Assembly (NCBI GenBank): GCA_023269235.1
Contig: JAHFTW010000002.1
Location: forward strand, 183,294 to 247,293
Direction of reading: 5' to 3'
Length of the DNA stretch: 64,000 nucleotides
Source of the DNA: Thermoplasmata archaeon
Lineage (GTDB): Archaea; Thermoplasmatota; E2; JACPAO01; JAHFTW01
Positions within the stretch are counted from its first letter, which is position 1; each line of letters starts with the position of its first letter. The notes under the pieces are model-generated. The model ran no database searches. It saw nothing but the letters and a program-made list of their open reading frames with translations, and was not told the DNA's origin. Of the stretch, positions 1 to 64,000 are shown one piece after another. The translations under genes were made by a program, and so were the position numbers.

Positions 1-1
1 C

Positions 2-61
2 ACGCGGCTGGCCGCGGAGCTTGGACTGGACCCGGCGCGGCTTCTCGCCTGCTACTGCTGA
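2..61 (+). CDS. C-terminal end of a gene cut by the window edge
   Basis: An open frame runs in from the left edge and ends at TGA 59-61. It encodes about 19 residues, TRLAAELGLDPARLLACYC. The alanine/leucine/arginine-rich composition and the G/C-rich third codon positions match the coding genes of this window. The tail ends in a Cys-Tyr-Cys motif. It is too short to name, and coding status is inferred only from composition. Confidence 0.4.
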   Translation, partial: TRLAAELGLDPARLLACYC

Positions 62-147
62 GCCAAGCTTTCCTTACCCCTGGGCTTCCCTTCCAAAGCC
101 CTCCTGCCAGGAGAGAACGCCCCCGACGCTTCCATCGGAAGCGGGGG

Positions 148-1098
148 TCAGAGGTGGAGGGTGGAGATGGCGTCCGGGGCGATGGCGCGCACCCGGGTGG
201 CGACCAGTTTGCGCTCCCCTTCCTTGTCCACTTGGCGCGCCACCACGAGGCCGAGGTCCGCCTGGAGGGCGCGGGTCGCCTCGAGGGCGGCCTGGGCGGT
301 GTCGCCGTCCAGAAGGGGCGCCAGGAACGCGACGACGCGGTGGGGAGCGGCCTTGCGCTCGGCGGCGAGGTCCACGGGCACCTTGGCGGAGGGCTTGAGG
401 CGGACGACGTAGCCGAGCTGCTGCAGACGAGCCTCCAGGGCCGCCAGAAGGGCGTCAGCCGGCGCCGGGGCGGCTGGGGCGTGGACCTTGGCGGCGAGCT
501 CCTGGGCAAGTTCGTGGCGCTCGCTGGCCTCCTGGTGCTGGCGCAGGAGGTCTTCCCAGAAGAGGCCCCCTTCGAGGCGGGCTTCGTCCCGGTCGCCCAC
601 GAGGTGGACGGCGTGCACGTCGCGGTAGCTTGGCTCCTCGGCGAGCGGGGCGAGGGTGGCGGCCAGCGCGTCGAAGCCTTCGTCCTCGACCTCGGCGACG
701 GAGCCGGGCAGGCGGATGACGAGGCGGGGGCGGCGGCGCGCGTCGCCGGGCCAGGTGAGGGCGCGGTGGCCGCCGGGGGGAAGGGCGCGGCGTGTCTCCT
801 GGGCGATGGCGGCGTCGAGCTGGACGCGCAAGGCGACCGCGTCCGCCAGGGCAGAAGAGGGGATGACGAGGTCCTTGCGGTTCCCCACCAGGAGGACGGT
901 GGCGCCCTCGACGTCGGCGGGGCCCACGGTCTCGGCAGCCTCCTCGACGTCGTTGACGACGTCGGGCTCGTCGCGGGGGACGCGGACGGCAAGAATGGAT
1001 TCCCAACGCTCGAAGCCGTACTGGGGATCGAGCTGGCCGCGCAGGCGCTCCAGCTCCGCCACCGGGAGCGGCAGGGGCGTGCGGCGCGACAGGACCAT
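148..1098 (-). CDS. Hypothetical protein, 316 aa
   Basis: I do not recognise the family. ATG 1098 is preferred as the start because the only earlier in-frame option is a TTG at 1149. The protein is rich in Ala, Leu, Arg and charged residues, has no signal peptide or membrane segment, and looks cytoplasmic. A middle segment reads as mixed alpha/beta (hydrophobic strands such as GATVLLVGNRKDLVIP). The C-terminal hundred residues (from about LEARLQQLGYVV) also look like a compact alpha/beta domain with conserved-looking Lys and Asp residues. It is a single gene with about 500 bp of non-coding DNA upstream. A long antiparallel frame covers the same DNA; the minus strand has the more protein-like sequence. 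Confidence 0.7.
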   Translation of the reverse strand: MVLSRRTPLPLPVAELERLRGQLDPQYGFERWESILAVRVPRDEPDVVNDVEEAAETVGPADVEGATVLLVGNRKDLVIPSSALADAVALRVQLDAAIAQETRRALPPGGHRALTWPGDARRRPRLVIRLPGSVAEVEDEGFDALAATLAPLAEEPSYRDVHAVHLVGDRDEARLEGGLFWEDLLRQHQEASERHELAQELAAKVHAPAAPAPADALLAALEARLQQLGYVVRLKPSAKVPVDLAAERKAAPHRVVAFLAPLLDGDTAQAALEATRALQADLGLVVARQVDKEGERKLVATRVRAIAPDAISTLHL

Positions 1099-1599
1099 GA
1101 GCCGATTCAGTCCCCAGAAGGGAATAACGGTTGCCAAATGGATGCTCAAGGGGTTCCTGGACGAAGAGGAATGGAGACTGGGCGGATTCCAGGTCTGGGG
1201 GGTTGCGCGTTGCCCCGCACGCTAAGGGGGCATTTTTCCCAACCCCCTACCCCCACCCCCTGGTTTCGGCTGGAGTAATCCTTCTCTGAAGGACTACTTC
1301 TTCTTCCTTCTCTTGGATTCATCAGTCCGTGATAGGTAAAACGATAGGATTGGATAACGTTTCCGTTGCAAACAACCCGGAAGTGAAGCGAAAAACGAAC
1401 CCGCTACGGAAGAGAATGGTTCCACGCGAAACCCTTGGGTCGGGGGTCGCTGGGTGGGGAGAGCAAAGGAAAGAGAGAGCAGGAGAGAAAGCCGGGTAGG
1501 GCGGGGGAAAAAGAGAGACCCGAAGAGTCGCGGAAGCCAGCGGGGCAGCGAACGGGGCTGAGGAACGGGCCGAAAGGGAAACCCAACCAAGACCCAGGC
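1099..1599. other. Intergenic region, about 500 bp, no gene seen
   Basis: This gap lies between the starts of the 148-1098 gene and the stop of the amidohydrolase gene. It is locally AT-richer than the genes (about 1275-1420) and contains runs of C, a GGGGG/CCCCC pair around 1224-1247 and pyrimidine tracts at about 1290-1316. These could hold the promoter of the minus-strand gene and the terminator of the amidohydrolase transcript. Frames here have arginine- and proline-rich translations typical of non-coding GC-rich DNA. Confidence 0.4.
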
Positions 1600-3321
1600 T
1601 TAGCGACGGAACCGGGAGACGCCGTCCACGATGGTTTCGCGCATGCGCCAGGACGCGGGTCGTTTGGGGTCTTTGGCCTCGAGGACGACCAGGTCGGCGC
1701 GCTTGCCGGGTTCCAGGGAGCCCACGGCGTCCTCCCAGTGCAGGCTCCACGCGGAGGCGTACGTGTAGTGCCACACTGCCTCCAAGGGGTCGAGCCGCTG
1801 GTCGGGGTCGGGGTGCGCCACGGCGGCGGCAAGTCCCAAGAGAGGGCCGGGGGGCATCCCGTCGGAGCCGAAAGCGAGCCGGATGCCGGCCTCCTTCAGG
1901 CGGCGGAAGCGGTTGTTGAGCCGGTACCCCTCGCCAAGACGCTCCTCGTACATGCCGCCCGCGGCGCTCCAGGTTCCCACGAAATTGGGCTGGCTCGACG
2001 AGACAATCCCCAGCTCCGCCGTGCGGGGGAGCTGGTCGTCGTGGTGGATCTCGTAATGCTCGAAGCGGTGCCGCAACGCGTTGCCGCCCCAGCCGGCTCC
2101 TTCCAGGTCGGCGCGGGCGGCCAGCTCCGCGAAGGCGGCGAGGCCTTGGTCGATGGCGGCGTCGCCGATGGCGTGCGCGTGCACTTGGACCCCGGCCGCG
2201 TGCGCGGTGGAGAGGAGTCTCTCCACGTCGGCGTCGCCCCAATTCAGGGTGCCGCGGGGGTGCGGGTGGCCCACGCAGCCGTGCCGGGAACGGTGCGCGG
2301 GGCCGGGGGCGGCGGCGGATGAGGAGCCACCGCAATCGTCCGGCGTCCCCGAGGGGGCGTCCTTGTAACGTTCGCGAAGGGCAGCCGTGCGCGCGCCCAG
2401 GGAGCCGTCATGGAACACCTTCAGGCCGCCGTCGCGCAGCCACAGGCCCGGAGCGGTGCCGGCGGGACCGGGGCGCGCTCGGCCTGTGCGGAACCCGGCG
2501 GCGAGCTCGCCCTCGAGCTGCTGGACGTAGAGGCTTGAGGCGACGCGCACGGTGAGCCGCCCGGCGAGGGCTCCGCGAAGGAGGGCGTCGCGATAGGGGG
2601 CTTGGGAGTAGTCTCCGAGCGTGGTGATGCCAAGAGCGTGGCTGAGACGGCACGCTTCCGCGAGGGCGGCGTCGAGCTCGGCGGCCGTGGCGGGCAGCAC
2701 CTCGTTGAGGTAGAGGCTGGGCTGCTCGACGAGGAGGCCGGACTGGAGGTCCACCAAATCATCGGAGTCCCAGCGGGCGCGCACGATGCGCAGGGCGGCG
2801 GAGTTGGCGACGGCGATGTGGCCGCAGACCCGACGCAGGACCAAGGGGCGGTCGGGGGTGCCCGCGGCCTGCGTGAGGGCGTCCAGGTCAGCGAGCGTGG
2901 GGCGTTCGTGCACGGCCCACTCGGACTCGTCCCATCCCTCCGCGATGACGGCGGCAGCGGGTCCCCCCTCGGCCCCCAGGGGGTGGTCGCGCAGCCAGGC
3001 CGCCACGACGGCCAAGGCCTGCTCCTTGTTACGGCACTCGTTGAGGGCCGGGCGGCCCTTCTTGATGCCGATGTGCAGGAAGTGCGTGTGCGCGTCCACG
3101 AAGCCGGGGAGGACTAGGAGCCCGGAGGCGTCCTCGGGGGCGATGCCGTGCGCGCGCGCCACGGCGAGGACCTCCCTGTTGGAGCCCAACGCCAGGAGGA
3201 CGCCATCCTTCCAGCACACCGCTTCCGCCTGGCGCGTCCAGGACCTTTCCTCGGTCCACGGGTCGCTTCCAGGCGCGGCCATGGGGTGGACGCGGGCGTT
3301 GAGGAGGCACCGTCCCGGCAC
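1600..3321 (-). CDS. Amidohydrolase, YtcJ-like (amidohydrolase 3 family)
   Basis: This is a metal-dependent hydrolase of the amidohydrolase superfamily, substrate unknown. The 573-residue length fits the YtcJ-like group. The N-terminal strand (LLNARVHPM), the metal-binding H-x-H at about residues 78-80 (GFVDAHTH), the DGSLGARTAAL motif, HAIGDAAID, RHRFEHYE and FGSDGMP are the family landmarks in the expected order. The C-terminal segment LEPGKRADLVVLE closes the composite beta domain. The start is GTG 3321, chosen because the first beta strand begins immediately after it. One oddity is a Ser/Ala/His/Cys-rich stretch between the YKDAP and GTLNW segments, where homologues usually have only a short linker. 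Confidence 0.88.
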   Translation of the reverse strand: MPGRCLLNARVHPMAAPGSDPWTEERSWTRQAEAVCWKDGVLLALGSNREVLAVARAHGIAPEDASGLLVLPGFVDAHTHFLHIGIKKGRPALNECRNKEQALAVVAAWLRDHPLGAEGGPAAAVIAEGWDESEWAVHERPTLADLDALTQAAGTPDRPLVLRRVCGHIAVANSAALRIVRARWDSDDLVDLQSGLLVEQPSLYLNEVLPATAAELDAALAEACRLSHALGITTLGDYSQAPYRDALLRGALAGRLTVRVASSLYVQQLEGELAAGFRTGRARPGPAGTAPGLWLRDGGLKVFHDGSLGARTAALRERYKDAPSGTPDDCGGSSSAAAPGPAHRSRHGCVGHPHPRGTLNWGDADVERLLSTAHAAGVQVHAHAIGDAAIDQGLAAFAELAARADLEGAGWGGNALRHRFEHYEIHHDDQLPRTAELGIVSSSQPNFVGTWSAAGGMYEERLGEGYRLNNRFRRLKEAGIRLAFGSDGMPPGPLLGLAAAVAHPDPDQRLDPLEAVWHYTYASAWSLHWEDAVGSLEPGKRADLVVLEAKDPKRPASWRMRETIVDGVSRFRR

Positions 3322-3871
3322 AGGTCCCCTACGCCGTCGGGCGCTTCAGGCTTGGCAGGGTCCCCAGAGCCGCCGGGATCTTGCGGGAGAATGGAGAATC
3401 AAGCCAGGTTGGGCGATGGCCCATCCAGCCTTCCTGGCGCCCGTTCGGCCAAGGGCCGGCCCACACCGCAACGGACATCGCGGAGGCCCCGACCAGCAAA
3501 ACGCCATTTTTGCTCACAATTGACCATCATTTAGCCCCCCGGCGATTCCGTTGGAACATTCTCCTTGGTGTGTTATCAAAGTCCATTTCACGTAAATGGT
3601 GAACTAGGCAAGGTCAGTGGACCGATTCACGCCTTAGTAATCGGATGGGGCATAAACCCCCGTTCGTGTCGTGAGGTCCCCGCCGGGATGGGCCCGGCTC
3701 GGGTCCTGGCCTTGCTAGGAGGGGAAGGTCGCGGGCGAGCCCCGCGGCCGCGCCTGGGGCGGCACGCCACTCCAGGCCGGGATGCACCATCGGGATGAGG
3801 AGGCTCCGCCGTGGCCGGCGCCCCCGACCCAACGCCACACATCACACGGATGCACACAAGGAGACGCGGGC
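3322..3871. other. Long intergenic leader before nrdJ, about 550 bp
   Basis: No protein gene is supported here. The part at 3485-3660 is clearly lower in GC than its surroundings and is the best place for divergent promoters. It holds the inverted repeat at 3583-3599 and a TATA-like GCATAAAC around 3651-3658. The remaining 200 bp before nrdJ are GC-rich and could form an untranslated leader. The ribosome binding site AAGGAG at 3858-3863 sits 8 nt before the nrdJ ATG. Confidence 0.45.
3583..3599. promoter_or_regulatory. Inverted repeat upstream of nrdJ
   Basis: CCATTT (3583-3588) and AAATGG (3594-3599) form a perfect 6-bp inverted repeat with a 5-nt spacer in the low-GC part of the nrdJ upstream region. 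It could be a regulator binding site for nrdJ or for the divergent amidohydrolase. This is inference from symmetry and position only. Confidence 0.3.
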
Positions 3872-6800
3872 ATGAACGACAAGGTCCTCATCATCAACCG
3901 GGGCGCCCCTGGCGCCCCGTCCACCTCGGGCGCCGCCGCCGGCCGCGGCCTCACCATCGAGCGCCGCTACACCACGCTCGGCACCGACGTCTACGCCGGC
4001 ATCGAGATGTCCACGCGCAAGTCGATCATCAAGGAGCCCGACGGCACCGTCGTCTTCAAGGTCGACAACTGCGAGGTCCCGAAGGAGTGGTCGCAGCTCG
4101 CCACCGACATCATCGCCTCCAAGTACTTCCGCAAGGCCGGCGTCCCCCAGAAGGACGGCACGCTCGGCTCCGAGACCTCGGCCGCCCAGGTCGTCCACCG
4201 CATCGCCGCCAGCATCCGCTGGTGGGGCGAGACGCACGGCTACTTCGCCACCGCCGGCGACGCCGAGACGTTCGAGGCCGAGCTCAAGCACATGCTCATC
4301 ACCCAGAAAGGCGCCTTCAACAGCCCCGTCTGGTTCAACTGCGGCCACCACCACGTCTACGGCATCCAGGGCTCGGGAGGCAACTGGGCCGCCGACGAGG
4401 AGCACGGCCACGCCCACCAGGTCAAGCACAACTACGCCCGCCCGCAGTGCTCCGCTTGCTTCATCCAGCGCGTCGAGGACAACCTCGTCGAGCGCAAGGG
4501 CATCTTCGAGCTGCTCGCCGCCGAGGCCCGCCTCTTCAAGTACGGCTCCGGCACGGGCTCGAACTTCAGCCGCCTGCGCAGCAAGTACGAGAAGCTCCAG
4601 GGTGGCGGCACCTCCTCGGGCCTCATGTCGTTCCTGAAGGTCCTGGACGCCGGTGCGGGCGCCACCAAGTCGGGCGGCACCACGCGCCGCGCCGCCAAGA
4701 TGGTCAGCCTCGACATGGACCACCCCGAAATCGAGGATTTCATCAACTGGAAGGTCCGCGAGGAGAAGAAGGTCGCCGCCCTCATCGCGCAGGGCTACGA
4801 CTCCGACTTCAACGGCGAGGCCTACGCGACCGTCGCCGGCCAGAACAGCAACAACTCGGTGCGCATCACGGACGCCTTCATGGCCGCCGTCAAGTCCGAC
4901 GCCGACTGGAGCACCACGAGCCGCGTCACCCCCGGCCAGGTCGTCAAGACCTACAAGGCCAAGGCGCTCTGGGACCAGATCGCCTTCGCGGCGTGGGCCT
5001 GCGCCGACCCCGGCACCCAGTACGACACCACCATCAACACGTGGCACACCTGCAAGGCGACGGACCGCATCTACGGCTCCAACCCCTGCTCGGAGTACAT
5101 GTTCCTGGACGACACCGCGTGCAACCTGGCCTCGCTGAACTTGATGAAGTTCCTCAAGGCGGACGGCACCTTCGACCTTGATGCGTACCGCCATGCCATC
5201 CGGGTGTTCTTCGTGGCCCAGGAGATCCTGGTCGGCTACTCCAGCTACCCCACGAAGGACATCGCGCAGAACTCGGAGGACTACCGCCCGCTCGGCCTCG
5301 GCTACGCCAACCTCGGCACGTTGCTGATGACGACGGGCCACCCCTACGACTCCCCCGACGGCCGCGCCATCGCGGGCGCCCTCACCGCCATCCTCACCGG
5401 CCACGCCTACCGCGTCAGCGCCGAAATGGCCGCCATCAAGGGCCCCTTCAAGGGCATCCACGTCAAGGACGCCGCGGGCCGCAGCAACCACGAGACCATG
5501 ACTGAGGTCATCGGCATGCACCTCGACGCCGCCAAGCTCCTGCGCGCCACCGGTTCGCCCCTCACGCAGATGGAGGGCATGGACCTCAAGGGCCACGGCA
5601 TCACCAGCCTCGCCAAGGACCAGCTCCTGGCCACGAAGAACAAGACGCTTACCATGTACGCGGCGCTGTTCGACGCGGCCGTCGAGGACTGGGAGGCCGC
5701 CCTCGCGCTTGGCTCGAAGTTCGGCTGGCGCAACGCGCAGGCCACCGTGCTCGCCCCCACGGGCACCATCGGCTTGCTGATGGACTGCGACACGACCGGC
5801 GTCGAGCCCGACTTCACGATGGTGAAGTTCAAGAAGCTCGCCGGCGGCGGCTACTTCAAGATCATCAACCAGAGCATCCCGCCCGCCCTCCGGTTCCTCG
5901 GCTACACCGAGGCCGAGATCAAGGCGGTCGAGAAGTTCGCCATCGGGCACGGCACCTTCGAGGGCTCGCCCGTCCCCAAGGAGACCTTCAAGGCGAAGGG
6001 CTTCACCGAGGAGGAGTACCAGGAGGCCTACGACGCGGTCGCGCACTCGAAGTCCTTCAACGAGTACACCCCGAAGATCAACCCCAAGACGATGAAGGCG
6101 AAGGGCTTCACGCCGCAGGCCATCGCCGCCCTCTCCGCCTACGTCGAGGGCCACCAGACCGTGGAGGGCTCGCTCGTCAAGAAGGAGCACCTGGCCATTT
6201 TCGACTGCGCCAACAAGTGCGGCGACGGCGCGCGCTTCATCCACCACACCGGCCACCTCCGCATGATGGCCGCCGCGCAGCCGTTCCTGTCGGGCGCCAT
6301 CTCGAAGACCATCAACATGCCGCACGAGGTCACGGTCAGCGACGTGCGCGACGCGTACGAGATGGGCTGGGTCCTCCAGCTCAAGGCCGTGGCGCTCTAC
6401 CGCGACGGCTGCAAACTCAGCCAGCCGCTCAGCACGGCCGCTTCCAAGAAGGACAAGGACGCGGCGCCGGTCGTCGTCCCCGGCATGAAGCACGGCGAGC
6501 TGGAGAAGCCGCCGCAGGACAACGACCAGGGCTTCAAGCGCACCGTGACCATCTTCACGTCGCGCGGCGCCGAGAAGGTCGACATCCAGGTGTGGGAGTA
6601 CACGGACGGCCGCCCCTGCGAGGTCTTCGTCGGCGCCCGCAAGTCGGGCACCACGGTGGACAACTTCCTCAAGGAGATCGGCAAGAACTACAGCCGCCTG
6701 CTCCAGCTCGGCATGAACCTGGACGACCTGACGCAGAAGCTCATCAACGAGAACGGCCCGCTCAACGGCGCGACCGACCACAAATACATCAAGAACGTCC

Positions 6801-7171
6801 TGGGCATCCAGGACCTTCTCGGCAAGCTCCTGCGCTACGAGTACTTCGGCGAGACCGACTTCCTCAGCGTCAAGCCCGACCCCACGGCGGCCGACTACGT
6901 CCTGACGCGCCGCGAGTACCTGGAGTCGCTCGCCATCGCGCGCAACCGTCCCAAGAACGAGACCACGCTGCTGGAGTTCTCCAAGGAGGAGAAGCCGGTG
7001 GCGGTCACGCTCGACGCCAAGCTCGGCAAGACCGCCGGCAACGACCCCAACGCGATGCTCGCGGGCCTGGGCGGCGATGCCCCGGACTGCGACCAGTGCG
7101 GCCACACCACCGTGCGCAACGGTGCCTGCTACAAGTGCCTCAACTGCGGCAACTCCATGGGTTGCTCGTAA
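3872..7171 (+). CDS. nrdJ: Adenosylcobalamin-dependent (class II) ribonucleotide reductase
   Basis: This enzyme reduces ribonucleotides to deoxyribonucleotides in the cytoplasm using adenosylcobalamin to make the radical. The 1099-residue length fits the long NrdJ group. Visible landmarks are NPCSEY near residue 404 (active-site cysteine loop), the loop ATVLAPTGTIG near 629 and the conserved IHHTGHLRMMAAAQPFLSGA segment near residue 790. A TSCPD-like domain follows at about 890-990. A terminal Cys-rich tail (C-x2-C, C-x2-C and a final C) resembles the flexible redox or zinc tails of the family. ATG 3872 is chosen over an in-frame ATG at 3782 because AAGGAG lies 8 nt upstream. No intein is visible. 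It is transcribed alone after a long leader. Confidence 0.95.
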   Translation: MNDKVLIINRGAPGAPSTSGAAAGRGLTIERRYTTLGTDVYAGIEMSTRKSIIKEPDGTVVFKVDNCEVPKEWSQLATDIIASKYFRKAGVPQKDGTLGSETSAAQVVHRIAASIRWWGETHGYFATAGDAETFEAELKHMLITQKGAFNSPVWFNCGHHHVYGIQGSGGNWAADEEHGHAHQVKHNYARPQCSACFIQRVEDNLVERKGIFELLAAEARLFKYGSGTGSNFSRLRSKYEKLQGGGTSSGLMSFLKVLDAGAGATKSGGTTRRAAKMVSLDMDHPEIEDFINWKVREEKKVAALIAQGYDSDFNGEAYATVAGQNSNNSVRITDAFMAAVKSDADWSTTSRVTPGQVVKTYKAKALWDQIAFAAWACADPGTQYDTTINTWHTCKATDRIYGSNPCSEYMFLDDTACNLASLNLMKFLKADGTFDLDAYRHAIRVFFVAQEILVGYSSYPTKDIAQNSEDYRPLGLGYANLGTLLMTTGHPYDSPDGRAIAGALTAILTGHAYRVSAEMAAIKGPFKGIHVKDAAGRSNHETMTEVIGMHLDAAKLLRATGSPLTQMEGMDLKGHGITSLAKDQLLATKNKTLTMYAALFDAAVEDWEAALALGSKFGWRNAQATVLAPTGTIGLLMDCDTTGVEPDFTMVKFKKLAGGGYFKIINQSIPPALRFLGYTEAEIKAVEKFAIGHGTFEGSPVPKETFKAKGFTEEEYQEAYDAVAHSKSFNEYTPKINPKTMKAKGFTPQAIAALSAYVEGHQTVEGSLVKKEHLAIFDCANKCGDGARFIHHTGHLRMMAAAQPFLSGAISKTINMPHEVTVSDVRDAYEMGWVLQLKAVALYRDGCKLSQPLSTAASKKDKDAAPVVVPGMKHGELEKPPQDNDQGFKRTVTIFTSRGAEKVDIQVWEYTDGRPCEVFVGARKSGTTVDNFLKEIGKNYSRLLQLGMNLDDLTQKLINENGPLNGATDHKYIKNVLGIQDLLGKLLRYEYFGETDFLSVKPDPTAADYVLTRREYLESLAIARNRPKNETTLLEFSKEEKPVAVTLDAKLGKTAGNDPNAMLAGLGGDAPDCDQCGHTTVRNGACYKCLNCGNSMGCS

Positions 7172-7216
7172 GACACTGACCCGGCCTCGGCGGCCTCCCA
7201 CGCCGCGGCCGTGATG

Positions 7217-7247
7217 CCTCCCTTCTCCCTCTCTTTCCTTCTCTTCT
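7217..7247 (+). terminator. Pyrimidine-rich terminator candidate between convergent genes
   Basis: A run of C and T with repeated TTCTC units lies in the 124-bp gap between the stop of nrdJ and the stop of the convergent lipoprotein gene. Oligo-T tracts of this sort commonly end archaeal transcripts. There is no strong hairpin. Confidence 0.35.
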
Positions 7248-7295
7248 CGGTCTGGCTCCCGCTCAGGCCTACGTCCTTGGGTCCCGGCCTCAGGT

Positions 7296-8912
7296 TTAGA
7301 GGGTCTTGCCTTCGCGGGGCCACGGCGTCGGGCTCGGCATGTCCTTCGAGGAGTCGTACTGGACCACGTAGACGCCGCTGAGGCCATCGTAGATGACGAG
7401 CGTGCCGTCGGGGTACGGGAAGACGTCGAGGACGAAGGGGGCGTACTCGTAGCCGTCGTTCGCGACGCGGCCGCGCGGGGCGTTCTGGTCGGGCACGAAC
7501 GCGCCGACGCTGCGCGGGGTCGCGAGGGCCTCGGGGTGCGCGAAGTCGAGCTTGAACGCCCAGACGCCGCCGTGGTACATCGCGACGAAGACGGTGTCGT
7601 TGAGGACGCGGAAGTAGTGCGTGCTGAACAGCTCGACGCCGTGCCAGTCCTGCTCGACGTCCACGGGAAGCGTCCAGCGTCCGACCTCCTTCACGTTGGC
7701 GGGGTCGGTGTCGTCGAGGATGTAGATCCAGCCGCTCGGGCGGTTCACGGGGTGGCCGACGAACTCCTGGCCGACCAGGAGGTAGTGGTGGCCGTCGTAG
7801 ACCCCGTCGAGGCTGCGCGTGCTGTGCACGGCGCCGCTGTCCGCGCCGGTGTCCTGCCACTGCGACAGGAGGCGGGGCAGCTGCGGGATGCTGAAGTCGA
7901 GGACGATGAGGCCGCCGTCCCAGTCGCTGATGTAGACGACCGCCTGCTTCGTGACGGGGTGGAGGCTGATCTCGGCGTCCACGTGGCCGTTCACGGCGGC
8001 GGTGGCGCCGTACTGCGCCGCGTCGAAGACGCTCAGCAGGACGAGCTTGCCGGGGCCGGCGACGCCGGGGACCGCGGGCACCGTCGTGACCTCGAAGAAC
8101 TGGTAGTAGCTGGCCTGGTGCACCAGGTTGGTGATGCTGGCGGCGACGTAGGTGTGGCCGTTGATGAGGGCCGTCGAGACGCTGTGCGGGCCGAGCACGG
8201 GCGAGGGGACGAGGTCCTCGAAGGCCGGTGCCTTGGGGTCGGCCAGCGAGACCAGGATGGTGCTGGGTCCGGCCGCCACCGTCTGGTCGGGGCCGAGGGA
8301 GCGCACTTCCCCCGTGCAGCCGTCGCGGAACGAGGCGTGCAGGACGGCCGTGCCGCGCGCGGCGAGCAGGTCGGAGGCCACGCTGCCGGGCGGGGGCTGC
8401 TGCGGGCCAAGGTCGGCGGCCACGGCGACGTGCTTGCCGTCCGGGGTGACGTCCACGTCGTAGGTCTGCGCGTTGTCGAGGATGTAGTCTCCGAGGTGGA
8501 TCGGGTGGAGCGGGTCCGTGGAGTCCACGACGACGAAGGCGACGGAGGTGTCGAACGAGGAGATGACGGTGATGTGCTGGCCGGCGTCCGTGGAGGCTTG
8601 GCCACCGCAGAAGTAGCCTCCTGCGGTTGCGCCCTCGAAGGCCGCGATGCCGAGCGGGTCATGCGCGAGCTCGATGAAGTTGGGGGTCGAGAGGCCGGTG
8701 TGGTTCTCCCAGTGGCGGTGCGTCTCGAAGACCCCGCCATGGTCGCCGACGATCTTCGCGGCCCAGTCGGTGCCAGCGTTGGTGCCCATGCCGCTGCCGT
8801 TGCCGACGTCGAGGGTGGGGGGCGTCCCGGAGGGGCCGGTGCTGGAGGTCGTGGAGGTCTGGACGCAGCCGGCCAGGAGAAGAGCCAGGGCGAGTGCCGC
8901 AAGGACGCGCAT
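7296..8912 (-). CDS. Secreted beta-propeller lipoprotein (LVIVD-type repeats)
   Basis: The N-terminus (MRVLAALALALLLAGC) is a signal peptide ending in a lipobox, so the 538-residue protein is probably exported and lipid-anchored. A Ser/Thr/Gly linker follows. The body contains repeated blade-like segments of the form VAFVVVDSTDPLHPIHLGDY, LIVLDFSIPQLPRLLSQW and IYILDDTDPANVKEVGRW, which resemble LVIVD propeller repeats. Many of these segments contain His and Asp. No catalytic motif is recognised. A binding or surface role is inferred. It is convergent with nrdJ and divergent from radB, with 121 bp between the two starts. Confidence 0.78.
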   Translation of the reverse strand: MRVLAALALALLLAGCVQTSTTSSTGPSGTPPTLDVGNGSGMGTNAGTDWAAKIVGDHGGVFETHRHWENHTGLSTPNFIELAHDPLGIAAFEGATAGGYFCGGQASTDAGQHITVISSFDTSVAFVVVDSTDPLHPIHLGDYILDNAQTYDVDVTPDGKHVAVAADLGPQQPPPGSVASDLLAARGTAVLHASFRDGCTGEVRSLGPDQTVAAGPSTILVSLADPKAPAFEDLVPSPVLGPHSVSTALINGHTYVAASITNLVHQASYYQFFEVTTVPAVPGVAGPGKLVLLSVFDAAQYGATAAVNGHVDAEISLHPVTKQAVVYISDWDGGLIVLDFSIPQLPRLLSQWQDTGADSGAVHSTRSLDGVYDGHHYLLVGQEFVGHPVNRPSGWIYILDDTDPANVKEVGRWTLPVDVEQDWHGVELFSTHYFRVLNDTVFVAMYHGGVWAFKLDFAHPEALATPRSVGAFVPDQNAPRGRVANDGYEYAPFVLDVFPYPDGTLVIYDGLSGVYVVQYDSSKDMPSPTPWPREGKTL

Positions 8913-9033
8913 CGCCCGGCGACGCTGGGGGCGGCCGCTTAAGCGTTCCGTCGCCGCGCCGGTGACCCGTTCCCGGGTCAGGCCAGCCTCCGTCCACCAC
9001 CTTCATCCCCCCGCCCAGGTTGGCTGCTTGGGG

Positions 9034-9711
9034 ATGCAGCACCTCGCCACCCAGTGCCCGCCACTCGATGTCCTCCTCGACGGGGGCCTGGAGGCGGACG
9101 CCATCACGTTGGTCTTCGGCGAGGGCGGGTCGGGCAAGACCAACCTGGCGTTGCAGTGTGCGCGCGAGGCGGTGGCGGCGGGCAAGCGCGTCGCCTACGT
9201 GGACACGGAGGGGGTCAGCTCCATCCGCCTGCAGCAGGTCTTCGGCGCCCTTGACGCGGAGCCGGTCCTCTTCTTCACGCCCTATACGATCGAGGAGCAG
9301 GAGCGCTTGGTGTCCAACGCGACGCGCGTGCCGGACTTGGGCCTCGTCGTCGTGGACTCCATCAACATGCACTACCGCCTTGCCATCGACGGCGGCGCGG
9401 ACGGGGAGTCGGAGGCGGCCCGCAGCCTCTACAAGCAGCTCCACCACCTCACGGGCTTCGCGCGCCAAGCCCAGGTTCCGGTCCTCATCACGGGCCAGGT
9501 CTATGGCGGCGAGGATGCTACGCAGCCCTTCGCACGACGCGTGATGGAGCACCTCGTGAAGGCCCTCGTGCGGTTCGAGAAGCGCCCCGACGGCACGCGC
9601 AAGGCGACCATCCTCAAGCACCGGTCCATCGAGGAGGGCCGCAGCGCCCGGTTCCGCATCGCGGGCCATGGCCTCGAAGAGCTTGGGGTCCCCCCTCCAC
9701 AACCCCTTTAA
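9034..9711 (+). CDS. radB: DNA repair and recombination protein RadB
   Basis: RadB is the short RecA/RadA paralogue of euryarchaea and assists homologous recombination. The 225-residue protein begins with PPLDVLLDGGLEADAITLVFGEGGSGKT, containing the Walker A GEGGSGKT at about residues 29-36. The Walker B strand LGLVVVDSIN follows at about 98-107, and VLITGQVY fits the later RecA-core strand. It lacks the N-terminal helix-hairpin-helix domain of RadA, as expected for RadB. ATG 9034 is chosen because the family usually begins a few residues before the glycine-rich loop. A TTG two codons upstream is possible. Confidence 0.9.
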   Translation: MQHLATQCPPLDVLLDGGLEADAITLVFGEGGSGKTNLALQCAREAVAAGKRVAYVDTEGVSSIRLQQVFGALDAEPVLFFTPYTIEEQERLVSNATRVPDLGLVVVDSINMHYRLAIDGGADGESEAARSLYKQLHHLTGFARQAQVPVLITGQVYGGEDATQPFARRVMEHLVKALVRFEKRPDGTRKATILKHRSIEEGRSARFRIAGHGLEELGVPPPQPL

Positions 9712-9735
9712 CCCGGGAGGCCCCAGGCAGGCTTG

Positions 9736-10608
9736 ATGGTTGGTCCAGGCCGCGCCCTGCTGGTCCTCGCCCTTGCCGTGGCCGTGCTCCCGCTCACCGC
9801 CGCCGCCCCGTCGGACCCGTCCGAGCTGGTGCAGCGCACCAGCGACGCGGTGCGCCATGGCCTCGCCGACCCGCAAAGCGTCGTGCAGGACCCCGCCTCG
9901 ACCGTGGACGCCATCGTCAACGACCCGCCCGCCAGCGGCGGCGCCCCCGGTGAGGGCAAGGATCCCGGCTTCGCCGAGCGCGTCCGCACCAACCTCAACG
10001 ACGGTCTCATGCTCGCCGGCATCGGCACCCTCGTGGCCGCCGGCCTCGGCCTTGCCGGCTTCGCCTTCGTCACCCGCTTCATCGACCCCAAGGTCGCGCT
10101 CGAGAACCCGCAGCGTTCGATGCTGTACGGCTTCATCCGCGGCAACCCGGGCGTCCACCTCAAGAAGCTCAGCGACGAGTTCGCCATGAAGACCAGCTCC
10201 ATCCTGTGGCACATCCGCAAGCTGGAGTCCGCCGAGCTGGTGCGTAGCGACCGCGCCAACGGCTACCGCGTCTTCTACCCCGTCGAGGGCGGTCAGCTTG
10301 TGCGCCAGGTGAGCCGCGCCGTCACGGCCCTGCAGAACACGAACGCCCTCCACCTCTTCGAGCACGTCGAGCGCCACCCCGGCGCGACGCTGGCCCAGGT
10401 CGCCACCGCGACGAGCATCCACGCCGGCACCGTGCGCTGGCACATGCGGAAGCTCAAGGAGTTCAGCCTCGTGGACGAGGTCGAGAAGGACGGCACCACG
10501 ATGTTCTTTGCCACGGCGCTGGGCCAGAAGTCGCTTGCCACTTTGATGCGCACCGCCGGCGGCGCCGGGCTCCCCAACGTCGCCCCCGCCGTCCTCGCCC
10601 ACCGCTAG
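9736..10608 (+). CDS. Membrane-anchored transcriptional regulator with two winged helices
   Basis: The 290-residue protein starts with a hydrophobic segment (RALLVLALAVAVLPLTAAA), followed by a polar stretch of about 65 residues and a second membrane segment at about 90-115 (LMLAGIGTLVAAGLGLAGFAF). Two winged-helix domains follow. The first is NPGVHLKKLSDEFAMKTSSILWHIRKLESAELV and the second is HPGATLAQVATATSIHAGTVRWHMRKLKEFSLV. The arrangement fits a membrane-bound DNA-binding regulator with an outward-facing sensor region, a type common in Thermoplasmatota. The ATG at 9736 follows a TTG that could also serve. Target genes are unknown. It lies between radB and the thiamine operon. Confidence 0.8.
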   Translation: MVGPGRALLVLALAVAVLPLTAAAPSDPSELVQRTSDAVRHGLADPQSVVQDPASTVDAIVNDPPASGGAPGEGKDPGFAERVRTNLNDGLMLAGIGTLVAAGLGLAGFAFVTRFIDPKVALENPQRSMLYGFIRGNPGVHLKKLSDEFAMKTSSILWHIRKLESAELVRSDRANGYRVFYPVEGGQLVRQVSRAVTALQNTNALHLFEHVERHPGATLAQVATATSIHAGTVRWHMRKLKEFSLVDEVEKDGTTMFFATALGQKSLATLMRTAGGAGLPNVAPAVLAHR

Positions 10609-10680
10609 GCCGGCCAGATTCCCCCAGCCCTCCAGCGCAAGCTCAACCCCGAAATTATGCGTGATGAATCGTCCACCATT

Positions 10681-10694
10681 GGCTAGTAATAGCC
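10681..10694 (+). promoter_or_regulatory. Palindrome overlapping the TATA-like box of the thiamine operon
   Basis: GGCTA (10681-10685) and TAGCC (10690-10694) form a perfect 5-bp inverted repeat around GTAA. The AT-rich centre sits about 27 nt before the thiR ATG, at TATA-box distance for a leaderless transcript. A repressor binding here would block the promoter. ThiR itself is the obvious candidate ligand-responsive regulator. This is inferred from position and symmetry. Confidence 0.45.
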
Positions 10695-10713
10695 CTCTCG
10701 TGTCGGCGCTGCC

Positions 10714-11514
10714 ATGACCGTCCCTGCCTGCCTCCGGCTGGCCGACGAGGTGTTCCCCAAAGTGCGCGCCGCCGCCGCGCGCCGCCTCGTCGCGGAGGGC
10801 TGGAGCCAGGCCCGCGCCGCCAAGGCGGTCGGCCTGAGCCAGGCGATGGTGAGCCGCCACGTCGCGGCCGCCGTGGAACTCGACCCGCTCGTCGCGGCGC
10901 TCGCCGACTCCCTCGCCGAGGAGGTTCTCCACCCTCAGGCCGCGCATGGCCCGTCGCCCTGGTGCGCCACGCTCACCGTGGGACAGGTCCGCCCCGGCGG
11001 CGACGCCGCCCTCGCCGACCTGCTTGCCGCCGAGCGCCTCCTGCGCGCCGCCAACCCTATCGCCCTCGTGCCCCAGGTCGGCCTCAACCTGGCGCGCGCC
11101 CTGCCCACCTCGGTGAGCCCCGACGACGTGCTCGCCTTCCCCGGTCGCCTCGTGGAGGCCGGGGGGCGCCTCGTGAGCCCCGTGCCGCCCGCCTTCGGCG
11201 GCTCAGGCCACCTCGCGCGCTGCCTGCTCCGGCTGCGCCTTCGCGACCCCGGGACGCTCGCCCTCGCCAACGTGCGGGGCGGCCCCAAGGTGGCCGCGGC
11301 CGCGAAGCGTCTCGGCCTCAAGGTGACCGTGCTCGCGGGCGACGGCGGCGCCGAGGAGCGCTTCGCCCGCGCAGCCGACGCGGCGCGCGCTCTGCCCGAC
11401 GCCTTCCACGACCCCGGCGCCGTCGGGCTCGAACCCTGTCTCTACCTCCTCGCCCCCGACGCGCAGTCGGCCGCCCGCCGCATCCTCGCGTTGACCCCCC
11501 TGGTGACCGTTTGA
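10714..11514 (+). CDS. thiR: ThiR-type regulator: HTH domain plus ThiN-like domain
   Basis: The N-terminal 60 residues contain a helix-turn-helix (GWSQARAAKAVGLSQAMVSRHV). From about residue 108 the protein matches the ThiN fold: NPIALVPQVGLNLARALP, then DDVLAFPGRLV, then PPAFGGSGHLARCLL. In archaea, ThiN is a thiamine-phosphate synthase, and HTH-ThiN fusions lacking catalytic function act as thiamine-phosphate-responsive regulators. The position as first gene of a thiamine transporter operon supports the regulator reading. At 266 residues it fits the two-domain form. The stop overlaps the TTG start of the next gene. Whether it retains synthase activity cannot be told from sequence alone. Confidence 0.82.
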   Translation: MTVPACLRLADEVFPKVRAAAARRLVAEGWSQARAAKAVGLSQAMVSRHVAAAVELDPLVAALADSLAEEVLHPQAAHGPSPWCATLTVGQVRPGGDAALADLLAAERLLRAANPIALVPQVGLNLARALPTSVSPDDVLAFPGRLVEAGGRLVSPVPPAFGGSGHLARCLLRLRLRDPGTLALANVRGGPKVAAAAKRLGLKVTVLAGDGGAEERFARAADAARALPDAFHDPGAVGLEPCLYLLAPDAQSAARRILALTPLVTV

Positions 11515-12764
11515 AGCCCGCCTCCGCCCTGCCCGCCCTGCTCCTGCTCGTCGTCCTCGTCGCGGGGTGCGCCTCCACCTCGGCCCCGACCTCGGCCAAC
11601 GCGTCCACGCTCCCGTGCTGGAAGGATGCCCCATCCCGCGTTGGCACCGTCGCCGTCGCGAACGCCGCCGCCCCCCGCGTCGCCACCCCGTCCGCCGCGT
11701 ACCAGGCGATGGGCTTCACGGCCGCCGACGCCACCGGCAACGCGACGCACCGCGCCGCGTGGCCGGACCTGCACGGCGCCAAGGTCGTGATCCTTGACCA
11801 CGGCGCCTTCGGCTACGCCTTCGGGCCCGCCAAGGAGGCATTCGAGGCGCTCACCAACGGTACCGTCCAGCACGTCGCCAGCCAGGACGCGGGCGACCTG
11901 CTGCAGCGCGCCATCGCCGAGAAGGGCCACCCGACGTTTGACGTCCTGTACGGCCTCGACAACGTCCTCTACAGCCGCGCCGTCTCCGCCGGCATCCTGC
12001 AGGCCTACCGCCCGCTTCTGGCCCCCCGCATCGGCGCCTCCTACCTTGTTGCCGGACCCGACACTTGGCTCGCGACGCCCGTGGACCACGGCTACATCGC
12101 CGTCAACAGCGACCCCCGCAAGGTCGCCGCCGTGCCGACGCTGGCCGACCTTGTGCCCCGCGCGAAGCAGTTCGTCACGGAGGACCCGCGGCAGTCCAGC
12201 GTCGGCCTCGGCTTCCTCGTCTCCACCGTCGCCGTCTTCGGAGAGTCGTGCTACCTCGCGTACTGGAAGGCGCTCCTCGACGGCGGCGCGCTGGTGGCCC
12301 CCGACTGGACGAGCGCGTACGCGACGCACTTCTCCGGCGGCTACGGCCAGACCGCCACCGACGGCAGCTTCCTCGGCGACCGTCCCATCGTGGCGAGCTA
12401 CACGACGAGCCCCGCGTACGAGCTCTACTACGGCGCCACGACGCTGAACAACAACACCTTGCAGCCCGGCTCCACGTTCCACCAGGTCGAGACGATGGCG
12501 CTCATGCAGGGCGGCCCCGATTCGCCCGCCGCTGCGCAGGCGTGGATCGAGTTCACGCTCACCGACGCGTTCCAGTCCCTGCTGGCCTCCAACCTGGCCG
12601 TGTACCCCGTCGTCCCGGGCGTGGAGGTCGCGTCCGTGTACGCCGGCAAGGACCCCGCGCCGGGCAGCTTCATCCCCGCCGACTTCACCGCCGACACGCT
12701 TGGCGCAAAGGTGGATGGTTGGGTCAAGGCATGGACCAACGTGTACGAGACGCACCAGGCGTGA
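11511..12764 (+). CDS. thiB: Thiamine ABC transporter, substrate-binding lipoprotein
   Basis: This is the extracellular binding protein of the thiamine importer. The TTG start at 11511 overlaps the upstream stop (TTGA) and is directly followed by a signal peptide ending in the lipobox VAGC. The mature part shows the ThiB/TbpA pattern: VVILDHGAFGYAF, then FDVLYGLDNVLYSRAVSAGIL, then a YIAVN strand, VPTLADLV and SSVGLGFLVSTVAVFGE. Late in the protein QAWIEFTLTDAFQSLLASNLAVYPVV matches the typical thiamine-binding protein C-terminus. At 417 residues it is slightly longer than bacterial ThiB because of extra N- and C-terminal sequence. The permease gene starts 2 bp after its stop. Confidence 0.87.
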   Translation: MKPASALPALLLLVVLVAGCASTSAPTSANASTLPCWKDAPSRVGTVAVANAAAPRVATPSAAYQAMGFTAADATGNATHRAAWPDLHGAKVVILDHGAFGYAFGPAKEAFEALTNGTVQHVASQDAGDLLQRAIAEKGHPTFDVLYGLDNVLYSRAVSAGILQAYRPLLAPRIGASYLVAGPDTWLATPVDHGYIAVNSDPRKVAAVPTLADLVPRAKQFVTEDPRQSSVGLGFLVSTVAVFGESCYLAYWKALLDGGALVAPDWTSAYATHFSGGYGQTATDGSFLGDRPIVASYTTSPAYELYYGATTLNNNTLQPGSTFHQVETMALMQGGPDSPAAAQAWIEFTLTDAFQSLLASNLAVYPVVPGVEVASVYAGKDPAPGSFIPADFTADTLGAKVDGWVKAWTNVYETHQA

Positions 12765-12765
12765 C

Positions 12766-14370
12766 ATGCTCGGGCGCCGCGCTTGGCTCGCCCTCCCGGC
12801 CGTCTTCCTCGCGGCCTTCCTCGCCGTGCCCGTCGCGGGCCTGCTTGCCCAACTGACCCCGGACGGGCTCGCCTGGCTGGCGCAACCGTATGCGAGTCAC
12901 CGCATCCTCGGCGCCGTGGAGCAAGCCCTCCTCAGCCTCCTGCTCGCCGCGGCGTTCGCCTTCCCGCTCGTCCTTCTGCACCGCCGGGGCGTCGCAGGCT
13001 CGCGCTGGATGCTCGCCCTGCACGCGGCCCCCTTCGTGATGCCGGTCTTCGTCGTCGTCTTCGGCCTGGAGGCGACCCTTGGTCCCACCGGCTGGCTCGC
13101 GGCCCTTGGCGGGCCGGATGTGATCGGCGCCCTGGGCCCGCTTGGCGCGGTCGCCCTCGCGAACGCCTTCTACAACTACGGCTTCGCGGCGCGACTCGCC
13201 ACCATCACCTTGGACGCGCGGCCGCGCCGGCTCGAGGAGGCCGCCGCGGTCCTGGGCGCGCCGCCGCGCGCCGTGTGGCGCCGCGTCACGGGCCCTCTTC
13301 TGGCCCCGGCCTTCGCCGCCCTCGCGCTCCTGGTCCTGCTGTTCTGCTTGGGCAGCTTCGGCGTCGTCTTCCTCCTGGGGCAAGGCCACGTGGACACCCT
13401 GGAGACGCTCCTCTACGCCAACCGCGCCGGGGCGTTCCCGCGCCTGGACCGGTCTGCGGCCCTCGCCGTCGCGCAGCTTGCCCTCAACGGCACGCTGCTG
13501 TTCCTCGCCCTGCGCTGGCAGCGCCGCCTTCGCCTGCCGGCTGAGTCCGCCCCCCGCGGCGGGGCCATCCAGCCCGTGCGCACTTCGGTGGCCGCAATGT
13601 TCGCCTTCGCCTCCACGCTCCCGCTCGTCGCGGTCCTCGTGGGCGGCTTCCGGCTGCGCGGCTCCTGGAGTCTCGCACCATGGCGCACTCTGCTCGACGC
13701 CGCCGCCCCCGGCCACCTCGTCGGCTTCGACCTCGCCACCGCCCTCGGCTGGACCTTGCTCTACGCCGCGACGAGCGCCCTTCTTGCCCTCCTGTTGGCG
13801 CTGGCGCTCGCCTACGGACTGCGCCGCCTCGGCGGCCTGCGCCGCGCCGCCGAATGGCTTGCGGCCTTGCCACTCGCCGCGAGCAGCCTCACCCTCGGCT
13901 ACGGCCTGGCCGCCGCCTACGGGGCAGGTCTCGCCGTCGCAGGCGCCATGCTCCTCCCGGCCCACAGCCCGCTCCTGGTCGTGGCCGCGCACACCGTCCT
14001 CGCGTTCCCGCTCGCGGCCCGCGTCGTCGTCCCCGCCGTGGACCGCCTCGACGTGCGCGGCGAGGAGGCCGCCGCCGTCCTGGGCGCGCGCCCCGCCGCG
14101 CAGTGGCGCCGCGTCCACCTGCCCGCCCTGCTTCCGGCCCTGCTCGGCGCCGCGTCCCTCTCCGCCGCCGCGAGCCTTGGGGACTTCGGCGCGAGCCTGC
14201 TCGTCGCCCCCGGCGACGCGCTTGGGCTCACCGTGTGGGTCGCGCGCCACGGCGGCACCGGCAGCTTCGACCCGCTCGCGCGGGCGCAGTCCACCGCCCT
14301 CGCCGGTCTTCTTCTCGTCCTTACGCTCGGCCTCTTGTCGCTGTTGAGCCCGCGCCGGAGGGCCGCATGA
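12766..14370 (+). CDS. thiP: Thiamine ABC transporter, permease
   Basis: The 534-residue protein is a double-length permease with about twelve membrane segments. Each half holds an ABC permease coupling motif: EEAAAVLGAPPRAVWRRV in the first half and EEAAAVLGARPAAQWRRV in the second. This two-in-one arrangement is typical of ThiP and of Fe3+ permeases, and the neighbouring binding protein favours thiamine. The late segment ASLGDFGASLLVAP also fits ThiP. The start codon ATG 12766 directly follows the thiB stop, and its last four bases overlap the thiQ start (ATGA). Confidence 0.88.
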   Translation: MLGRRAWLALPAVFLAAFLAVPVAGLLAQLTPDGLAWLAQPYASHRILGAVEQALLSLLLAAAFAFPLVLLHRRGVAGSRWMLALHAAPFVMPVFVVVFGLEATLGPTGWLAALGGPDVIGALGPLGAVALANAFYNYGFAARLATITLDARPRRLEEAAAVLGAPPRAVWRRVTGPLLAPAFAALALLVLLFCLGSFGVVFLLGQGHVDTLETLLYANRAGAFPRLDRSAALAVAQLALNGTLLFLALRWQRRLRLPAESAPRGGAIQPVRTSVAAMFAFASTLPLVAVLVGGFRLRGSWSLAPWRTLLDAAAPGHLVGFDLATALGWTLLYAATSALLALLLALALAYGLRRLGGLRRAAEWLAALPLAASSLTLGYGLAAAYGAGLAVAGAMLLPAHSPLLVVAAHTVLAFPLAARVVVPAVDRLDVRGEEAAAVLGARPAAQWRRVHLPALLPALLGAASLSAAASLGDFGASLLVAPGDALGLTVWVARHGGTGSFDPLARAQSTALAGLLLVLTLGLLSLLSPRRRAA

Positions 14371-15050
14371 GCCTCCGGGTTGAGGGACTTTCCTTCACCT
14401 ATCCCGGCTTCGCGCCAACCCTGCGCGAGCTCGACCTCGACGTCGCGGCAGGCACCTCCGCCTTCCTGCTTGGCCCGAGTGGCATCGGCAAGAGCACGCT
14501 GCTGCGCTGCCTGGCCGGCCTCGAGGCGCCCCAGGCGGGCCACGTCCTCGTCGCGGGCCGCGACGTGAGCCGGGAGCCGCCCCACCGCCGCCGCATCGGC
14601 CTCCTGTTCCAGGAGCCGGCGCTCTTCCCGCACCTCAACGCGTGGCAGAACGTCGCCTTCCCGTTGCGCCACCGCGCCGCCCCGATTTCGCGCGCCGACG
14701 AGCCGGCCGAGGCGCGCCGCCTGCTCGACCTGGTGCAGATTCCCGCCGCGCGGCACGACGCTGCCGTGGACGAGCTCTCCGGCGGCCAGCGCGCCCGCGT
14801 CGCTCTCGCGCGAGCCCTCGCGGCGCAGCCGCTGGCGCTCCTGCTGGACGAGCCGTTCGCGAGCCTCGACCGCGACCTGCGCGACACGCTCGGCCCGCTC
14901 GTCAAGCGCTTGCTCGCGGACGCCGGCATCCCGGCGCTCTGGGTGACGCACGACCGCGATGAGGCGTTCCGTCTCGGCGACACCGTGTGGGAACTGCGCG
15001 ACGGCCGGCTCGCCGACGCTAGCCGAACGACGCCGGCCCCGCCAACGTGA
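14367..15050 (+). CDS. thiQ: Thiamine ABC transporter, ATP-binding protein
   Basis: This ATPase powers the thiamine importer. The Walker A motif GPSGIGKST is at about residues 36-44, the Q-loop is LLFQEPALFPHLNAWQNVAFPL, the signature is LSGGQRARVALARAL and the Walker B is LALLLDEPFASLD. The His switch is in VTHDRDEA. At 227 residues it is a minimal nucleotide-binding protein like other ThiQ proteins. Its start overlaps thiP by 4 bp. Its last 32 bp overlap the end of the convergent BNR-type lipoprotein gene. Confidence 0.9.
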   Translation: MSLRVEGLSFTYPGFAPTLRELDLDVAAGTSAFLLGPSGIGKSTLLRCLAGLEAPQAGHVLVAGRDVSREPPHRRRIGLLFQEPALFPHLNAWQNVAFPLRHRAAPISRADEPAEARRLLDLVQIPAARHDAAVDELSGGQRARVALARALAAQPLALLLDEPFASLDRDLRDTLGPLVKRLLADAGIPALWVTHDRDEAFRLGDTVWELRDGRLADASRTTPAPPT

Positions 15051-16503
15051 TGGGGGAGAGGGGCGCGACGTCGCCCAGGAGGGACGGGCCTAGCAGGAGC
15101 GTGCCAACGATGCCGGCGCCGCCGTCGTGGCCGTTGTGCGCGAAGGCGGCCCACGGGCGCCCCTCCGGGTCCACGGCGATGTCGATGAAGTCGCCGAACC
15201 CGCCGCAGCGCGTGTCGCCGCACTGGCCCGTGGAGAGCGGGTCGTCGGGGGTGTTGATCGCGACCGTGGTGATGAGCGGTTGGTCGGCGAAGGCGTCCGT
15301 CATGACGCCGATGTAGCCGGTCCAGTTTGCGCCCTTCTGGTCCTTGGCGTAGCCGCCCTCCACGTGGGCGCCAATGTAGGCGAACGCGATGCGACCCGCG
15401 CCGCCGGCGGTGATGGCGGGGAACCCGGTCTCGTTGACGCCGGGGACGGCCACCATGCGGACGGGCCCCCAGGAGTCGCCGTGGTCGCGGCTCGAGGCGA
15501 GGTAGGGCAGGCCGTCGGCGCCGATCCAGAAGGCGTGCACGTTGTTGCCGCCGTCCACGGCGACCGCGACCTCGTGGTCGAGGTTCCCGGTCGTCGTGCT
15601 GATGGTGTGCTCGCTCCAGGTGAGCCCGCCGTCGTCACTGCGGTACACGGCGGGGCCCGAGCAGGACGGGTTGCCGCGGTAGAAGCGGCCGTCCCCGGAG
15701 CCCTTGACGTGGGCGGAGAGGCCGGAGCATTGGCTCGTGCCGATGGGGAACCCGGGGACAAGGGGCGTGAACGTGATGCCGCCGTCGATGCTGGTGCTGC
15801 AGTAGGAGCCGCCGACCAGGTTGCCGGAGACGCCGCGGTTGACGCAGAAGACGAGGACGTTCGGGTAGCCGATGGTGGTGAGCCCGGTCTCCCCGGCAGG
15901 GGAGGCGGCGATGCTCTGATGGTCGAGCGCCGTCTGCTCGCCCGTGACGATGCTGTGCAGAGTCCAGGTCCTGCCGTCATCGTCGGACGTGGACTCGCAG
16001 AACGCCGAGAGGGTGCCGCACATGTCGAAATCGATGACGCGGCTCGTCCACGGGTCCACGTAGAGGAACGGGTCGTTGGAGTTGGGGACGTTGGAATAGG
16101 GAAGGAGGGGGGTGGCGAACGGCCCGACATCGGTCCAGGCCGAGGCGTGGTCGGTGCCGCGCAGGACATGCGTGTTCTGGATGGCCCCCAGGGGACCCTC
16201 GCCGCGGAGGCTGGTCATGAAGATCGCGCCGCTCTTCGTGATGCCGAGAGATGGCTCGAAGGTGACGGCGTGGATCCAGGTGTACCCGCCCAACGCGGCG
16301 ACCGGGGCGTTGTTGCCGGTCAAGTCGGCGCTGGAGAGGCTCTGCGCCTGCCCTTCCACGGACCCGAGATGGTAGGTGGTGTTGGGCTCGACGGGGAGGG
16401 CCGGCATGGCGGACGCGCCCGACGTGCCGTTCTTCGCTGGGTTGGAGGAGCAGCCCGCGAGGACCACGGAGGCGAGGAGGATGGCGACCAGGACGGAGCG
16501 CAT
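15019..16503 (-). CDS. Secreted lipoprotein with BNR/sialidase-like repeats
   Basis: The protein begins with a signal peptide and lipobox (MRSVLVAILLASVVLAGC) and is probably exported and lipid-anchored. Its body has Asp-box-like BNR repeats such as STSDDDGRTWTLHSIV, STSIDGGITFTPLV, YRSDDGGLTWSEHTI and SSRDHGDSWGPVRMV, which form a multi-bladed propeller in sialidases and related proteins. At least eight cysteines occur in the mature part, suggesting disulfides. The sialidase catalytic Arg triad and nucleophilic Tyr are not evident, so a binding role is as likely as hydrolysis. It is the last gene of a minus-strand run, and its 3' end overlaps thiQ by 32 bp. Confidence 0.78.
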   Translation of the reverse strand: MRSVLVAILLASVVLAGCSSNPAKNGTSGASAMPALPVEPNTTYHLGSVEGQAQSLSSADLTGNNAPVAALGGYTWIHAVTFEPSLGITKSGAIFMTSLRGEGPLGAIQNTHVLRGTDHASAWTDVGPFATPLLPYSNVPNSNDPFLYVDPWTSRVIDFDMCGTLSAFCESTSDDDGRTWTLHSIVTGEQTALDHQSIAASPAGETGLTTIGYPNVLVFCVNRGVSGNLVGGSYCSTSIDGGITFTPLVPGFPIGTSQCSGLSAHVKGSGDGRFYRGNPSCSGPAVYRSDDGGLTWSEHTISTTTGNLDHEVAVAVDGGNNVHAFWIGADGLPYLASSRDHGDSWGPVRMVAVPGVNETGFPAITAGGAGRIAFAYIGAHVEGGYAKDQKGANWTGYIGVMTDAFADQPLITTVAINTPDDPLSTGQCGDTRCGGFGDFIDIAVDPEGRPWAAFAHNGHDGGAGIVGTLLLGPSLLGDVAPLSPITLAGPASFG

Positions 16504-16604
16504 GGACTCGAGGTGGGAGAGGGACGATATCAGGGTTCGCCCGCAGGCCGGTTCGGACGAGGGCGTTCTGGGCGCCAGTCGTGGGCGTCCGGTGACCGCA
16601 TGGT

Positions 16605-17420
16605 TCAACGATACGGTTCCATCAATTTCCGCACGCCATCGAGAATCAGTTTGGTGTGCTTGATGTCCTCGGCGTTGTACAGGCAGAGGTCTTCCTTGGT
16701 GACCTCGCGGGGGGCGCGCTTGTAGGCCTGGTAGATTTTCAGCGCGGCGTAGCCGTCCTTGACCTTGAGGCGCGGCTTCTGGTAGCCGAAGAACTTGGCG
16801 ACGGTGTCGCTGCTGAAGTTCTTGACGGGGAGGTAGATGCGCTGCGTCTCCGGGGAGCCGGTGAAAACGACGTCCTTTTGGAGGTCGAGCCAGCGTGCGG
16901 TCTTGAGCCACTTCGTCTCGACGCCGTAGCGCTCGCAGGCGCGCCGGAGCTGCACGATGTCGCTGGAGTCGCCGCCCCAGGTGACGAGCGTGGGGTCCTC
17001 GTCCTTGACGCGTTTGTGCAGGCGACGGAGAAGGGACTCCTGCCCGGCCTTGGAAGCATCGAACCACTGCTCGATGCGGCCCGACTTGTGGTCGAGGTAG
17101 CCGTAGAGGAAAATTTCGATCGCGGGGCCGTCGAACTCCAAGTCGAGGTGGAGGATGGGCTCTTTGAGGTCCCACAGGCGGTCGTCGGCGGCGTGCACGA
17201 CCGCCTCGCCCTTGACGTGCGCCTCGGCGTAGCCTTGGAGGAGGTGGAGCTGCTTGAGGAAGCCGTCGTCCACGGCGAAGACGGGGTGCTTGGCGAGGGC
17301 GTCGAGGTCGGCCTTCCACAGCTTCTCGACGGTGTCGATGCCGGCCTGCCGGAGTTTCGCGGCCCGCCCCTCCTTGACCATGGGGAGGTCGGTGAGTTGG
17401 GGCTCCGGGCGCTCAGGCAA
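16605..17420 (-). CDS. HhH plus RNase H-like (YprB-type) domain protein
   Basis: The N-terminus looks like a helix-hairpin-helix (LTDLPMVKEGRAAKLRQAGIDTVEKL). A ribonuclease H-like exonuclease domain follows, with ILHLDLEFDGPAIEIFLYGYLD giving the first D-x-E pair. Later segments are VTWGGDSSDIVQLRRACERYG and ARWLDLQKDV, and the last Asp is in LCLYNAEDIKHTKLILDGV. It resembles the RNase H_2 domain that accompanies TM0106/RecB-like nucleases. The start is uncertain. ATG 17381 would cut the helix-hairpin-helix, so TTG 17420 is used. An upstream TTG at 17573 would overlap the preceding gene and add a segment resembling that gene's own N-terminus. Role is probably in nucleic-acid processing. Confidence 0.72.
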   Translation of the reverse strand: MPERPEPQLTDLPMVKEGRAAKLRQAGIDTVEKLWKADLDALAKHPVFAVDDGFLKQLHLLQGYAEAHVKGEAVVHAADDRLWDLKEPILHLDLEFDGPAIEIFLYGYLDHKSGRIEQWFDASKAGQESLLRRLHKRVKDEDPTLVTWGGDSSDIVQLRRACERYGVETKWLKTARWLDLQKDVVFTGSPETQRIYLPVKNFSSDTVAKFFGYQKPRLKVKDGYAALKIYQAYKRAPREVTKEDLCLYNAEDIKHTKLILDGVRKLMEPYR

Positions 17421-17481
17421 CGTTGGGAACCCAGCGGCCGAGTCCAAAAGGGTGGCGAACCGTCCCTGGGCCTTCTGGGGC

Positions 17482-18066
17482 CTAGTCGGAGGGGCGTTTG
17501 GCCCCGCTTCGGAGCCGCTCGACGGTCTTGGCGGTGCGCGCCACGCGCGTCTCCTCCTGCTTCGCGGAGGCAATCCAGGCCACCCATTCCGCGCGGGCCT
17601 TCGGGGTGATGGAGCCCCATTGGCCCTGCGCGCCCTTGTCGGCCTTCAGGGCCTTCGCAAGGGCCGGTGGCACCGTGACCTCGACGTCGTCGCTTGCGAC
17701 CTTGAGGGAAAACTCGACCAAGTCGCCGTCCGCCTTGCCGGTCGCGTCCCGCATGGCGCCGTTCATCTGGATGCGGTGCCCGCCGTCGCCATCGGGGAAG
17801 CAGCTGGTGCGGAACTTGACGCCGCCCACGGTCGCCTCGACCGGGACGCGGCCTTTCTTGCCGAGCGCGGCGCTGGAGGCGGCTGGCAAGCTCGCGAACG
17901 TCCAGCCCTTGCCCGCCATGGGAGACCACAGCTCGGCGGTGAACGTGAGCGGGTCCGCCTTCGACGCCTTACCGCTCTTGGCGGCCCTCTCGATGAGGGT
18001 CGCGAAGCGCCCCTTGGGTGGCGGCGAGCGGGCGGTGGGCGGCTTGGCGACGGGCGCCTTGGCCAT
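17482..18066 (-). CDS. YdeI/OmpD-associated family protein with DUF1905 domain
   Basis: After a basic, Pro-rich N-terminus of about 35 residues, the protein has a DUF1905-type domain (FTAELWSPMAGKGWTFASLP, VPVEATVGGVKFRTSCFPDGDGG). A YdeI/OmpD-associated segment follows (VTVPPALAKALKADKGAQGQWGSITPKARAEWVAWIASAKQEETRVART). The two-part arrangement and the 194-residue length fit the family, whose biochemical role is not established. It begins at ATG 18066, one base after the stop of the deoxyhypusine synthase gene, which suggests co-transcription. Confidence 0.82.
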   Translation of the reverse strand: MAKAPVAKPPTARSPPPKGRFATLIERAAKSGKASKADPLTFTAELWSPMAGKGWTFASLPAASSAALGKKGRVPVEATVGGVKFRTSCFPDGDGGHRIQMNGAMRDATGKADGDLVEFSLKVASDDVEVTVPPALAKALKADKGAQGQWGSITPKARAEWVAWIASAKQEETRVARTAKTVERLRSGAKRPSD

Positions 18067-18067
18067 C

Positions 18068-19303
18068 CTACTTCGCCTTGACCGTCACGAGGGGCTTCTT
18101 GCCTTTCACGGACTTCTTGGCGGCGGCCTTCGCCTTGCCCGTGCCGGGCTCGAAGGGGGCGGGCGCCTCGTCGTAGGCTCCGTCGCGGCGGGTGATCTTC
18201 TTGCCGCCCATCTCGACCAGGTCGTTGCCCTCGTATTTGGGGCGCAGGAGCTTGCGGGGCTTGCAGGTGGCGAGCAGGTAGTTGGCGATGATGGGCCAAG
18301 CGAGGATGACGTCGGCGTAGCAGGTAGCCTTCGTGGCGTCCTTGTGGATCTTGCCCCACGCCTGCGCCTCCTCCAAGGTGCTGCCGGAGAGGCCGTTGAA
18401 CTCAGGGCGGTCCATCGTGATGTTGACGGCGTACTCGTGGCCCTCGCGGTCGGTGTACTCGGTGGTCTCGCAGACGACCTCGCAGTCGTTGACGAAGTTC
18501 TTCGGCACGCCGCCGCCGAGGTAGATGACGCAGGACTTCTTCGAGTTGCCCTTGAGCTGGGTGATCTCCCAGTTGTCCGCGATGGGGTCGTGGAAGAACG
18601 TCTTCTTGGTGCCGGCGCGGGTGTGGCGCCAGTGGTTGATGCACAGCCCGATGCCCATGCTGCAGTCGGTGAGGGCGGGGATGAAGAGCGGGACCTCGTT
18701 CTTCGCGATGGCGGCGATGACGCCGTCGTTCTTCGGCGTCAGGCCGTTGTAGCTCTTGCGGCTGAGGATGCTCTCGCCGAGGTGCTTCATGAACTGGCGG
18801 CTCGTCTTGATGCCGGCCAGCTTCGCGTCGTCGGCCATGTAGCTGATGTAGCCGTCGCAGGCGCGCAGGAAGTCCTCGTCGATGTAGGAGTCGTACAGGC
18901 GGTCGATCATGTGCTCGCGCAGGAGCAGGTTGTCGATGCTGGGGCGGCCGATGCCGACGGGGCCGCCGAGGCTGATGTACAGATCGTCGTCAATGCAGCC
19001 GCCGGTGGACACCCAGCAGTCGATGAACCCCGCCTCGACCATCTTGACGAAGAGGTCGCGCATGCCGGTGCTGATGAGCGTGCCCGCGGTGGCGAGCACG
19101 ACGGTGGGGCGGTCGGGGTCCGACAGCGCGCGCTTCAGGATGTCGCAGACCACGCCAAGTTGGCGGCCCTGCGCGCTCGTGTCGCGCATCATCTCGACGA
19201 GCTTGACGACGTCCTTCGTGGGCTGGACCTGCGTCACCGGGTTGGCGAAGAAGTCCGGCTTGTTCCAGGAGAACTCCGCATCAGGGGTCGCTTTGACGGG
19301 CAT
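18068..19303 (-). CDS. dys: Deoxyhypusine synthase
   Basis: The enzyme transfers the aminobutyl group of spermidine to a lysine of the translation factor aIF5A, the first step of hypusine formation. The 411-residue protein shows the NAD-binding segments VVLATAGTLISTGMRDLFV and CWVSTGG, the PALTDCSMG segment and the catalytic lysine in LGGGVPKNFVND (about K268). The SGSTLEEAQAWGKI segment also fits. The first about 45 residues and the Lys-rich last 40 residues are extensions beyond the core. ATG 19303 is used as the start. A long in-frame extension upstream overlaps the TauE gene and looks non-coding. Confidence 0.92.
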   Translation of the reverse strand: MPVKATPDAEFSWNKPDFFANPVTQVQPTKDVVKLVEMMRDTSAQGRQLGVVCDILKRALSDPDRPTVVLATAGTLISTGMRDLFVKMVEAGFIDCWVSTGGCIDDDLYISLGGPVGIGRPSIDNLLLREHMIDRLYDSYIDEDFLRACDGYISYMADDAKLAGIKTSRQFMKHLGESILSRKSYNGLTPKNDGVIAAIAKNEVPLFIPALTDCSMGIGLCINHWRHTRAGTKKTFFHDPIADNWEITQLKGNSKKSCVIYLGGGVPKNFVNDCEVVCETTEYTDREGHEYAVNITMDRPEFNGLSGSTLEEAQAWGKIHKDATKATCYADVILAWPIIANYLLATCKPRKLLRPKYEGNDLVEMGGKKITRRDGAYDEAPAPFEPGTGKAKAAAKKSVKGKKPLVTVKAK

Positions 19304-19346
19304 GGCCTTCAGGCGGGGGACGCGTCGCCTCCTTGAACGTTTTTCC

Positions 19347-20096
19347 TCAGAGCGACAACGCCAGCCGCCCCAGCAGCACCAAGGTGATGGCGACAAAGAG
19401 CGGCTTGAGCCAGCGGTCGCCGTGCTTGAGCGTGACGTGGCTTCCGACCCAGCCGCCGACGCCCATCGAGACCGCCATGGGAGCCGCAACGGCCCAGTCC
19501 ACGCGGCCGGCGACGATGTAGTACGTCACGGCGCTGAGGTTGCTGCCGAGGTTCAGGACGCGTCCGAGGCCGGCGGCGCGGCGGAACCCGTAGCCGAGGA
19601 AGCTGATGATGGCGAACAGCAGCATCGAGCCGGTGCCGGGGCCGAGGATGCCGTCGTAGACGCCGATGTCGAGGGCGGCGAGCGCCATCGCGACGAGGGG
19701 GAGGACGCCTGCGGCGAGGTGGTCCTCGGCGCCAAAACGGGGCCGCACGAGGACATACACCATCATCGCGCCCATCACGACAAGGACGGCCGGCGTGAGC
19801 CAGGTCGCGCTGGAGTGGAGGACCGCCCAGACGCCGACGGCGCCGCCTACGATGGAGAGCGGAACCAGGGTGAGGGCGCGACGCACCGGCACGGCGCCGC
19901 TGCGCAGGTAGTTCACGGAGGCGACGAGGGCGCTCGCGGTGCCGCCCACTTTGTTCGTGCCGAGGGCGATCTGCGGCGGCAGGCCGGCGAGGAGGTAGGC
20001 GGGCAGTGTGATGACGCCCCCGCCGCCGACTTGGGAATCGATGAAGGAGGCCACGAAGCCCGCTGCCACCAGGAGCGTGAGGGTTCCGGCCTCCAT
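19347..20096 (-). CDS. TauE/SafE-family membrane permease
   Basis: This 249-residue integral membrane protein belongs to the TauE/SafE (YfcA-like) family, whose members are linked to export of sulfite or organosulfur anions and other anions. The N-terminal motif GFVASFIDSQVGGGGVITLPAYL and GLPPQIALGTNKVGGTASALVASVNYLRSG are characteristic, and the repeat half contains GPGTGSMLLF and RVLNLGSNLSAV. About eight membrane segments are visible. It is the first gene of a minus-strand run with dys. The actual substrate is not indicated. A decayed copy of its 5' end lies just upstream at 20202-20258. Confidence 0.88.
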   Translation of the reverse strand: MEAGTLTLLVAAGFVASFIDSQVGGGGVITLPAYLLAGLPPQIALGTNKVGGTASALVASVNYLRSGAVPVRRALTLVPLSIVGGAVGVWAVLHSSATWLTPAVLVVMGAMMVYVLVRPRFGAEDHLAAGVLPLVAMALAALDIGVYDGILGPGTGSMLLFAIISFLGYGFRRAAGLGRVLNLGSNLSAVTYYIVAGRVDWAVAAPMAVSMGVGGWVGSHVTLKHGDRWLKPLFVAITLVLLGRLALSL

Positions 20097-20201
20097 GCCC
20101 TGTTCACGAGGCCGGAGTGTTAAAGCCGGTCGAAGGCAGCGCGCCTCGGCCTGCGGAACCGAAGGTCCCGCCGCCCAGCGTGATCGAGCTTCGCTTGCAG
20201 G

Positions 20202-20258
20202 TCGAAGGCCACGAAGCCCGCTGCGACGAGCAGGGCAACGACGTCCGCCTCCACGCCC
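20202..20258 (-). pseudogene. Decayed duplicate of the tauE 5' end
   Basis: Read on the minus strand from a GTG at 20254, this fragment gives VEADVVALLVAAGFVAFD, against MEAGTLTLLVAAGFVASF at the start of the intact permease. The DNA aligns without gaps for about 50 bases and is identical over GCAGCGGGCTTCGTGGCCT. After that the frame and the sequence diverge. It is best read as the remnant of a tandem duplication of the gene start, lying between the permease and the divergent RLAN-like gene. Confidence 0.65.
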
Positions 20259-20304
20259 GCTCCAGGAGGTCTCGCCGTTTCAGCCCCGACGGCCGCCCAC
20301 AACC

Positions 20305-20312
20305 CATAAATC
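20305..20312 (+). promoter_or_regulatory. TATA-like box for the RLAN/ATP-grasp gene set
   Basis: CATAAATC is centred about 30 nt before the TTG at 20339, the spacing expected for a leaderless archaeal transcript. The surrounding DNA is very GC-rich, so the AT-rich octamer stands out. This box is part of the reason for choosing the TTG as start. Confidence 0.45.
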
Positions 20313-20338
20313 GCCGCTGCCTGCGCCGTCTGGGTCCC

Positions 20339-21124
20339 TTGACCACCGCCGCGGCCCCTGCGCCTTCCCCCCCGACGCGTCCGCCGCCCTTGGACCCCGT
20401 GCGGCGCCTCCCAAGCCGCCGCAAGCCGAAGGCGACCGGGCATCCCGTCCCCGCGCTTGGTGCCGCGCATCCAGCCCCGGCCCACGCCTCCCCCGCGCCC
20501 GTCGTCCGGCGGCCGTTCATCAATCTGTGCGGAGACTACCGTTTCCTGCGCGCCGGCTACTGGGCCCTCGTGGACGCCGAGCTCAACGGCATCGAGCCGA
20601 GCCCGACGCCGGTCCAGGCCGTCACCGCGCAGAACGCGGCCGCTTGCCTCCTCGTCGCGCGCCACGCCGGCATCCGCACGGTGGAGTGGACCGTGGCACG
20701 CACGGCCCAGGAGGTTCCCATCCCCGGCCTCCTCGTCCCGGTCTCCGGCCTCACGGACGCCCATTACGAAGTCAAGTCCACGCGCAGCCGTGCGGCGCAG
20801 TGGCGCAGCGCCACCCAGAACGGCACGCGCGCCGCGCTCGCCGTCCAGCTCCCCGGCGAGTTGCGCTCCATGCGCATGATCGCCGGCTGCACCGCGCACG
20901 ACAACTACCAGCTCGCCTGGGACGTCTGGCGCACGTTCGGCATCCCGCTCGCCACCATCTGGTTCGTCGAGGCCGGTGACCCGGACGGACCCGAGGGCAG
21001 CAAGCCGCTCTTCCTCGGCCTCGACCCGCTCCCGCTCCACGAGTTGACGGAGCGCGACCTGCGCCTTTTCGAGGAGGTCAGCCAGCGCCCGCTCGACCCC
21101 CACATGCACCTGGGAGGCAATTGA
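20339..21124 (+). CDS. RLAN-like domain protein paired with an ATP-grasp ligase
   Basis: From about residue 55 the protein resembles the N-terminal domain found fused to RimK-type ATP-grasp ligases in bacteria (FINLCGDYRFLRAGYWALVDAELNGIEPSPTPVQAV). Here it is a separate 261-residue protein encoded just before the ATP-grasp gene. The second half contains RSAATQ-like basic patches and IAGCTAHDNYQLAWDVWRTFGIPLATIWFVE, which I cannot assign. The N-terminal 50 residues are Pro/Ala-rich and probably disordered. TTG 20339 is chosen from the TATA spacing. An in-frame extension to 20117 would run across the decayed tauE copy. The role is probably to help the ATP-grasp enzyme choose its substrate. Confidence 0.66.
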   Translation: MTTAAAPAPSPPTRPPPLDPVRRLPSRRKPKATGHPVPALGAAHPAPAHASPAPVVRRPFINLCGDYRFLRAGYWALVDAELNGIEPSPTPVQAVTAQNAAACLLVARHAGIRTVEWTVARTAQEVPIPGLLVPVSGLTDAHYEVKSTRSRAAQWRSATQNGTRAALAVQLPGELRSMRMIAGCTAHDNYQLAWDVWRTFGIPLATIWFVEAGDPDGPEGSKPLFLGLDPLPLHELTERDLRLFEEVSQRPLDPHMHLGGN

Positions 21125-21190
21125 TGGCGACGATCGCGAGCCTCCGGGTCGCCGGGCGACCCGCAGGCATTCCTCGCTTCGCTCGGCGCC

Positions 21191-21232
21191 ATCTTCGCCA
21201 CGCAGCCGCAGGCGGTGCGTGATGGCGAAGAT
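21191..21232 (+). promoter_or_regulatory. Hairpin covering the start codon of the ATP-grasp gene
   Basis: ATCTTCGCCA (21191-21200) is perfectly complementary to TGGCGAAGAT (21223-21232). The intervening bases continue the stem (CGCA with TGCG, CCGC with GCGG), leaving a bulged G and a small loop. The ATG at 21222 lies at the base of the lower stem. In mRNA this would bury the start codon. It may regulate translation, or it may be a palindromic insert. Confidence 0.55.
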
Positions 21233-22118
21233 TGCGATTGTCTCCGACGAGTCGAGCCGCGCCCGCGCCGTCGAGTTGGAGGCGATGCAGACCTACGTCG
21301 CCCAGGCCCCGGCGCATGGGCACACTGCGGAAATCCTCGACGTGCACGACGTCGCGCGGCTGCCTGAGTTCGACGCCGTCTTCCTCCGCCTCGACACCAA
21401 CGTTCTCGGCCTCCCCTTCGCCGTGAGCCGTTCCGCGTGGAAGCTGGGCCTCCGGGTCGTGGACGACCCGCGCAGCATGGTCACCTGCATGAACAAGGCG
21501 CACGTGCAGCAGCTCCTCGAGCACCACGGCGTCCCCACGCCCGACACGGTGCTCCTCACCAAGGAGGGGCGCGAGAGCCTCGACCCCGAAGCTCTCTTCG
21601 CGGAACTGGGCACCCCCATCGTCGTGAAGGCCCCGAGCGGCGCCTTCAGCAGCGCCGTCGAGAAGGCCCACGACGGCAAGGAGCTCGAAGCACTGGTGCG
21701 CCGCTTCAGCATCCAGAGCGACGTCATCCTCCTGCAGCGCTACACCCCGAGCGCGTTCGACTGGCGCGTCGGCGTCCTGTGCGGCGACCCGCTCTACGCG
21801 GCGCGCTACCACATCCCGAAGGGCGGGTGGCGCATCCACGACACCCCAGCCGGCGCCACGAAGAAGGAGTGGGCGAAGATCGAGCCCGTGCAGCTCGGCC
21901 AGGTCCCCTACGCGGTCATGCAGGCGGCCCTCACCGCGTGCCGCGTCATCGGCGGCGGCCTCTACGGCGTGGACCTCAAGCAGCGCGAGGACGGCAGCGT
22001 CGTCGTCATCGAGGTCAACGACAACCCCAACATCGACCCCGGCGGCGAGCTCCCCAAGGGCTCCCCGATCTTCGGCCAGATTCTCGACCGCATCGCGCGC
22101 GAGGGACCGAAGGCATGA
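21222..22118 (+). CDS. RimK-like ATP-grasp ligase
   Basis: This 298-residue ATP-grasp enzyme probably forms amide bonds between a carboxylate and an amine (peptide or amino-acid ligation). The N-terminal segment MAKIAIVSDESSRARAVELEAM is followed by FDAVFLRLDTNV and the conserved DDPRSMVTCMNKAHVQQLLEHHGVPTPDTVLL. ATP-binding segments are PIVVKAPSGAFSSAV and VILLQRYTP, and the metal-binding C-terminal part is GGLYGVDLKQREDGSVVVIEVNDNPNID, with the D, E and N residues expected for RimK/DdlB-type enzymes. Its stop overlaps the GNAT start (ATGA). The actual substrate is unknown. Confidence 0.87.
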   Translation: MAKIAIVSDESSRARAVELEAMQTYVAQAPAHGHTAEILDVHDVARLPEFDAVFLRLDTNVLGLPFAVSRSAWKLGLRVVDDPRSMVTCMNKAHVQQLLEHHGVPTPDTVLLTKEGRESLDPEALFAELGTPIVVKAPSGAFSSAVEKAHDGKELEALVRRFSIQSDVILLQRYTPSAFDWRVGVLCGDPLYAARYHIPKGGWRIHDTPAGATKKEWAKIEPVQLGQVPYAVMQAALTACRVIGGGLYGVDLKQREDGSVVVIEVNDNPNIDPGGELPKGSPIFGQILDRIAREGPKA

Positions 22119-22567
22119 GCGGCAAACTGAGTCCGATCCGCCGCGCGAAGGCCAGCGACCTCCCCGCCATCCTGGAGCTCGAGCAGGCCGCCTTCCAGGA
22201 CTACCGGCAAGCCTCCGAGGCGAGCCTGCGCCGCTCCATCGCCAGCCCCCGGCAGTCGTTCTGGGTCATCCCGGGCCCCGGCCGCCTCGACGGCCTCCTG
22301 GTCCTCTGGCACTTCCCGCGCCGCCTACGCGTGTACGACGTCGCCACGCACCCGGACGCGCGCGGCCAAGGCGTCGGGCGCCGCCTGATGGCCCACGCCG
22401 AGGCCCTCGCGCGCAAGCAGGGCGCCGCGGACATCAGCCTGGAGGCCGAGGAGCAGGACCCGCGCCTCGTCGCCTGGTACGAGGGCATGGGGTTCGTGCG
22501 CGTGGCGCGGCTTGCGGACTTCTACCACGAAGGTTGCAGCGCGCTGCGGCTGCGCAAGAGGCTGTGA
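22115..22567 (+). CDS. GNAT-family N-acetyltransferase (RimI-like)
   Basis: The 150-residue protein has the GNAT fold. IRRAKASDLPAILELEQAAF is the first segment, VYDVATHPDARGQGVGRRLMAHAEALA contains the acetyl-CoA binding R-G-x-G-V/I-G-R loop, and the late YEGMGFVRVARLADFY is typical of RimI-like members. It overlaps the ATP-grasp gene by 4 bp. In many bacteria RimI-like acetyltransferases accompany RLAN/RimK ligases. The acetylated substrate, probably an amino group on a peptide or small molecule, cannot be deduced. Confidence 0.87.
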   Translation: MSGKLSPIRRAKASDLPAILELEQAAFQDYRQASEASLRRSIASPRQSFWVIPGPGRLDGLLVLWHFPRRLRVYDVATHPDARGQGVGRRLMAHAEALARKQGAADISLEAEEQDPRLVAWYEGMGFVRVARLADFYHEGCSALRLRKRL

Positions 22568-22574
22568 CCCGGTG

Positions 22575-23759
22575 ATGGAGCCCCGCGCCGCGGCCGCCGC
22601 CGCGGTGTTCCTCTGGACCTTCCTGATGCTGGCGCTGGGACGCCTTGGTCCCTGGCCGATTCCGCGCGGCGCCGCGAGCCTCGCCGGCGGCCTCGTCACC
22701 GCCCTGGTCCTCGGCATCGGGGCGGGCGTCATCGACCTGCAGGTCATCGCCCTCCTTGCGGGGCTCATGGTGCTCGCGGGCCTCGCCGAGGCGGCTGGCC
22801 TCTTCGCGGGGCTGCGCCGGCGCCTCTTGCGCCTTCCCCCGTGGCTCGCGCTGTGGGCCAGCCTCGTCCTCATGGCCGCGACGAGCGCGCTGCTGCTCAA
22901 CGACGCCGCCGTGGTGGTCCTCGTCCCGTTCCTTCTGCCCGCGCTGCGCGCGCTCGGCGTGCGGCTCGTCCCCGCCGTCGCTCTCCTCGCGGTCGCCGCC
23001 AACCTCGGCTCGCTCCTCACGCCGTTCGGCAACCCGCAAAACGCCGTCCTTGCCGCGCACGCCGGCCTCACCTCCCTGGATTTCCTGCGCGCGCAGGGCC
23101 TCCTCGTCGCCGCCGGCCTGGCTCTTCTTGGACTCGCCTGCCGCGTGGTGGGCCGCCGCCTTGAGCCCCCCGCTCCGCCGCCGCCCGTCGCCGAGCCGCG
23201 CGGTCGCCCCTGGCTCGTCGCGTGCATCCTCGGGTTCCTGGCCTTGGCCCTCATCGCTCCCGGCCTCCTTGGCCTCGGCGGCGCGGCTCTGTTGTGCGCG
23301 TCCGTCGCATGGATGGGGCTGCGCTTGCGTCTCCGGCAGGCGGCGGACGATGCGGCCTGGCGCGGCCTGGACGGCAACGTCCTTGCTCTGTTCGTCGGCC
23401 TCTACCTTCTCACAGCGGGGCTTGGGGCGTGGTTCCCGAGCACGCGTCTCCCACTCTCCGCGCTCGACACGCCCGGCCCAGCCCTCCTCGCCACCGTCAC
23501 GCTCGCGAACGTCGTCGGCAACGTCCCCGCCATCCTCACGTTCGTCCGCCTCGACGGGGCGTGGACGGCGGCGCACGGCATGTTCCTCGTCACCGCGAGC
23601 ACGCTCGGCGGCACCCTCTTCCTCACCGGCTCCGCGGCGAGCCTCATTGCGGCGGACCAGGCGCGAAAGCTCGGTGTCGAGGTGCGTTTCGGCACCTTCC
23701 TGCAGCATGCCCTCTGGGCCCTCCCGCTCCTGGTGGCGGGAGCCTGGCTCACCTGGTAG
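22575..23759 (+). CDS. ArsB/NhaD/SLC13-type membrane permease
   Basis: This 394-residue protein has about ten membrane segments and the motifs of the ion transporter superfamily: NDAAVVVLVPFLLPAL in the first half and NLGSLLTPFGNPQNAVLA. The equivalent in the second half is LANVVGNVPAILTFV, followed by STLGGTLFLTGSAASLIAADQARKLG. Arsenite, citrate and dicarboxylate permeases share this layout, so substrate assignment is open. It starts 8 bp after the GNAT gene and may be part of the same transcript, possibly exporting or importing a substrate of the ligase set. Confidence 0.8.
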   Translation: MEPRAAAAAAVFLWTFLMLALGRLGPWPIPRGAASLAGGLVTALVLGIGAGVIDLQVIALLAGLMVLAGLAEAAGLFAGLRRRLLRLPPWLALWASLVLMAATSALLLNDAAVVVLVPFLLPALRALGVRLVPAVALLAVAANLGSLLTPFGNPQNAVLAAHAGLTSLDFLRAQGLLVAAGLALLGLACRVVGRRLEPPAPPPPVAEPRGRPWLVACILGFLALALIAPGLLGLGGAALLCASVAWMGLRLRLRQAADDAAWRGLDGNVLALFVGLYLLTAGLGAWFPSTRLPLSALDTPGPALLATVTLANVVGNVPAILTFVRLDGAWTAAHGMFLVTASTLGGTLFLTGSAASLIAADQARKLGVEVRFGTFLQHALWALPLLVAGAWLTW

Positions 23760-23763
23760 TCCC

Positions 23764-25605
23764 TCAACGTCGGAACAGGAGCGCCACGACGACGAGGCCG
23801 CCGCCCGCGAGCCCCACGACGAGGCCGACGCCGAGGGCGGCCCACAGCGCGTCACCCGCGAGGCCGGCGGCGAGGCCGGAGAGGCTCGTGGTGGTCGGGA
23901 CGACCGGCGCGGTCTCCAGGAGGGCGAGGTTGCGCGCCGTCCACAGCTCCTGTAGCTGCGTCGGCCCGTCGCTCTGGGAGCCGGCGAGCTCGATGAGGCT
24001 CACCGAGACCATGGGCTCCGCGCCGGCGGCCCGCGCGGCGGCGATGGCGCGCGCGGCGCCGTCCTGCGCCGCCGTGAGGACGGAGGCGGGCACGTCAGAG
24101 CCGCCGCCGGTCTGCACGGCGACGCTCGCGAGCGCGTGCGCCTCCGCCGCGTCTAGGGCGGCCGCTTCCCAGTGGCCTGCCTCGGCCTGACTCTGCGCGG
24201 CCGTGAGCTTAGTGGCGGCGTCGGTCGCGGCGTTGCTGAGCACCGCCTGGGCGTAGGTGACGAGGTCGCCCGCCTGCTCCAGGATGCCGCGCGCGACCGC
24301 CTCCGCGGAGACCGCGGGGCCGCGGGGGAAGAGGTCGCGCAGGCTGGCCCAGTAGAGGGCGGTCTTGGCGCGCTCGGCGCAGAACGTCGAACCCTGCAGG
24401 CTGGCGAGCCAGTCGCTGAAGGTGCCGGCCTGCTCGTACTGCTGCCGGGCCTGGTCGCGGAGGTTGGCGGCCTCGGCGGCGCGCTGCTGCCCGGCGCCGA
24501 CGGCGTAGAGACCGTTGAGGTCGTCGGCGGTGAGGTTTTGCACGGCGGACGCGCGCTCGGCGGCGGCGGAGCAGGTGGCGAGGGCCGAACGCACGACCGC
24601 CTCGTCGCGGTTGCCCTTGAAGTATGCCGTGAGGTTCTCGGCGCGCGCCGCCGCGATGGCGCCACGAAAGGCGTCGCTCGCGGCGAGGTAGTACTTGCCG
24701 GCGGCCAGGTCGGCGTGCGCCGCGTCAAGGGCGGTCTGGGCCGCGTCGCGTTGCGCCTGGACCTCCTGGGTGCGGGATGGTGAAAGGCCGGAGAGGCTCG
24801 TCGCCTTCGTGGCGGCCAGGCGGCCCGCGAGGGCGTCCACGTCGCGGCGGACCCCCGGGGAGAGCAGCGCTGCATAGTCGGTCGTGGAAGGGACGGCGAC
24901 GGCGGGCCGGTCGAGCCGGACGTGGGCGGCCGCCTCCAGGACCTCGCCGATGGTGGAGGCGCTGCGGCAGGTGATGGCGAGCGCCGCGCACTGCTTGGCC
25001 ATGTCCACGAGCACGGTGCGGGTACCCTGGGCGGTGGGCTGGAGGTTGGGCGCCTGCTCGAGGCCGGCGGGGAACAGGAACGTCGTGATGCCGGCCGCGG
25101 CCGCCCCCTGCGCCTTCGCGGGCACGCCGCCTACGGGGCCGATGGTGCCGTCCGGGTTGATGGTGCCCGTGGCGGCGACGCGCGGGTCGAGCGTCCAGGG
25201 CGCATCGGGGGCGACGAGGTTGTGCAGGGCGACCGTGAAGGCGAGCGTCATGTCGGCGCCCGCGGAGGGGCCGCCGATGATGGAGGAGCCCGACTCGAAG
25301 CTGACGAGCCAGTCAAAGCGCGTCCAATCCTGCCCAAGGAGGAAGGCGGCGACCTGGGCGGCGAGGCGCGCAGAACCCTGCATGTCCGTCTGGGCCAGCG
25401 GCTTCGTGGAGACGTAGATGCTGCCGGAGCCTTCGCCGAGGACCGTGGCGGCGACGTGCGCCGAGGTGCCGACGTAGCCGCTCGCGGTCTCCTCGACGGC
25501 GAGCGCCGTGACGCTGGCGGTCGCGGAGGAGCGTGGTGCCCCCGTGGCGGCCGGGAGCAGGAGGGCGGCAAGCAGGAGGGCCAGGGCAAGACGACGGCCG
25601 GTCAT
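23764..25605 (-). CDS. Membrane-anchored S16 (Lon-like) serine protease without ATPase
   Basis: A signal-like N-terminus (MTGRRLALALLLAALLLPAATG) precedes a Lon-type proteolytic domain. The catalytic Ser is in GGPSAGADM (about S114) and the Lys in GTIGPVGGVPAKAQGA (about K164), the S16 dyad spacing. There is no AAA+ module. The remaining 400 residues are predicted helical and Ala-rich, with many charged residues (for example VQAQRDAAQTALDAAHADLAAGKYYLAA). They end in a hydrophobic C-terminal anchor (LWAALGVGLVVGLAGGGLVVVALLFRR). The 613-residue protein therefore probably acts outside the membrane. ATG 25605 starts just before the signal segment. It is convergent with the permease gene, 4 bp apart. 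Confidence 0.82.
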   Translation of the reverse strand: MTGRRLALALLLAALLLPAATGAPRSSATASVTALAVEETASGYVGTSAHVAATVLGEGSGSIYVSTKPLAQTDMQGSARLAAQVAAFLLGQDWTRFDWLVSFESGSSIIGGPSAGADMTLAFTVALHNLVAPDAPWTLDPRVAATGTINPDGTIGPVGGVPAKAQGAAAAGITTFLFPAGLEQAPNLQPTAQGTRTVLVDMAKQCAALAITCRSASTIGEVLEAAAHVRLDRPAVAVPSTTDYAALLSPGVRRDVDALAGRLAATKATSLSGLSPSRTQEVQAQRDAAQTALDAAHADLAAGKYYLAASDAFRGAIAAARAENLTAYFKGNRDEAVVRSALATCSAAAERASAVQNLTADDLNGLYAVGAGQQRAAEAANLRDQARQQYEQAGTFSDWLASLQGSTFCAERAKTALYWASLRDLFPRGPAVSAEAVARGILEQAGDLVTYAQAVLSNAATDAATKLTAAQSQAEAGHWEAAALDAAEAHALASVAVQTGGGSDVPASVLTAAQDGAARAIAAARAAGAEPMVSVSLIELAGSQSDGPTQLQELWTARNLALLETAPVVPTTTSLSGLAAGLAGDALWAALGVGLVVGLAGGGLVVVALLFRR

Positions 25606-25726
25606 GGCCGCAGCCACGGCGAGCAGACCTGCTTGAAGTTTGCGAACGTTCCATTGATTGCGCCCAAGGCCATCGCTCTCACCCCCTCTCCACAAGCTGG
25701 AAAACCCCTCCCAGGTTGGTCGGGGC

Positions 25727-26347
25727 ATGCGCGTTCTGGTGCCGGTGTCGCTGCTTCTCCTGGTCCCCGGCGTCCTGGCCCAGGGCTCGGCTATCACCCC
25801 GGCGTGGAACCTGGAGGTCACCGCCGTCGCGCTCCCGGGGGCCGTCCCCTTGGGCGGGACAATGCAGACCAACATCACGGTGAAGCTCATGCTCAGCGTC
25901 GCCCCGTGCACGGGGAACTACGTCGTGCCCGTCGCCCTGGCGCTCGACGACACCGGCCTCCCGGGCGTCATGGGCGCACTCCCTGCCACCGTGGAGGTCC
26001 CCTTCAGCTACGGCAACAGCGTCGGCATCGGGGCGACCAGCGAGGCGAAGGTCCCGCTCAAGGTCTTCGTCGCCGCCAAGGCCGCGCCGGACCATGACCA
26101 CTCCTTCAAGGTGACCGCCACCGCCCCGAACGCCCTGCCCTCCGGATGCGTGGCCGCCACGCCGCCGCCCGCCAAGGACGCCACGGCCAACGTCGCGCTC
26201 AAGACCGGCCCCGCCCCCATCGTCGCCCCCTCCGGGTCCGCGACCGGCTCGACCTCCGGCAGCGCCAAGTCGTTCGTCCTGCCCCTGCCCATCATCCTGG
26301 GCGTCCTCCTCGCCGCGGGCGCCCTGGGCCGCCGCCAGGCGCGCTAG
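25727..26347 (+). CDS. Secreted protein with C-terminal membrane anchor, unknown function
   Basis: The 206-residue protein has an N-terminal signal peptide (MRVLVPVSLLLLVPGVLAQG) and a C-terminal hydrophobic segment with a basic end (FVLPLPIILGVLLAAGALGRRQAR). The middle part is beta-rich and carries two cysteines (APCTGNY and PSGCVAA). A Pro/Ala/Thr/Ser-rich linker precedes the anchor. It is probably a single surface-anchored domain. It is encoded divergently from the Lon-like protease and its last bases overlap the convergent antiporter gene by 4 bp. No family is recognised. Confidence 0.7.
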   Translation: MRVLVPVSLLLLVPGVLAQGSAITPAWNLEVTAVALPGAVPLGGTMQTNITVKLMLSVAPCTGNYVVPVALALDDTGLPGVMGALPATVEVPFSYGNSVGIGATSEAKVPLKVFVAAKAAPDHDHSFKVTATAPNALPSGCVAATPPPAKDATANVALKTGPAPIVAPSGSATGSTSGSAKSFVLPLPIILGVLLAAGALGRRQAR

Positions 26348-28557
26348 CCGGACACGCCTTCCGCGAGAAGCCGGGCACGCTGGACCTGGAGCGGCGAGCC
26401 GAGCACGATGAGGCGGTCGCCCGCCTGCGGCACGAGGCCGTCCCGGAACGGCTCCGGGTGCTGCGCGCCCTGCACCCAGAGACCGACCACGCGGGAGCCC
26501 GTGCGGGTGGCGACGTCGGCGTCGCCGAGCGGCCGTCCGACAAGGTCGGAGGCGGTTCCGACGATGACCTCCTCGAGGTTGGCGAGGCGGCTCTGCGCGG
26601 AGAGGCGGATGGCCTCACCGTGCGCGACGACGAGCGCCTCGGCGCGCGCGAGCTGGTGGTCGTCGCCCATCAGGACCAGCGTGTCGCCGGCGCGCACCAG
26701 CTCGGTGGGAGCCGGGTTGACGATCTCACGGCGGTGGCGCTGGATGACGGCAAGGGTGGCGCCACTCAGTTCGGCCAGGCGCGTCTCCGCGACGCTGCGG
26801 CCCGCCACCGGGGACTCGCTGGGGACCGAGACGGCGCTGACACGGACGCCCCACGGGTAGCGTTCCAGGAGACGGTCGAGGAGAGGGGCGGACTCGGGGT
26901 CGTGGCCGAGGACGCGGTTGACCGAGCCCTCCAGGGCGCGCTGGACGCGGCTGAGCTGGCGCCACGCCACGGCGGTGACGACGACGGCGACGACGAGGCC
27001 GCCCACGAGCACCGGGAGCGTGCGCGGGACGAGGACGGCGAGCGGGAGGAACAGGAGGACCGCGCTCACGGCCACCCATGCGTCCACGAGGCGCGCCCGC
27101 ACCGCCCCCCCCTCGCCGCGGACGACGAGGTGGACGAGGTCACGGTAGCGCCGGTACGCGGCCACCGCGATGGGGGCCGCGACGACGACGGCGAGGCTGA
27201 AGAGCAGGATCGGCGCGACGGTCTGCGACGGGACACGCTCCAGCACGAGCGGGGTCGCGGCGACCGCCAGCACCACCCACGCCGCCAGGAGAAGGAGGTC
27301 GGCGACGAGGGCACGGACAGCGGACCGGACCTCACGGCTCTGGGTGGCCGGGCGGGTGCGGCGGGCGCCCTGCACCGCGAGCCAGAGCGGGCGTCGCACT
27401 CCCTCGGGCAGGCGCTTGGCCAGGCGCACGAGGGCCGGAAGCGCAACGAGCAGGGCCGGGGCGAGGATGACGAGGACGAGCATGGCGCCGACGATGGCGG
27501 TCTGGAGGAGCGGGTGGGCCACATGGCTCGCGGCCGCCGCGGCGGCGAGGATGAGGCTGAACTCGCCGACGGTGCCGAGGGCGACGGCGCTGCGCGCGGC
27601 CTCGAGAAGGGTGAGGCCGGAGGCGAGGCCGGCGGGAACGTGGACGATGAGCTTGCTCGCGAGGAACAGGAGCGCGACGCCGACGACCAGGACTGGATGC
27701 GCGGCGGCCTGGCCGACGTCCACGGAGAGGCCGGAGGCGAAGAAGAAGACCGCGACGCCCAGGTCGCGCAGCCCCTGCAGGGCGTTGCGGACGACGAAGC
27801 GGCTGCCCGCCTCCGCTGCCGCGACGCCCGCGACCAAGGCGCCCAGTTCGGCCGAGCCGGCCCAGGCGCCCAGCCAGCCGAAGCAGGCGACGGTGGCGGC
27901 GCCGACGAGGACGACGAGGTCGTGCGCGTGCGTGCGCGCCACGGCGTCGAGGAGGCGCGGGACGACGATGAGCGAGGCCGCGGCGAGGGCGACGAACAGG
28001 ATGGCGAGCTTCCCGATGGCCGTGAAGGGGTCGAGCCAGGACGCCGTCCCCGAGCCGAGCAGGCTCATGATGGCCAGCATCGCGACGGCGGCGACATCCT
28101 CGGCGACGAGCACGCCGACCGTGCGCTTGCGGGCCTCCATGGCGAAGCCCGTGGCGGTGAGGCGCTCGCCGAACAGGGTCGAGGAGACGCCCACGCAGAG
28201 GCCAAGCGCGATGGACTGCAGGAGGTCCCAACCGGCCAGGCGGACGGCGCCCGCCACGACGAGGCCGGGCACGAGGACGTCGAGGGGGAGGACGAGGGCG
28301 CCCGCGCGCAGCGCTTCCCGAAGGCGCTTGAGGTCCAGTTCGAGGCCGAGCACGAACAGGAAGACCAGGATGCCGACCTCCGCGACCGGGGCCAGCACGG
28401 AAGGGTCGATGGAGGGCGTGGCGTGGACCACCGGGCTGGCGATCGCCCCGACGGCGAGGAAGCCGAGCGCCGGGGGCAGGCGGAGGCGGTGCGCGAGCCA
28501 TCCCGCTCCCGCCGCCAGCGCCGCCACGGCGGCCAGGACAGCCAGGAGGCTCGCCAC
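26344..28557 (-). CDS. CPA2-type cation/proton antiporter with TrkA-C domains
   Basis: The membrane part (about 12 segments) matches the KefB/CPA2 antiporters: ALGFLAVGAIASPVV, AEVGILVFLFVLGLELDLKRL, LGLCVGVSSTLFGERL, VLVAEDVAAVAML and GALVAGVAAAE. A further hydrophobic region of four segments follows. The C-terminus has two TrkA-C (RCK C)-like domains (WGVRVSAVSVPSESPVAGRSVAE and LEEVIVGTASDLVGRPLGD), which bind nucleotides or other ligands to gate transport. GTG 28557 gives a 737-residue protein starting just before the first membrane segment. An ATG at 28632 would add 25 basic residues and overlap the divergent gene start. Confidence 0.83.
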   Translation of the reverse strand: MASLLAVLAAVAALAAGAGWLAHRLRLPPALGFLAVGAIASPVVHATPSIDPSVLAPVAEVGILVFLFVLGLELDLKRLREALRAGALVLPLDVLVPGLVVAGAVRLAGWDLLQSIALGLCVGVSSTLFGERLTATGFAMEARKRTVGVLVAEDVAAVAMLAIMSLLGSGTASWLDPFTAIGKLAILFVALAAASLIVVPRLLDAVARTHAHDLVVLVGAATVACFGWLGAWAGSAELGALVAGVAAAEAGSRFVVRNALQGLRDLGVAVFFFASGLSVDVGQAAAHPVLVVGVALLFLASKLIVHVPAGLASGLTLLEAARSAVALGTVGEFSLILAAAAAASHVAHPLLQTAIVGAMLVLVILAPALLVALPALVRLAKRLPEGVRRPLWLAVQGARRTRPATQSREVRSAVRALVADLLLLAAWVVLAVAATPLVLERVPSQTVAPILLFSLAVVVAAPIAVAAYRRYRDLVHLVVRGEGGAVRARLVDAWVAVSAVLLFLPLAVLVPRTLPVLVGGLVVAVVVTAVAWRQLSRVQRALEGSVNRVLGHDPESAPLLDRLLERYPWGVRVSAVSVPSESPVAGRSVAETRLAELSGATLAVIQRHRREIVNPAPTELVRAGDTLVLMGDDHQLARAEALVVAHGEAIRLSAQSRLANLEEVIVGTASDLVGRPLGDADVATRTGSRVVGLWVQGAQHPEPFRDGLVPQAGDRLIVLGSPLQVQRARLLAEGVSG

Positions 28558-28630
28558 GGCGTCCCCAGGCGTTGGCGGGCAAAGGGCCTTTGGTTTCCGT
28601 GGCGTGCGGGGCGACGTGGCGCGCGAGCGC

Positions 28631-29977
28631 ATGGCATTGCCCCTCTGGAGCTGGAGCTACGTCACGTTCCGCTTCGGCGACGGCGTCTCGAACGCCCTCA
28701 TCCCGCTCGCCGTCGTGCTGCACTACCAGATGCCGCTGTGGGCGCTCGCCTTGGTGACGGCGGCGCAGAACCTCCTGGGCGTCCCGGCGACGTTCCTGTG
28801 GGGCAGCCTCATGGATCGGGGCGCGGCCCGCGGCGTCCGGCGCCGACCCGTCGTGGTGGCCGGCTTCGCGGTCGCCAGTTTGGGCCTCCTCCTGATGGCA
28901 AGTCTGCCGGCGTTCCCGCTCTTCGTCACGGGCGCGGTGCTCTACACCGTCTTCGGCGTCGCGACCGCCCCCGCCGCGAGCACGATGGTCTTGCAGCGCG
29001 TCCCCCGGCGTGACTGGAGCAAGGCGACGGGCGCTCTCAGCCGCCGCACCGGCGGGGCCTACGTCACCGGGATGATCGCGAGCATCCTCCTCACCCTCCC
29101 CGCCGACGTCTGGCTCCACGTGGGCGACGTGGGGGCCTGGCTCGTGGCCCAGGGCCTTGTGGGCCAGCCGCACTTCGCGGGCCAGTTTGCGGCGAGCGCC
29201 GTCCTCGCCGCGGGGGGGGCCCTGCTGGCGTGGCAGACCGTGGCGACCTGGCAGCCCCCGCTTCCCCATGAGCCGGGCTTCGACTCCAAGCTGGCGCAGG
29301 CGGGACAGCGCCGCTTCGAGCGCGCCGTCTTCTTCCCCGGCCGGCTGCGCTCGCTTCCGAACCTGGCCGAGCTGCGCGACTGGGCGGCGAGCCCGCACCG
29401 CCTGTGGCCCATCGGCTACGCCCTCACCTTCACCGGCTCCGTCTGCTTCTTCTCCACGTACCCGGGCGTCCTCTCCGGCCTCGGGCTCGCGGCCGGTCTC
29501 GTCCTGCTCGCGCAGCTTCCCAGCAACCTCGTCACACCCATCGCGTACCCGTGGGCGGGGCGGCACGGGGCCCGTGTCGGCGAGGCGAAAGGGGTCTGGC
29601 AGGGCTCCATTTTGCGCACCGCGACGCTGCCCATCTTCGGCGCCACCATTCTGTTGGTCGGCGCGCCAGCGTACGGGGCCCTCCTCATCCTCCACGGCCT
29701 CATGGGCATCAGTTTCGCCCTCATCCAGGTGAACGGGCCGGTCATCCTGGCGAGCCTCCACCCCGGCGGGCATGGCCAAGGCGTTGGAACGTACCATGCG
29801 GCCATCGGGGCCGGGACCCTCTTGGGGTCGCTGAGCGCGTTTCTCATCCTGCGCGTCTCCACGGTCGCGGTGAGCTACGGTTTCGCTGCCGCTGTGGCGG
29901 TGGCGGGCATGGCGTGCCTGGCGGCGGCGCGGCGCTCGCAGGCAACGGCTGCGCCGCCCGAGCCCCTTGCCCTCTAG
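28631..29977 (+). CDS. MFS-type transporter
   Basis: The 448-residue protein has about eleven to twelve hydrophobic segments in the MFS arrangement. The first half shows FRFGDGVSNALIPLAVVLHYQ and LWGSLMDRGAARGVRRRPVVV, the latter matching the MFS loop 2-3 pattern (GxxxDRxGRR). A long polar loop of about 90 residues separates the halves. The second half includes LLAQLPSNLVTPIAYPWAGRHGARVGE. Substrate is unknown. The ATG at 28631 overlaps the divergent ATG at 28632, which is one reason to prefer the internal start for the antiporter. Its stop overlaps that of the convergent thiamine pyrophosphokinase gene. Confidence 0.8.
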   Translation: MALPLWSWSYVTFRFGDGVSNALIPLAVVLHYQMPLWALALVTAAQNLLGVPATFLWGSLMDRGAARGVRRRPVVVAGFAVASLGLLLMASLPAFPLFVTGAVLYTVFGVATAPAASTMVLQRVPRRDWSKATGALSRRTGGAYVTGMIASILLTLPADVWLHVGDVGAWLVAQGLVGQPHFAGQFAASAVLAAGGALLAWQTVATWQPPLPHEPGFDSKLAQAGQRRFERAVFFPGRLRSLPNLAELRDWAASPHRLWPIGYALTFTGSVCFFSTYPGVLSGLGLAAGLVLLAQLPSNLVTPIAYPWAGRHGARVGEAKGVWQGSILRTATLPIFGATILLVGAPAYGALLILHGLMGISFALIQVNGPVILASLHPGGHGQGVGTYHAAIGAGTLLGSLSAFLILRVSTVAVSYGFAAAVAVAGMACLAAARRSQATAAPPEPLAL

Positions 29978-30630
29978 AGAATGTAGTACTCGGCTTTCTT
30001 GCGCTCGACGACGCAGAGCACGGTGCCCGAGCGGACGGCGACGCGCGCGCCGTCGGAGGTGATCTTGTTGCTGACGCCGCGGGCGCCGGTGCGCTCAAGC
30101 GTGACGTCGCTGCCCTCCCACTGGGTGCCGCTGAGGCTGACGACGGCGTCGCCGTCCATCGCGAGCAGGTTCAGGGTCGCACCCGTGCGGCCGGGGAGGG
30201 GAAGCTCTTGGCCGGCGGAGACGAAACGCAGGGACTCGCCGCGGCCGACCATGGAGCAGTCGAGGCCGGCATCGTGGATGCGGCGCACCATCTTCAGGTT
30301 CGCGAGGAACATGGCGCTGCGGCCGCCGTGGGCGCCGAGGACGAGGACGCTGGTGGCGCCGAGGTCGCGGGCCTTCTGGACCGCCAAGTCGCCGTCGAGG
30401 ACGTCCTTGAGCTCGGGGTGGCGCTCGATCGGGATGTCCAGCGAGTCGGCCCACTTGTAGGCGTCCCCTTTCAGGGAGTCCATGTCGCCCACAATGACCG
30501 TCGGGACGTGGTTGGTCTTCAGGAGGACCTGGGCGGCGCCGTCGGCGCACACAATGGCGTCGCAGGCGTCGAGCAGCTTCAGGTCGTCGCCGCTCGGCTC
30601 GTCGCCGTTGAGGACCAGAGCCACCTTCAC
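29974..30630 (-). CDS. Thiamine pyrophosphokinase
   Basis: The enzyme converts thiamine plus ATP to thiamine diphosphate in one step. The 218-residue protein matches the family: IVCADGAAQVLLKTNHVPTVIVGDMDSL (catalytic and binding Asp residues), DVLDGDLAVQKARDLGATSVLVLGAHGGRSAMFLANL (equivalent to the KDKTDGDLA and GGR-DH motifs), then a beta-rich C-terminal domain with SLSGTQWEGSDVTLE. The second motif lacks the usual His (GGRSAM in place of GGRLDH). GTG 30630 directly precedes the first strand. Together with ThiBPQ it supports a thiamine salvage route in this cell. Most other archaea use thiamine-phosphate kinase instead. Confidence 0.84.
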   Translation of the reverse strand: MKVALVLNGDEPSGDDLKLLDACDAIVCADGAAQVLLKTNHVPTVIVGDMDSLKGDAYKWADSLDIPIERHPELKDVLDGDLAVQKARDLGATSVLVLGAHGGRSAMFLANLKMVRRIHDAGLDCSMVGRGESLRFVSAGQELPLPGRTGATLNLLAMDGDAVVSLSGTQWEGSDVTLERTGARGVSNKITSDGARVAVRSGTVLCVVERKKAEYYIL

Positions 30631-30677
30631 GGCGCTGCGGTGGGCCGGGGAGGGAAAAACCCTGTGCGCCAAGGCGC

Positions 30678-30685
30678 CTTATAAG
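30678..30685. promoter_or_regulatory. Palindromic TATA-like box between divergent genes
   Basis: CTTATAAG is a perfect palindrome in the 127-bp gap between the thiamine pyrophosphokinase and threonyl-tRNA synthetase starts. It could serve as TATA box for either strand. For thrS it would give a 5' leader of about 50 nt. Confidence 0.4.
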
Positions 30686-30757
30686 CAAGAGTCACACTTT
30701 CCTCCTGTTGGAACGGGCCCCAAACCGCTATCAGCAACCCCATCCTCGGACGCGCGA

Positions 30758-32788
30758 ATGAAGCTGCTCCTGGTCCACTCGGACTTCATCGAGTACAAGG
30801 CGACCAAGAAGGCGCTCAAGGCGGCCCCCGAGCTCGCCGACGCCGAGAAGGCGGGCCGCATGGAGGAGTGCCTGTGCGCCTTCATCTCGGTCGAGAAGGC
30901 CGACGAGCTGAACCTCGCGAGCGCCGTCGCCAAGGCGGCCGCGGAGATCGTCAAGGTCGCGGACCAGGTCAAGACGAAGCGCGTCATGCTGTACCCGTAC
31001 GCGCACCTCAGCAACAGCCTCGCCGCACCCGCCATCGCCATCGAGGCTCTGCCCGCGCTCAAGGCTGCCCTCCCTGCCGACTACGAGGTCAAGCAGTCCC
31101 CGTTCGGTTGGTACAAGGCGTTCAGCATCTCTTGCAAGGGCCACCCGCTGAGCGAGTTGAGCCGGCACGTCCTGCCCGACCCGCCGGCGGGCCATGTCCA
31201 CACGGGCGACGACTGTTGCACCCCCGGCGCCGCCCCCGGCATGATGGCCACCTCGGCGTCCGCCACCGTCGCCGCCGCGCAAATGCAGGCGAAGTCCTCG
31301 ATGAAAGGCCCCGCCGGTCCCGGCGCCCCCGACGGCGGCAACTCGGTCCAGTCCGACGAGCAGAACGCGGCGCTCAAGGCGGAGAAGACCCTGAAGTCGC
31401 AGTGGTTCGTCCTCAGCCCGAACGGCGCGCTGACGCCGGCCGCCCAGTTCGACTTCAAGCCCTTCCCCGGCCTCGAGAAGTTCTACGCCTACGAGATGGG
31501 CGGAAGCCGTAAGGCCGACTCCGAGCCCGCGCACATCCCGCTCATGCAGGGCATGGAGCTCGTGGACTATGAGCCCGGCTCCGACAATGGCAACATGCGC
31601 TGGTTCCCCAAGGGCTCCCTCATCAAGCGCCTCCTCGAGGAGAAGATCAACAAGGTGTGCCGCGACGCCGGCGGTCTCCAGATCGAGACGCCCATCATGT
31701 ACGACGTCAACCACCCGGCGCTCAACAAGTACCTCAACAAATTCCCGGCGCGCCAGTACCGCATCAAGTCGGACGAGAAGGAGCTCTTCTTGCGCTTCGC
31801 GGCCTGCTTCGGGATGTACCTCACGATGAGCCGCGCCACGCTCAGCTACAAGCACTTCCCGGCGCGCATCTACGAGCTCACCCACTACTCCTTCCGCCGC
31901 GAGCAGTCGGGCGAGACGGCCGGCATCAAGCGCCTGCGTGCCTTCACGATGCCCGATATGCACACCCTCGTCGCGGACCTGCCGCAGGCGCGCGAGGAGT
32001 TCAAGCGCCAGTTCGACCGCAGCAAGGCCTGGATGGAGAGCCTCCAGGTCCCCTTCGAGACGGCGGTGCGCTTCGTGAAGTCGTTCTACGAGGAGAACAA
32101 GGAGTTCGCGGTGTCGCTCGCGCAGACTGTGAACCAGCCGGTCCTCGTGGAGATGTGGGAGCAGCAGTCGTTCTACTTCGTCATGAAGTTCGAGTTCAAC
32201 TTCAACGACTCCGTCCACAAGGCGTTCGCGCTCTCCACGGTGCAGATCGACACGCAGAACCCGGAGAACTTTGGCATTCAGTACACCGCCGTCGACGGCT
32301 CCCGTCGGACGCCGTTCCTTCTGCACGCAAGCCTGTCGGGCGCCATCGACCGCAACCTGTGCGCCATCCTAGAGCACCAGGCGATGGAGACGAAGGCCGG
32401 CAAGAAACCCGCCCTCCCCTTCTGGCTCAGCCCGACGCAGGTGCGCTTCATGCCACTCAACGACTCCTTCCTTGACGAGTGCGTCCGCCTCGCCGGCGCC
32501 GTCAACCAGGCCGGCTTCCGCGCCGACGTGGACGACTCCAGCCACGGGGTCGGCCGCAAGGTCGCCGAGGCCGAGAAGGAATGGATTCCCTTCATGGTCG
32601 TCGTCGGCGAGAAGGAGAAGACGAGCGGCCACTACACGCCCCGCGTCCGCAAACCCGAGTGGGGAACCGAGACCCCGATGACGCTTGAGCAGCTCATCGC
32701 GCTGTGCGCCAAGAACACGGGAAGCGAGCCGCGCGGGACGCTTCCCCTGCCCGTGATGCTGAGCCAGCGGCCGATTTTCCGCGGATGA
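30758..32788 (+). CDS. thrS: Threonyl-tRNA synthetase, archaeal type
   Basis: The enzyme charges tRNA-Thr. The N-terminal 150 residues are the archaeal D-aminoacyl-tRNA deacylase-like editing domain (MKLLLVHSDFIEYKATKKAL, YPYAHLSNSLA, FGWYKAFSISCKGHPLSELSR). The class II catalytic core follows with motif 1 (GGLQIETPIMYDVNHPALNK), motif 2 (YSFRREQSGETAGIKRLRAFTMPDMH) and motif 3 (LHASLSGAIDRNLCAILEH). The C-terminal anticodon-binding domain ends the protein at residue 676. A Gly/Pro/Ala/Ser-rich linker of about 60 residues with a Cys-Cys pair joins editing and catalytic domains, longer than usual. The stop overlaps the next gene (ATGA). Confidence 0.94.
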   Translation: MKLLLVHSDFIEYKATKKALKAAPELADAEKAGRMEECLCAFISVEKADELNLASAVAKAAAEIVKVADQVKTKRVMLYPYAHLSNSLAAPAIAIEALPALKAALPADYEVKQSPFGWYKAFSISCKGHPLSELSRHVLPDPPAGHVHTGDDCCTPGAAPGMMATSASATVAAAQMQAKSSMKGPAGPGAPDGGNSVQSDEQNAALKAEKTLKSQWFVLSPNGALTPAAQFDFKPFPGLEKFYAYEMGGSRKADSEPAHIPLMQGMELVDYEPGSDNGNMRWFPKGSLIKRLLEEKINKVCRDAGGLQIETPIMYDVNHPALNKYLNKFPARQYRIKSDEKELFLRFAACFGMYLTMSRATLSYKHFPARIYELTHYSFRREQSGETAGIKRLRAFTMPDMHTLVADLPQAREEFKRQFDRSKAWMESLQVPFETAVRFVKSFYEENKEFAVSLAQTVNQPVLVEMWEQQSFYFVMKFEFNFNDSVHKAFALSTVQIDTQNPENFGIQYTAVDGSRRTPFLLHASLSGAIDRNLCAILEHQAMETKAGKKPALPFWLSPTQVRFMPLNDSFLDECVRLAGAVNQAGFRADVDDSSHGVGRKVAEAEKEWIPFMVVVGEKEKTSGHYTPRVRKPEWGTETPMTLEQLIALCAKNTGSEPRGTLPLPVMLSQRPIFRG

Positions 32789-33321
32789 CCACCTTCATCG
32801 CGTTGCTTCGCGCCGTCAACGTCGGCGGCCGCAAGGTCGAGATGGAGCCGTTGCGGGCCGTCGCCGACAAGCTCGGCTTCACCGAGGTGCGGACCTACAT
32901 CGCGAGCGGCAACCTCCTTGTCACCGGCACAGGAACCACTGCCTCTGTCGAGGCGAAGCTGGAGAAGGCCATCCAGGCAAAGTTCGGTATCGAGGTCCCC
33001 GTCATCGTCCGCACCGCGGAGCAATGGAAGGCCTATCTCACGACGCCGTTCCCTGGACCCGCGGAGGCGGAACCGAACCGCGTCGTGCTCGGCCTCTCCA
33101 AATCCTCTCCGCGCAAGGAGGCCCCGGCGGAACTGCTGGCGCGCGCCAAGAACGGCGAATCCCTCGTCCTGCGCGGCGACGGGCTGTGGTTCCATTACCC
33201 GGGCGGTCAGGCGGAGACCAAGATCACGCCGGCCTCCGTGGACAAGGCGGTCGGTTCCGCCACGACGGCGCGCAATCTCAACACCGTGCGCAAGCTCGCC
33301 GAGATAGCCGGCGTCGCGTAG
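32785..33321 (+). CDS. DUF1697 family protein
   Basis: The 178-residue protein matches the DUF1697 family, which has no established biochemical role. MTTFIALLRAVNVGGRKVEMEPLRAVADKLGFTEVRTYIASGNLL is the typical N-terminus, followed by PVIVRTAEQWKAYLTTPF. Later segments LVLRGDGLWFHYPGG and KAVGSATTARNLNTVRKLAEI are also standard for the family. It overlaps thrS by 4 bp and is probably co-transcribed, although DUF1697 genes are scattered and often acquired from bacteria. Confidence 0.87.
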   Translation: MTTFIALLRAVNVGGRKVEMEPLRAVADKLGFTEVRTYIASGNLLVTGTGTTASVEAKLEKAIQAKFGIEVPVIVRTAEQWKAYLTTPFPGPAEAEPNRVVLGLSKSSPRKEAPAELLARAKNGESLVLRGDGLWFHYPGGQAETKITPASVDKAVGSATTARNLNTVRKLAEIAGVA

Positions 33322-34035
33322 TCAAGGCTCCGGCGGCGTGGGTGGGGCAGACTCCACGACGACGGGCGCCGCGGGCCGGCGGCGGCGGAACCAGCGCACG
33401 ACGGCGACCAGTCCGAGGACAAGGATGAGGAGGGCGAGCGCTGCGGCCAGGGGGTGCCCGACGACTGTGTCGCGTACCCTTTCGAGGCCTGTCTCGATGC
33501 GCTCCACGACGGGCTTGCCGTACAGGTAGGTGAGTCCCGCGAAGAGTGCGTTGAAGAGCCCACACCCGACGGCGCTCAGCAGGATGAAGGGAGAGGCCTC
33601 CATTTTGGCGAGGCCGGCGGGGATGCTCGGGGCCGTGCGCAGACCAGGAAGGGCGCGGCAGAGGAACACCAGCCATTTCCCGCCGCGCCCGGCCATGACG
33701 TGCTCGAACTTGGCGAGGCGCGCCGGCGTGAGGTGGAGCGGCTTCGAGAAGCGCAGCACGAGAGGGCGGCCGCCGTAGCGCGCGACGCCGTAGGGCAGAA
33801 GGCATCCCGCGGTGGAGGCGAACGTGGCGACGAGGACGACGAGGACGAGGCTGGGCAGGTCGTGCGCGAGCCGGAGCGTGCCCAGCATGAGGATGAGCTC
33901 CGTGGGGAGGAAATGAAGGATCATCCCCATTTCGAGGGCCATGACGGCGACGAACGCCAACCAGGCCAAGGGCTCGGGCAGCCCCAGGAACCAGTCGACG
34001 AAGCCCACGATGGCGCCAGGGAGACGCTGGCACAT
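33322..34035 (-). CDS. DedA/VTT-family membrane protein
   Basis: The 237-residue protein has five to six membrane segments and belongs to the DedA (SNARE-associated, VTT) family, whose members are thought to flip or move membrane lipids. FLPTELILMLGTLRLA, TAGCLLPYGVARYGG and GRGGKWLVFLCRALPGLRTAPSIPAGLAKM match the family motifs, including the re-entrant loop with an essential Arg. The C-terminal segment VVRWFRRRRPAAP gives a positively charged inner end. It abuts the stop of the DUF1697 gene and its start is only 23 bp from the divergent POT-type transporter start. Confidence 0.85.
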   Translation of the reverse strand: MCQRLPGAIVGFVDWFLGLPEPLAWLAFVAVMALEMGMILHFLPTELILMLGTLRLAHDLPSLVLVVLVATFASTAGCLLPYGVARYGGRPLVLRFSKPLHLTPARLAKFEHVMAGRGGKWLVFLCRALPGLRTAPSIPAGLAKMEASPFILLSAVGCGLFNALFAGLTYLYGKPVVERIETGLERVRDTVVGHPLAAALALLILVLGLVAVVRWFRRRRPAAPVVVESAPPTPPEP

Positions 34036-34058
34036 GACCTGTTCGGAGCCGGCGCGCG

Positions 34059-35828
34059 GTGGACCGCAACGCCTTTGCGGCGCCGGCCCAAGGGGCGGGC
34101 GTGGCGCACGGCGGCGAGGCGACGACGTCGAAGGGGCAGTTCGCGGTCGTGAACGGCTCCGAGCTCCTGGAACGACTGGCCTACTACGGCATCGTCTCCG
34201 TCAACGGCCTGTACCTAAAGTCGCTCGGCCACTCCACGGCGACCATCGGCCTGCTCTCCGCCATCCTCCTGCCGCTGCCCTACATCGTGCCGCTCCTCAC
34301 GGGCGCCATCGCGGAGAAGGTGGGCTACAAGCCGACGATGCTCGCCGCCTTCGTCGCCTACGCCTCCGGCTTCCTGCTCATGGCCGCCGCGACGGGCCTC
34401 CCGCTCCTCATCGTCGGCATCGTCCTGCTGGGGCTCGGCGCCGGGATGTTCAAGCCCCTGACGGCCGCGAGCATCGCGCACGTCACCTCCCCCGCGCACC
34501 GCTCGATGGGGTACAACCTCTACTACATGGGCATCAACGTCGGCGGCTTCCTCGGCCCCGTCCTCATCGCCCTGCTTGGCACCGACTACCGCCTCGCCTT
34601 CACCCTCGGCGCCGGCATCATGCTGGCCGATTTCCTGCTCATTGCCCTCTTGTTCCGCAATCCGGTTCCCCCGAAACGGGACACGAAGCTGCTGGGCGCG
34701 TTCCGCCCGCTCGCGGAGGTCCTGCGCGACCGGCCCTTCATCGTGCTGCTCGCCATCTTCGCGGGGTTCTGGTTCCTGTACAGCATGAACTTCTCGTTCC
34801 TCACGCTGTACCTCGACCGCTTCGTGCCCAAGCCGGCCTGGTTCGACGCCAACCTGCAGCAGGCCATCGACCCCGCCTTCGTCATCCTGCTCGGCATCCC
34901 GCTCGGCCGCCTCGCCGCCCGCGGCGACCCCGTGCGCTGGATGACGCTCGGCATCGCGCTCTCCGCCGCCGGCTTCCTTCTCCTCGGCCTCGTCGCGACC
35001 TTCCCCGCCCTCGTCGCGGGCATCATCATCTCCACGGCCGGCGAGGTGCTGGCCTACCCGGGCTTCCTGAGCTATGTCTCCCGCATCGCGCCGCGCGACC
35101 GCGTCGCGGTGTACCAGGGCTACGGGTTCCTGCCCATCTTCGCGGGCTTCTTCCTCGGCCCCCTCGTCGGCGGATGGCTGTACGGCGCCATCGCGGAGGA
35201 GCAGGGCCGGCCGGCGCTGTTCTGGGCGCTCATGGTGGGCGTCGGCGTCCTCACCGTCTCCGCGTTCCTGCTGTACGCCCACCTCCTCACGCCGCGCGCC
35301 GAGCGCAAGCGCGCGGGCCTCCCCGCCGCCCTTGCAGTCCTGCTGCTCGTCCCGCTCCTGGTCCTCGCGGGCGTCGCGGCCGGCACCCAGTCGTCCGCGG
35401 CCTCCCCGCCCCTTGCGTTCGAGGCGGCCACGTTCGCCCAGCGGGACGGGTCCACCACCGAAGGCCAGACCACGACCGTCGCGTTCGCCATCCCCGCCGA
35501 CGCCGCGCAGAACGTCACCGTGCGGCTCACCTGGTTCGACCCCGTCGCCACCCTCCCGGGCGCCACGAACCAGCCGGACACGTTTGCCCTCACCCTCCTG
35601 GACGCGCAGGGCCACCGCGTCGCCGCCGGCACCGCCACCAACCCGGTCGGGACCGCGGGCTCCGTCGTCCTCGTCGTCCCCGCCGCCACGTTCCACGGCA
35701 ACGTCACCGCGCAGGTCACGCTCGTGAGCGCGGGCGACACCACTTTTGCGGGCAACACGGTCACAGCGGACACCGACAACGAGTGGAGCCTGCGCGCGAC
35801 AGGCCGGGTCCCGGCCGCAACCTCCTAA
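34059..35828 (+). CDS. POT/PTR-like transporter with a C-terminal external domain
   Basis: The first 430 residues match proton-dependent oligopeptide (POT) or related MFS transporters: NGSELLERLAYYGIVSVNGLYLKSLGHS, GLGAGMFKPLTAASIAHV and YYMGINVGGFLGPVLIALLG. Then follows a membrane segment (AALAVLLLVPLLVLAGVAAG) and about 160 residues of a beta-rich domain with a Thr/Ala/Gly-rich sequence (NVTVRLTWFDPVATLPG, VVLVVPAATFHGNVTAQVTLV). This tail is unusual in POT proteins and would face outward. GTG 34059 gives 589 residues. GTG 34101 is an alternative start. Confidence 0.8.
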   Translation: MDRNAFAAPAQGAGVAHGGEATTSKGQFAVVNGSELLERLAYYGIVSVNGLYLKSLGHSTATIGLLSAILLPLPYIVPLLTGAIAEKVGYKPTMLAAFVAYASGFLLMAAATGLPLLIVGIVLLGLGAGMFKPLTAASIAHVTSPAHRSMGYNLYYMGINVGGFLGPVLIALLGTDYRLAFTLGAGIMLADFLLIALLFRNPVPPKRDTKLLGAFRPLAEVLRDRPFIVLLAIFAGFWFLYSMNFSFLTLYLDRFVPKPAWFDANLQQAIDPAFVILLGIPLGRLAARGDPVRWMTLGIALSAAGFLLLGLVATFPALVAGIIISTAGEVLAYPGFLSYVSRIAPRDRVAVYQGYGFLPIFAGFFLGPLVGGWLYGAIAEEQGRPALFWALMVGVGVLTVSAFLLYAHLLTPRAERKRAGLPAALAVLLLVPLLVLAGVAAGTQSSAASPPLAFEAATFAQRDGSTTEGQTTTVAFAIPADAAQNVTVRLTWFDPVATLPGATNQPDTFALTLLDAQGHRVAAGTATNPVGTAGSVVLVVPAATFHGNVTAQVTLVSAGDTTFAGNTVTADTDNEWSLRATGRVPAATS

Positions 35829-35851
35829 CCCCCTGCGCGCCATTGCGTCGC

Positions 35852-37240
35852 GTGAAGTTCGGCGACCTGGCCGTCGGTCCCACCCCGCAACTGCCCCTCG
35901 ACGCCTACCTCGCGCGCCGCAAGAGCCTCGCCAAGCAGCTTGGCACGGGCCACGTCCTCGTGGTCGCCACGCACACCGTCAAGCAGTACAGCAACGACGT
36001 GGACTACCTGTACCGCCCGCACAGCGACTTCTGGTACCTCACCGGGTTCGCGGAGCCCGGGGCCGTCCTCGTCCTCCAAGGCGGGTCGGGCGCCACCACC
36101 TTGTTCCTGCGCGACCGCAAGAAGGAGGCCGAGATCTGGACCGGCCGCCGCCTCGGCGTCGCGCGCGCCGCCGCGGCCCTCGGCGTGGACCACGCCTTCG
36201 ACATCGCCGAGCTCGCGACGCGGCTTCCGGCCGCGCTGGGGAAATCCATGGTCCACGCCATCACGGACCACGACCCAGGCGTGCGCCGCCTCGTGCGCTC
36301 GGCCGCGCGTCGCCGGTGGGTGAAAGACCCCGGAACCGCGAAGGCGGGCGGCCCGTCCAGCGCCCTGCTCGGCAAGCCCAAGGCCAACGCCCCGCGCGAC
36401 CCGCACGGCCGCGAGCTGCTGCACGAGATGCGCCTCATCAAGGACGCCGCCGAGCTCCGGATGCTGCGCAAGGCGTGCGACCTCGGCGTCGAGGCGCACC
36501 TCGCGATGGCGCCGCGCATCCAGGCCGGGGCCCAGGAGTTCCATGTCGAGGCCGACTTCGCGCACCACGCCCGCCATCACGGCTCCACCGGCGTCGGCTA
36601 CCCATCCATCTGCGGCTGCGGGCCCAACGCCGCCGTCCTGCACTATGTGAGCAACCTCGGCGCCTTGCGCGCCGGCGAGCTGTTCCTGGTGGACGCCGGC
36701 TGCGAGTGGGGCTACTACACCTCCGACATCACGCGCACCTACCCCGTCGGCGGCGCGTTCTCGCCCACGCAGCATTCGTTCTACGAGCTCGTCCTGGAAG
36801 CGCACCAGGCCGCGCTGCGCCAAGTCCGCCCAGGCAACCCGTTCCGCAAGCCGCACGAGGCCGCCGTAGAGACCATCACCGCCGGCCTCATTGACCGGGG
36901 CCTCATCGATGGCCCGTTCGAGAAGGCCATCGCCGAAAAGCGCCACCAGCGCTTCTTCATGCACGGCACGAGCCACTGGCTCGGCCTCGACGTCCATGAC
37001 ACGGGCGGAGCCACCGGCCTCGACGGCAAGCCGCGCCTTCTGCGGGAGGGCATGGTGCTCACCGTCGAGCCCGGCCTCTACTTCAACCGCGACTTCACGG
37101 CCTGCCCCCCAGGCACTGCAGGCATCGGCATCCGCATCGAGGACGACGTCGCCGTCACCGCCGGCGGCCGCAGCAACCTGACGCGCCGCCTCCCCGTCGA
37201 GCCCGCCGACGTGGCGAGCCTGGTCTCACCAAGGCGATAA
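35852..37240 (+). CDS. Xaa-Pro aminopeptidase-like (M24) metallopeptidase
   Basis: This cytoplasmic enzyme removes the N-terminal residue next to proline. The N-terminal domain shows NDVDYLYRPHSDFWYLTGFAEPGAVLVL, typical of PepP. The M24 catalytic domain follows with metal ligands in LFLVDAGCEWGYYTSDITRTYPVGG (two Asp), HGTSHWLGLDVHDTG (His), MVLTVEPGLYF (Glu) and GIGIRIEDDVAVT (Glu). The 462-residue length fits prokaryotic aminopeptidase P. GTG 35852 is preferred, with TTG 35843 as an alternative. It starts 23 bp after the transporter stop, so peptide uptake and cleavage may be coupled. Confidence 0.9.
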   Translation: MKFGDLAVGPTPQLPLDAYLARRKSLAKQLGTGHVLVVATHTVKQYSNDVDYLYRPHSDFWYLTGFAEPGAVLVLQGGSGATTLFLRDRKKEAEIWTGRRLGVARAAAALGVDHAFDIAELATRLPAALGKSMVHAITDHDPGVRRLVRSAARRRWVKDPGTAKAGGPSSALLGKPKANAPRDPHGRELLHEMRLIKDAAELRMLRKACDLGVEAHLAMAPRIQAGAQEFHVEADFAHHARHHGSTGVGYPSICGCGPNAAVLHYVSNLGALRAGELFLVDAGCEWGYYTSDITRTYPVGGAFSPTQHSFYELVLEAHQAALRQVRPGNPFRKPHEAAVETITAGLIDRGLIDGPFEKAIAEKRHQRFFMHGTSHWLGLDVHDTGGATGLDGKPRLLREGMVLTVEPGLYFNRDFTACPPGTAGIGIRIEDDVAVTAGGRSNLTRRLPVEPADVASLVSPRR

Positions 37241-37243
37241 ACC
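37236..37243 (+). promoter_or_regulatory. TATA-like box before the 37264 gene
   Basis: GATAAACC is centred about 25 nt before the GTG at 37264, as expected for a leaderless archaeal transcript. It overlaps the last codon and stop of the upstream aminopeptidase gene. Confidence 0.4.
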
Positions 37244-37263
37244 CCCCGCGCCGTCCGCCGGTC

Positions 37264-38793
37264 GTGCGCCGCGTTGCCGCCCTGCTCCTGCTTCTTCTGC
37301 TCGCCCCCACGGCGCAGGCTTTCCTGGTGGGGACCCAGCCCTACGCGGCGACGCAGGACTACGCGCCCGGGCTGCGCGCCGACGCCGCCTCCTTCACGTT
37401 CCTGAGCGGCGCCGTCCAGGCCACGCTCCCCGGCGTCGCGGGCGCCTTCGGCTTCTTCAATGTCCAGCCCACGACGCTGCATGGCGTCGAGCAGGTCTGC
37501 TTCATGGACGGAACGAACCCGCCCTGCCGCACCTCGCCAAGCGGCGCTTTCACGCTCTCCATCTCCCCCGGGGGCGCCTTCGCGGTGGACTTCCCCGGCC
37601 CCGCAGACGCGACCCTCGCCGCGCGCCATGCCCTCGGGCTCTTCGTGGACTTCCAGGGCGACCGCGACCTCAAGGCGCTCAACCTGCAGAAGACCCTCGT
37701 GGCGAGCACAATCGGCGGCACGACGACGTTCACCGCCCTCCCCGGCATCGCGATGACCTCCGCGCAGACGGCCGTGCAGGACGCCAACACGGGCGCGGTC
37801 ACCGGGCGCTGGGTGGGGCTCAATGGAGCCACCCAGACGATCGTCACTGACGGCGCATTCACGCGCACCATCGCAGGGAGCGTCGCCCTGCTGTTCCAAG
37901 GATCCCATCTCAGCCTCGATCCCGTGCGCGCCCCCACGCTCGTCGCCCCGTTCGAGGCCGCCTCGCGCGCGACCTGGACGCCGGCCACGGCCGCGGACGC
38001 CGTGGAGGGGCTCGACCTCGGCAAGCTCAGCGCCGTCATCGACGACATCAACGGCGCCAGCAGCAAAGGAGGCGCGAGCGACGGCATCAACGTCGGCGGC
38101 CTCGACTCCCTCAAGCCCATCCTGGCCCGCGTCCTCAACGGCGCCATCATGCGCGTCCCCACCCAGGCCGCCGGCCCCGGCGACGTCGTGAAGGGCCTCC
38201 AGCTCACCCGCCTCGAGCGGCTCACGGTGGCCTCCGACGGCTCCCGCCTTCGCCTCGCGGGCGACGCTGCCCTGGTCATCACGGGCGGCCGCGTGCAGGG
38301 CGCCGAGCCGCTGTACGGCTTCAGCTTCCTCGAGCTCCCTTGGTGGAGCTACCTTCTCTGGGTCCTCGCGATCGGGGCGTTCATCACGCGCCTCGTCTTG
38401 GGGGAGAAGGCCCCGAAGGCCAACGAGCGCTGGGACCGCCTGCGCTGGATCGGATGGGTCGCCGGCCCCCTCGCGTTCCTCCTTCTCTTCTGGGTGTGGG
38501 ACCTCACCGTGCAGGACGTGTGGGGCACGAGCGTCCTCGACGGGCTCACCCACGGCTTCGCGCCCGAGTCGTTCCTGGTCCTGCTCGCCATCGACGTCGC
38601 GCCGTTCCTGCTCATGCTCTTCGCGGTCGCGAGCCCTCTGCGCCTGCTTATCCGTTCGGGGCTGCGCATCGGGCGGCAGGGCAGCTTCATGCGCCTCAGC
38701 TCCGCCGCGGCCTACCTGCTGTCCATCTTCTTGGGCATGCTGCTGCTCCTGAGCTACAACGACTACGCGCTCCAACAGCTTCTCGGCGCGTAG
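37264..38793 (+). CDS. Secreted/membrane protein of unknown function
   Basis: The 509-residue protein begins with a signal peptide (VAALLLLLLLAPTAQA). About 330 residues of beta-rich, Gly/Ala/Thr-rich sequence follow and are predicted to lie outside the cell, including a pair of cysteines (QVCFMDGTNPPC). Four to five membrane segments complete the protein (WWSYLLWVLAIGAFITRLVLG, PLAFLLLFWVWDLTV, FLVLLAIDVAPFLLMLFAVA, YLLSIFLGMLLLLSY). A segment KGLQLTRLERLTVASDGSRLRLAGDAALVI repeats a basic beta pattern. No family is recognised. It precedes lhr by 43 bp. Confidence 0.7.
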   Translation: MRRVAALLLLLLLAPTAQAFLVGTQPYAATQDYAPGLRADAASFTFLSGAVQATLPGVAGAFGFFNVQPTTLHGVEQVCFMDGTNPPCRTSPSGAFTLSISPGGAFAVDFPGPADATLAARHALGLFVDFQGDRDLKALNLQKTLVASTIGGTTTFTALPGIAMTSAQTAVQDANTGAVTGRWVGLNGATQTIVTDGAFTRTIAGSVALLFQGSHLSLDPVRAPTLVAPFEAASRATWTPATAADAVEGLDLGKLSAVIDDINGASSKGGASDGINVGGLDSLKPILARVLNGAIMRVPTQAAGPGDVVKGLQLTRLERLTVASDGSRLRLAGDAALVITGGRVQGAEPLYGFSFLELPWWSYLLWVLAIGAFITRLVLGEKAPKANERWDRLRWIGWVAGPLAFLLLFWVWDLTVQDVWGTSVLDGLTHGFAPESFLVLLAIDVAPFLLMLFAVASPLRLLIRSGLRIGRQGSFMRLSSAAAYLLSIFLGMLLLLSYNDYALQQLLGA

Positions 38794-38836
38794 CCCCAGC
38801 CGCGACGCTTTGAAGGCCGGCGGAGGTGGGCGCCCC

Positions 38837-41722
38837 GTGCCGCACCGCCTCCACCCCAGCCTCGGCGCGCTGCTCGCGGCGCAGGGGTGGACGAGCCTCA
38901 CGGGGGCGCAGGACGCCGCGTGGCCGCCGTTGAAGGAGGGAAAGCACGTCCTCGTCGTCGCGCCGACGGGGCACGGCAAGACCGAGGCGGCCCTCCTGCC
39001 GGTGCTGAGTCGGATGCTGGAGGAACGCGACGCCCTCGCGGCCAAGGGCAAGCCGTGGCCGCAGGGGTTCAAGGCGCTCTACGTCACGCCCTTGCGGGCC
39101 CTCAACCGCGACCTCATGGGGCGCCTGGAGTCGTGGGCCGAGGCGCTCGGGCTCCGCATTGGCGTCCGCCACGGCGACACCAAGCCCACGGAGCGCTCCC
39201 GGCAGGCGCGCGACCCGCCGGACCTCCTCATCACGACCCCGGAGACGCTGCAGCTTCTCCTGTACGGCGACACCTTGCGCCGCCACCTCGCCACCGTCCG
39301 CTTCGTCATCCTCGACGAGGTGCACGACCTCGCCGCGAGCGAGCGCGGCGCCCAGCTCCTCGTCGCCCTCGAGCGCGTCGAGGAGGTCGTCGGCCAACCC
39401 GAAGTGCTCCGCGTCGCCAAGGCCGCCCAGCGGCTTTGCCCCGCCAAACCGGATGCGCGCCCGGGTGGCGGTTTCCAGCGCATCGGCCTCTCGGCCACCG
39501 TCGCCGACCCGGAGCGGGTCGCGCGCTGGCTCGGCGGCGCCCGCCCCGTCACCGTCGTGCGCGTCGAGGCGAAGAAGCGCATCACGCTCGCCGTGCAAGC
39601 CCCGCCCGCCCAGAAAGAGGACGCCGCCACGGCGGCGCGCCTCAGCCTTCCCCCGGCGGCCCTCGCCCAGATTCGCGCGGTGCGCCGCCTCGTCGCGGAG
39701 CATGAGCGCGTCCTCGTCTTCCACAACACGCGCGACGGATCCGAGCTGCTCGCCAGCCGCAGCGGCATCCTGGACGCCGAGGAAGGCCACGCCCCGGTCC
39801 TCGGGCTCCACCACGGCTCCCTCTCGGCCGAGCACCGCGCCGACGTCGAGACGCGCTTCAAGGCAGGCACCCTGCGCGCCCTCGTCGCGACCTCAAGCCT
39901 GGAGCTGGGCATTGACGTCGGCGCCATCGACCACGTCGTCCAGGTGGCGAGTCCCCGCAGCGTAGCGCGTCTCGTGCAGAGGTTGGGGCGCAGCGGCCAC
40001 CGCGTCGGCGGCGTCAGCGCGGGGACGCTTCTCGCGACGGGGCCGGAGGACGCGTGGGAGTGCGCCGCCGTCGCGCGCCGCGCCACGGAGGGCCGCCTGG
40101 AGCCGCTCTCCATCCGCGACGCTCCTCTCGTCGTCCTTGCCAACCAGCTCGTCGCCCTCGCCAACGAGTACCAGGAGCTGCGCAAGCCGTGGTGCTGGGA
40201 GGTGCTGCGTCGCGCCGGCTGCTTCGTCGATCTCGACGAGGGGCTCTTCGACGCCGCCTGGACCGCGATGCTGGAGTCCAAGACGCTGTTCCTGGCCGAG
40301 GGCCGCGCCGACCGCATCGCGCGGGGCGGCCGGGCGCGCCGGCACTTCCTGGACCACATCAGCCTCATCCCGGACGAGACGACGTTCCGCGTCGTGGACG
40401 AGTCCACCAAGCGCTCCATCGGCACCCTGGACTCCGCGTTCGTCACCGCCAGCATGGCGCCCGGCAGCCTCGTCGTCATGGCAGGCCAGAGTTGGCGCGT
40501 CCTCGAGGTCGAGGCGGAAGCCGAGCGCGTTCGGGTCGCCCCCGTCCCCGAGTTGGGTCCCATCCCGCAGTGGACCGGAAGCCAGCTCCCCGTCAGCTAC
40601 GAGGTGGCCCAAGAGGTCGGCCGCCTGCGCCGCGCCCTCGCCGACGGCGACGCCAAGGAGCTCGCGCACTATCCGTTGCCCGACGGGGTCGTGGACCCCC
40701 TCGCGGCGCAGAAGGAGAAGGGCCTCCGCGTCGGCTCCGACCGGCTCCTCACCCTCGACGTGGACGGCCGCGCCGTCGTTGCCACCACCTGCCTGGGCAC
40801 GCGCGGCAACGAGGCGCTCGGCCGTCTCACGCAAGGCCTCCTCGCGCAGGAGCTCGGCCACCCCGTCGGCCTCGACTCCGACGCGTACCGCGTCCACTTC
40901 ACGTTCCCCGGCCCGGCTCCCGCGCAGCGCATCGCGGACTTGTGGTCCCGTTTGGAGCCGGAGGGGCTCGACACGTTGCTCTTCCTCCTTCTGCGCGATT
41001 CCCCGCAGTTGCGCTACCACCTTGTCCACGTCGCCCAGCACTTCGGCGCCCTCCCCAAGCAGCTGGAGCCCACCAAGATGGGCCGCGGCCGCCTCGACGC
41101 CCTCCTCGACCAGGTCGCGCTCCAAGAGGAGACGCTCAACCGCCTCCTCCACGACCGCTTCGACCTGGAGGCGGTGCGCATCCTGCTCGGCCGCCTGCGC
41201 ACCCAGCAGGCGACCATCGTCATCCAAGCCGCTGGTCCGCTGACCCATCTTGGGCGCGAGGAGATGCGCCGCATGCTCTCCCCGCCCCGCACCGACGAGG
41301 CCGTCCTGGCCGCGGTCCGGGAGCGCATCGAGGCCAGTGACATCCTGTTGGCGTGCTGCGCTTGCGGCGCGTCGCGGCCTGGCACCGTCGCGGGGTTGCC
41401 TAAGCGTATCGCGTGCCGGGGCTGCGCGAGCACGCAGATGGCGGTCTTGCGCCCCTGGAACGAGGAGCAGCTCCCGCTTCTGCGCAGCAAAGCCAAGCTC
41501 ACCGCGCAGCAGGCGGCCGAGCGGGCCCGCATCCTGCGCAACGGCGCCCTCGTCGCGAGCTTCGGCGGCGTCGCCGCCCGCCTCCTCGTGGCGCGCGGCA
41601 TCGGTCCCGACACCGCGGCGCGCATCCTGCAGAAGGTCGCTGACCCAGCACATCCCGGATTCTGGCGCGAGATTCTCACGGCCGAGCTGACGTTTGCCCG
41701 CACGAATGCGTTCTGGAAGTAG
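38837..41722 (+). CDS. lhr: Lhr-type DEAD/DEAH helicase
   Basis: Lhr helicases are SF2 DNA helicases of archaea and bacteria linked to DNA repair. In this 961-residue protein Walker A is APTGHGKT (about residues 42-49), motif II is LDEVHD, motif III is LSATV, and the second RecA domain has GLHHGSLSAEHRADVETRFKAG and QRLGRSGHR. The Lhr-specific winged-helix and C-terminal domains fill the rest. A zinc-finger-like set of cysteines (ACCACGASRPGT, CRGC) lies near residue 845. The start GTG 38837 is set by a strong ribosome binding site GGAGGTG (38822-38828) at 8-nt spacing that matches the 16S 3' end. A TTG at 38810 is less likely. Confidence 0.93.
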   Translation: MPHRLHPSLGALLAAQGWTSLTGAQDAAWPPLKEGKHVLVVAPTGHGKTEAALLPVLSRMLEERDALAAKGKPWPQGFKALYVTPLRALNRDLMGRLESWAEALGLRIGVRHGDTKPTERSRQARDPPDLLITTPETLQLLLYGDTLRRHLATVRFVILDEVHDLAASERGAQLLVALERVEEVVGQPEVLRVAKAAQRLCPAKPDARPGGGFQRIGLSATVADPERVARWLGGARPVTVVRVEAKKRITLAVQAPPAQKEDAATAARLSLPPAALAQIRAVRRLVAEHERVLVFHNTRDGSELLASRSGILDAEEGHAPVLGLHHGSLSAEHRADVETRFKAGTLRALVATSSLELGIDVGAIDHVVQVASPRSVARLVQRLGRSGHRVGGVSAGTLLATGPEDAWECAAVARRATEGRLEPLSIRDAPLVVLANQLVALANEYQELRKPWCWEVLRRAGCFVDLDEGLFDAAWTAMLESKTLFLAEGRADRIARGGRARRHFLDHISLIPDETTFRVVDESTKRSIGTLDSAFVTASMAPGSLVVMAGQSWRVLEVEAEAERVRVAPVPELGPIPQWTGSQLPVSYEVAQEVGRLRRALADGDAKELAHYPLPDGVVDPLAAQKEKGLRVGSDRLLTLDVDGRAVVATTCLGTRGNEALGRLTQGLLAQELGHPVGLDSDAYRVHFTFPGPAPAQRIADLWSRLEPEGLDTLLFLLLRDSPQLRYHLVHVAQHFGALPKQLEPTKMGRGRLDALLDQVALQEETLNRLLHDRFDLEAVRILLGRLRTQQATIVIQAAGPLTHLGREEMRRMLSPPRTDEAVLAAVRERIEASDILLACCACGASRPGTVAGLPKRIACRGCASTQMAVLRPWNEEQLPLLRSKAKLTAQQAAERARILRNGALVASFGGVAARLLVARGIGPDTAARILQKVADPAHPGFWREILTAELTFARTNAFWK

Positions 41723-41724
41723 GC

Positions 41725-42732
41725 CTACAGGTCGGGCATCCCTACCAGGTCGAAGACGACGTGCGCCTCGACGGGCGAGTAGTTGCGCACCGTGCGCGTG
41801 GCGACCACGCGGCCACGCCAGCCGAAATGGCGCAGCGTGTCCACGACCATGCGGCCGCGTGCGGCGACGTCGGCGGCGGGCAGGATCTCGTGGTAATGGA
41901 TCGTGGCCGTTGGCTTCGCGACGCGGGCGGCGACATCGAGGAACTGCTTGGCGCCGTGCGGGAGGTTCAGCAGGACGCGGTCGGCCTTCGGCAGGGTGGC
42001 GCCGACGACCCGGGCGTCGCCGGTGTGGAGGTGGAGCTGGACATGGTTGGCCTCCGCGTTGCGGGCGGCGAGCTCGGTGGCCGCGGGGTTGAGGTCCACG
42101 GAGTGCAAGGTGGCGCCTTTCTTCGCGAGCTGGACGCCGAAGGGGGCGACGCCGCCGAAGAGGTCCACGACGAGCTCCCCGGGCTTCGCGAGCGCGGTGA
42201 CCCGTTCGCGCTCGTGGGCGAGACGGGGGCTGAAGTAGGCGCGCGCCGGGTCCACCCAGAACGTGCAGCCATTCTCCTGGATGCGGGTCAGAGAATCGCC
42301 GGTCCCCGCGATGCGCTCAAGGGCTCGTGTGCGGTACGGATCCTTGACGCCGCCATCGTGGAAGACCGCGCGACAATGGTGGAACTCCAGCAGGGCGGCG
42401 CCGATCGCGGCCCGGTGGGCGGCAAGCTCGAGGGGGACCTTGACGAGGATGAGGTCCCCGAGGGTGTCGAAGGCGCGCGGGGCCTGCTCCCGCAGCGCGT
42501 CGGGGAGCAGCTCCTGATAGCTCCGGAGGCGCGTGGCGCGGGGCGTGAAGTCGAACGCCACGATGGGAATGCGGGGGCCGCACGCGTGGGCGACGGGGAA
42601 GACGACATGCTCGCCGTCCTTCGCCACTTCCAGGTCGCTGCGCAGGACGCCGAGGTCGATGAGGCGGCGGCGGGTCCCCTCCGCCTCGCCGCGCGGCACG
42701 CGGACCCCGTCCGCCCGCACCGTGTCCGCCAT
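41725..42732 (-). CDS. trm5: tRNA (guanine37-N1)-methyltransferase Trm5-like
   Basis: This SAM-dependent enzyme methylates G37 next to the anticodon. The 335-residue protein has the Trm5 landmarks in order. VAFDFTPRATRLRSYQELLP lies in the N-terminal domain, and AYFSPRLAHERERV introduces the catalytic domain. The SAM site is LVVDLFGGVAPFGVQLAKKGATLHSVDLNP, and the active-site loop is LLNLPHGAKQFLD (NLP). ARAYFSPR and the NLP loop are characteristic of Trm5/Tyw2. Some archaea have several Trm5 types with wyosine roles, so the exact branch is open. It is convergent with lhr (2 bp apart). Confidence 0.88.
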   Translation of the reverse strand: MADTVRADGVRVPRGEAEGTRRRLIDLGVLRSDLEVAKDGEHVVFPVAHACGPRIPIVAFDFTPRATRLRSYQELLPDALREQAPRAFDTLGDLILVKVPLELAAHRAAIGAALLEFHHCRAVFHDGGVKDPYRTRALERIAGTGDSLTRIQENGCTFWVDPARAYFSPRLAHERERVTALAKPGELVVDLFGGVAPFGVQLAKKGATLHSVDLNPAATELAARNAEANHVQLHLHTGDARVVGATLPKADRVLLNLPHGAKQFLDVAARVAKPTATIHYHEILPAADVAARGRMVVDTLRHFGWRGRVVATRTVRNYSPVEAHVVFDLVGMPDL

Positions 42733-42782
42733 GCCGTCGCCACCGGGGCCAAGCCCTTGAAGGGCGCGGTCGTGCCGGGGGC

Positions 42783-43559
42783 GTGGCGCTCTGGCTCATC
42801 GGGCTCGGCCTGCACGACGTGCGCAGCATGACCGTGGCCGGCCTCGAGGCGGCACGCCAGTGCTCGACACTCTACGCCGAATTCTACACGGCCATCCTCT
42901 CCACCCCGCACGCCGAGCTGGAGGCGTTCGTCGGCAAGAAGGTCGCCAAGCTGGACCGTCTTGGGGTCGAGAAGGGCGCCGACCGCCTCGTCGCGGAGGC
43001 CAGGTCCGGGGAGGTGGGGCTCCTGGTGGCCGGGGACCCGCTCGCCGCGACGACGCACACCGACCTCATCGTGCGCGCCCGCGCCGCCGGCGTGGCCGTC
43101 CACGTCCTCCACGCCCCCTCCATCCTCTCCGCCGCGCCTGGACTCCTCGGGCTGCAGCACTACAAGTTCGGCCGCACCACGACGCTCGTCCGGCCGCAGG
43201 GCTCCTGGAACCCCACCTCCCCCTTCGACGCCGTCGCGGAGAACCACGCGCGCGGCCTCCACACGCTGGTCCTCCTCGACATCCAGGCCGACGTGGGCTA
43301 CTTCATGCGCGCCGACGAGGGGGTCCGACAACTTCTGGACCTCGCCCGCCGCACCGGCGCCACCTGGTTCACGGAGGCCACGTCCTTGGGCGTCCTGGCA
43401 CGCGCCGGCTCCGACCAGCCGGGCCGCTGGACAGGGCCCGCCGGAACCCTGGCGGGCCTGGACTTCGGCGCCCCGCTGCACTGCCTCGTCGTCCCGGGCC
43501 CCCTGCACGAGGTCGAGAAGGCGGCGTGGGACCTATTGGCCGCGGGACCGTCGGCTTGA
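42783..43559 (+). CDS. dphB: Diphthine synthase
   Basis: DphB trimethylates the modified histidine of elongation factor 2 during diphthamide synthesis. The 258-residue protein has the family sequences LWLIGLGLHDVRSMTVAGLEAARQC near the N-terminus, VGLLVAGDPLAATTHTDLIVRARAAG for the SAM-binding region and HAPSILSAAPGLLGLQHYKFGRTTTLV. GDPLAATTHTDL and the APSI segment define diphthine synthase against other tetrapyrrole methylase-fold proteins. The start is GTG 42783, close to the divergent trm5 start at 42732. The stop overlaps the TTG start of the next gene. Confidence 0.93.
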   Translation: MALWLIGLGLHDVRSMTVAGLEAARQCSTLYAEFYTAILSTPHAELEAFVGKKVAKLDRLGVEKGADRLVAEARSGEVGLLVAGDPLAATTHTDLIVRARAAGVAVHVLHAPSILSAAPGLLGLQHYKFGRTTTLVRPQGSWNPTSPFDAVAENHARGLHTLVLLDIQADVGYFMRADEGVRQLLDLARRTGATWFTEATSLGVLARAGSDQPGRWTGPAGTLAGLDFGAPLHCLVVPGPLHEVEKAAWDLLAAGPSA

Positions 43560-43942
43560 ACCGTCCTGGCCCCTCTGCGGAGGGCGTGCGGCGCACCGAC
43601 CTCGCGGCCCTGGCCCTCGTGGCCCTGGGGCTGCTTGTGGCCGGCCTCGCGCTCGCCCTGTCCGGCGCGGCCGCCGTCCTCCAAGGGATAGCGGGCTTGC
43701 TCCTCGTGGCGGCCCTGGTGGCCTTCCTGCTCCGGTTCGTCCCCCAGGCGCCGCCTCGCCCGGGTGTCGCGTTCCGCCGCCCCGGCGCACGGGAGCGATG
43801 GTGCACGGTCTGCGGCCATCCAGCCCCCCTCGGCAAGCCCTGCACTTCCTGTGGAAACGTCCCGTTTTCGATGCGCCGAAAAATGCGCAGGCTCCAGAAG
43901 AAGCAGCGCCCTCCCGCCCAGGAGAAGAAAACGAAAAACTAA
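43556..43942 (+). CDS. Small membrane protein with C-terminal zinc ribbon
   Basis: The 128-residue protein has two adjacent membrane segments (LAALALVALGLLVAGLALAL and LQGIAGLLLVAALVAFLLRFV). They are followed by a cytoplasmic C-terminus with a four-cysteine zinc-ribbon pattern: WCTVCGHPAPLGKPCTSCGNVPF (C-x2-C then C-x2-C), then a very basic Lys/Arg-rich tail. The TTG start at 43556 overlaps the dphB stop (TTGA), so translation may be coupled. A nucleic-acid or protein binding role at the membrane is plausible but not shown. Confidence 0.72.
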   Translation: MNRPGPSAEGVRRTDLAALALVALGLLVAGLALALSGAAAVLQGIAGLLLVAALVAFLLRFVPQAPPRPGVAFRRPGARERWCTVCGHPAPLGKPCTSCGNVPFSMRRKMRRLQKKQRPPAQEKKTKN

Positions 43943-43981
43943 AGTGGGTGGAGCTAGATTCGAACGCGGAACTGCACGCCC

Positions 43982-44974
43982 ATGGACCTCCGTGCCCGGG
44001 ACGACAGGAAGACCCACCTCCTGACGAGGGGGAACGTGGATGGAATCATCTCCGCGGCGCTGTTCTTGGCCAAGGACCCGGCCGCCCGCGTCAGCTTCGT
44101 CCCCTCCGGCGACATGGCCGTCGAGCACCTGCGCCGCGACATCGCCAGCCACGACTTCTACCTGGTGGACCTCGGCCTCACCCCGCGCCTCATCAAGACC
44201 CTCAATGACAAGTCCAAGACGCGCCAGAAGGTGCACTACTTGGACCACCACGAGCAGTCCGGCCTCCAGCTCGACGAGCTCGACGACGACACCGAGGGCG
44301 TGGTGCGTCAAGGAGTGAGCGCGGCCGGCGTCGCCTACGACTACCTCGGTCTCAACGGCGCGCACCGCCACCTGGTGGCCCTCGCGGACCTTATCGAGTA
44401 CTGCCCCAGCACCATCCTGGAAGAGGTCGAGGACGAGGTCGGCTCCAGCCGCCTCGAGGAGGAGGCCCGCATGCTCGACTTCGCCTGGCGCTTCCAGGTC
44501 GAGGACGACCGCTTCCGCTACCACGCCGCCCGCAAGCTGAGCGCCGGCAAGTGGCCGAGCGAGGTGCCCGAGATCAAGGGCCGCTACCTGCAGATGCTCA
44601 ACGAGGGCCGCTGGGAGAAGGCGCTCGAGCGCGTGCGCGAGCGCGTGGAGCTCAAGCACAACGTCGCCCTCCTGCAGTTCGGCCGCCGCAAGCCAAGCCT
44701 CTTCGGCTTCGGCTCGCGCGCCCTCTCGCAGGTCGCGCGCGAGGCGGGCGCCGCGGTCGCCATCCTGCTCAACCGCCGCAACCAACTCTCGAGCCTGAGT
44801 CTGCGCCGCACCAGTGACGGCCCCGACGCGGATCACCTCAACCTGGGCCAGTTCGTGAGCGACTTCACCGCCCACAACGGCATCGTCGGCGGCGGCCACC
44901 CGCACTCGGCCGGGGCGAAGATCCCCACGAAGGTCGTGCCGGAGTTCCTGCACGACATGTATTGTTTCTCGTAA
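43982..44974 (+). CDS. DHH-family phosphoesterase
   Basis: The 330-residue protein has a DHH domain (VHYLDHHEQS) and a DHHA1-like C-terminus (IVGGGHPHSAGAKIP, the GGGH-x-x-A-G motif). It is a probable single-strand-specific exonuclease or phosphoesterase. The first metal-binding segment reads THLLTRGNVDGIISAALF, where many relatives have H-x-D-x-D-G, so the usual leading His and Asp are absent. The core metal ligands DHH and the later residues remain. The gene follows the zinc-ribbon protein by 39 bp, on the same strand, with archaeal RecJ/GAN-like relatives as the closest type. Confidence 0.83.
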   Translation: MDLRARDDRKTHLLTRGNVDGIISAALFLAKDPAARVSFVPSGDMAVEHLRRDIASHDFYLVDLGLTPRLIKTLNDKSKTRQKVHYLDHHEQSGLQLDELDDDTEGVVRQGVSAAGVAYDYLGLNGAHRHLVALADLIEYCPSTILEEVEDEVGSSRLEEEARMLDFAWRFQVEDDRFRYHAARKLSAGKWPSEVPEIKGRYLQMLNEGRWEKALERVRERVELKHNVALLQFGRRKPSLFGFGSRALSQVAREAGAAVAILLNRRNQLSSLSLRRTSDGPDADHLNLGQFVSDFTAHNGIVGGGHPHSAGAKIPTKVVPEFLHDMYCFS

Positions 44975-44978
44975 GCGG

Positions 44979-45155
44979 CTACACCGGTTTCGGGCGGTTA
45001 AGCCGCTTCATCACGAACCAGCCGACCACGGGGAGCGCAAGGTCGCCGGCGAGCGCGCCGTAGATGCGGGGCCGGAACTGCGCCTCCACGGTTTGCGCAA
45101 AGAGGACGAGCGTGACGGCGGTGGCGATGGCGAGCGCGACGAAGAGCCAGAACAG
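44979..45155 (-). CDS. Small two-helix membrane protein without canonical start codon
   Basis: Reading minus strand to TAG 44979-44981 gives a convincing protein: LFWLFVALAIATAVTLVLFA, then QTVEAQFRPRIYGALAGDLA, then LPVVGWFVMKRLNRPKPV. Third codon positions are almost all G or C and the sequence has two hydrophobic helices with a basic end. The open frame continues upstream into the end of rplK but contains no ATG, GTG or TTG before the hydrophobic part. The left boundary shown uses a CTG at 45153-45155 as a placeholder. It lies just downstream of rplK, so translational coupling is possible. The function is unknown. Confidence 0.55.
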   Translation of the reverse strand: MFWLFVALAIATAVTLVLFAQTVEAQFRPRIYGALAGDLALPVVGWFVMKRLNRPKPV

Positions 45156-45243
45156 GATCTGGCGGCCGCTGGTCTCGACGGGGGACGAAGAAACGGGAGG
45201 GGGAAGGGAAGAGGGACGGGGAGCGTCGGAGTCGTGCGTAGGC

Positions 45244-45717
45244 CTACTCCTTGAGCTGGGCGTCGAACTCGCCGGCGGCGATGGCCTTGCTCATCTCCTT
45301 GGCGACGCGGCCTTCGACCGTGACGCCCATGGAGCTGCAGGTGCCGACGACTTCCTTGACCTTGGCCTTCAGGGTGGCGCCGAGGAGGTCCTTGCCCTTC
45401 ATCTCGACGATCTCCTTGGCCTGCTTGATGGTGAGGTTGCCGACGGTGGCCTTGTTCGGGGTGCCGGAGCCCTTCTCGATCTTGCTCTTCATGAGAACAA
45501 GCTGGCTCACGGGGGGAGTGCCGACCTCGACGGTGACCTCCTTCTTGTCGTCGATGATGATCTTGACGGGGACCTTCATGCCGGCGTAGGCCTTGGTGGC
45601 CTCGTTCAGCTTCACGACGACTTTGCCGATGTTGGCGCCGGTCGGGCCGAGTGTGGGGCCGAGGGGGCCGGCGGCGACTTTGCCTCCGTCCACGACGGTC
45701 TCGATAGTTTGTGCCAT
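45244..45717 (-). CDS. rpl11: Large-subunit ribosomal protein L11 (uL11)
   Basis: The 157-residue protein is archaeal L11. ETVVDGGKVAAGPLGPTLGPTGANIGKVV is the conserved N-terminal loop that contacts the GTPase-associated centre, and SKIEKGSGTPNKATVGNLT and VVGTCSSMGVTVEGR are typical of the C-terminal rRNA-binding domain. ATG 45717 is set by the ribosome binding site AGGAG, about 9 nt upstream on the minus strand. In front of it is a 134-bp leader with a TATA-like CAAATAG near 45828-45834 and a small hairpin. Usual partners L1 and P0 are not adjacent here. Confidence 0.94.
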   Translation of the reverse strand: MAQTIETVVDGGKVAAGPLGPTLGPTGANIGKVVVKLNEATKAYAGMKVPVKIIIDDKKEVTVEVGTPPVSQLVLMKSKIEKGSGTPNKATVGNLTIKQAKEIVEMKGKDLLGATLKAKVKEVVGTCSSMGVTVEGRVAKEMSKAIAAGEFDAQLKE

Positions 45718-45851
45718 GTGGTTTGCTCCTACCCTTTCCGACGACGGTCGAGCCGTCGCCGTTCCTGATAGTCGCTCGGCGGGGCCGGGCGCACAGGGAT
45801 GGGGCAAACCGCCGTGAGGTGAGGGTCTATTTGACCGCTACGCCGGCCGCG

Positions 45852-46025
45852 CTACGCCGCGACGACGTTCTTGGCGAGCGTCTTGAACCGCTCTCCATCC
45901 GCCTGGACGACGGTGATGGTCAACTGGCCAGACTTGCTCACGTTGAGGTCGCGCACGGTGCCGGACTTGCCGGCGTGGACACCGCCCACGACCCGGCACT
46001 TGTCGCCGTCCTTCACGGTGGGCAC
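45852..46025 (-). CDS. Single KOW-domain protein, 57 aa
   Basis: The tiny protein is almost only a KOW domain: VKDGDKCRVVGGVHAGKSGTVRDLNVSKSGQLTITVV. KOW domains bind RNA or ribosomal components, as in Spt5/NusG and L24/L26-type proteins. The start is GTG 46025, with a strong ribosome binding site AGGAGG (minus strand) 7 nt upstream. It lies between an unknown gene and rpl11, where archaea often have Spt5. It lacks the NGN domain, so it is either a free KOW protein or a ribosome-associated factor. Confidence 0.72.
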   Translation of the reverse strand: MPTVKDGDKCRVVGGVHAGKSGTVRDLNVSKSGQLTITVVQADGERFKTLAKNVVAA

Positions 46026-46036
46026 GCCAGGTCCTC

Positions 46037-46597
46037 CTAAGCGGGAACGGTCCCGGCGCGGATCTTGCTGGCGAGGAGGCGGCCGGCGGGGGTCAAGTCC
46101 AGCGCCTTGGTGCGCCCCGATGCGTTGGCGATGATGTACTGGCGCAGGTAGTCGTTGGCCGGCTCGCCTTCCCGCAGCAGACGGCCGATGGTGGGGGCCG
46201 AGAGCCCGATGGAGCCGACGAGCTCGCTCGCGAGGACGATGCGGCCGGAGACGCCCTTCTCGGCGACCTCCTGGACGATGCGGTGCGCCGACTTGACGAT
46301 GCGCAAGTCGAGGCCGGCGGGCTGCACCCAGCCGTCGGTGTGCCGGTTGGAGACGTCGGGGAGCTCGGTGGGCTCGGTCTGCAGGATGTGGCCGGGGGCG
46401 TTGGCGGCCACCAGCTCGTCCTCGTCGAGCGACTGGGCGAGCTCGCGCAGGACCTGGGCCGCGAGGCGGCGACGGGCCTTCGGGGGCACCTCGTGGCCGC
46501 CGAAGTCGAGGCTGACCGCCGCCTTGAGCTGCGCGCCCAGGAGCGGGAAGTCGGCTTCGCCCTTCGTCTCTTTGCGGTTCAGTTCGTACAGGAACAT
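46037..46597 (-). CDS. Hypothetical protein with a winged-helix-like C-terminus
   Basis: The 186-residue protein starts at ATG 46597 and is not recognised by motif. The N-terminal half is mixed (FLYELNRKETKGEADFPLLGAQL). The C-terminal half contains VLASELVGSIGLSAPTIGRLLREG, which looks like a helix-turn-helix, followed by a LTPAGRLLASKIR end typical of winged-helix regulators and ribosomal S19e-like folds. Its stop is 11 bp before the KOW gene, in the same orientation as the KOW gene and rpl11. A translation- or transcription-associated role is only inferred from context. Confidence 0.6.
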   Translation of the reverse strand: MFLYELNRKETKGEADFPLLGAQLKAAVSLDFGGHEVPPKARRRLAAQVLRELAQSLDEDELVAANAPGHILQTEPTELPDVSNRHTDGWVQPAGLDLRIVKSAHRIVQEVAEKGVSGRIVLASELVGSIGLSAPTIGRLLREGEPANDYLRQYIIANASGRTKALDLTPAGRLLASKIRAGTVPA

Positions 46598-46697
46598 GCT
46601 GGGTTGCCCCAGGCTCAACGCGCCTTGAAAGCCTTGTGCCTCGGGACTCGCTTGACTGGAGGCAACCGGCCCCGCAGCGCCCCCGCATCGGCCCAAC

Positions 46698-46705
46698 GTT
46701 TATCG
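46698..46705 (+). promoter_or_regulatory. TATA-like box of atpD
   Basis: GTTTATCG is centred 30 nt before the atpD ATG, in GC-rich surroundings, consistent with a leaderless transcript. Confidence 0.45.
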
Positions 46706-46731
46706 GGAACCCCCCTGTCGGCGCGCCGTCC

Positions 46732-47376
46732 ATGGCCGCCCAGAACGTCACGCCCACACGCTCTGAGCTCATCAACGTCAAGCGCAAGATCGCGCTCTCC
46801 AAGTCGGGCTACAACCTCCTGAAGAAGAAGAGGGACGGCCTCATGTACGAGGTCTTCGCCATCCTGCCCAAGGTCAAGTCCATCCGCGCCGACCTGGTCC
46901 AGCGCTACAAGGCCGCCCAGGAGTCCATCCAGGTCGCCAGCGCCGTCGAGGGCGCCATCACGGTGCGCAGCGTCGCCATGACGGTGACGAACCCGCCCAA
47001 GGTCGTCCTGCGCGAGCACAACATCATGGGCGTCAAGGTGCCCAAGATCCAGGCCGACTCCGTCCGCCACCCCTTGAGCGAGCGCGGCTACGGCATCGTC
47101 GGCACCAGCCCCGCCATCGACGAGGCCGTCACCAGCTTCGAGGCCCTCGTGGAGCAGGCCATCCTCGCCGCCGAGCTGGAGACCGCCATCAAGCGCCTGC
47201 TGGACGAGGTCGAGAAGACGAAGCGCCGCGTCAACGCCCTCGAGTTCAAAGTCCTGCCCGAGCTGGACGAGGTCAAGAAGTTCATCGCGCTGCGCCTCGA
47301 GGAGATGGAGCGCGACTCCCTTTTCACCATGAAGAGGATCAAGGCGAAGGCGAAGGCCCGCGAAGCGGAAACCTAG
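46732..47376 (+). CDS. atpD: A-type ATP synthase subunit D
   Basis: Subunit D is part of the central stalk of the archaeal A-type ATP synthase. The 214-residue protein matches: TPTRSELINVKRKIALSKSGYNLLKKKRDGL is the N-terminal helix and EKTKRRVNALEFKVLPELDEVKKFIALRLEEMERDSLFTMKRIK the C-terminal helix. Both form the coiled coil. Other ATP synthase genes are not in this window, so it is split from the main operon. It is divergent from the winged-helix-like gene. Confidence 0.94.
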   Translation: MAAQNVTPTRSELINVKRKIALSKSGYNLLKKKRDGLMYEVFAILPKVKSIRADLVQRYKAAQESIQVASAVEGAITVRSVAMTVTNPPKVVLREHNIMGVKVPKIQADSVRHPLSERGYGIVGTSPAIDEAVTSFEALVEQAILAAELETAIKRLLDEVEKTKRRVNALEFKVLPELDEVKKFIALRLEEMERDSLFTMKRIKAKAKAREAET

Positions 47377-47440
47377 TCCTCGGGCTCCCCCCGGTTCCGC
47401 GCCGCAGAGGACTTGAACCCCGGCGCGCATAGTCCTCGCC

Positions 47441-48091
47441 GTGCAGGAAGTCCGGCGCCGCATCCGCCTTGCCGCCTGGGCGTTGGCGCTGTTCCTTGCC
47501 TGCCTGGCCCTGCTGCACCTGCTCAACCTGGGCGACTGGCCGCGCCACATCAGCGGCTTCGTCCGCCTGCAAGGGGCCTGGCTGTGGCCGCTCGGCCTCC
47601 TGGCGCTTTCGTTCGCCCTCGTGACCCTGGGCCTCGGTCTGCCCGCCCTCGCCACGCCCCACCGCGACGCGCGCCTGGCCTGCCGGCTCCTTGTCGCCGG
47701 GGGCGCGACGACGCTCCTGCTCATCCTGTTCCCGACCGACGTCACCCCCCACCCGAGCACCTGGGTCGGCGGCGTGCACGACGTGGCGGCCTCATTCACC
47801 GTGCTCTTGGTCGGGAGCGCGATGTTCCTGCTCGTGGACGCCGGCCGCTCGGAGCCCTCATGGGAAGCCCTCGCCGGCCGTTCGCTCACGTGGCCCGGCA
47901 TCGTGATGGGACTCGGGTACGCTTGGGGCCTTGGCGACCTGACGGCATGGTGGCCTGTGGCCGCGGTCTTCCAGCGCGCCCTGTGCGCCTCCATGGCGGG
48001 CTGGCTCATCGTGGTCGCTCTGCGTTCGTCGTCGGGGGCCACGCCCGACCGGCTTGCTTCCTCGGCGCCGACGCCGCAGCGCCCCGAGTGA
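47441..48091 (+). CDS. DUF998-like integral membrane protein
   Basis: The 216-residue protein has six membrane segments in the pattern of the DUF998 family: WALALFLACLALLHLLNLG, LALSFALVTLGLGLPAL, RLLVAGGATTLLLILFPTD with the typical FPTD, then VGGVHDVAASFTVLLVGSAMFLL with the conserved His. The latter half has two more hydrophobic segments and a polar tail. Family function is unknown. The GTG start at 47441 lies 64 bp after the atpD stop. Confidence 0.78.
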   Translation: MQEVRRRIRLAAWALALFLACLALLHLLNLGDWPRHISGFVRLQGAWLWPLGLLALSFALVTLGLGLPALATPHRDARLACRLLVAGGATTLLLILFPTDVTPHPSTWVGGVHDVAASFTVLLVGSAMFLLVDAGRSEPSWEALAGRSLTWPGIVMGLGYAWGLGDLTAWWPVAAVFQRALCASMAGWLIVVALRSSSGATPDRLASSAPTPQRPE

Positions 48092-48101
48092 TGGACCCCG
48101 T

Positions 48102-48764
48102 CTAGGTCCAGGCGGCGCGGCAGCCGGCGACGATTTCGGCCGCGACGGCCCAGGCGACCAGCGGCTCCGGCCAGATGGAGACGACGTCGGGGACGGCGGT
48201 CTTCCACGCCGTGCTGAAGCCGCCCGACGGGAAGCAGCCGAGCACGATGGTGAGGTCACGCCCGCGCGACGCCAGCTGCGCCGGGGTGGCGGTGTTGCCC
48301 GCCTCGTCCAGGCGCACGACGGGGCCCTTCGCGGCCTTCTGCAGGACGGCGGCGGGCTCGCCCACGCCCTCGACCCAGACGAGCGCGTCCTTGTCGTGGC
48401 TCCGCCCGTCGCGCAGGACCTTGGCGAAGAGGCCCTGGAAGCGCGCCTCGCCGCGCGGCAGGCGCGTGTCCGGCTTGACGCGGATGAGCTCGTTGTTGCG
48501 CGTGTGCACGACAACGCTCAGCTCGCCCTTCTTGTTGAGCGGCGACTCGAGGAGCGTCAGGAGCGTCATCTGCAGGATGTCGGGGCGGCCGCGGCGCGCG
48601 CCGTCCTGGAGCTGCTTGATGGCCTGCCAGTGGACGTTCTGGTCGAGCAGGATCTCGGTCGGGCGGCGGTTCTGGTCCTTCGCGGAGATGCGGACGGCGG
48701 GGTGGCCGGCGACCTCCTCAGGGACGAGTTCGACCTCGGCCTCGGCGAGGATGACGGTGAGCAC
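48102..48764 (-). CDS. nep1: Ribosome biogenesis methyltransferase Nep1
   Basis: Nep1 (Emg1) methylates a pseudouridine of 16S rRNA at N1 during small-subunit assembly. The 220-residue protein shows LTVILAEAEVELVPEEV at its N-terminus, NVHWQAIKQLQDGARRGRPDILQMTLLTLLESPLNKKGELSVVVHTRN with the typical RGRPD and HTRN motifs, then RLPRGEARFQGLFAKVL. The C-terminal trefoil-knot SAM site includes VLGCFPSGGF. GTG 48764 starts exactly before the first strand, so it is chosen. An in-frame extension to 48884 has low-quality sequence and overlaps the divergent small gene. Confidence 0.9.
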   Translation of the reverse strand: MLTVILAEAEVELVPEEVAGHPAVRISAKDQNRRPTEILLDQNVHWQAIKQLQDGARRGRPDILQMTLLTLLESPLNKKGELSVVVHTRNNELIRVKPDTRLPRGEARFQGLFAKVLRDGRSHDKDALVWVEGVGEPAAVLQKAAKGPVVRLDEAGNTATPAQLASRGRDLTIVLGCFPSGGFSTAWKTAVPDVVSIWPEPLVAWAVAAEIVAGCRAAWT

Positions 48765-48823
48765 GCGGGCCGCGACGCGGGGGCGGGGCAAAGCCTCATG
48801 GGTGGCGCCGAGGTCGAAGCCGC

Positions 48824-48994
48824 GTGCCCTTCTCCAAGTTCGAGCCGAACCGCCCGCAGACGCCGGAGCGCGAGGGCACGACACCGGAGGCCGACCGTCG
48901 CGCCAAGATTCTGCGCTGGGGCAACTGGGTCCTTCTCTTCATGACCGTGCTCGGCTTCATGCTCATGGCGTACTGGATCAGCAAGGGACGATGA
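48824..48994 (+). CDS. Small single-pass membrane protein, 56 aa
   Basis: A frame starting GTG at 48824 encodes MPFSKFEPNRPQTPEREGTT, then about 14 charged residues, then a hydrophobic helix (WVLLFMTVLGFMLMAYWI) and SKGR. Codon use is fully G/C at third positions. It is divergent from nep1 with 59 bp between starts. The function is unknown. The short charged N-terminus, single helix and basic end are typical of small membrane regulators or subunits. Confidence 0.68.
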   Translation: MPFSKFEPNRPQTPEREGTTPEADRRAKILRWGNWVLLFMTVLGFMLMAYWISKGR

Positions 48995-49009
48995 GAAAAA
49001 ACGCGAAGA

Positions 49010-49400
49010 AGGAGCTGGGGTGGCCGCTGCCCAGTCCTGTAACGGGCTCCTTCATCCAACCCCGATGACGGGGCAGTCGGAGCCTTGACTTCAGGGCTGG
49101 CAACATCGCGCAGGGACGGTCCCCGAAGGGTCAGCAGTGTCCGTTGCGCGCGAGGCAGTGCGTGGTCGCGGCCGTGTCCGCATCGGTGTTGTCCCTTCCT
49201 CATGGACCGGCGACGCGCCGGATCTCGGTTGGGGGCCTTGTGGGTCACCGCGGCAGGGTCCCGGCCGAAGCCGGTGCTGGAAACCGCCTTGCGGCGGCCC
49301 TGTCGCCCGCACCATGCACACCAGATCACGGATCCGCGTCGCGGCCTCCTCGGTGGCTTCGGGTTGGGCAAGCCGTGCGACGCGCTTTGGGGCTAAGGCT
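49010..49400. ncRNA. Candidate structured non-coding RNA region
   Basis: This region of about 400 bp has no convincing protein frame but many GC-rich complementary segments. CCCCG-ATGA-CGGGG (49060-49073) sits inside a GGCTCC/GGAGCC stem (49045-49084). GCGCAGGGAC pairs with GTCCGTTGCGC (49108-49149) around CCC-CGAA-GGG. GCGGCAGGG pairs with CCCTGTCGC (49250-49306) and encloses two perfect 5-bp hairpins (49261-49274 and 49284-49297), a three-way junction. Such a density suggests a stable RNA such as RNase P or SRP RNA, but I could not match their conserved cores. Strand is not determined. Confidence 0.35.
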
Positions 49401-49425
49401 TTCGGGTGCCGCCCGGTCCCCGGGT

Positions 49426-49749
49426 GTGGCCTCCTGGAAGGACGCGGTGCAGTCTGTCCCCGGGGGCGTGCGCCTCTTGGTGGAGGCCAGCGCCGGCGCC
49501 AAAACCGAGCGCTTCCCGGACGGCTTCAACCCATGGCGCGGCGGGCGCATCGGCGTGCGCGTGCGGGCCCCCGCCCAGGAGGGGAAGGCAAACGAGGCCA
49601 TCGTGCGGCTGGTCGCCGCGTTCTTCGATCTCTCCTTCGCCGCGGTCCGCGTCGAGGCGGGCCACCTGGACAGCCGCAAGACCATCGCGGTCGCAGGCAT
49701 CACGCGTGATGCGGCGTGCGCGCTCCTGGCGCCCCACCCGGAGGCGTGA
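49426..49749 (+). CDS. DUF167 (YggU) family protein
   Basis: The 107-residue protein matches the small DUF167 family of unknown role: GVRLLVEASAGAKTERFPDGFNPWRGGRIGVRVRAPAQEGKANEAIVRLVAAFFDL. The later half is RVEAGHLDSRKTIAVAGITRDAACALL. The GKAN motif is characteristic of the family. GTG 49426 is the start. It is one base from the toprim gene that follows and probably shares a transcript with it. Confidence 0.82.
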   Translation: MASWKDAVQSVPGGVRLLVEASAGAKTERFPDGFNPWRGGRIGVRVRAPAQEGKANEAIVRLVAAFFDLSFAAVRVEAGHLDSRKTIAVAGITRDAACALLAPHPEA

Positions 49750-49750
49750 G

Positions 49751-50164
49751 ATGCGAAAGCCCGCACGCCGCACCGAGGAAGACCGGCTTGCCCTCCTGGA
49801 GGACGCGGTCCAGCGCCTGCGCGAGGCCGCCGAGAGCGGGACCGTGGTCGTCGAAGGCCAACGAGACCGCGCCGCGCTCGACTGGCTCGGCATCGGCGGG
49901 ACGCACACGACGCTCAACCAGGGCGACCCGCTAGACCGTCTCCTGGAGGATCTGGCGGCCTCCGCGCCTCCCATCATCCTCCTGGTGGACTGGGACCGCA
50001 CCGGAGGCCGCCTCCTGGCAAGACTGGAGCCCAACCTGCGCGCCCGCGTCCAGGTGGACACGGATTGCCGACGCCGCCTCGCCTCCTGTTGCCACAGCAA
50101 GACCCTGGAGGAGGTGCCCTCCGAACTGGAGGCCCTGCGCCGCTCCGTCGGCGTCCGCCCCTAA
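49751..50164 (+). CDS. Small toprim-domain protein (UPF0292-like)
   Basis: The 137-residue protein contains a toprim fold: GTVVVEGQRDRAALDWLGIGG with the conserved Glu, then ILLVDWDRTGGRLLARLEPNLRARVQVD with the D-x-D pair. Toprim domains occur in primases, topoisomerases and nucleases. Free-standing archaeal forms of this size are known as UPF0292 and lack an assigned activity. It ends 709 bp before the 16S gene. Confidence 0.85.
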   Translation: MRKPARRTEEDRLALLEDAVQRLREAAESGTVVVEGQRDRAALDWLGIGGTHTTLNQGDPLDRLLEDLAASAPPIILLVDWDRTGGRLLARLEPNLRARVQVDTDCRRRLASCCHSKTLEEVPSELEALRRSVGVRP

Positions 50165-50740
50165 CTCCCCCCGCAAAAACCGCTCCAGGAGGCCAACAGG
50201 AGGGCCGAACGAGTCATATACCCCCCCTCTTTGGGCGAAAACCCCGCAAGGGGACTGGCAACAGTCCCCCCACAGGGAGCCCCGTGACCCGCACAAGCGG
50301 AAAGGGCCGGATCCGCCTCCGATGCGGAACCTCAACTCTGGAGCACCAGTTGCCGACAAGGCGACCGGTGCCCTCAAATAGGGGTCGCTCTACAGCGATT
50401 CCTACGCAGGAGTGGCCATATGCCCTCCCGCCCACCGAGTCGCCCCGCAAGGGGTTGGCGCTCAGGTGTGTCTGCCTCTAGGGCGCCTTCTGGCGTTCCA
50501 GGGAACAAGACGTAAATACAGGTCGGGTTTCGGCCCGGCCTACCGACGGGGTGCCTAGCACCCCGCCCGCCGCGAACTTCGGTTCGCGGCATCAAGCCCC
50601 GGGTCCGTTGGACGCCAAGCTCGGCCGTTTTGGCCTGCGATGCGGCTGGACATCCAACTCGGGGAACATTCATGAGGGCGGTGAAACCCGACGCGCCGGC
50701 TTTGCCGGGACAGCGACGTGACCTCACGCGCCTGATGCAC
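50165..50740 (+). promoter_or_regulatory. Long structured rRNA leader with tandem TATA-like boxes
   Basis: The 700 bp before the 16S gene hold no protein gene. TATA-like sequences occur at about 50214-50220 (CATATAC), 50375-50381 (CAAATAG), 50417-50423 (CATATGC) and 50513-50519 (TAAATAC). Together with the box at 50749 this resembles the multiple promoters of some archaeal rRNA operons. Strong hairpins occur: CCCC-GCAA-GGGG (50242-50253) overlapping GGGGACTG-GCAA-CAGTCCCC (50250-50269), a GGGGTGC/GCACCCC pair (50548-50564) and a 9-bp stem capped by TTCG (50569-50590). It may also contain a separate small stable RNA. Confidence 0.45.
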
Positions 50741-50748
50741 GAGACAGC

Positions 50749-50757
50749 ATTTATTGG
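50749..50757 (+). promoter_or_regulatory. Proximal TATA-like box of the rRNA operon
   Basis: ATTTATTGG lies about 28 nt before 50781, the first base of the pre-16S processing stem. Transcription from it would start right at the stem. Confidence 0.5.
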
Positions 50758-50780
50758 TGAACCGACCCGGGCCTGTGAAA

Positions 50781-50816
50781 CCCGGTCGGTCCGCTGATTC
50801 CTAAAAGGGGTGATGC
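50781..50816 (+). other. Pre-16S processing stem, 5' strand
   Basis: The segment starting CCCGGTCGGTCCGCTG and ending AAAAGGGGTGATGC is complementary to two segments downstream of 16S: GCGTCACTCCTTTAGGAGT (52353-52371) and CAGCGGGCCGACCGGG (52398-52413). Together they flank the 16S gene with a long duplex of the kind cut by the splicing endonuclease in archaea. A small hairpin lies between the two downstream parts. Confidence 0.65.
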
Positions 50817-50872
50817 ACAATCGTGTGTATCATCCTCTAGTCAAGTGACCAAATCGGTCGACTGTGAGGATC

Positions 50873-52343
<1,471 letters not shown>

Positions 52344-52352
52344 ATATTATTC

Positions 52353-52413
52353 GCGTCACTCCTTTAGGAGTGCCACACGGACTCAACGTCCGTCGGCCAG
52401 CGGGCCGACCGGG
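52353..52413 (+). other. Pre-16S processing stem, 3' strand
   Basis: 52353-52371 and 52398-52413 pair with 50781-50816. The intervening GGAC/GTCC segment at about 52379-52390 forms a short side hairpin. Confidence 0.6.
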
Positions 52414-52499
52414 CACAAAAGAGTCCGGGCCGGTTCATCGATCAAAGTCTGTCTCGTGTTGGCGGATCCAACCGTTTTGCGGGTCCCGGACACCCGTCC

Positions 52500-52572
52500 G
52501 GGCTCGTAGCTCAGTTGGTAGAGCACCCCGTTTGCAACGGGGTGGCCTCGGGTTCAAATCCCGACGAGTCCA
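52500..52572 (+). tRNA. tRNA-Ala (anticodon UGC)
   Basis: The acceptor stem GGGCTCG pairs with CGAGTCC, followed by discriminator A. The D-arm is GCTC-AGTTGGTA-GAGC, the anticodon arm CCCCG-TTTGCAA-CGGGG (anticodon TGC), and the T-arm TCGGG-TTCAAAT-CCCGA. All stems are perfect. CCA is not encoded. The spacer position between 16S and 23S is standard for archaeal tRNA-Ala, and it is co-transcribed with the rRNAs. Confidence 0.97.
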
Positions 52573-52743
52573 CTCCCCCGAAAGGGGGAGCTCTGGACCT
52601 GCAAAGGTCCGCCAAATTCATCCGCATGCCAACCGACCGGTTGGGATGCGGGAACGCCCAAGGCAGCCCCGACAGACACGGGGCGATGTCCGCCACCCGC
52701 AAGGGGCCGGATGCCAGTGAGGGCGGTCAATCAGAATCTGATT
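52573..52743 (+). other. Internal transcribed spacer between tRNA-Ala and 23S
   Basis: No gene is seen. A perfect hairpin CTCCCCC-GAAA-GGGGGAG starts at the base after the tRNA. Further stems around 52620-52700 probably shape tRNA and pre-23S processing. Confidence 0.5.
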
Positions 52744-52785
52744 GGCATGCATACGCAGCCTGGACTAAGCAGAATGCCGAAGTCA
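52744..52785 (+). other. Pre-23S processing stem, 5' strand, with bulge-helix-bulge
   Basis: The segment pairs with 55730-55773 downstream of 23S. GCAGCCT pairs with AGGCTGC and AGCAGAAT with ATTCTGTT. Between them CTA (52765-52767) bulges on this strand, AAA (55753-55755) bulges on the other, and GGA/TCC joins them. This is a bulge-helix-bulge, the substrate of the archaeal splicing endonuclease. Confidence 0.65.
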
Positions 52786-52802
52786 ATTTCAATAGGAGAA
52801 GA

Positions 52803-55702
<2,900 letters not shown>

Positions 55703-55729
55703 GTCATCCTTCCGCCCTTCGGGGCTTGG

Positions 55730-55773
55730 ATTGGCTTCGGTATTCTGTTTCCAAAAGGCTGCGTGTGCATGTC
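55730..55773 (+). other. Pre-23S processing stem, 3' strand
   Basis: It pairs with 52744-52785 (several G-U pairs) and carries the AAA bulge (55753-55755). It separates 23S from 5S. Confidence 0.6.
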
Positions 55774-55818
55774 TGCACGACCTGTCGCTACGGCGACGGG
55801 GCGTGATTTCATATTCGT

Positions 55819-55940
<122 letters not shown>

Positions 55941-56050
55941 ACACCTTTCCTGCCGACCGCAAGGTCGGTTCACGCCAGGCTGCGTTTGCGCACCGGGCAA
56001 GGTTCCCGCGCCGCGCGGATCGCGGTCTACATTCCTCATTTCGAGGACCC

Positions 56051-59000
56051 ATGGCGTATTGCCCCCACGGCAACCTGGCCGCGACCTGCTCGCAGTGCCG
56101 CAGTGACGCGGTGCGTGACGCGGAGCGCCGCGCCGCCCTGAACCGTGCCCGGGGTGAGTCGAAGGTCATCGGCCGCGTGGACGACACGGATCTTCCGTAT
56201 CCCTGGCAGCGCCAGTCGTTCGACGCCTGGGTCGCGGGCGGCAAGACCGGTCTCGTGGCCTTGAGCCTTGGCCTCCCGACGGGGGACCTGCCGTTCGCGG
56301 CGATGGGGGAGATCATCAATGACAACCCCACGATGAACGTGCTCGTCGTGTGCGCGCCGGCCGACGTGCCCGGGCTGCGTGCGGAGTTGGAAACCCGGTT
56401 CAGGCTGCGTCCGACCTCTCTCCTCGATCATCATTTCCTCGAACCGCGCGACGACGGAACCCTCGTCGTGGCCGACCTGCAGGAGCTCGAGACGGTCCCG
56501 CTCAACACGTGGGGCCGCTTCGCCAGCACCGGCCTCCTGGTCCTCCTGGAGGCGGACAGCGTCCAGCCCGGCCTCGGCGAGATGCTGCGCGAGGCGCCGT
56601 TTCGACACCGCCTCTGCGTGAGCCGGTTGCCGAGCGCCATCGACCTCACCGCGACGCGCCCCTGGGCGCGCGCCTTCGGCCCTCTTCTCTACCGCTGCAC
56701 GGAGGAGCAGGCGCGCGATTTCGGCGTCCTTCCCCGCATCCAGTACCGGCTGCACGTCGAGACCCTCAAGCCCGAGCCGGAGGCGCGCCGCGCTTTCGGC
56801 CCCGAGGGCCCGTGGGAGGCCACGGACATCCCGCAGGCGATGCGCGTCGCCGAGGCGGGCCCGTTTTTCCGCAGCCGTGCCCGCGACGTCGCCGCGCGTC
56901 GCAGTGCGGCTCTTCCAGGCCTCGTCGTCATCCATGATGGTGTCCCCGTTCCTGGCGCCGCCTCCACCGTCAAACTAGGCGACTTGCCGGACAAGCACGC
57001 CGAGGCCCCCACGGGTTGGTTGCTCGCCATGCCGGCAAGCGACGCCAAGGCCATCTTGCGCCTCGCCACGGTCGCGTTCAAGACGCTCGGCAAGCCCGGC
57101 CTCGTCGAGGACGCGGTCGTCCTCCCGGTCGCAGCGGACCTCTGCAAGGTGCCTCCGTGGAGCGACAAGTGGCGCCTCGCCGCCACCCAGATCGACCGCG
57201 TCGTCGCGGGTCTCCTCCTCGCCGAGAAGCCGGGCGACGCCATGACGGCGGAGGATCTCGAGTCCCTGGTCGGCGGCGCCCTTGCGCTGCGCGGCATCCC
57301 CGCGGACGACCTCTACAGCCTCACCCCTATCGTGGCTGAGGCGGCGCACGCCGCCCATGGCGGTGAATCCGTGAAGCCGGAGCGCGTGCGTCAGGCGGCC
57401 CGCGCCGTCGGCGGCCTCGCCGCATCTCTGCTGGTGGCGGCCGAGCTCGGACCGCTTCATCTCCTTCGTCTCGCGCACCCGCGCTCCACGCCGGTGTCCC
57501 CGGAGCTTCCGCATCCTTCCTTGTACGACGCGCGTCGCCACGCCTGGCGCGGCCGCGCCTTCGCCGCCCTCGCCAACGCGGTCAAGACCGACCTGGTCAC
57601 GGCGTGGGGCCGCTACCCGGAGCTGCGTTTTGTCTTCCCTTCGTCTGCTCTCCTTGAGGCCGCGACGGCGTACTGCGCCAAGCACAAGCTGAAGGGGCCG
57701 CTCGACGACGCCAAGCTGCGCAAGATCCCCGACAAGACGCGCATCCCCACGGGCGGCCGCGCCGACGCCATCGCCGTCCTCCAGGAGTGGAACGGCGCCC
57801 TCGGCCTCGCCGAGGAGCACGAGCGGGAGTTCCTCGCGGACATGCATGCCCGCCAGCCCGAGCGTGAGCGCCGCCGCGAAGGCGCCGCCCTGCCCGACCT
57901 GCGCGTCGTCGAGAAATCGAACGACAGCATCACGCTCGAGGCCAACGAAGGCCGCTTCCCGCCCACCAACATGGCGCCCGGCTCGGAGGTCGCCCTGGTC
58001 GAGGCCGGCAAGCGCGAGGAACTGTGCCGCGGTCTCGTGTCACGCATCACGAGCCGCCGCGTCTTCGTCGAATTCCCTGCCGGCGCGCCGCGCCATCACT
58101 TGCCGCGCAACCTCACCCTCAACCTCGTCTTCGACGCCAAGGTGTTCGAGGCCTACCACTCCGCCGTCGCCGGTGCCGTGCGGGCCATGGCGGCGACGAC
58201 TCCCGTGGACGACGGGCCCGACGGCCTCCTGCGCGCCGCCCTCCTGGGCGAGACCGAGCCGCCCGCCGACATCGCGCAGCAGCTCGAAGGCGAGGAGCTC
58301 ACTTCCACGCAGCGCGACGCCATCAACGGCGTCCTCTCGGGCGGCCGTGTCCGTCTCGTCCTCGGCCCCCCGGGGACGGGCAAAACGCACACGCTCGTCC
58401 ACCTTGCGATGGCGCTCGCGAAGGCGGGCCACTCCGTCCTCGTCACGGCCGATTCCAACGCCGCCGTGGACAACCTCGTCGTCGGCCTGCGCCGCAACGG
58501 CTCGCTCGCCGTGCGCGTCGGGCATGCCCCCAACATCCGCGACGAGAACGCCCAGGCTGCCCGCATCGACCCGCTGGACGCACCGCTCTTCGTGCGCTGG
58601 GCCGCCGAGCAGGGCATCGTCGTCGCGACGACCAACTACGGCGCCTTCCGCTACATCGACCCGAAGGGCGGCCTTTCGCCGTTCATCTTCGACTACGTCA
58701 TCCACGACGAGGCCGGCCAGGCCACGGCTCCGTCCTCGCTCGCCGCCGTCATGCGCGGCCGCCGCCTGGTCCTCGCCGGCGACCCCAAGCAGCTTCCCCC
58801 CACCGTCGTCGCGATGGACGCCAAGGAGGCCGGCCTCGACATCACCCTCTTCGAGCGCATCGAGGAGCTCACCGGCAAAGCGCGCACGCAGATGCTGGAG
58901 ACGCAGTTCCGCATGCGCGAGCCCATCGTCGCCTTCAGCAACGCGCGCTACTACGAGGGCCGCCTCACGACGCATCCGAGCGCCGCCGCGCAAGACGGCC

Positions 59001-60100
59001 TCCCCAACCTCCCCGCCGCCGCGTTCCAGCACGTCACCGGGCGCGAGAACGAGCGCCAGCGCAACGGCTCCATCTCCAACGATTTCGAGGTGGACGCGGT
59101 CGCCCAGCTCGTCGAGAAGTTCCGCTCCGAGCTGCGCGAACGCGGCTGGACGATGGCCGTCCTCTCTCCCTACCAGGCGCAGCGCGAGGCCATCCGCCGC
59201 CGCCTCCCCGACGTCGAAGTCAGCACCGTGGACGGCGCGCAAGGCCGCGAGTGGGACGTCGTCCTCTACTCCACGGTGCGCAGCAACCCGCAGCACCGTC
59301 TCGGCTTCGTCGAGGACGAGCGCCGCCTCAACGTCGCCGTGACGCGCGCCAAACGCAACTTCATCCTGGTTGGCGACGAACGCACGCTTGGCGACAACGC
59401 CGCCTTCGACGCCCTGCTTCGCTCCCTGGAGAAGGTTCGCCTTCTCGAGCTGCCGCGCACCGACGACCGAGGCCGGGGCCGCGACGAGCGTCGCCCGGAG
59501 GGCGACTGGCGCGGCAACCGCGACCGCAACGGCCCCCGCCGCGAGCGCAGCGAGCACCGCGGCCGCGATGCGCAGCAGCGCGACACGCGTCGGCACGATG
59601 ACCGGCAACGCCAGGCGCCCCGCAACGAACCGCGGGCGCCCCCGCCGCGCCACGAGGAGCGCCGCCCGAACCCGCCGCGCGAGAAGCCCGACCCCAAGAT
59701 CATTGACTTTGTCGAGCCGTTCCAGGCGCCGCGCCGCCCGCGCGAGGCCTTCGTCATCCCCGGCAGCGGCCCGTCCGTGACCCCGGCCCTTCCGGCGCAG
59801 CCGCCCGTCGCGCCGCCGCCCATGGCCCCCGCGGACCCGGTGCCCGAGGCCAAGCCGCGCAAATCCCGCGCCAAGAAACCTGAGCGCGAAGCCGCGCCGG
59901 AGCCTCCGGTCGCGCCGAAGCGCAAAGCGACGCAGGCCAAGCTTCCCAGGACGTCGGAGGCCAAGCCCGCGAAGGCGAAGGCGGCCCCCAAGAAGGCGGC
60001 CAAGCCGAAGCCCGACGGCACCTGCCACGCCGTGACGAAGAGCGGCGAACCGTGCAAGCTCGTCGCGAAGGACGGGCTCTACTGCGCCCGGCACGCGTGA
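56051..60100 (+). CDS. Large helicase: decayed SF2-like N-half plus active Upf1-like SF1 helicase
   Basis: The 1349-residue protein starts with a small Cys cluster (YCPHGNLAATCSQC, C4, C13, C16). Residues about 50-220 follow the order of an XPB/RAD25-like SF2 domain (YPWQRQSFDAW, LGLPTGDLPF, VLVVCAPADVPGLRAELE, LLVLLEAD, LCVSRLPS) but the Walker A lysine and the DEAH box are missing. Residues about 750-1130 are an intact Upf1/IGHMBP2-like SF1 helicase: GPPGTGKT (772-779), DEAGQAT (886), GDPKQLPPT (910), QFRM (952), VDGAQGREWD (1060), NVAVTRAKRNFILVGD (1094). A low-complexity Arg/Pro/Lys-rich tail ends in a zinc-binding C-x9-C-x9-C-x2-H. ATG 56051 avoids overlap with 5S. Probably an RNA or DNA unwinding enzyme. 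Confidence 0.85.
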   Translation: MAYCPHGNLAATCSQCRSDAVRDAERRAALNRARGESKVIGRVDDTDLPYPWQRQSFDAWVAGGKTGLVALSLGLPTGDLPFAAMGEIINDNPTMNVLVVCAPADVPGLRAELETRFRLRPTSLLDHHFLEPRDDGTLVVADLQELETVPLNTWGRFASTGLLVLLEADSVQPGLGEMLREAPFRHRLCVSRLPSAIDLTATRPWARAFGPLLYRCTEEQARDFGVLPRIQYRLHVETLKPEPEARRAFGPEGPWEATDIPQAMRVAEAGPFFRSRARDVAARRSAALPGLVVIHDGVPVPGAASTVKLGDLPDKHAEAPTGWLLAMPASDAKAILRLATVAFKTLGKPGLVEDAVVLPVAADLCKVPPWSDKWRLAATQIDRVVAGLLLAEKPGDAMTAEDLESLVGGALALRGIPADDLYSLTPIVAEAAHAAHGGESVKPERVRQAARAVGGLAASLLVAAELGPLHLLRLAHPRSTPVSPELPHPSLYDARRHAWRGRAFAALANAVKTDLVTAWGRYPELRFVFPSSALLEAATAYCAKHKLKGPLDDAKLRKIPDKTRIPTGGRADAIAVLQEWNGALGLAEEHEREFLADMHARQPERERRREGAALPDLRVVEKSNDSITLEANEGRFPPTNMAPGSEVALVEAGKREELCRGLVSRITSRRVFVEFPAGAPRHHLPRNLTLNLVFDAKVFEAYHSAVAGAVRAMAATTPVDDGPDGLLRAALLGETEPPADIAQQLEGEELTSTQRDAINGVLSGGRVRLVLGPPGTGKTHTLVHLAMALAKAGHSVLVTADSNAAVDNLVVGLRRNGSLAVRVGHAPNIRDENAQAARIDPLDAPLFVRWAAEQGIVVATTNYGAFRYIDPKGGLSPFIFDYVIHDEAGQATAPSSLAAVMRGRRLVLAGDPKQLPPTVVAMDAKEAGLDITLFERIEELTGKARTQMLETQFRMREPIVAFSNARYYEGRLTTHPSAAAQDGLPNLPAAAFQHVTGRENERQRNGSISNDFEVDAVAQLVEKFRSELRERGWTMAVLSPYQAQREAIRRRLPDVEVSTVDGAQGREWDVVLYSTVRSNPQHRLGFVEDERRLNVAVTRAKRNFILVGDERTLGDNAAFDALLRSLEKVRLLELPRTDDRGRGRDERRPEGDWRGNRDRNGPRRERSEHRGRDAQQRDTRRHDDRQRQAPRNEPRAPPPRHEERRPNPPREKPDPKIIDFVEPFQAPRRPREAFVIPGSGPSVTPALPAQPPVAPPPMAPADPVPEAKPRKSRAKKPEREAAPEPPVAPKRKATQAKLPRTSEAKPAKAKAAPKKAAKPKPDGTCHAVTKSGEPCKLVAKDGLYCARHA

Positions 60101-60113
60101 ACGCGGGCCCGGC

Positions 60114-60716
60114 TCACCAGGGGACGTCCTTGAGCCCCATCCAGTAGCCCACCCGGTTCACCAGAAGGTGAAGCAGCGGCGTGAGGACGACGAGCGTGAA
60201 GAGGACGACCCAGTCGGAGAGGTACGCCTGCGCGACCCAGCCCGTCGGCATGAGCCATGCGAAAAGGAAGACGCCCGCGAGGCCGAAGACCACGAAATCA
60301 AGTTGGTCGAAGGGGAACCAGACGGCGCCGCGCTCGATGGCACGCCGGCGCTTGAAGTAGGATTTCACGGCGTCCCCGACGAGGGCCATCGTGCCGAGGA
60401 CCGCTCCGAAGAGGAACGTGTTGCTGAGCGAGGCGCCGGCGAGGCGGCCGAAGTCGTCGCCGTCGCGCACGAAAGGCGTCGGGACCGCGAGGAAGGAGAG
60501 CAGGATCGCCATCAGGCCGCCCACGACGGCGCCGCCCACGAGCCCCCGCCAGGTCTTGCCGGGACCTAGCACGCGCCGACCATCCGCGGCGAGCCGGCCT
60601 CCGTCCATGGGAGCGCTCCAGGCCGGGACGATCTTCGCGACGAAGACGGGGGCCATGTTGGCCGCGTAGGCGGGCAGGAAGAGCCAGAGTCCGCGCAGGA
60701 TGCCGTCCCAGGCCAT
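60114..60716 (-). CDS. carS: CDP-archaeol synthase
   Basis: CarS attaches CMP to digeranylgeranylglyceryl phosphate, a step in archaeal membrane lipid synthesis. The 200-residue membrane protein has the family motif APMDGGRLAADGRRVLGPGKTWRGLVGGAVVGG. Further segments are GAVLGTMALVGDAVKSYFKRRRAIERGAVWFPFDQLDFVVFGL, with the GDAVKSYFKRR and FPFDQLD core, and several hydrophobic helices. The first 47 bp of its coding region are repeated upstream at 60798-60844. Confidence 0.92.
   Translation of the reverse strand: MAWDGILRGLWLFLPAYAANMAPVFVAKIVPAWSAPMDGGRLAADGRRVLGPGKTWRGLVGGAVVGGLMAILLSFLAVPTPFVRDGDDFGRLAGASLSNTFLFGAVLGTMALVGDAVKSYFKRRRAIERGAVWFPFDQLDFVVFGLAGVFLFAWLMPTGWVAQAYLSDWVVLFTLVVLTPLLHLLVNRVGYWMGLKDVPW
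60669..60715. repeat. 47-bp direct repeat, copy inside the carS 5' end
   Basis: This copy covers the first codons of carS. It is identical to 60798-60844, 129 bp away. Confidence 0.8.
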
Positions 60717-60797
60717 TTACCTCACCTCGCCCGGGCGTGGGGTCGAAGCCTTGGAGAGGCGAGGCCCCACCCATGTTGATCGACCTGACTGCAGGTC

Positions 60798-60844
60798 GGC
60801 GGGCAGGAAGAGCCAGAGTCCGCGCAGGATGCCGTCCCAGGCCA
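60798..60844. repeat. 47-bp direct repeat, extra copy of the carS 5' end
   Basis: The 47 bases repeat the carS start exactly except that the ATG is replaced by GTG just outside the repeat. It is a partial tandem duplication with an 82-bp spacer that contains a GACCTG/CAGGTC inverted repeat (60782-60797). A promoter copy for carS or a remnant of a second gene copy are both possible. Confidence 0.75.
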
Positions 60845-60948
60845 CGCGCGGCCCACCGGCGGGACCGGGATAAAGGGGGAGGTCGCTGAACCCGTCCACG
60901 CCCTGGCCTGTCGCCGACGGGCAAGAGCCCGTCGTCCTTTCGTCCAGC

Positions 60949-61173
60949 ATGGCCCTCCTTGTCCACTCCGGCCAACCTGCCCGCCTTGAGCCCCACGCCA
61001 ACCCCTGCACGCCCGACCCGGAGCGGCTCGTGCGCGCCTTCGAGGCGTACAGCACCCACCACGCCACCCTTGGGCAGGCCTCCGTGCTCGCGCACCTGCC
61101 GCTCACGGTCTTCCTCGACGAGGCCCGACGTGCAGGAGTGCTGCCGGTGTACCACGACCCGAGCTGGGACTAA
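60949..61173 (+). CDS. UPF0175-like small protein
   Basis: The C-terminal part of this 74-residue protein (AFEAYSTHHATLGQASVLAHLPLTVFLDEARRAGVLPVYHD) resembles UPF0175 proteins, which have a helix-turn-helix-like arrangement and are often antitoxins or regulators. The N-terminal 25 residues are Pro/His-rich and unmatched, so a later start is possible. It is convergent with the Cas4-like gene, with interlocking stops, and near a VapBC-type pair. Confidence 0.6.
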   Translation: MALLVHSGQPARLEPHANPCTPDPERLVRAFEAYSTHHATLGQASVLAHLPLTVFLDEARRAGVLPVYHDPSWD

Positions 61174-61991
61174 GCGAGTCGCTGGTCGCACGCCGTGCGG
61201 CGGGCGCAGCCGCGGCAGCGGCCCGCCTGCTCGTGGTCGCGGTCGGCCTTTCCTGCCGCTTCGGCCGCGCGCATCCGCTCCAGCGTCGTCTTCAGGTCGG
61301 CCTCGAGAGCGGGCGTCCAGTCCACGCGGAACACCCCGTCCGGGTACTGCAGCATTCCGTACGCCGGGCGTCGCCCCTGCCCGACCTCGACGAGGCGGAG
61401 ATAGCATCCGAGCTGGAGGACGTGGCTGTGGTGCGGATGCTCGGGTGTGTGGCCGCTCTTGACCTCGACGGGCGTCGGTCCGCCGTTTGTCTGAAGGATG
61501 TAGTCGGGGCGCCCCGTGAGGTCCCAGGCCGTGTCCTGCAGCATGGGTGTGTGCTGCGTGAGGTCTGAGGCAAGAAGACGGCCCGGGACGACCCCTGCTT
61601 CCTGTTGGCGGCGGCGGTAGTCGGCTTGCGCGATGAGGCCGATGACGAGGAGGGCGCCGGAGCCGGCGACGAGGACCAGGGCGGTGGTGAGGAAGAGCAG
61701 GTGGTAGGTCGTCGCGTTGAGGTAGAGGAGTTCGACGGTGAGGAAGGTCACGCTGGCGGCGACCATGAGGCCGCGCGAGGCCCACGCGATGGCGGAGCGG
61801 TATTCGCGTTTCTCCCCTTCAATGAGGCCCTGTTCCTTTCCGAGGGCGCTGTGGGCCGCGATGCCACGCTCCGAGGCGGCGCCTTGCCCTCCGGCGCCGT
61901 GGCGCGCCAACCACCAGTTGTGGGCGCAGTAGCCAAACTGTTCCACCTCCTTGGCCGAGGGCACGAGGCGGACCAACGCCATGGACAGCAT
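61170..61991 (-). CDS. Membrane-anchored Cas4-like PD-(D/E)XK nuclease
   Basis: The protein (273 residues) resembles Cas4/RecB-like nucleases. The first cysteine is in EVEQFGYCAHNWWLARHG, followed by GIAAH. The catalytic region is LTGRPDYIL-x7-TPVEVKSGHTP (D and E-V-K), a later HHSHVLQLGCYLRLVE and the C-terminal cysteine triad CRGCARRTAC for an iron-sulfur cluster. Two membrane segments (LMVAASVTFLTVELLYL and HLLFLTTALVLVAGSGALLVI) are inserted after the first quarter, unlike CRISPR-linked Cas4. No CRISPR array is near. The start is ATG 61991 (or 61982). Confidence 0.75.
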   Translation of the reverse strand: MLSMALVRLVPSAKEVEQFGYCAHNWWLARHGAGGQGAASERGIAAHSALGKEQGLIEGEKREYRSAIAWASRGLMVAASVTFLTVELLYLNATTYHLLFLTTALVLVAGSGALLVIGLIAQADYRRRQQEAGVVPGRLLASDLTQHTPMLQDTAWDLTGRPDYILQTNGGPTPVEVKSGHTPEHPHHSHVLQLGCYLRLVEVGQGRRPAYGMLQYPDGVFRVDWTPALEADLKTTLERMRAAEAAGKADRDHEQAGRCRGCARRTACDQRLA

Positions 61992-62043
61992 AGGTCTTGC
62001 CGTCGGGTTGGTGGAACGACATGCGAAGGCCCGTCCACAAAAT

Positions 62044-62064
62044 GTATATTCGCATTGTATATAC
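62044..62064. promoter_or_regulatory. Shared divergent promoter/operator with GTATAT repeats
   Basis: GTATAT occurs at 62044-62049 and again in GTATATAC at 62057-62064, also giving inverted GTATAT/ATATAC arms. Both are TATA-like and lie between the divergent Cas4-like and antitoxin genes. The left box is about 26 nt before ATG 62073, suiting a leaderless transcript. The symmetry would suit autoregulation by the RHH-type antitoxin. Confidence 0.5.
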
Positions 62065-62072
62065 GTCTGCGC

Positions 62073-62285
62073 ATGACGATGGTGTCTGTGCGCGTCCCCG
62101 ACCCGCTTCTTGCCGAGGCCCGGCGTTTTTCCATCAACGTCAGCGCGGCGTTCCGCCATGGATTGGAGGTCGAGCTGCGCAAAGCACGGGTCTTGGCGAA
62201 CGTGGCCACCCTCGCGGCCATCGCCAAGAAGCCGGCGGCCTCCGGGACCGAGCAGGTCCGCCGCCTGCGCGACGGACGGGCATAG
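62073..62285 (+). CDS. vapB: VapB-type antitoxin
   Basis: The 70-residue protein begins MTMVSVRVPDPLLAEARRFS, typical of ribbon-helix-helix or CcdA-like antitoxins, with a first strand (VSVRVP) and a helix (FRHGLEVELRKARVLANVATL). It is immediately followed by a PIN-domain toxin gene (stop TAG directly before the ATG), a typical toxin-antitoxin arrangement. It would bind its own promoter and the toxin. Confidence 0.72.
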   Translation: MTMVSVRVPDPLLAEARRFSINVSAAFRHGLEVELRKARVLANVATLAAIAKKPAASGTEQVRRLRDGRA

Positions 62286-62690
62286 ATGGCCGAGTTCGTC
62301 GTGGACGCGAGCGCCCTCGCGAAGCTGTTCCTCGACGAGCCGGAGAGCAAGGCGTTCCGCACGTGGTATCTGGCCCAAATCCAGCTTGGCGCCGTGTTCG
62401 CGGCGCCAGGGCTTCTTGGCTACGAAGTGGCCCACTTGATGGCGAGGAACCTGGACGTCCCTGCCAAGCCCAAGGACTGGTTCGCGGTGCGGCATGACGA
62501 GGCGTTGGAGGGAATCGTGCTGCACCATCAGATCGCGCGCTTGATCCAGCCGTTCGCCCGCAAGCTCACCGGCTACGACGCCAGCTACATCGCTTTGGCC
62601 GTCGCTGAAGGCGCGGCGTTGGTGAGCTACGACCGCGTCCTGGTGCGGGAAGCCGGGGCACACGGCGTCGCGACCGTGTCGCCGAGCTAG
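62286..62690 (+). CDS. vapC: VapC-type PIN-domain toxin
   Basis: The 134-residue protein is a PIN-domain ribonuclease. FVVDASALAKLFLDEPES gives the first Asp (D7), LLGYEVAH the Glu (E47), LTGYDASYIALAVAEGA the next Asp (D98) and LVSYDRVLVREA the last acidic residue (D116). These form the metal-binding site of PIN toxins that cleave RNA. The gene is translationally linked to the antitoxin and transcribed from the shared promoter. Confidence 0.88.
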   Translation: MAEFVVDASALAKLFLDEPESKAFRTWYLAQIQLGAVFAAPGLLGYEVAHLMARNLDVPAKPKDWFAVRHDEALEGIVLHHQIARLIQPFARKLTGYDASYIALAVAEGAALVSYDRVLVREAGAHGVATVSPS

Positions 62691-62855
62691 CCAACTTCCC
62701 CTTCAACGACCCCTGACGCCACCACAATCTGCCCTGCCCAGCGCGTCGGCATCAACCACGAAATCCGAACGGAAGCCGCCCAAAGCTACGCTTCTCGTGG
62801 AACATCCCTGTTGGATGGACAAAAAAGAGCCATCCGACGCAACTTCATTCTAATA

Positions 62856-62882
62856 AACTATAAGGTCGGCTTTTTAATAGTT
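62856..62882 (+). promoter_or_regulatory. AT-rich inverted repeat upstream of the pilin gene
   Basis: AACTAT (62856-62861) and ATAGTT (62877-62882) are an inverted repeat around TTTTTAA (62871-62877). The AT-rich centre probably serves as TATA box for the pilin gene, giving a leader of about 35 nt, or as the vapC terminator. A regulator site is possible. Confidence 0.45.
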
Positions 62883-62934
62883 CGGCCCCCTCCGACGAGA
62901 TTGCCCTCAGCAATGGGGGCAGGAATTTGTACAA

Positions 62935-63468
62935 ATGAAAGCCAACCAAGCCTTCCGCAACGCGGATGAGGCAGTCAGCCCCGTGATCGGCGTCATCCTG
63001 ATGGTCGCCATCACCGTCGTCCTGGCCGCCGTCGTCTTCGTTCTGGTCAGCAACCTCAGCAAGACGAGCGACAAGGGCGAAGACGCCCAGGCTACCATCA
63101 GCAGCCCCGCGTCCAACAAGATTTACCTCACCCTGATTCGTGGCGGCCAGAACTCGCCCTACCAGGTTGCGACCGGCACAACCGGCACTCCCGCAAGCGC
63201 GGCCCAGGACGTTACGATTACGGTCGACAGCAACCCCTGCGTCGTCACGACGGCCAGCACTCCGGCCACCAACGATGCCACGGGAGGCGAGGCCATCCTT
63301 CAGGACAGCAATGGCAACCAGAAGTGGGATGTCGGGGAGACCATCATCATCAACAACATCAACTGCGCTAGCACCCCCGCAACCCTCGGTTCCGGCACCT
63401 CGCACCTTGTGTCCCTAATTGTTCACGGCACCATTCTGCAGGACAACAGCAACGTCGTGATCAAGTAA
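62935..63468 (+). CDS. Archaeal type IV pilin (class III)
   Basis: The 177-residue protein starts with MKANQAFRNADEAVSPVIGVILMVAITVVLAAVVFVLVSNL-type sequence: a short charged leader, then the conserved A-V-S-P-V-I-G processing region and hydrophobic helix of archaeal pilins. A prepilin peptidase would cleave just before the hydrophobic part. The mature domain is Thr/Ala/Asn-rich, with two cysteines (NPCVV and NINCAS) and a possible metal site in DSNGNQKWDVGETI. It is likely a surface filament subunit for adhesion or motility. A second pilin gene follows downstream. Confidence 0.87.
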   Translation: MKANQAFRNADEAVSPVIGVILMVAITVVLAAVVFVLVSNLSKTSDKGEDAQATISSPASNKIYLTLIRGGQNSPYQVATGTTGTPASAAQDVTITVDSNPCVVTTASTPATNDATGGEAILQDSNGNQKWDVGETIIINNINCASTPATLGSGTSHLVSLIVHGTILQDNSNVVIK

Positions 63469-63556
63469 TCGGACTATTGCTTCCTTCTCCCCTCATTCTT
63501 CAGCGGTTTTTCTACTGGTTTGGCGTTTCCAGGCAAGCGGTCTACCAATTTTTTAA

Positions 63557-63763
63557 TGGGGGCCACGGACGGCCACGCGTATCCTCGCCACACTAGCGAT
63601 AGCCGATTTCGCCGGCACGGTCAAGGAGTCCAAGGAGACGAACAATGTTCTCACCTCTGGCGTCACGGTGGCGGAACCTACCAAATCCAAAGGGGGCCCC
63701 GCTCCATCGGGCCTGCTCATCGGCGGGCTCCTTCTGGTTCTCGCGGCCCGCCGCCGGGCCTAG
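63557..63763 (+). pseudogene. C-terminal membrane-anchor fragment without a start codon
   Basis: Between stop TAA (63554-63556) and TAG 63761-63763 a frame encodes a segment ending KSKGGPAPSGLLIGGLLLVL and AARRRA. That is a hydrophobic C-terminal helix with basic end, like surface-protein sorting tails. Upstream of it are LAIADFAGTVKESKE and TNNVLTSGVTVAEP. No ATG, GTG or TTG lies before the middle of the frame. It is either the remnant of a secreted protein or uses a rare start. A TTTTTTAA box precedes it. Confidence 0.45.
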
Positions 63764-63818
63764 ATAACCTTCTGCCCAACCCTTCTTGAAGTCCCTCGAG
63801 GACAAACACAGGTTGGAC

Positions 63819-64000
63819 ATGTCTTCCCACGACGACGCCGTCTCGCCCATCGTGGGCACGATGCTCCTCGTCGCCATCACCGTCGTCCTCGGGGCGGCCA
63901 TCTGGATCATCGTGGCCAACCTCTCGAAGGACGGCCCCTCGTCGGCCCCCAACGTCCTCCTGGTGCAGGACGAGCGGCAAGGCCATTTGACGTCGCCCAC
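63819..64000 (+). CDS. Second archaeal pilin, cut by the window edge
   Basis: The frame starts MSSHDDAVSPIVGTMLLVAI and continues TVVLGAAIWIIVANLSK, then about 20 polar residues to the end of the window. The D-D-A-V-S-P-I-V-G segment is the class III processing region and is followed by the hydrophobic helix of archaeal pilins. The leader is shorter than in the first pilin. Both pilins may belong to one surface filament cluster. Confidence 0.85.
   Translation, partial: MSSHDDAVSPIVGTMLLVAITVVLGAAIWIIVANLSKDGPSSAPNVLLVQDERQGHLTSP

Follow-up and report, generated by a model that had tools for sequence, protein, structure and literature searches.

A predicted Upf1-like SF1 helicase fused to a decayed XPB-like SF2 lobe in one order of Thermoplasmatota

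The window, the whole 64-kb stretch of DNA that was analysed, lies on contig G000:C9 of a 1.96 Mb Thermoplasmatota genome. Its rRNA operon is followed, after a gap of 110 nt and on the same strand, by a gene for a large fused helicase (Table 1). A longer alternative ORF opens at 55904, a start that would fall within the 5S gene.

Table 1. Features of the fused helicase gene and the adjoining rRNA operon (window coordinates)
Feature	Position	Strand	Basis or remark
16S rRNA	50874-52343		followed by tRNA-Ala, 23S, 5S
5S rRNA, closing the 16S-tRNAAla-23S-5S operon that immediately precedes the helicase	55821..55940	+	Rfam RF00001, 87.9 bits
Fused helicase gene	56051..60100	+	open frame, 1349 aa plus stop; same layout in relatives L005 and L017
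N-terminal Cys/His knuckle CPHGNLAATCSQC (residues 4-16)	56060..56098	+	three-member alignment
Decayed XPB-like SF2 RecA1 lobe (residues 50-247)	56198..56791	+	hhalign, hmmsearch, purifying selection
Motif I in degenerate form, LGLPTGD (residues 73-79), without the Walker A Lys	56267..56287	+	alignment with 15 intact XPB-like helicases
Motif II in degenerate form, LEAD (residues 166-169), with the Walker B Asp substituted	56546..56557	+	alignment with 15 intact XPB-like helicases
Motif III in degenerate form, SRLP (residues 191-194)	56621..56632	+	alignment with 15 intact XPB-like helicases
Residues 248-599, SF2 RecA2 undetected, no Pfam match	56792..57847	+	62-69% identity to L005
SF1 stalk and 1B-type region (residues 600-735)	57848..58255	+	TIGR00376 match; L053 profile match
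Core of the SF1 helicase (residues 736-1125) with every motif intact	58256..59425	+	PF13086, PF13087, PDB 4b3f/4b3g
Low-complexity basic/Pro-rich tail (residues 1126-1320), poorly conserved at 37%	59426..60010	+	codon-position test
C-terminal CHAVTKSGEPCKLVAKDGLYCARHA zinc-like motif	60023..60097	+	weak DUF5763 match, E 0.011, below cut-off

Residues from about 600 to 1125 are predicted to form an intact helicase of the IGHMBP2/Upf1-like SF1 type. Pfam AAA_11 and AAA_12 match this part, and the top PDB match is human SMUBP2/IGHMBP2. By inspection of the translation the SF1B set is intact, with motifs I (GPPGTGKT), Ia (TADSNAAVD), II (DEAGQ), III (GDPKQLPP), V (DGAQGRE) and VI (NVAVTRAKR). The TIGR00376 profile (IGHMBP2 helicase) scores 288.7 bits, under its curated cut-off of 348.9. 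Its positions 19-244 align to about residues 603-835, showing that a 1B-type region precedes the core and, because the match begins near residue 603, that this region belongs to the SF1 module. A match of the N-terminal family profile at 570-698, in G015, sits inside the intact SF1 helicase L053. The active-looking Upf1-like helicase proposed by the initial annotation is borne out, its activity being predicted from sequence. The fused protein shares the core, the 1B-type region and all motifs with IGHMBP2/SMUBP2, and differs from it by about 600 extra N-terminal residues that carry a dead SF2 lobe. The same genome holds a second, more distant SF1 helicase (L002, G000:C4:59329-60564), a 923-aa frame with 33% identity to the core.

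Pfam gives no match across residues 1-735. A profile built from the N-termini of the three family members, searched against 30 SF2 helicases with hmmsearch, reached its best E value (4e-9, profile positions 53-249) with L046, an intact XPB-like helicase of the same class as the window. In a scan of 390 genomes the profile yielded nine non-family matches, the best being the XPB-like L052 (E 2.7e-8). The identities given here cover these matches apart from L059: L052 and L060 are XPB-like SF2 helicases, L054-L056 and L058 are Hef-like SF2 helicases, L057 falls in a locus also matched by the XPB profile (G034), and L053, matched in its SF1 1B region, is the sole non-SF2 protein among those inspected. 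Profile-profile alignment with hhalign placed residues 50-247 on the XPB-like RecA1 with 97.5% probability (E 6.6e-12). In the reverse search with an XPB RecA1 profile all three members ranked above 900 shuffles, the window's own score being a modest 5.9 bits. By these comparisons, residues 50-247 are homologous to the RecA1 lobe found in XPB-like SF2 helicases. The decayed XPB-like domain originally described at residues 50-220 therefore stands in its homology and motif order; its extent changes to 50-247, with no more than the first RecA lobe still recognisable.

Archaeal XPB-like helicases (L046, L052, L060 and S. tokodaii XPB) share with the lobe the RecA1 fold, the order of motifs, the FGP-YR hinge segment and GVLP, the dead lobe retaining (F/L)GPx-Y and G(V/L)L. 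The fused protein differs from them in having lost motifs I-III, in having no recognisable RecA2 and in being joined to an SF1 helicase. In the alignment with intact XPB-like helicases, motif I MATGTGKT is changed to LSLGLPTG, LSLGVPAG and MPASLGLR in the three members, so that GKT becomes PTG, PAG or GLR. Motif II DEVH becomes LEAD, LDAD and DSPE, and motif III SAT becomes SRL, SRK and MAA. All three motifs are destroyed in 3/3 members, confirming the reported loss of key SF2 residues. To our knowledge, all helicases of this kind rely on the missing residues for ATP hydrolysis. RecA2 motifs IV-VI were undetectable in all three members, with scores not above shuffles; visual inspection suggested a second SF2 lobe in L017, which did not outscore the shuffles and is not claimed. 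The remainder of the ancestral SF2 helicase is gone or unrecognisable at the sequence level.

Such losses, an unrecognisable RecA2 and a small distribution would suit a remnant without function, in which the SF2 half of an old gene fusion is just decaying. However, three lineages with identities as low as 24% all keep an intact frame. When the window is compared with L005, codon positions 1/2/3 differ at frequencies of 0.27/0.23/0.46 within the dead lobe and 0.19/0.15/0.36 within the SF1 core; the disordered tail has 0.48/0.47/0.59. Because positions 1 and 2 are constrained relative to the tail, the lobe is under purifying selection as a fold without its ATPase residues, and a mere remnant is improbable.

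The initial annotation had called for a structure prediction of the N-terminal part. AlphaFold2 with a two-sequence alignment gave no usable model of residues 1-643 (pLDDT 35). With XPB homologues in the alignment, residues of about 50-190 were modelled at moderate confidence (block means 57-78), and the top three PDB matches of this model in Foldseek were archaeal XPB (E 3.5e-6). Since the alignment held XPB rows, the comparison is partly circular; the model is consistent with an XPB-like lobe and is not independent proof of it.

Cysteine clusters had been noted at both ends of the protein. In the N-terminal one, with the pattern CxHGNLx3Cx2C, C4, H6, G7, N8, L9, C13 and C16 are invariant in 3/3 members across 24% identity. 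The C-terminal Cys/His cluster is found in the window and L005, the two closest members, and is absent from L017. The N-terminal Cys-His (CH) domain of Upf1 binds Upf2. The fused protein differs from Upf1 proper in having no CH domain by Pfam and only a 13-residue knuckle.

The family has three members: the window, L005 from a sister genus (G002) and L017 from another family of the same order (G003). The two-module layout proposed earlier thus recurs in two further genomes. The N-termini of L005 and L017 are 65% and 24% identical to that of the window. The proteins are 1160-1353 aa long, L017 being the 1160-aa member. The profile scan found no further member in 390 Thermoplasmatota genomes, and a pattern search through 84,980 species genomes, sensitive to close relatives only, gave none either. 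No relatives were found in viral contigs. Among plasmid records none spans most of the protein; the ten matches listed are confined to the SF1 part, and the three haloarchaeal ones that were inspected are proteins of about 740 aa. Other Upf1-like matches in 144 genomes are frames of 643-900 aa that cover the SF1 part alone, and the three compact TIGR00376 members over the cut-off, all outside the order, are frames of 643-709 aa. On present sequences the family is confined to one order of Thermoplasmatota, and the fusion is lineage-specific. In G000, G002 (an assembly 79% complete) and G003 the top TIGR00376-type match is the fused protein, suggesting that it has replaced the compact helicase there.

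Several candidates were set aside. Seven weak N-terminal matches outside the family in the phylum scan (E 0.002-0.05) were short or interrupted stretches; one weak N-terminal match, L007, is a 929-aa ORF unrelated to helicases. A match in G264 (L018, G264:C1) was treated as likely contamination, as its contig, in an archaeal bin, carries a bacterial-type small SRP RNA and tRNA-Sec.

The neighbourhood of the window gene includes an EMG1/NEP1 rRNA methyltransferase gene (PF03587, 48105-48884, minus strand), about 2 kb upstream of the 16S on the opposite strand, and an L11 gene at 45247-45807. Downstream, beyond CarS, an ORF for a PD-(D/E)XK/Cas4-like nuclease (61173-62663, minus strand) lies 1 kb from the helicase. 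A PIN-domain gene on the opposite strand (62286-62687) overlaps its 5′ part, so the true start of the nuclease is probably further in.

The position directly 3′ of an rRNA operon, noted earlier for the window, holds in both genera of the family (2/2) and fails in G003. L005 has the identical 16S-tRNA-23S-5S-helicase order with a gap of about 100 nt. The two gaps hold stable hairpins (z about -2.5), and no T-rich terminator was detected in that of the window. Co-transcription of the 5S and the helicase is therefore possible. If transcription of the rRNA operon extends into the gene, the protein could remodel pre-rRNA, its dead lobe acting in the manner of Utp25. The adjacency in two genera, the gap, the Emg1/Nep1 and L11 genes and the Utp25 precedent (PMC9539457) all favour the maturation or surveillance role put forward in the initial annotation. 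However, the linkage occurs in two genomes of a single family, and in G003 the 5S rRNA is on a different contig from the helicase. That role is thus a weak hypothesis, and we regard it as unlikely.

The G003 gene follows AddB-like (1059 aa, called by eye) and AddA-like (1335 aa, called by Pfam) genes on the same strand (L098, 12472-19531, minus). XPB itself is a DNA translocase and repair helicase. Hence the fused protein might be a repair or replication helicase partnering nuclease-helicases, its XPB-derived lobe keeping the binding of DNA lesions or duplex; the nuclease gene near the window helicase would fit such a role. However, no AddB/AddA-like pair adjoins the gene in the window or L005, and the window nuclease is on the other strand, beyond CarS. 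A role on DNA is doubtful, if slightly less so than one on rRNA. With the rRNA placement in two genomes and the AddB/AddA placement in a third, context backs neither role firmly.

Mokosh MkoA, an anti-phage defence protein, also has a Upf1-like SF1 core, and PADLOC MkoA models match that of the fused protein (240 bits, E 1e-71). The similarity is, however, confined to the core common to all Upf1-like helicases, for which reason the label was rejected. Mokosh MkoA systems carry a kinase domain or a PLD-nuclease partner. Pfam finds no kinase in the fused protein, and the two ORFs immediately downstream encode CarS and the PD-(D/E)XK protein. The gene adjoins rRNA, not a defence island. A defence role of this type is highly improbable.

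The evidence is probably best explained by a lineage-specific fusion in which the SF1 part is the sole motor and the dead XPB-derived lobe serves, without catalysis, for docking or regulation. The SF1 part would be the order's own version of the archaeal IGHMBP2/Upf1-type helicase and, judging from its intact motifs, the only ATP-driven motor. The N-terminal part would descend from an XPB-like SF2 helicase that kept its RecA1 fold, lost its ATPase motifs and had its second lobe vanish beyond recognition. Contact with nucleic acid or with a partner most likely falls to the knuckle and the dead lobe, which would form a non-catalytic N-terminal platform, and, in two members, also to the basic C-terminal tail with its zinc motif. 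We infer that these parts probably hold or gate the substrate, RNA or DNA, for the SF1 motor. Since only three members are known, the dead lobe could also be passively tolerated.

Dead helicase modules with a retained function are described for Utp25, a pseudohelicase, for D. radiodurans PriA (PMC4504706) and for Brr2, whose inactive C-terminal cassette acts on its motor (PMC8220420). Like the lobe, they have a helicase fold without catalytic residues or activity. They differ in being free-standing or same-superfamily pairs; in the fused protein the dead lobe and the motor belong to different superfamilies, SF2 and SF1. In Upf1, too, N-terminal domains act on the motor. By analogy, the dead module may regulate or position the motor, as first proposed. 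No described protein found in our literature and sequence searches joins an SF2 lobe without catalytic function to a working SF1 motor. Should the lobe indeed gate the motor, a single polypeptide would show, in a simple and natural form, how one helicase superfamily is reused as the regulator of another. The more specific picture of a cross-superfamily pseudohelicase-motor enzyme, an SF1 RNA helicase co-transcribed with rRNA and using the dead lobe as its docking arm in ribosome maturation, is distinctly unlikely.

Two further ORFs of the window were inspected. The one at 49406-50161, upstream of the 16S, was Toprim-like by eye, received no placement from Pfam and was not kept as Toprim. The other (62935-63465, plus strand) encodes an archaeal type IV pilin (PF07790).
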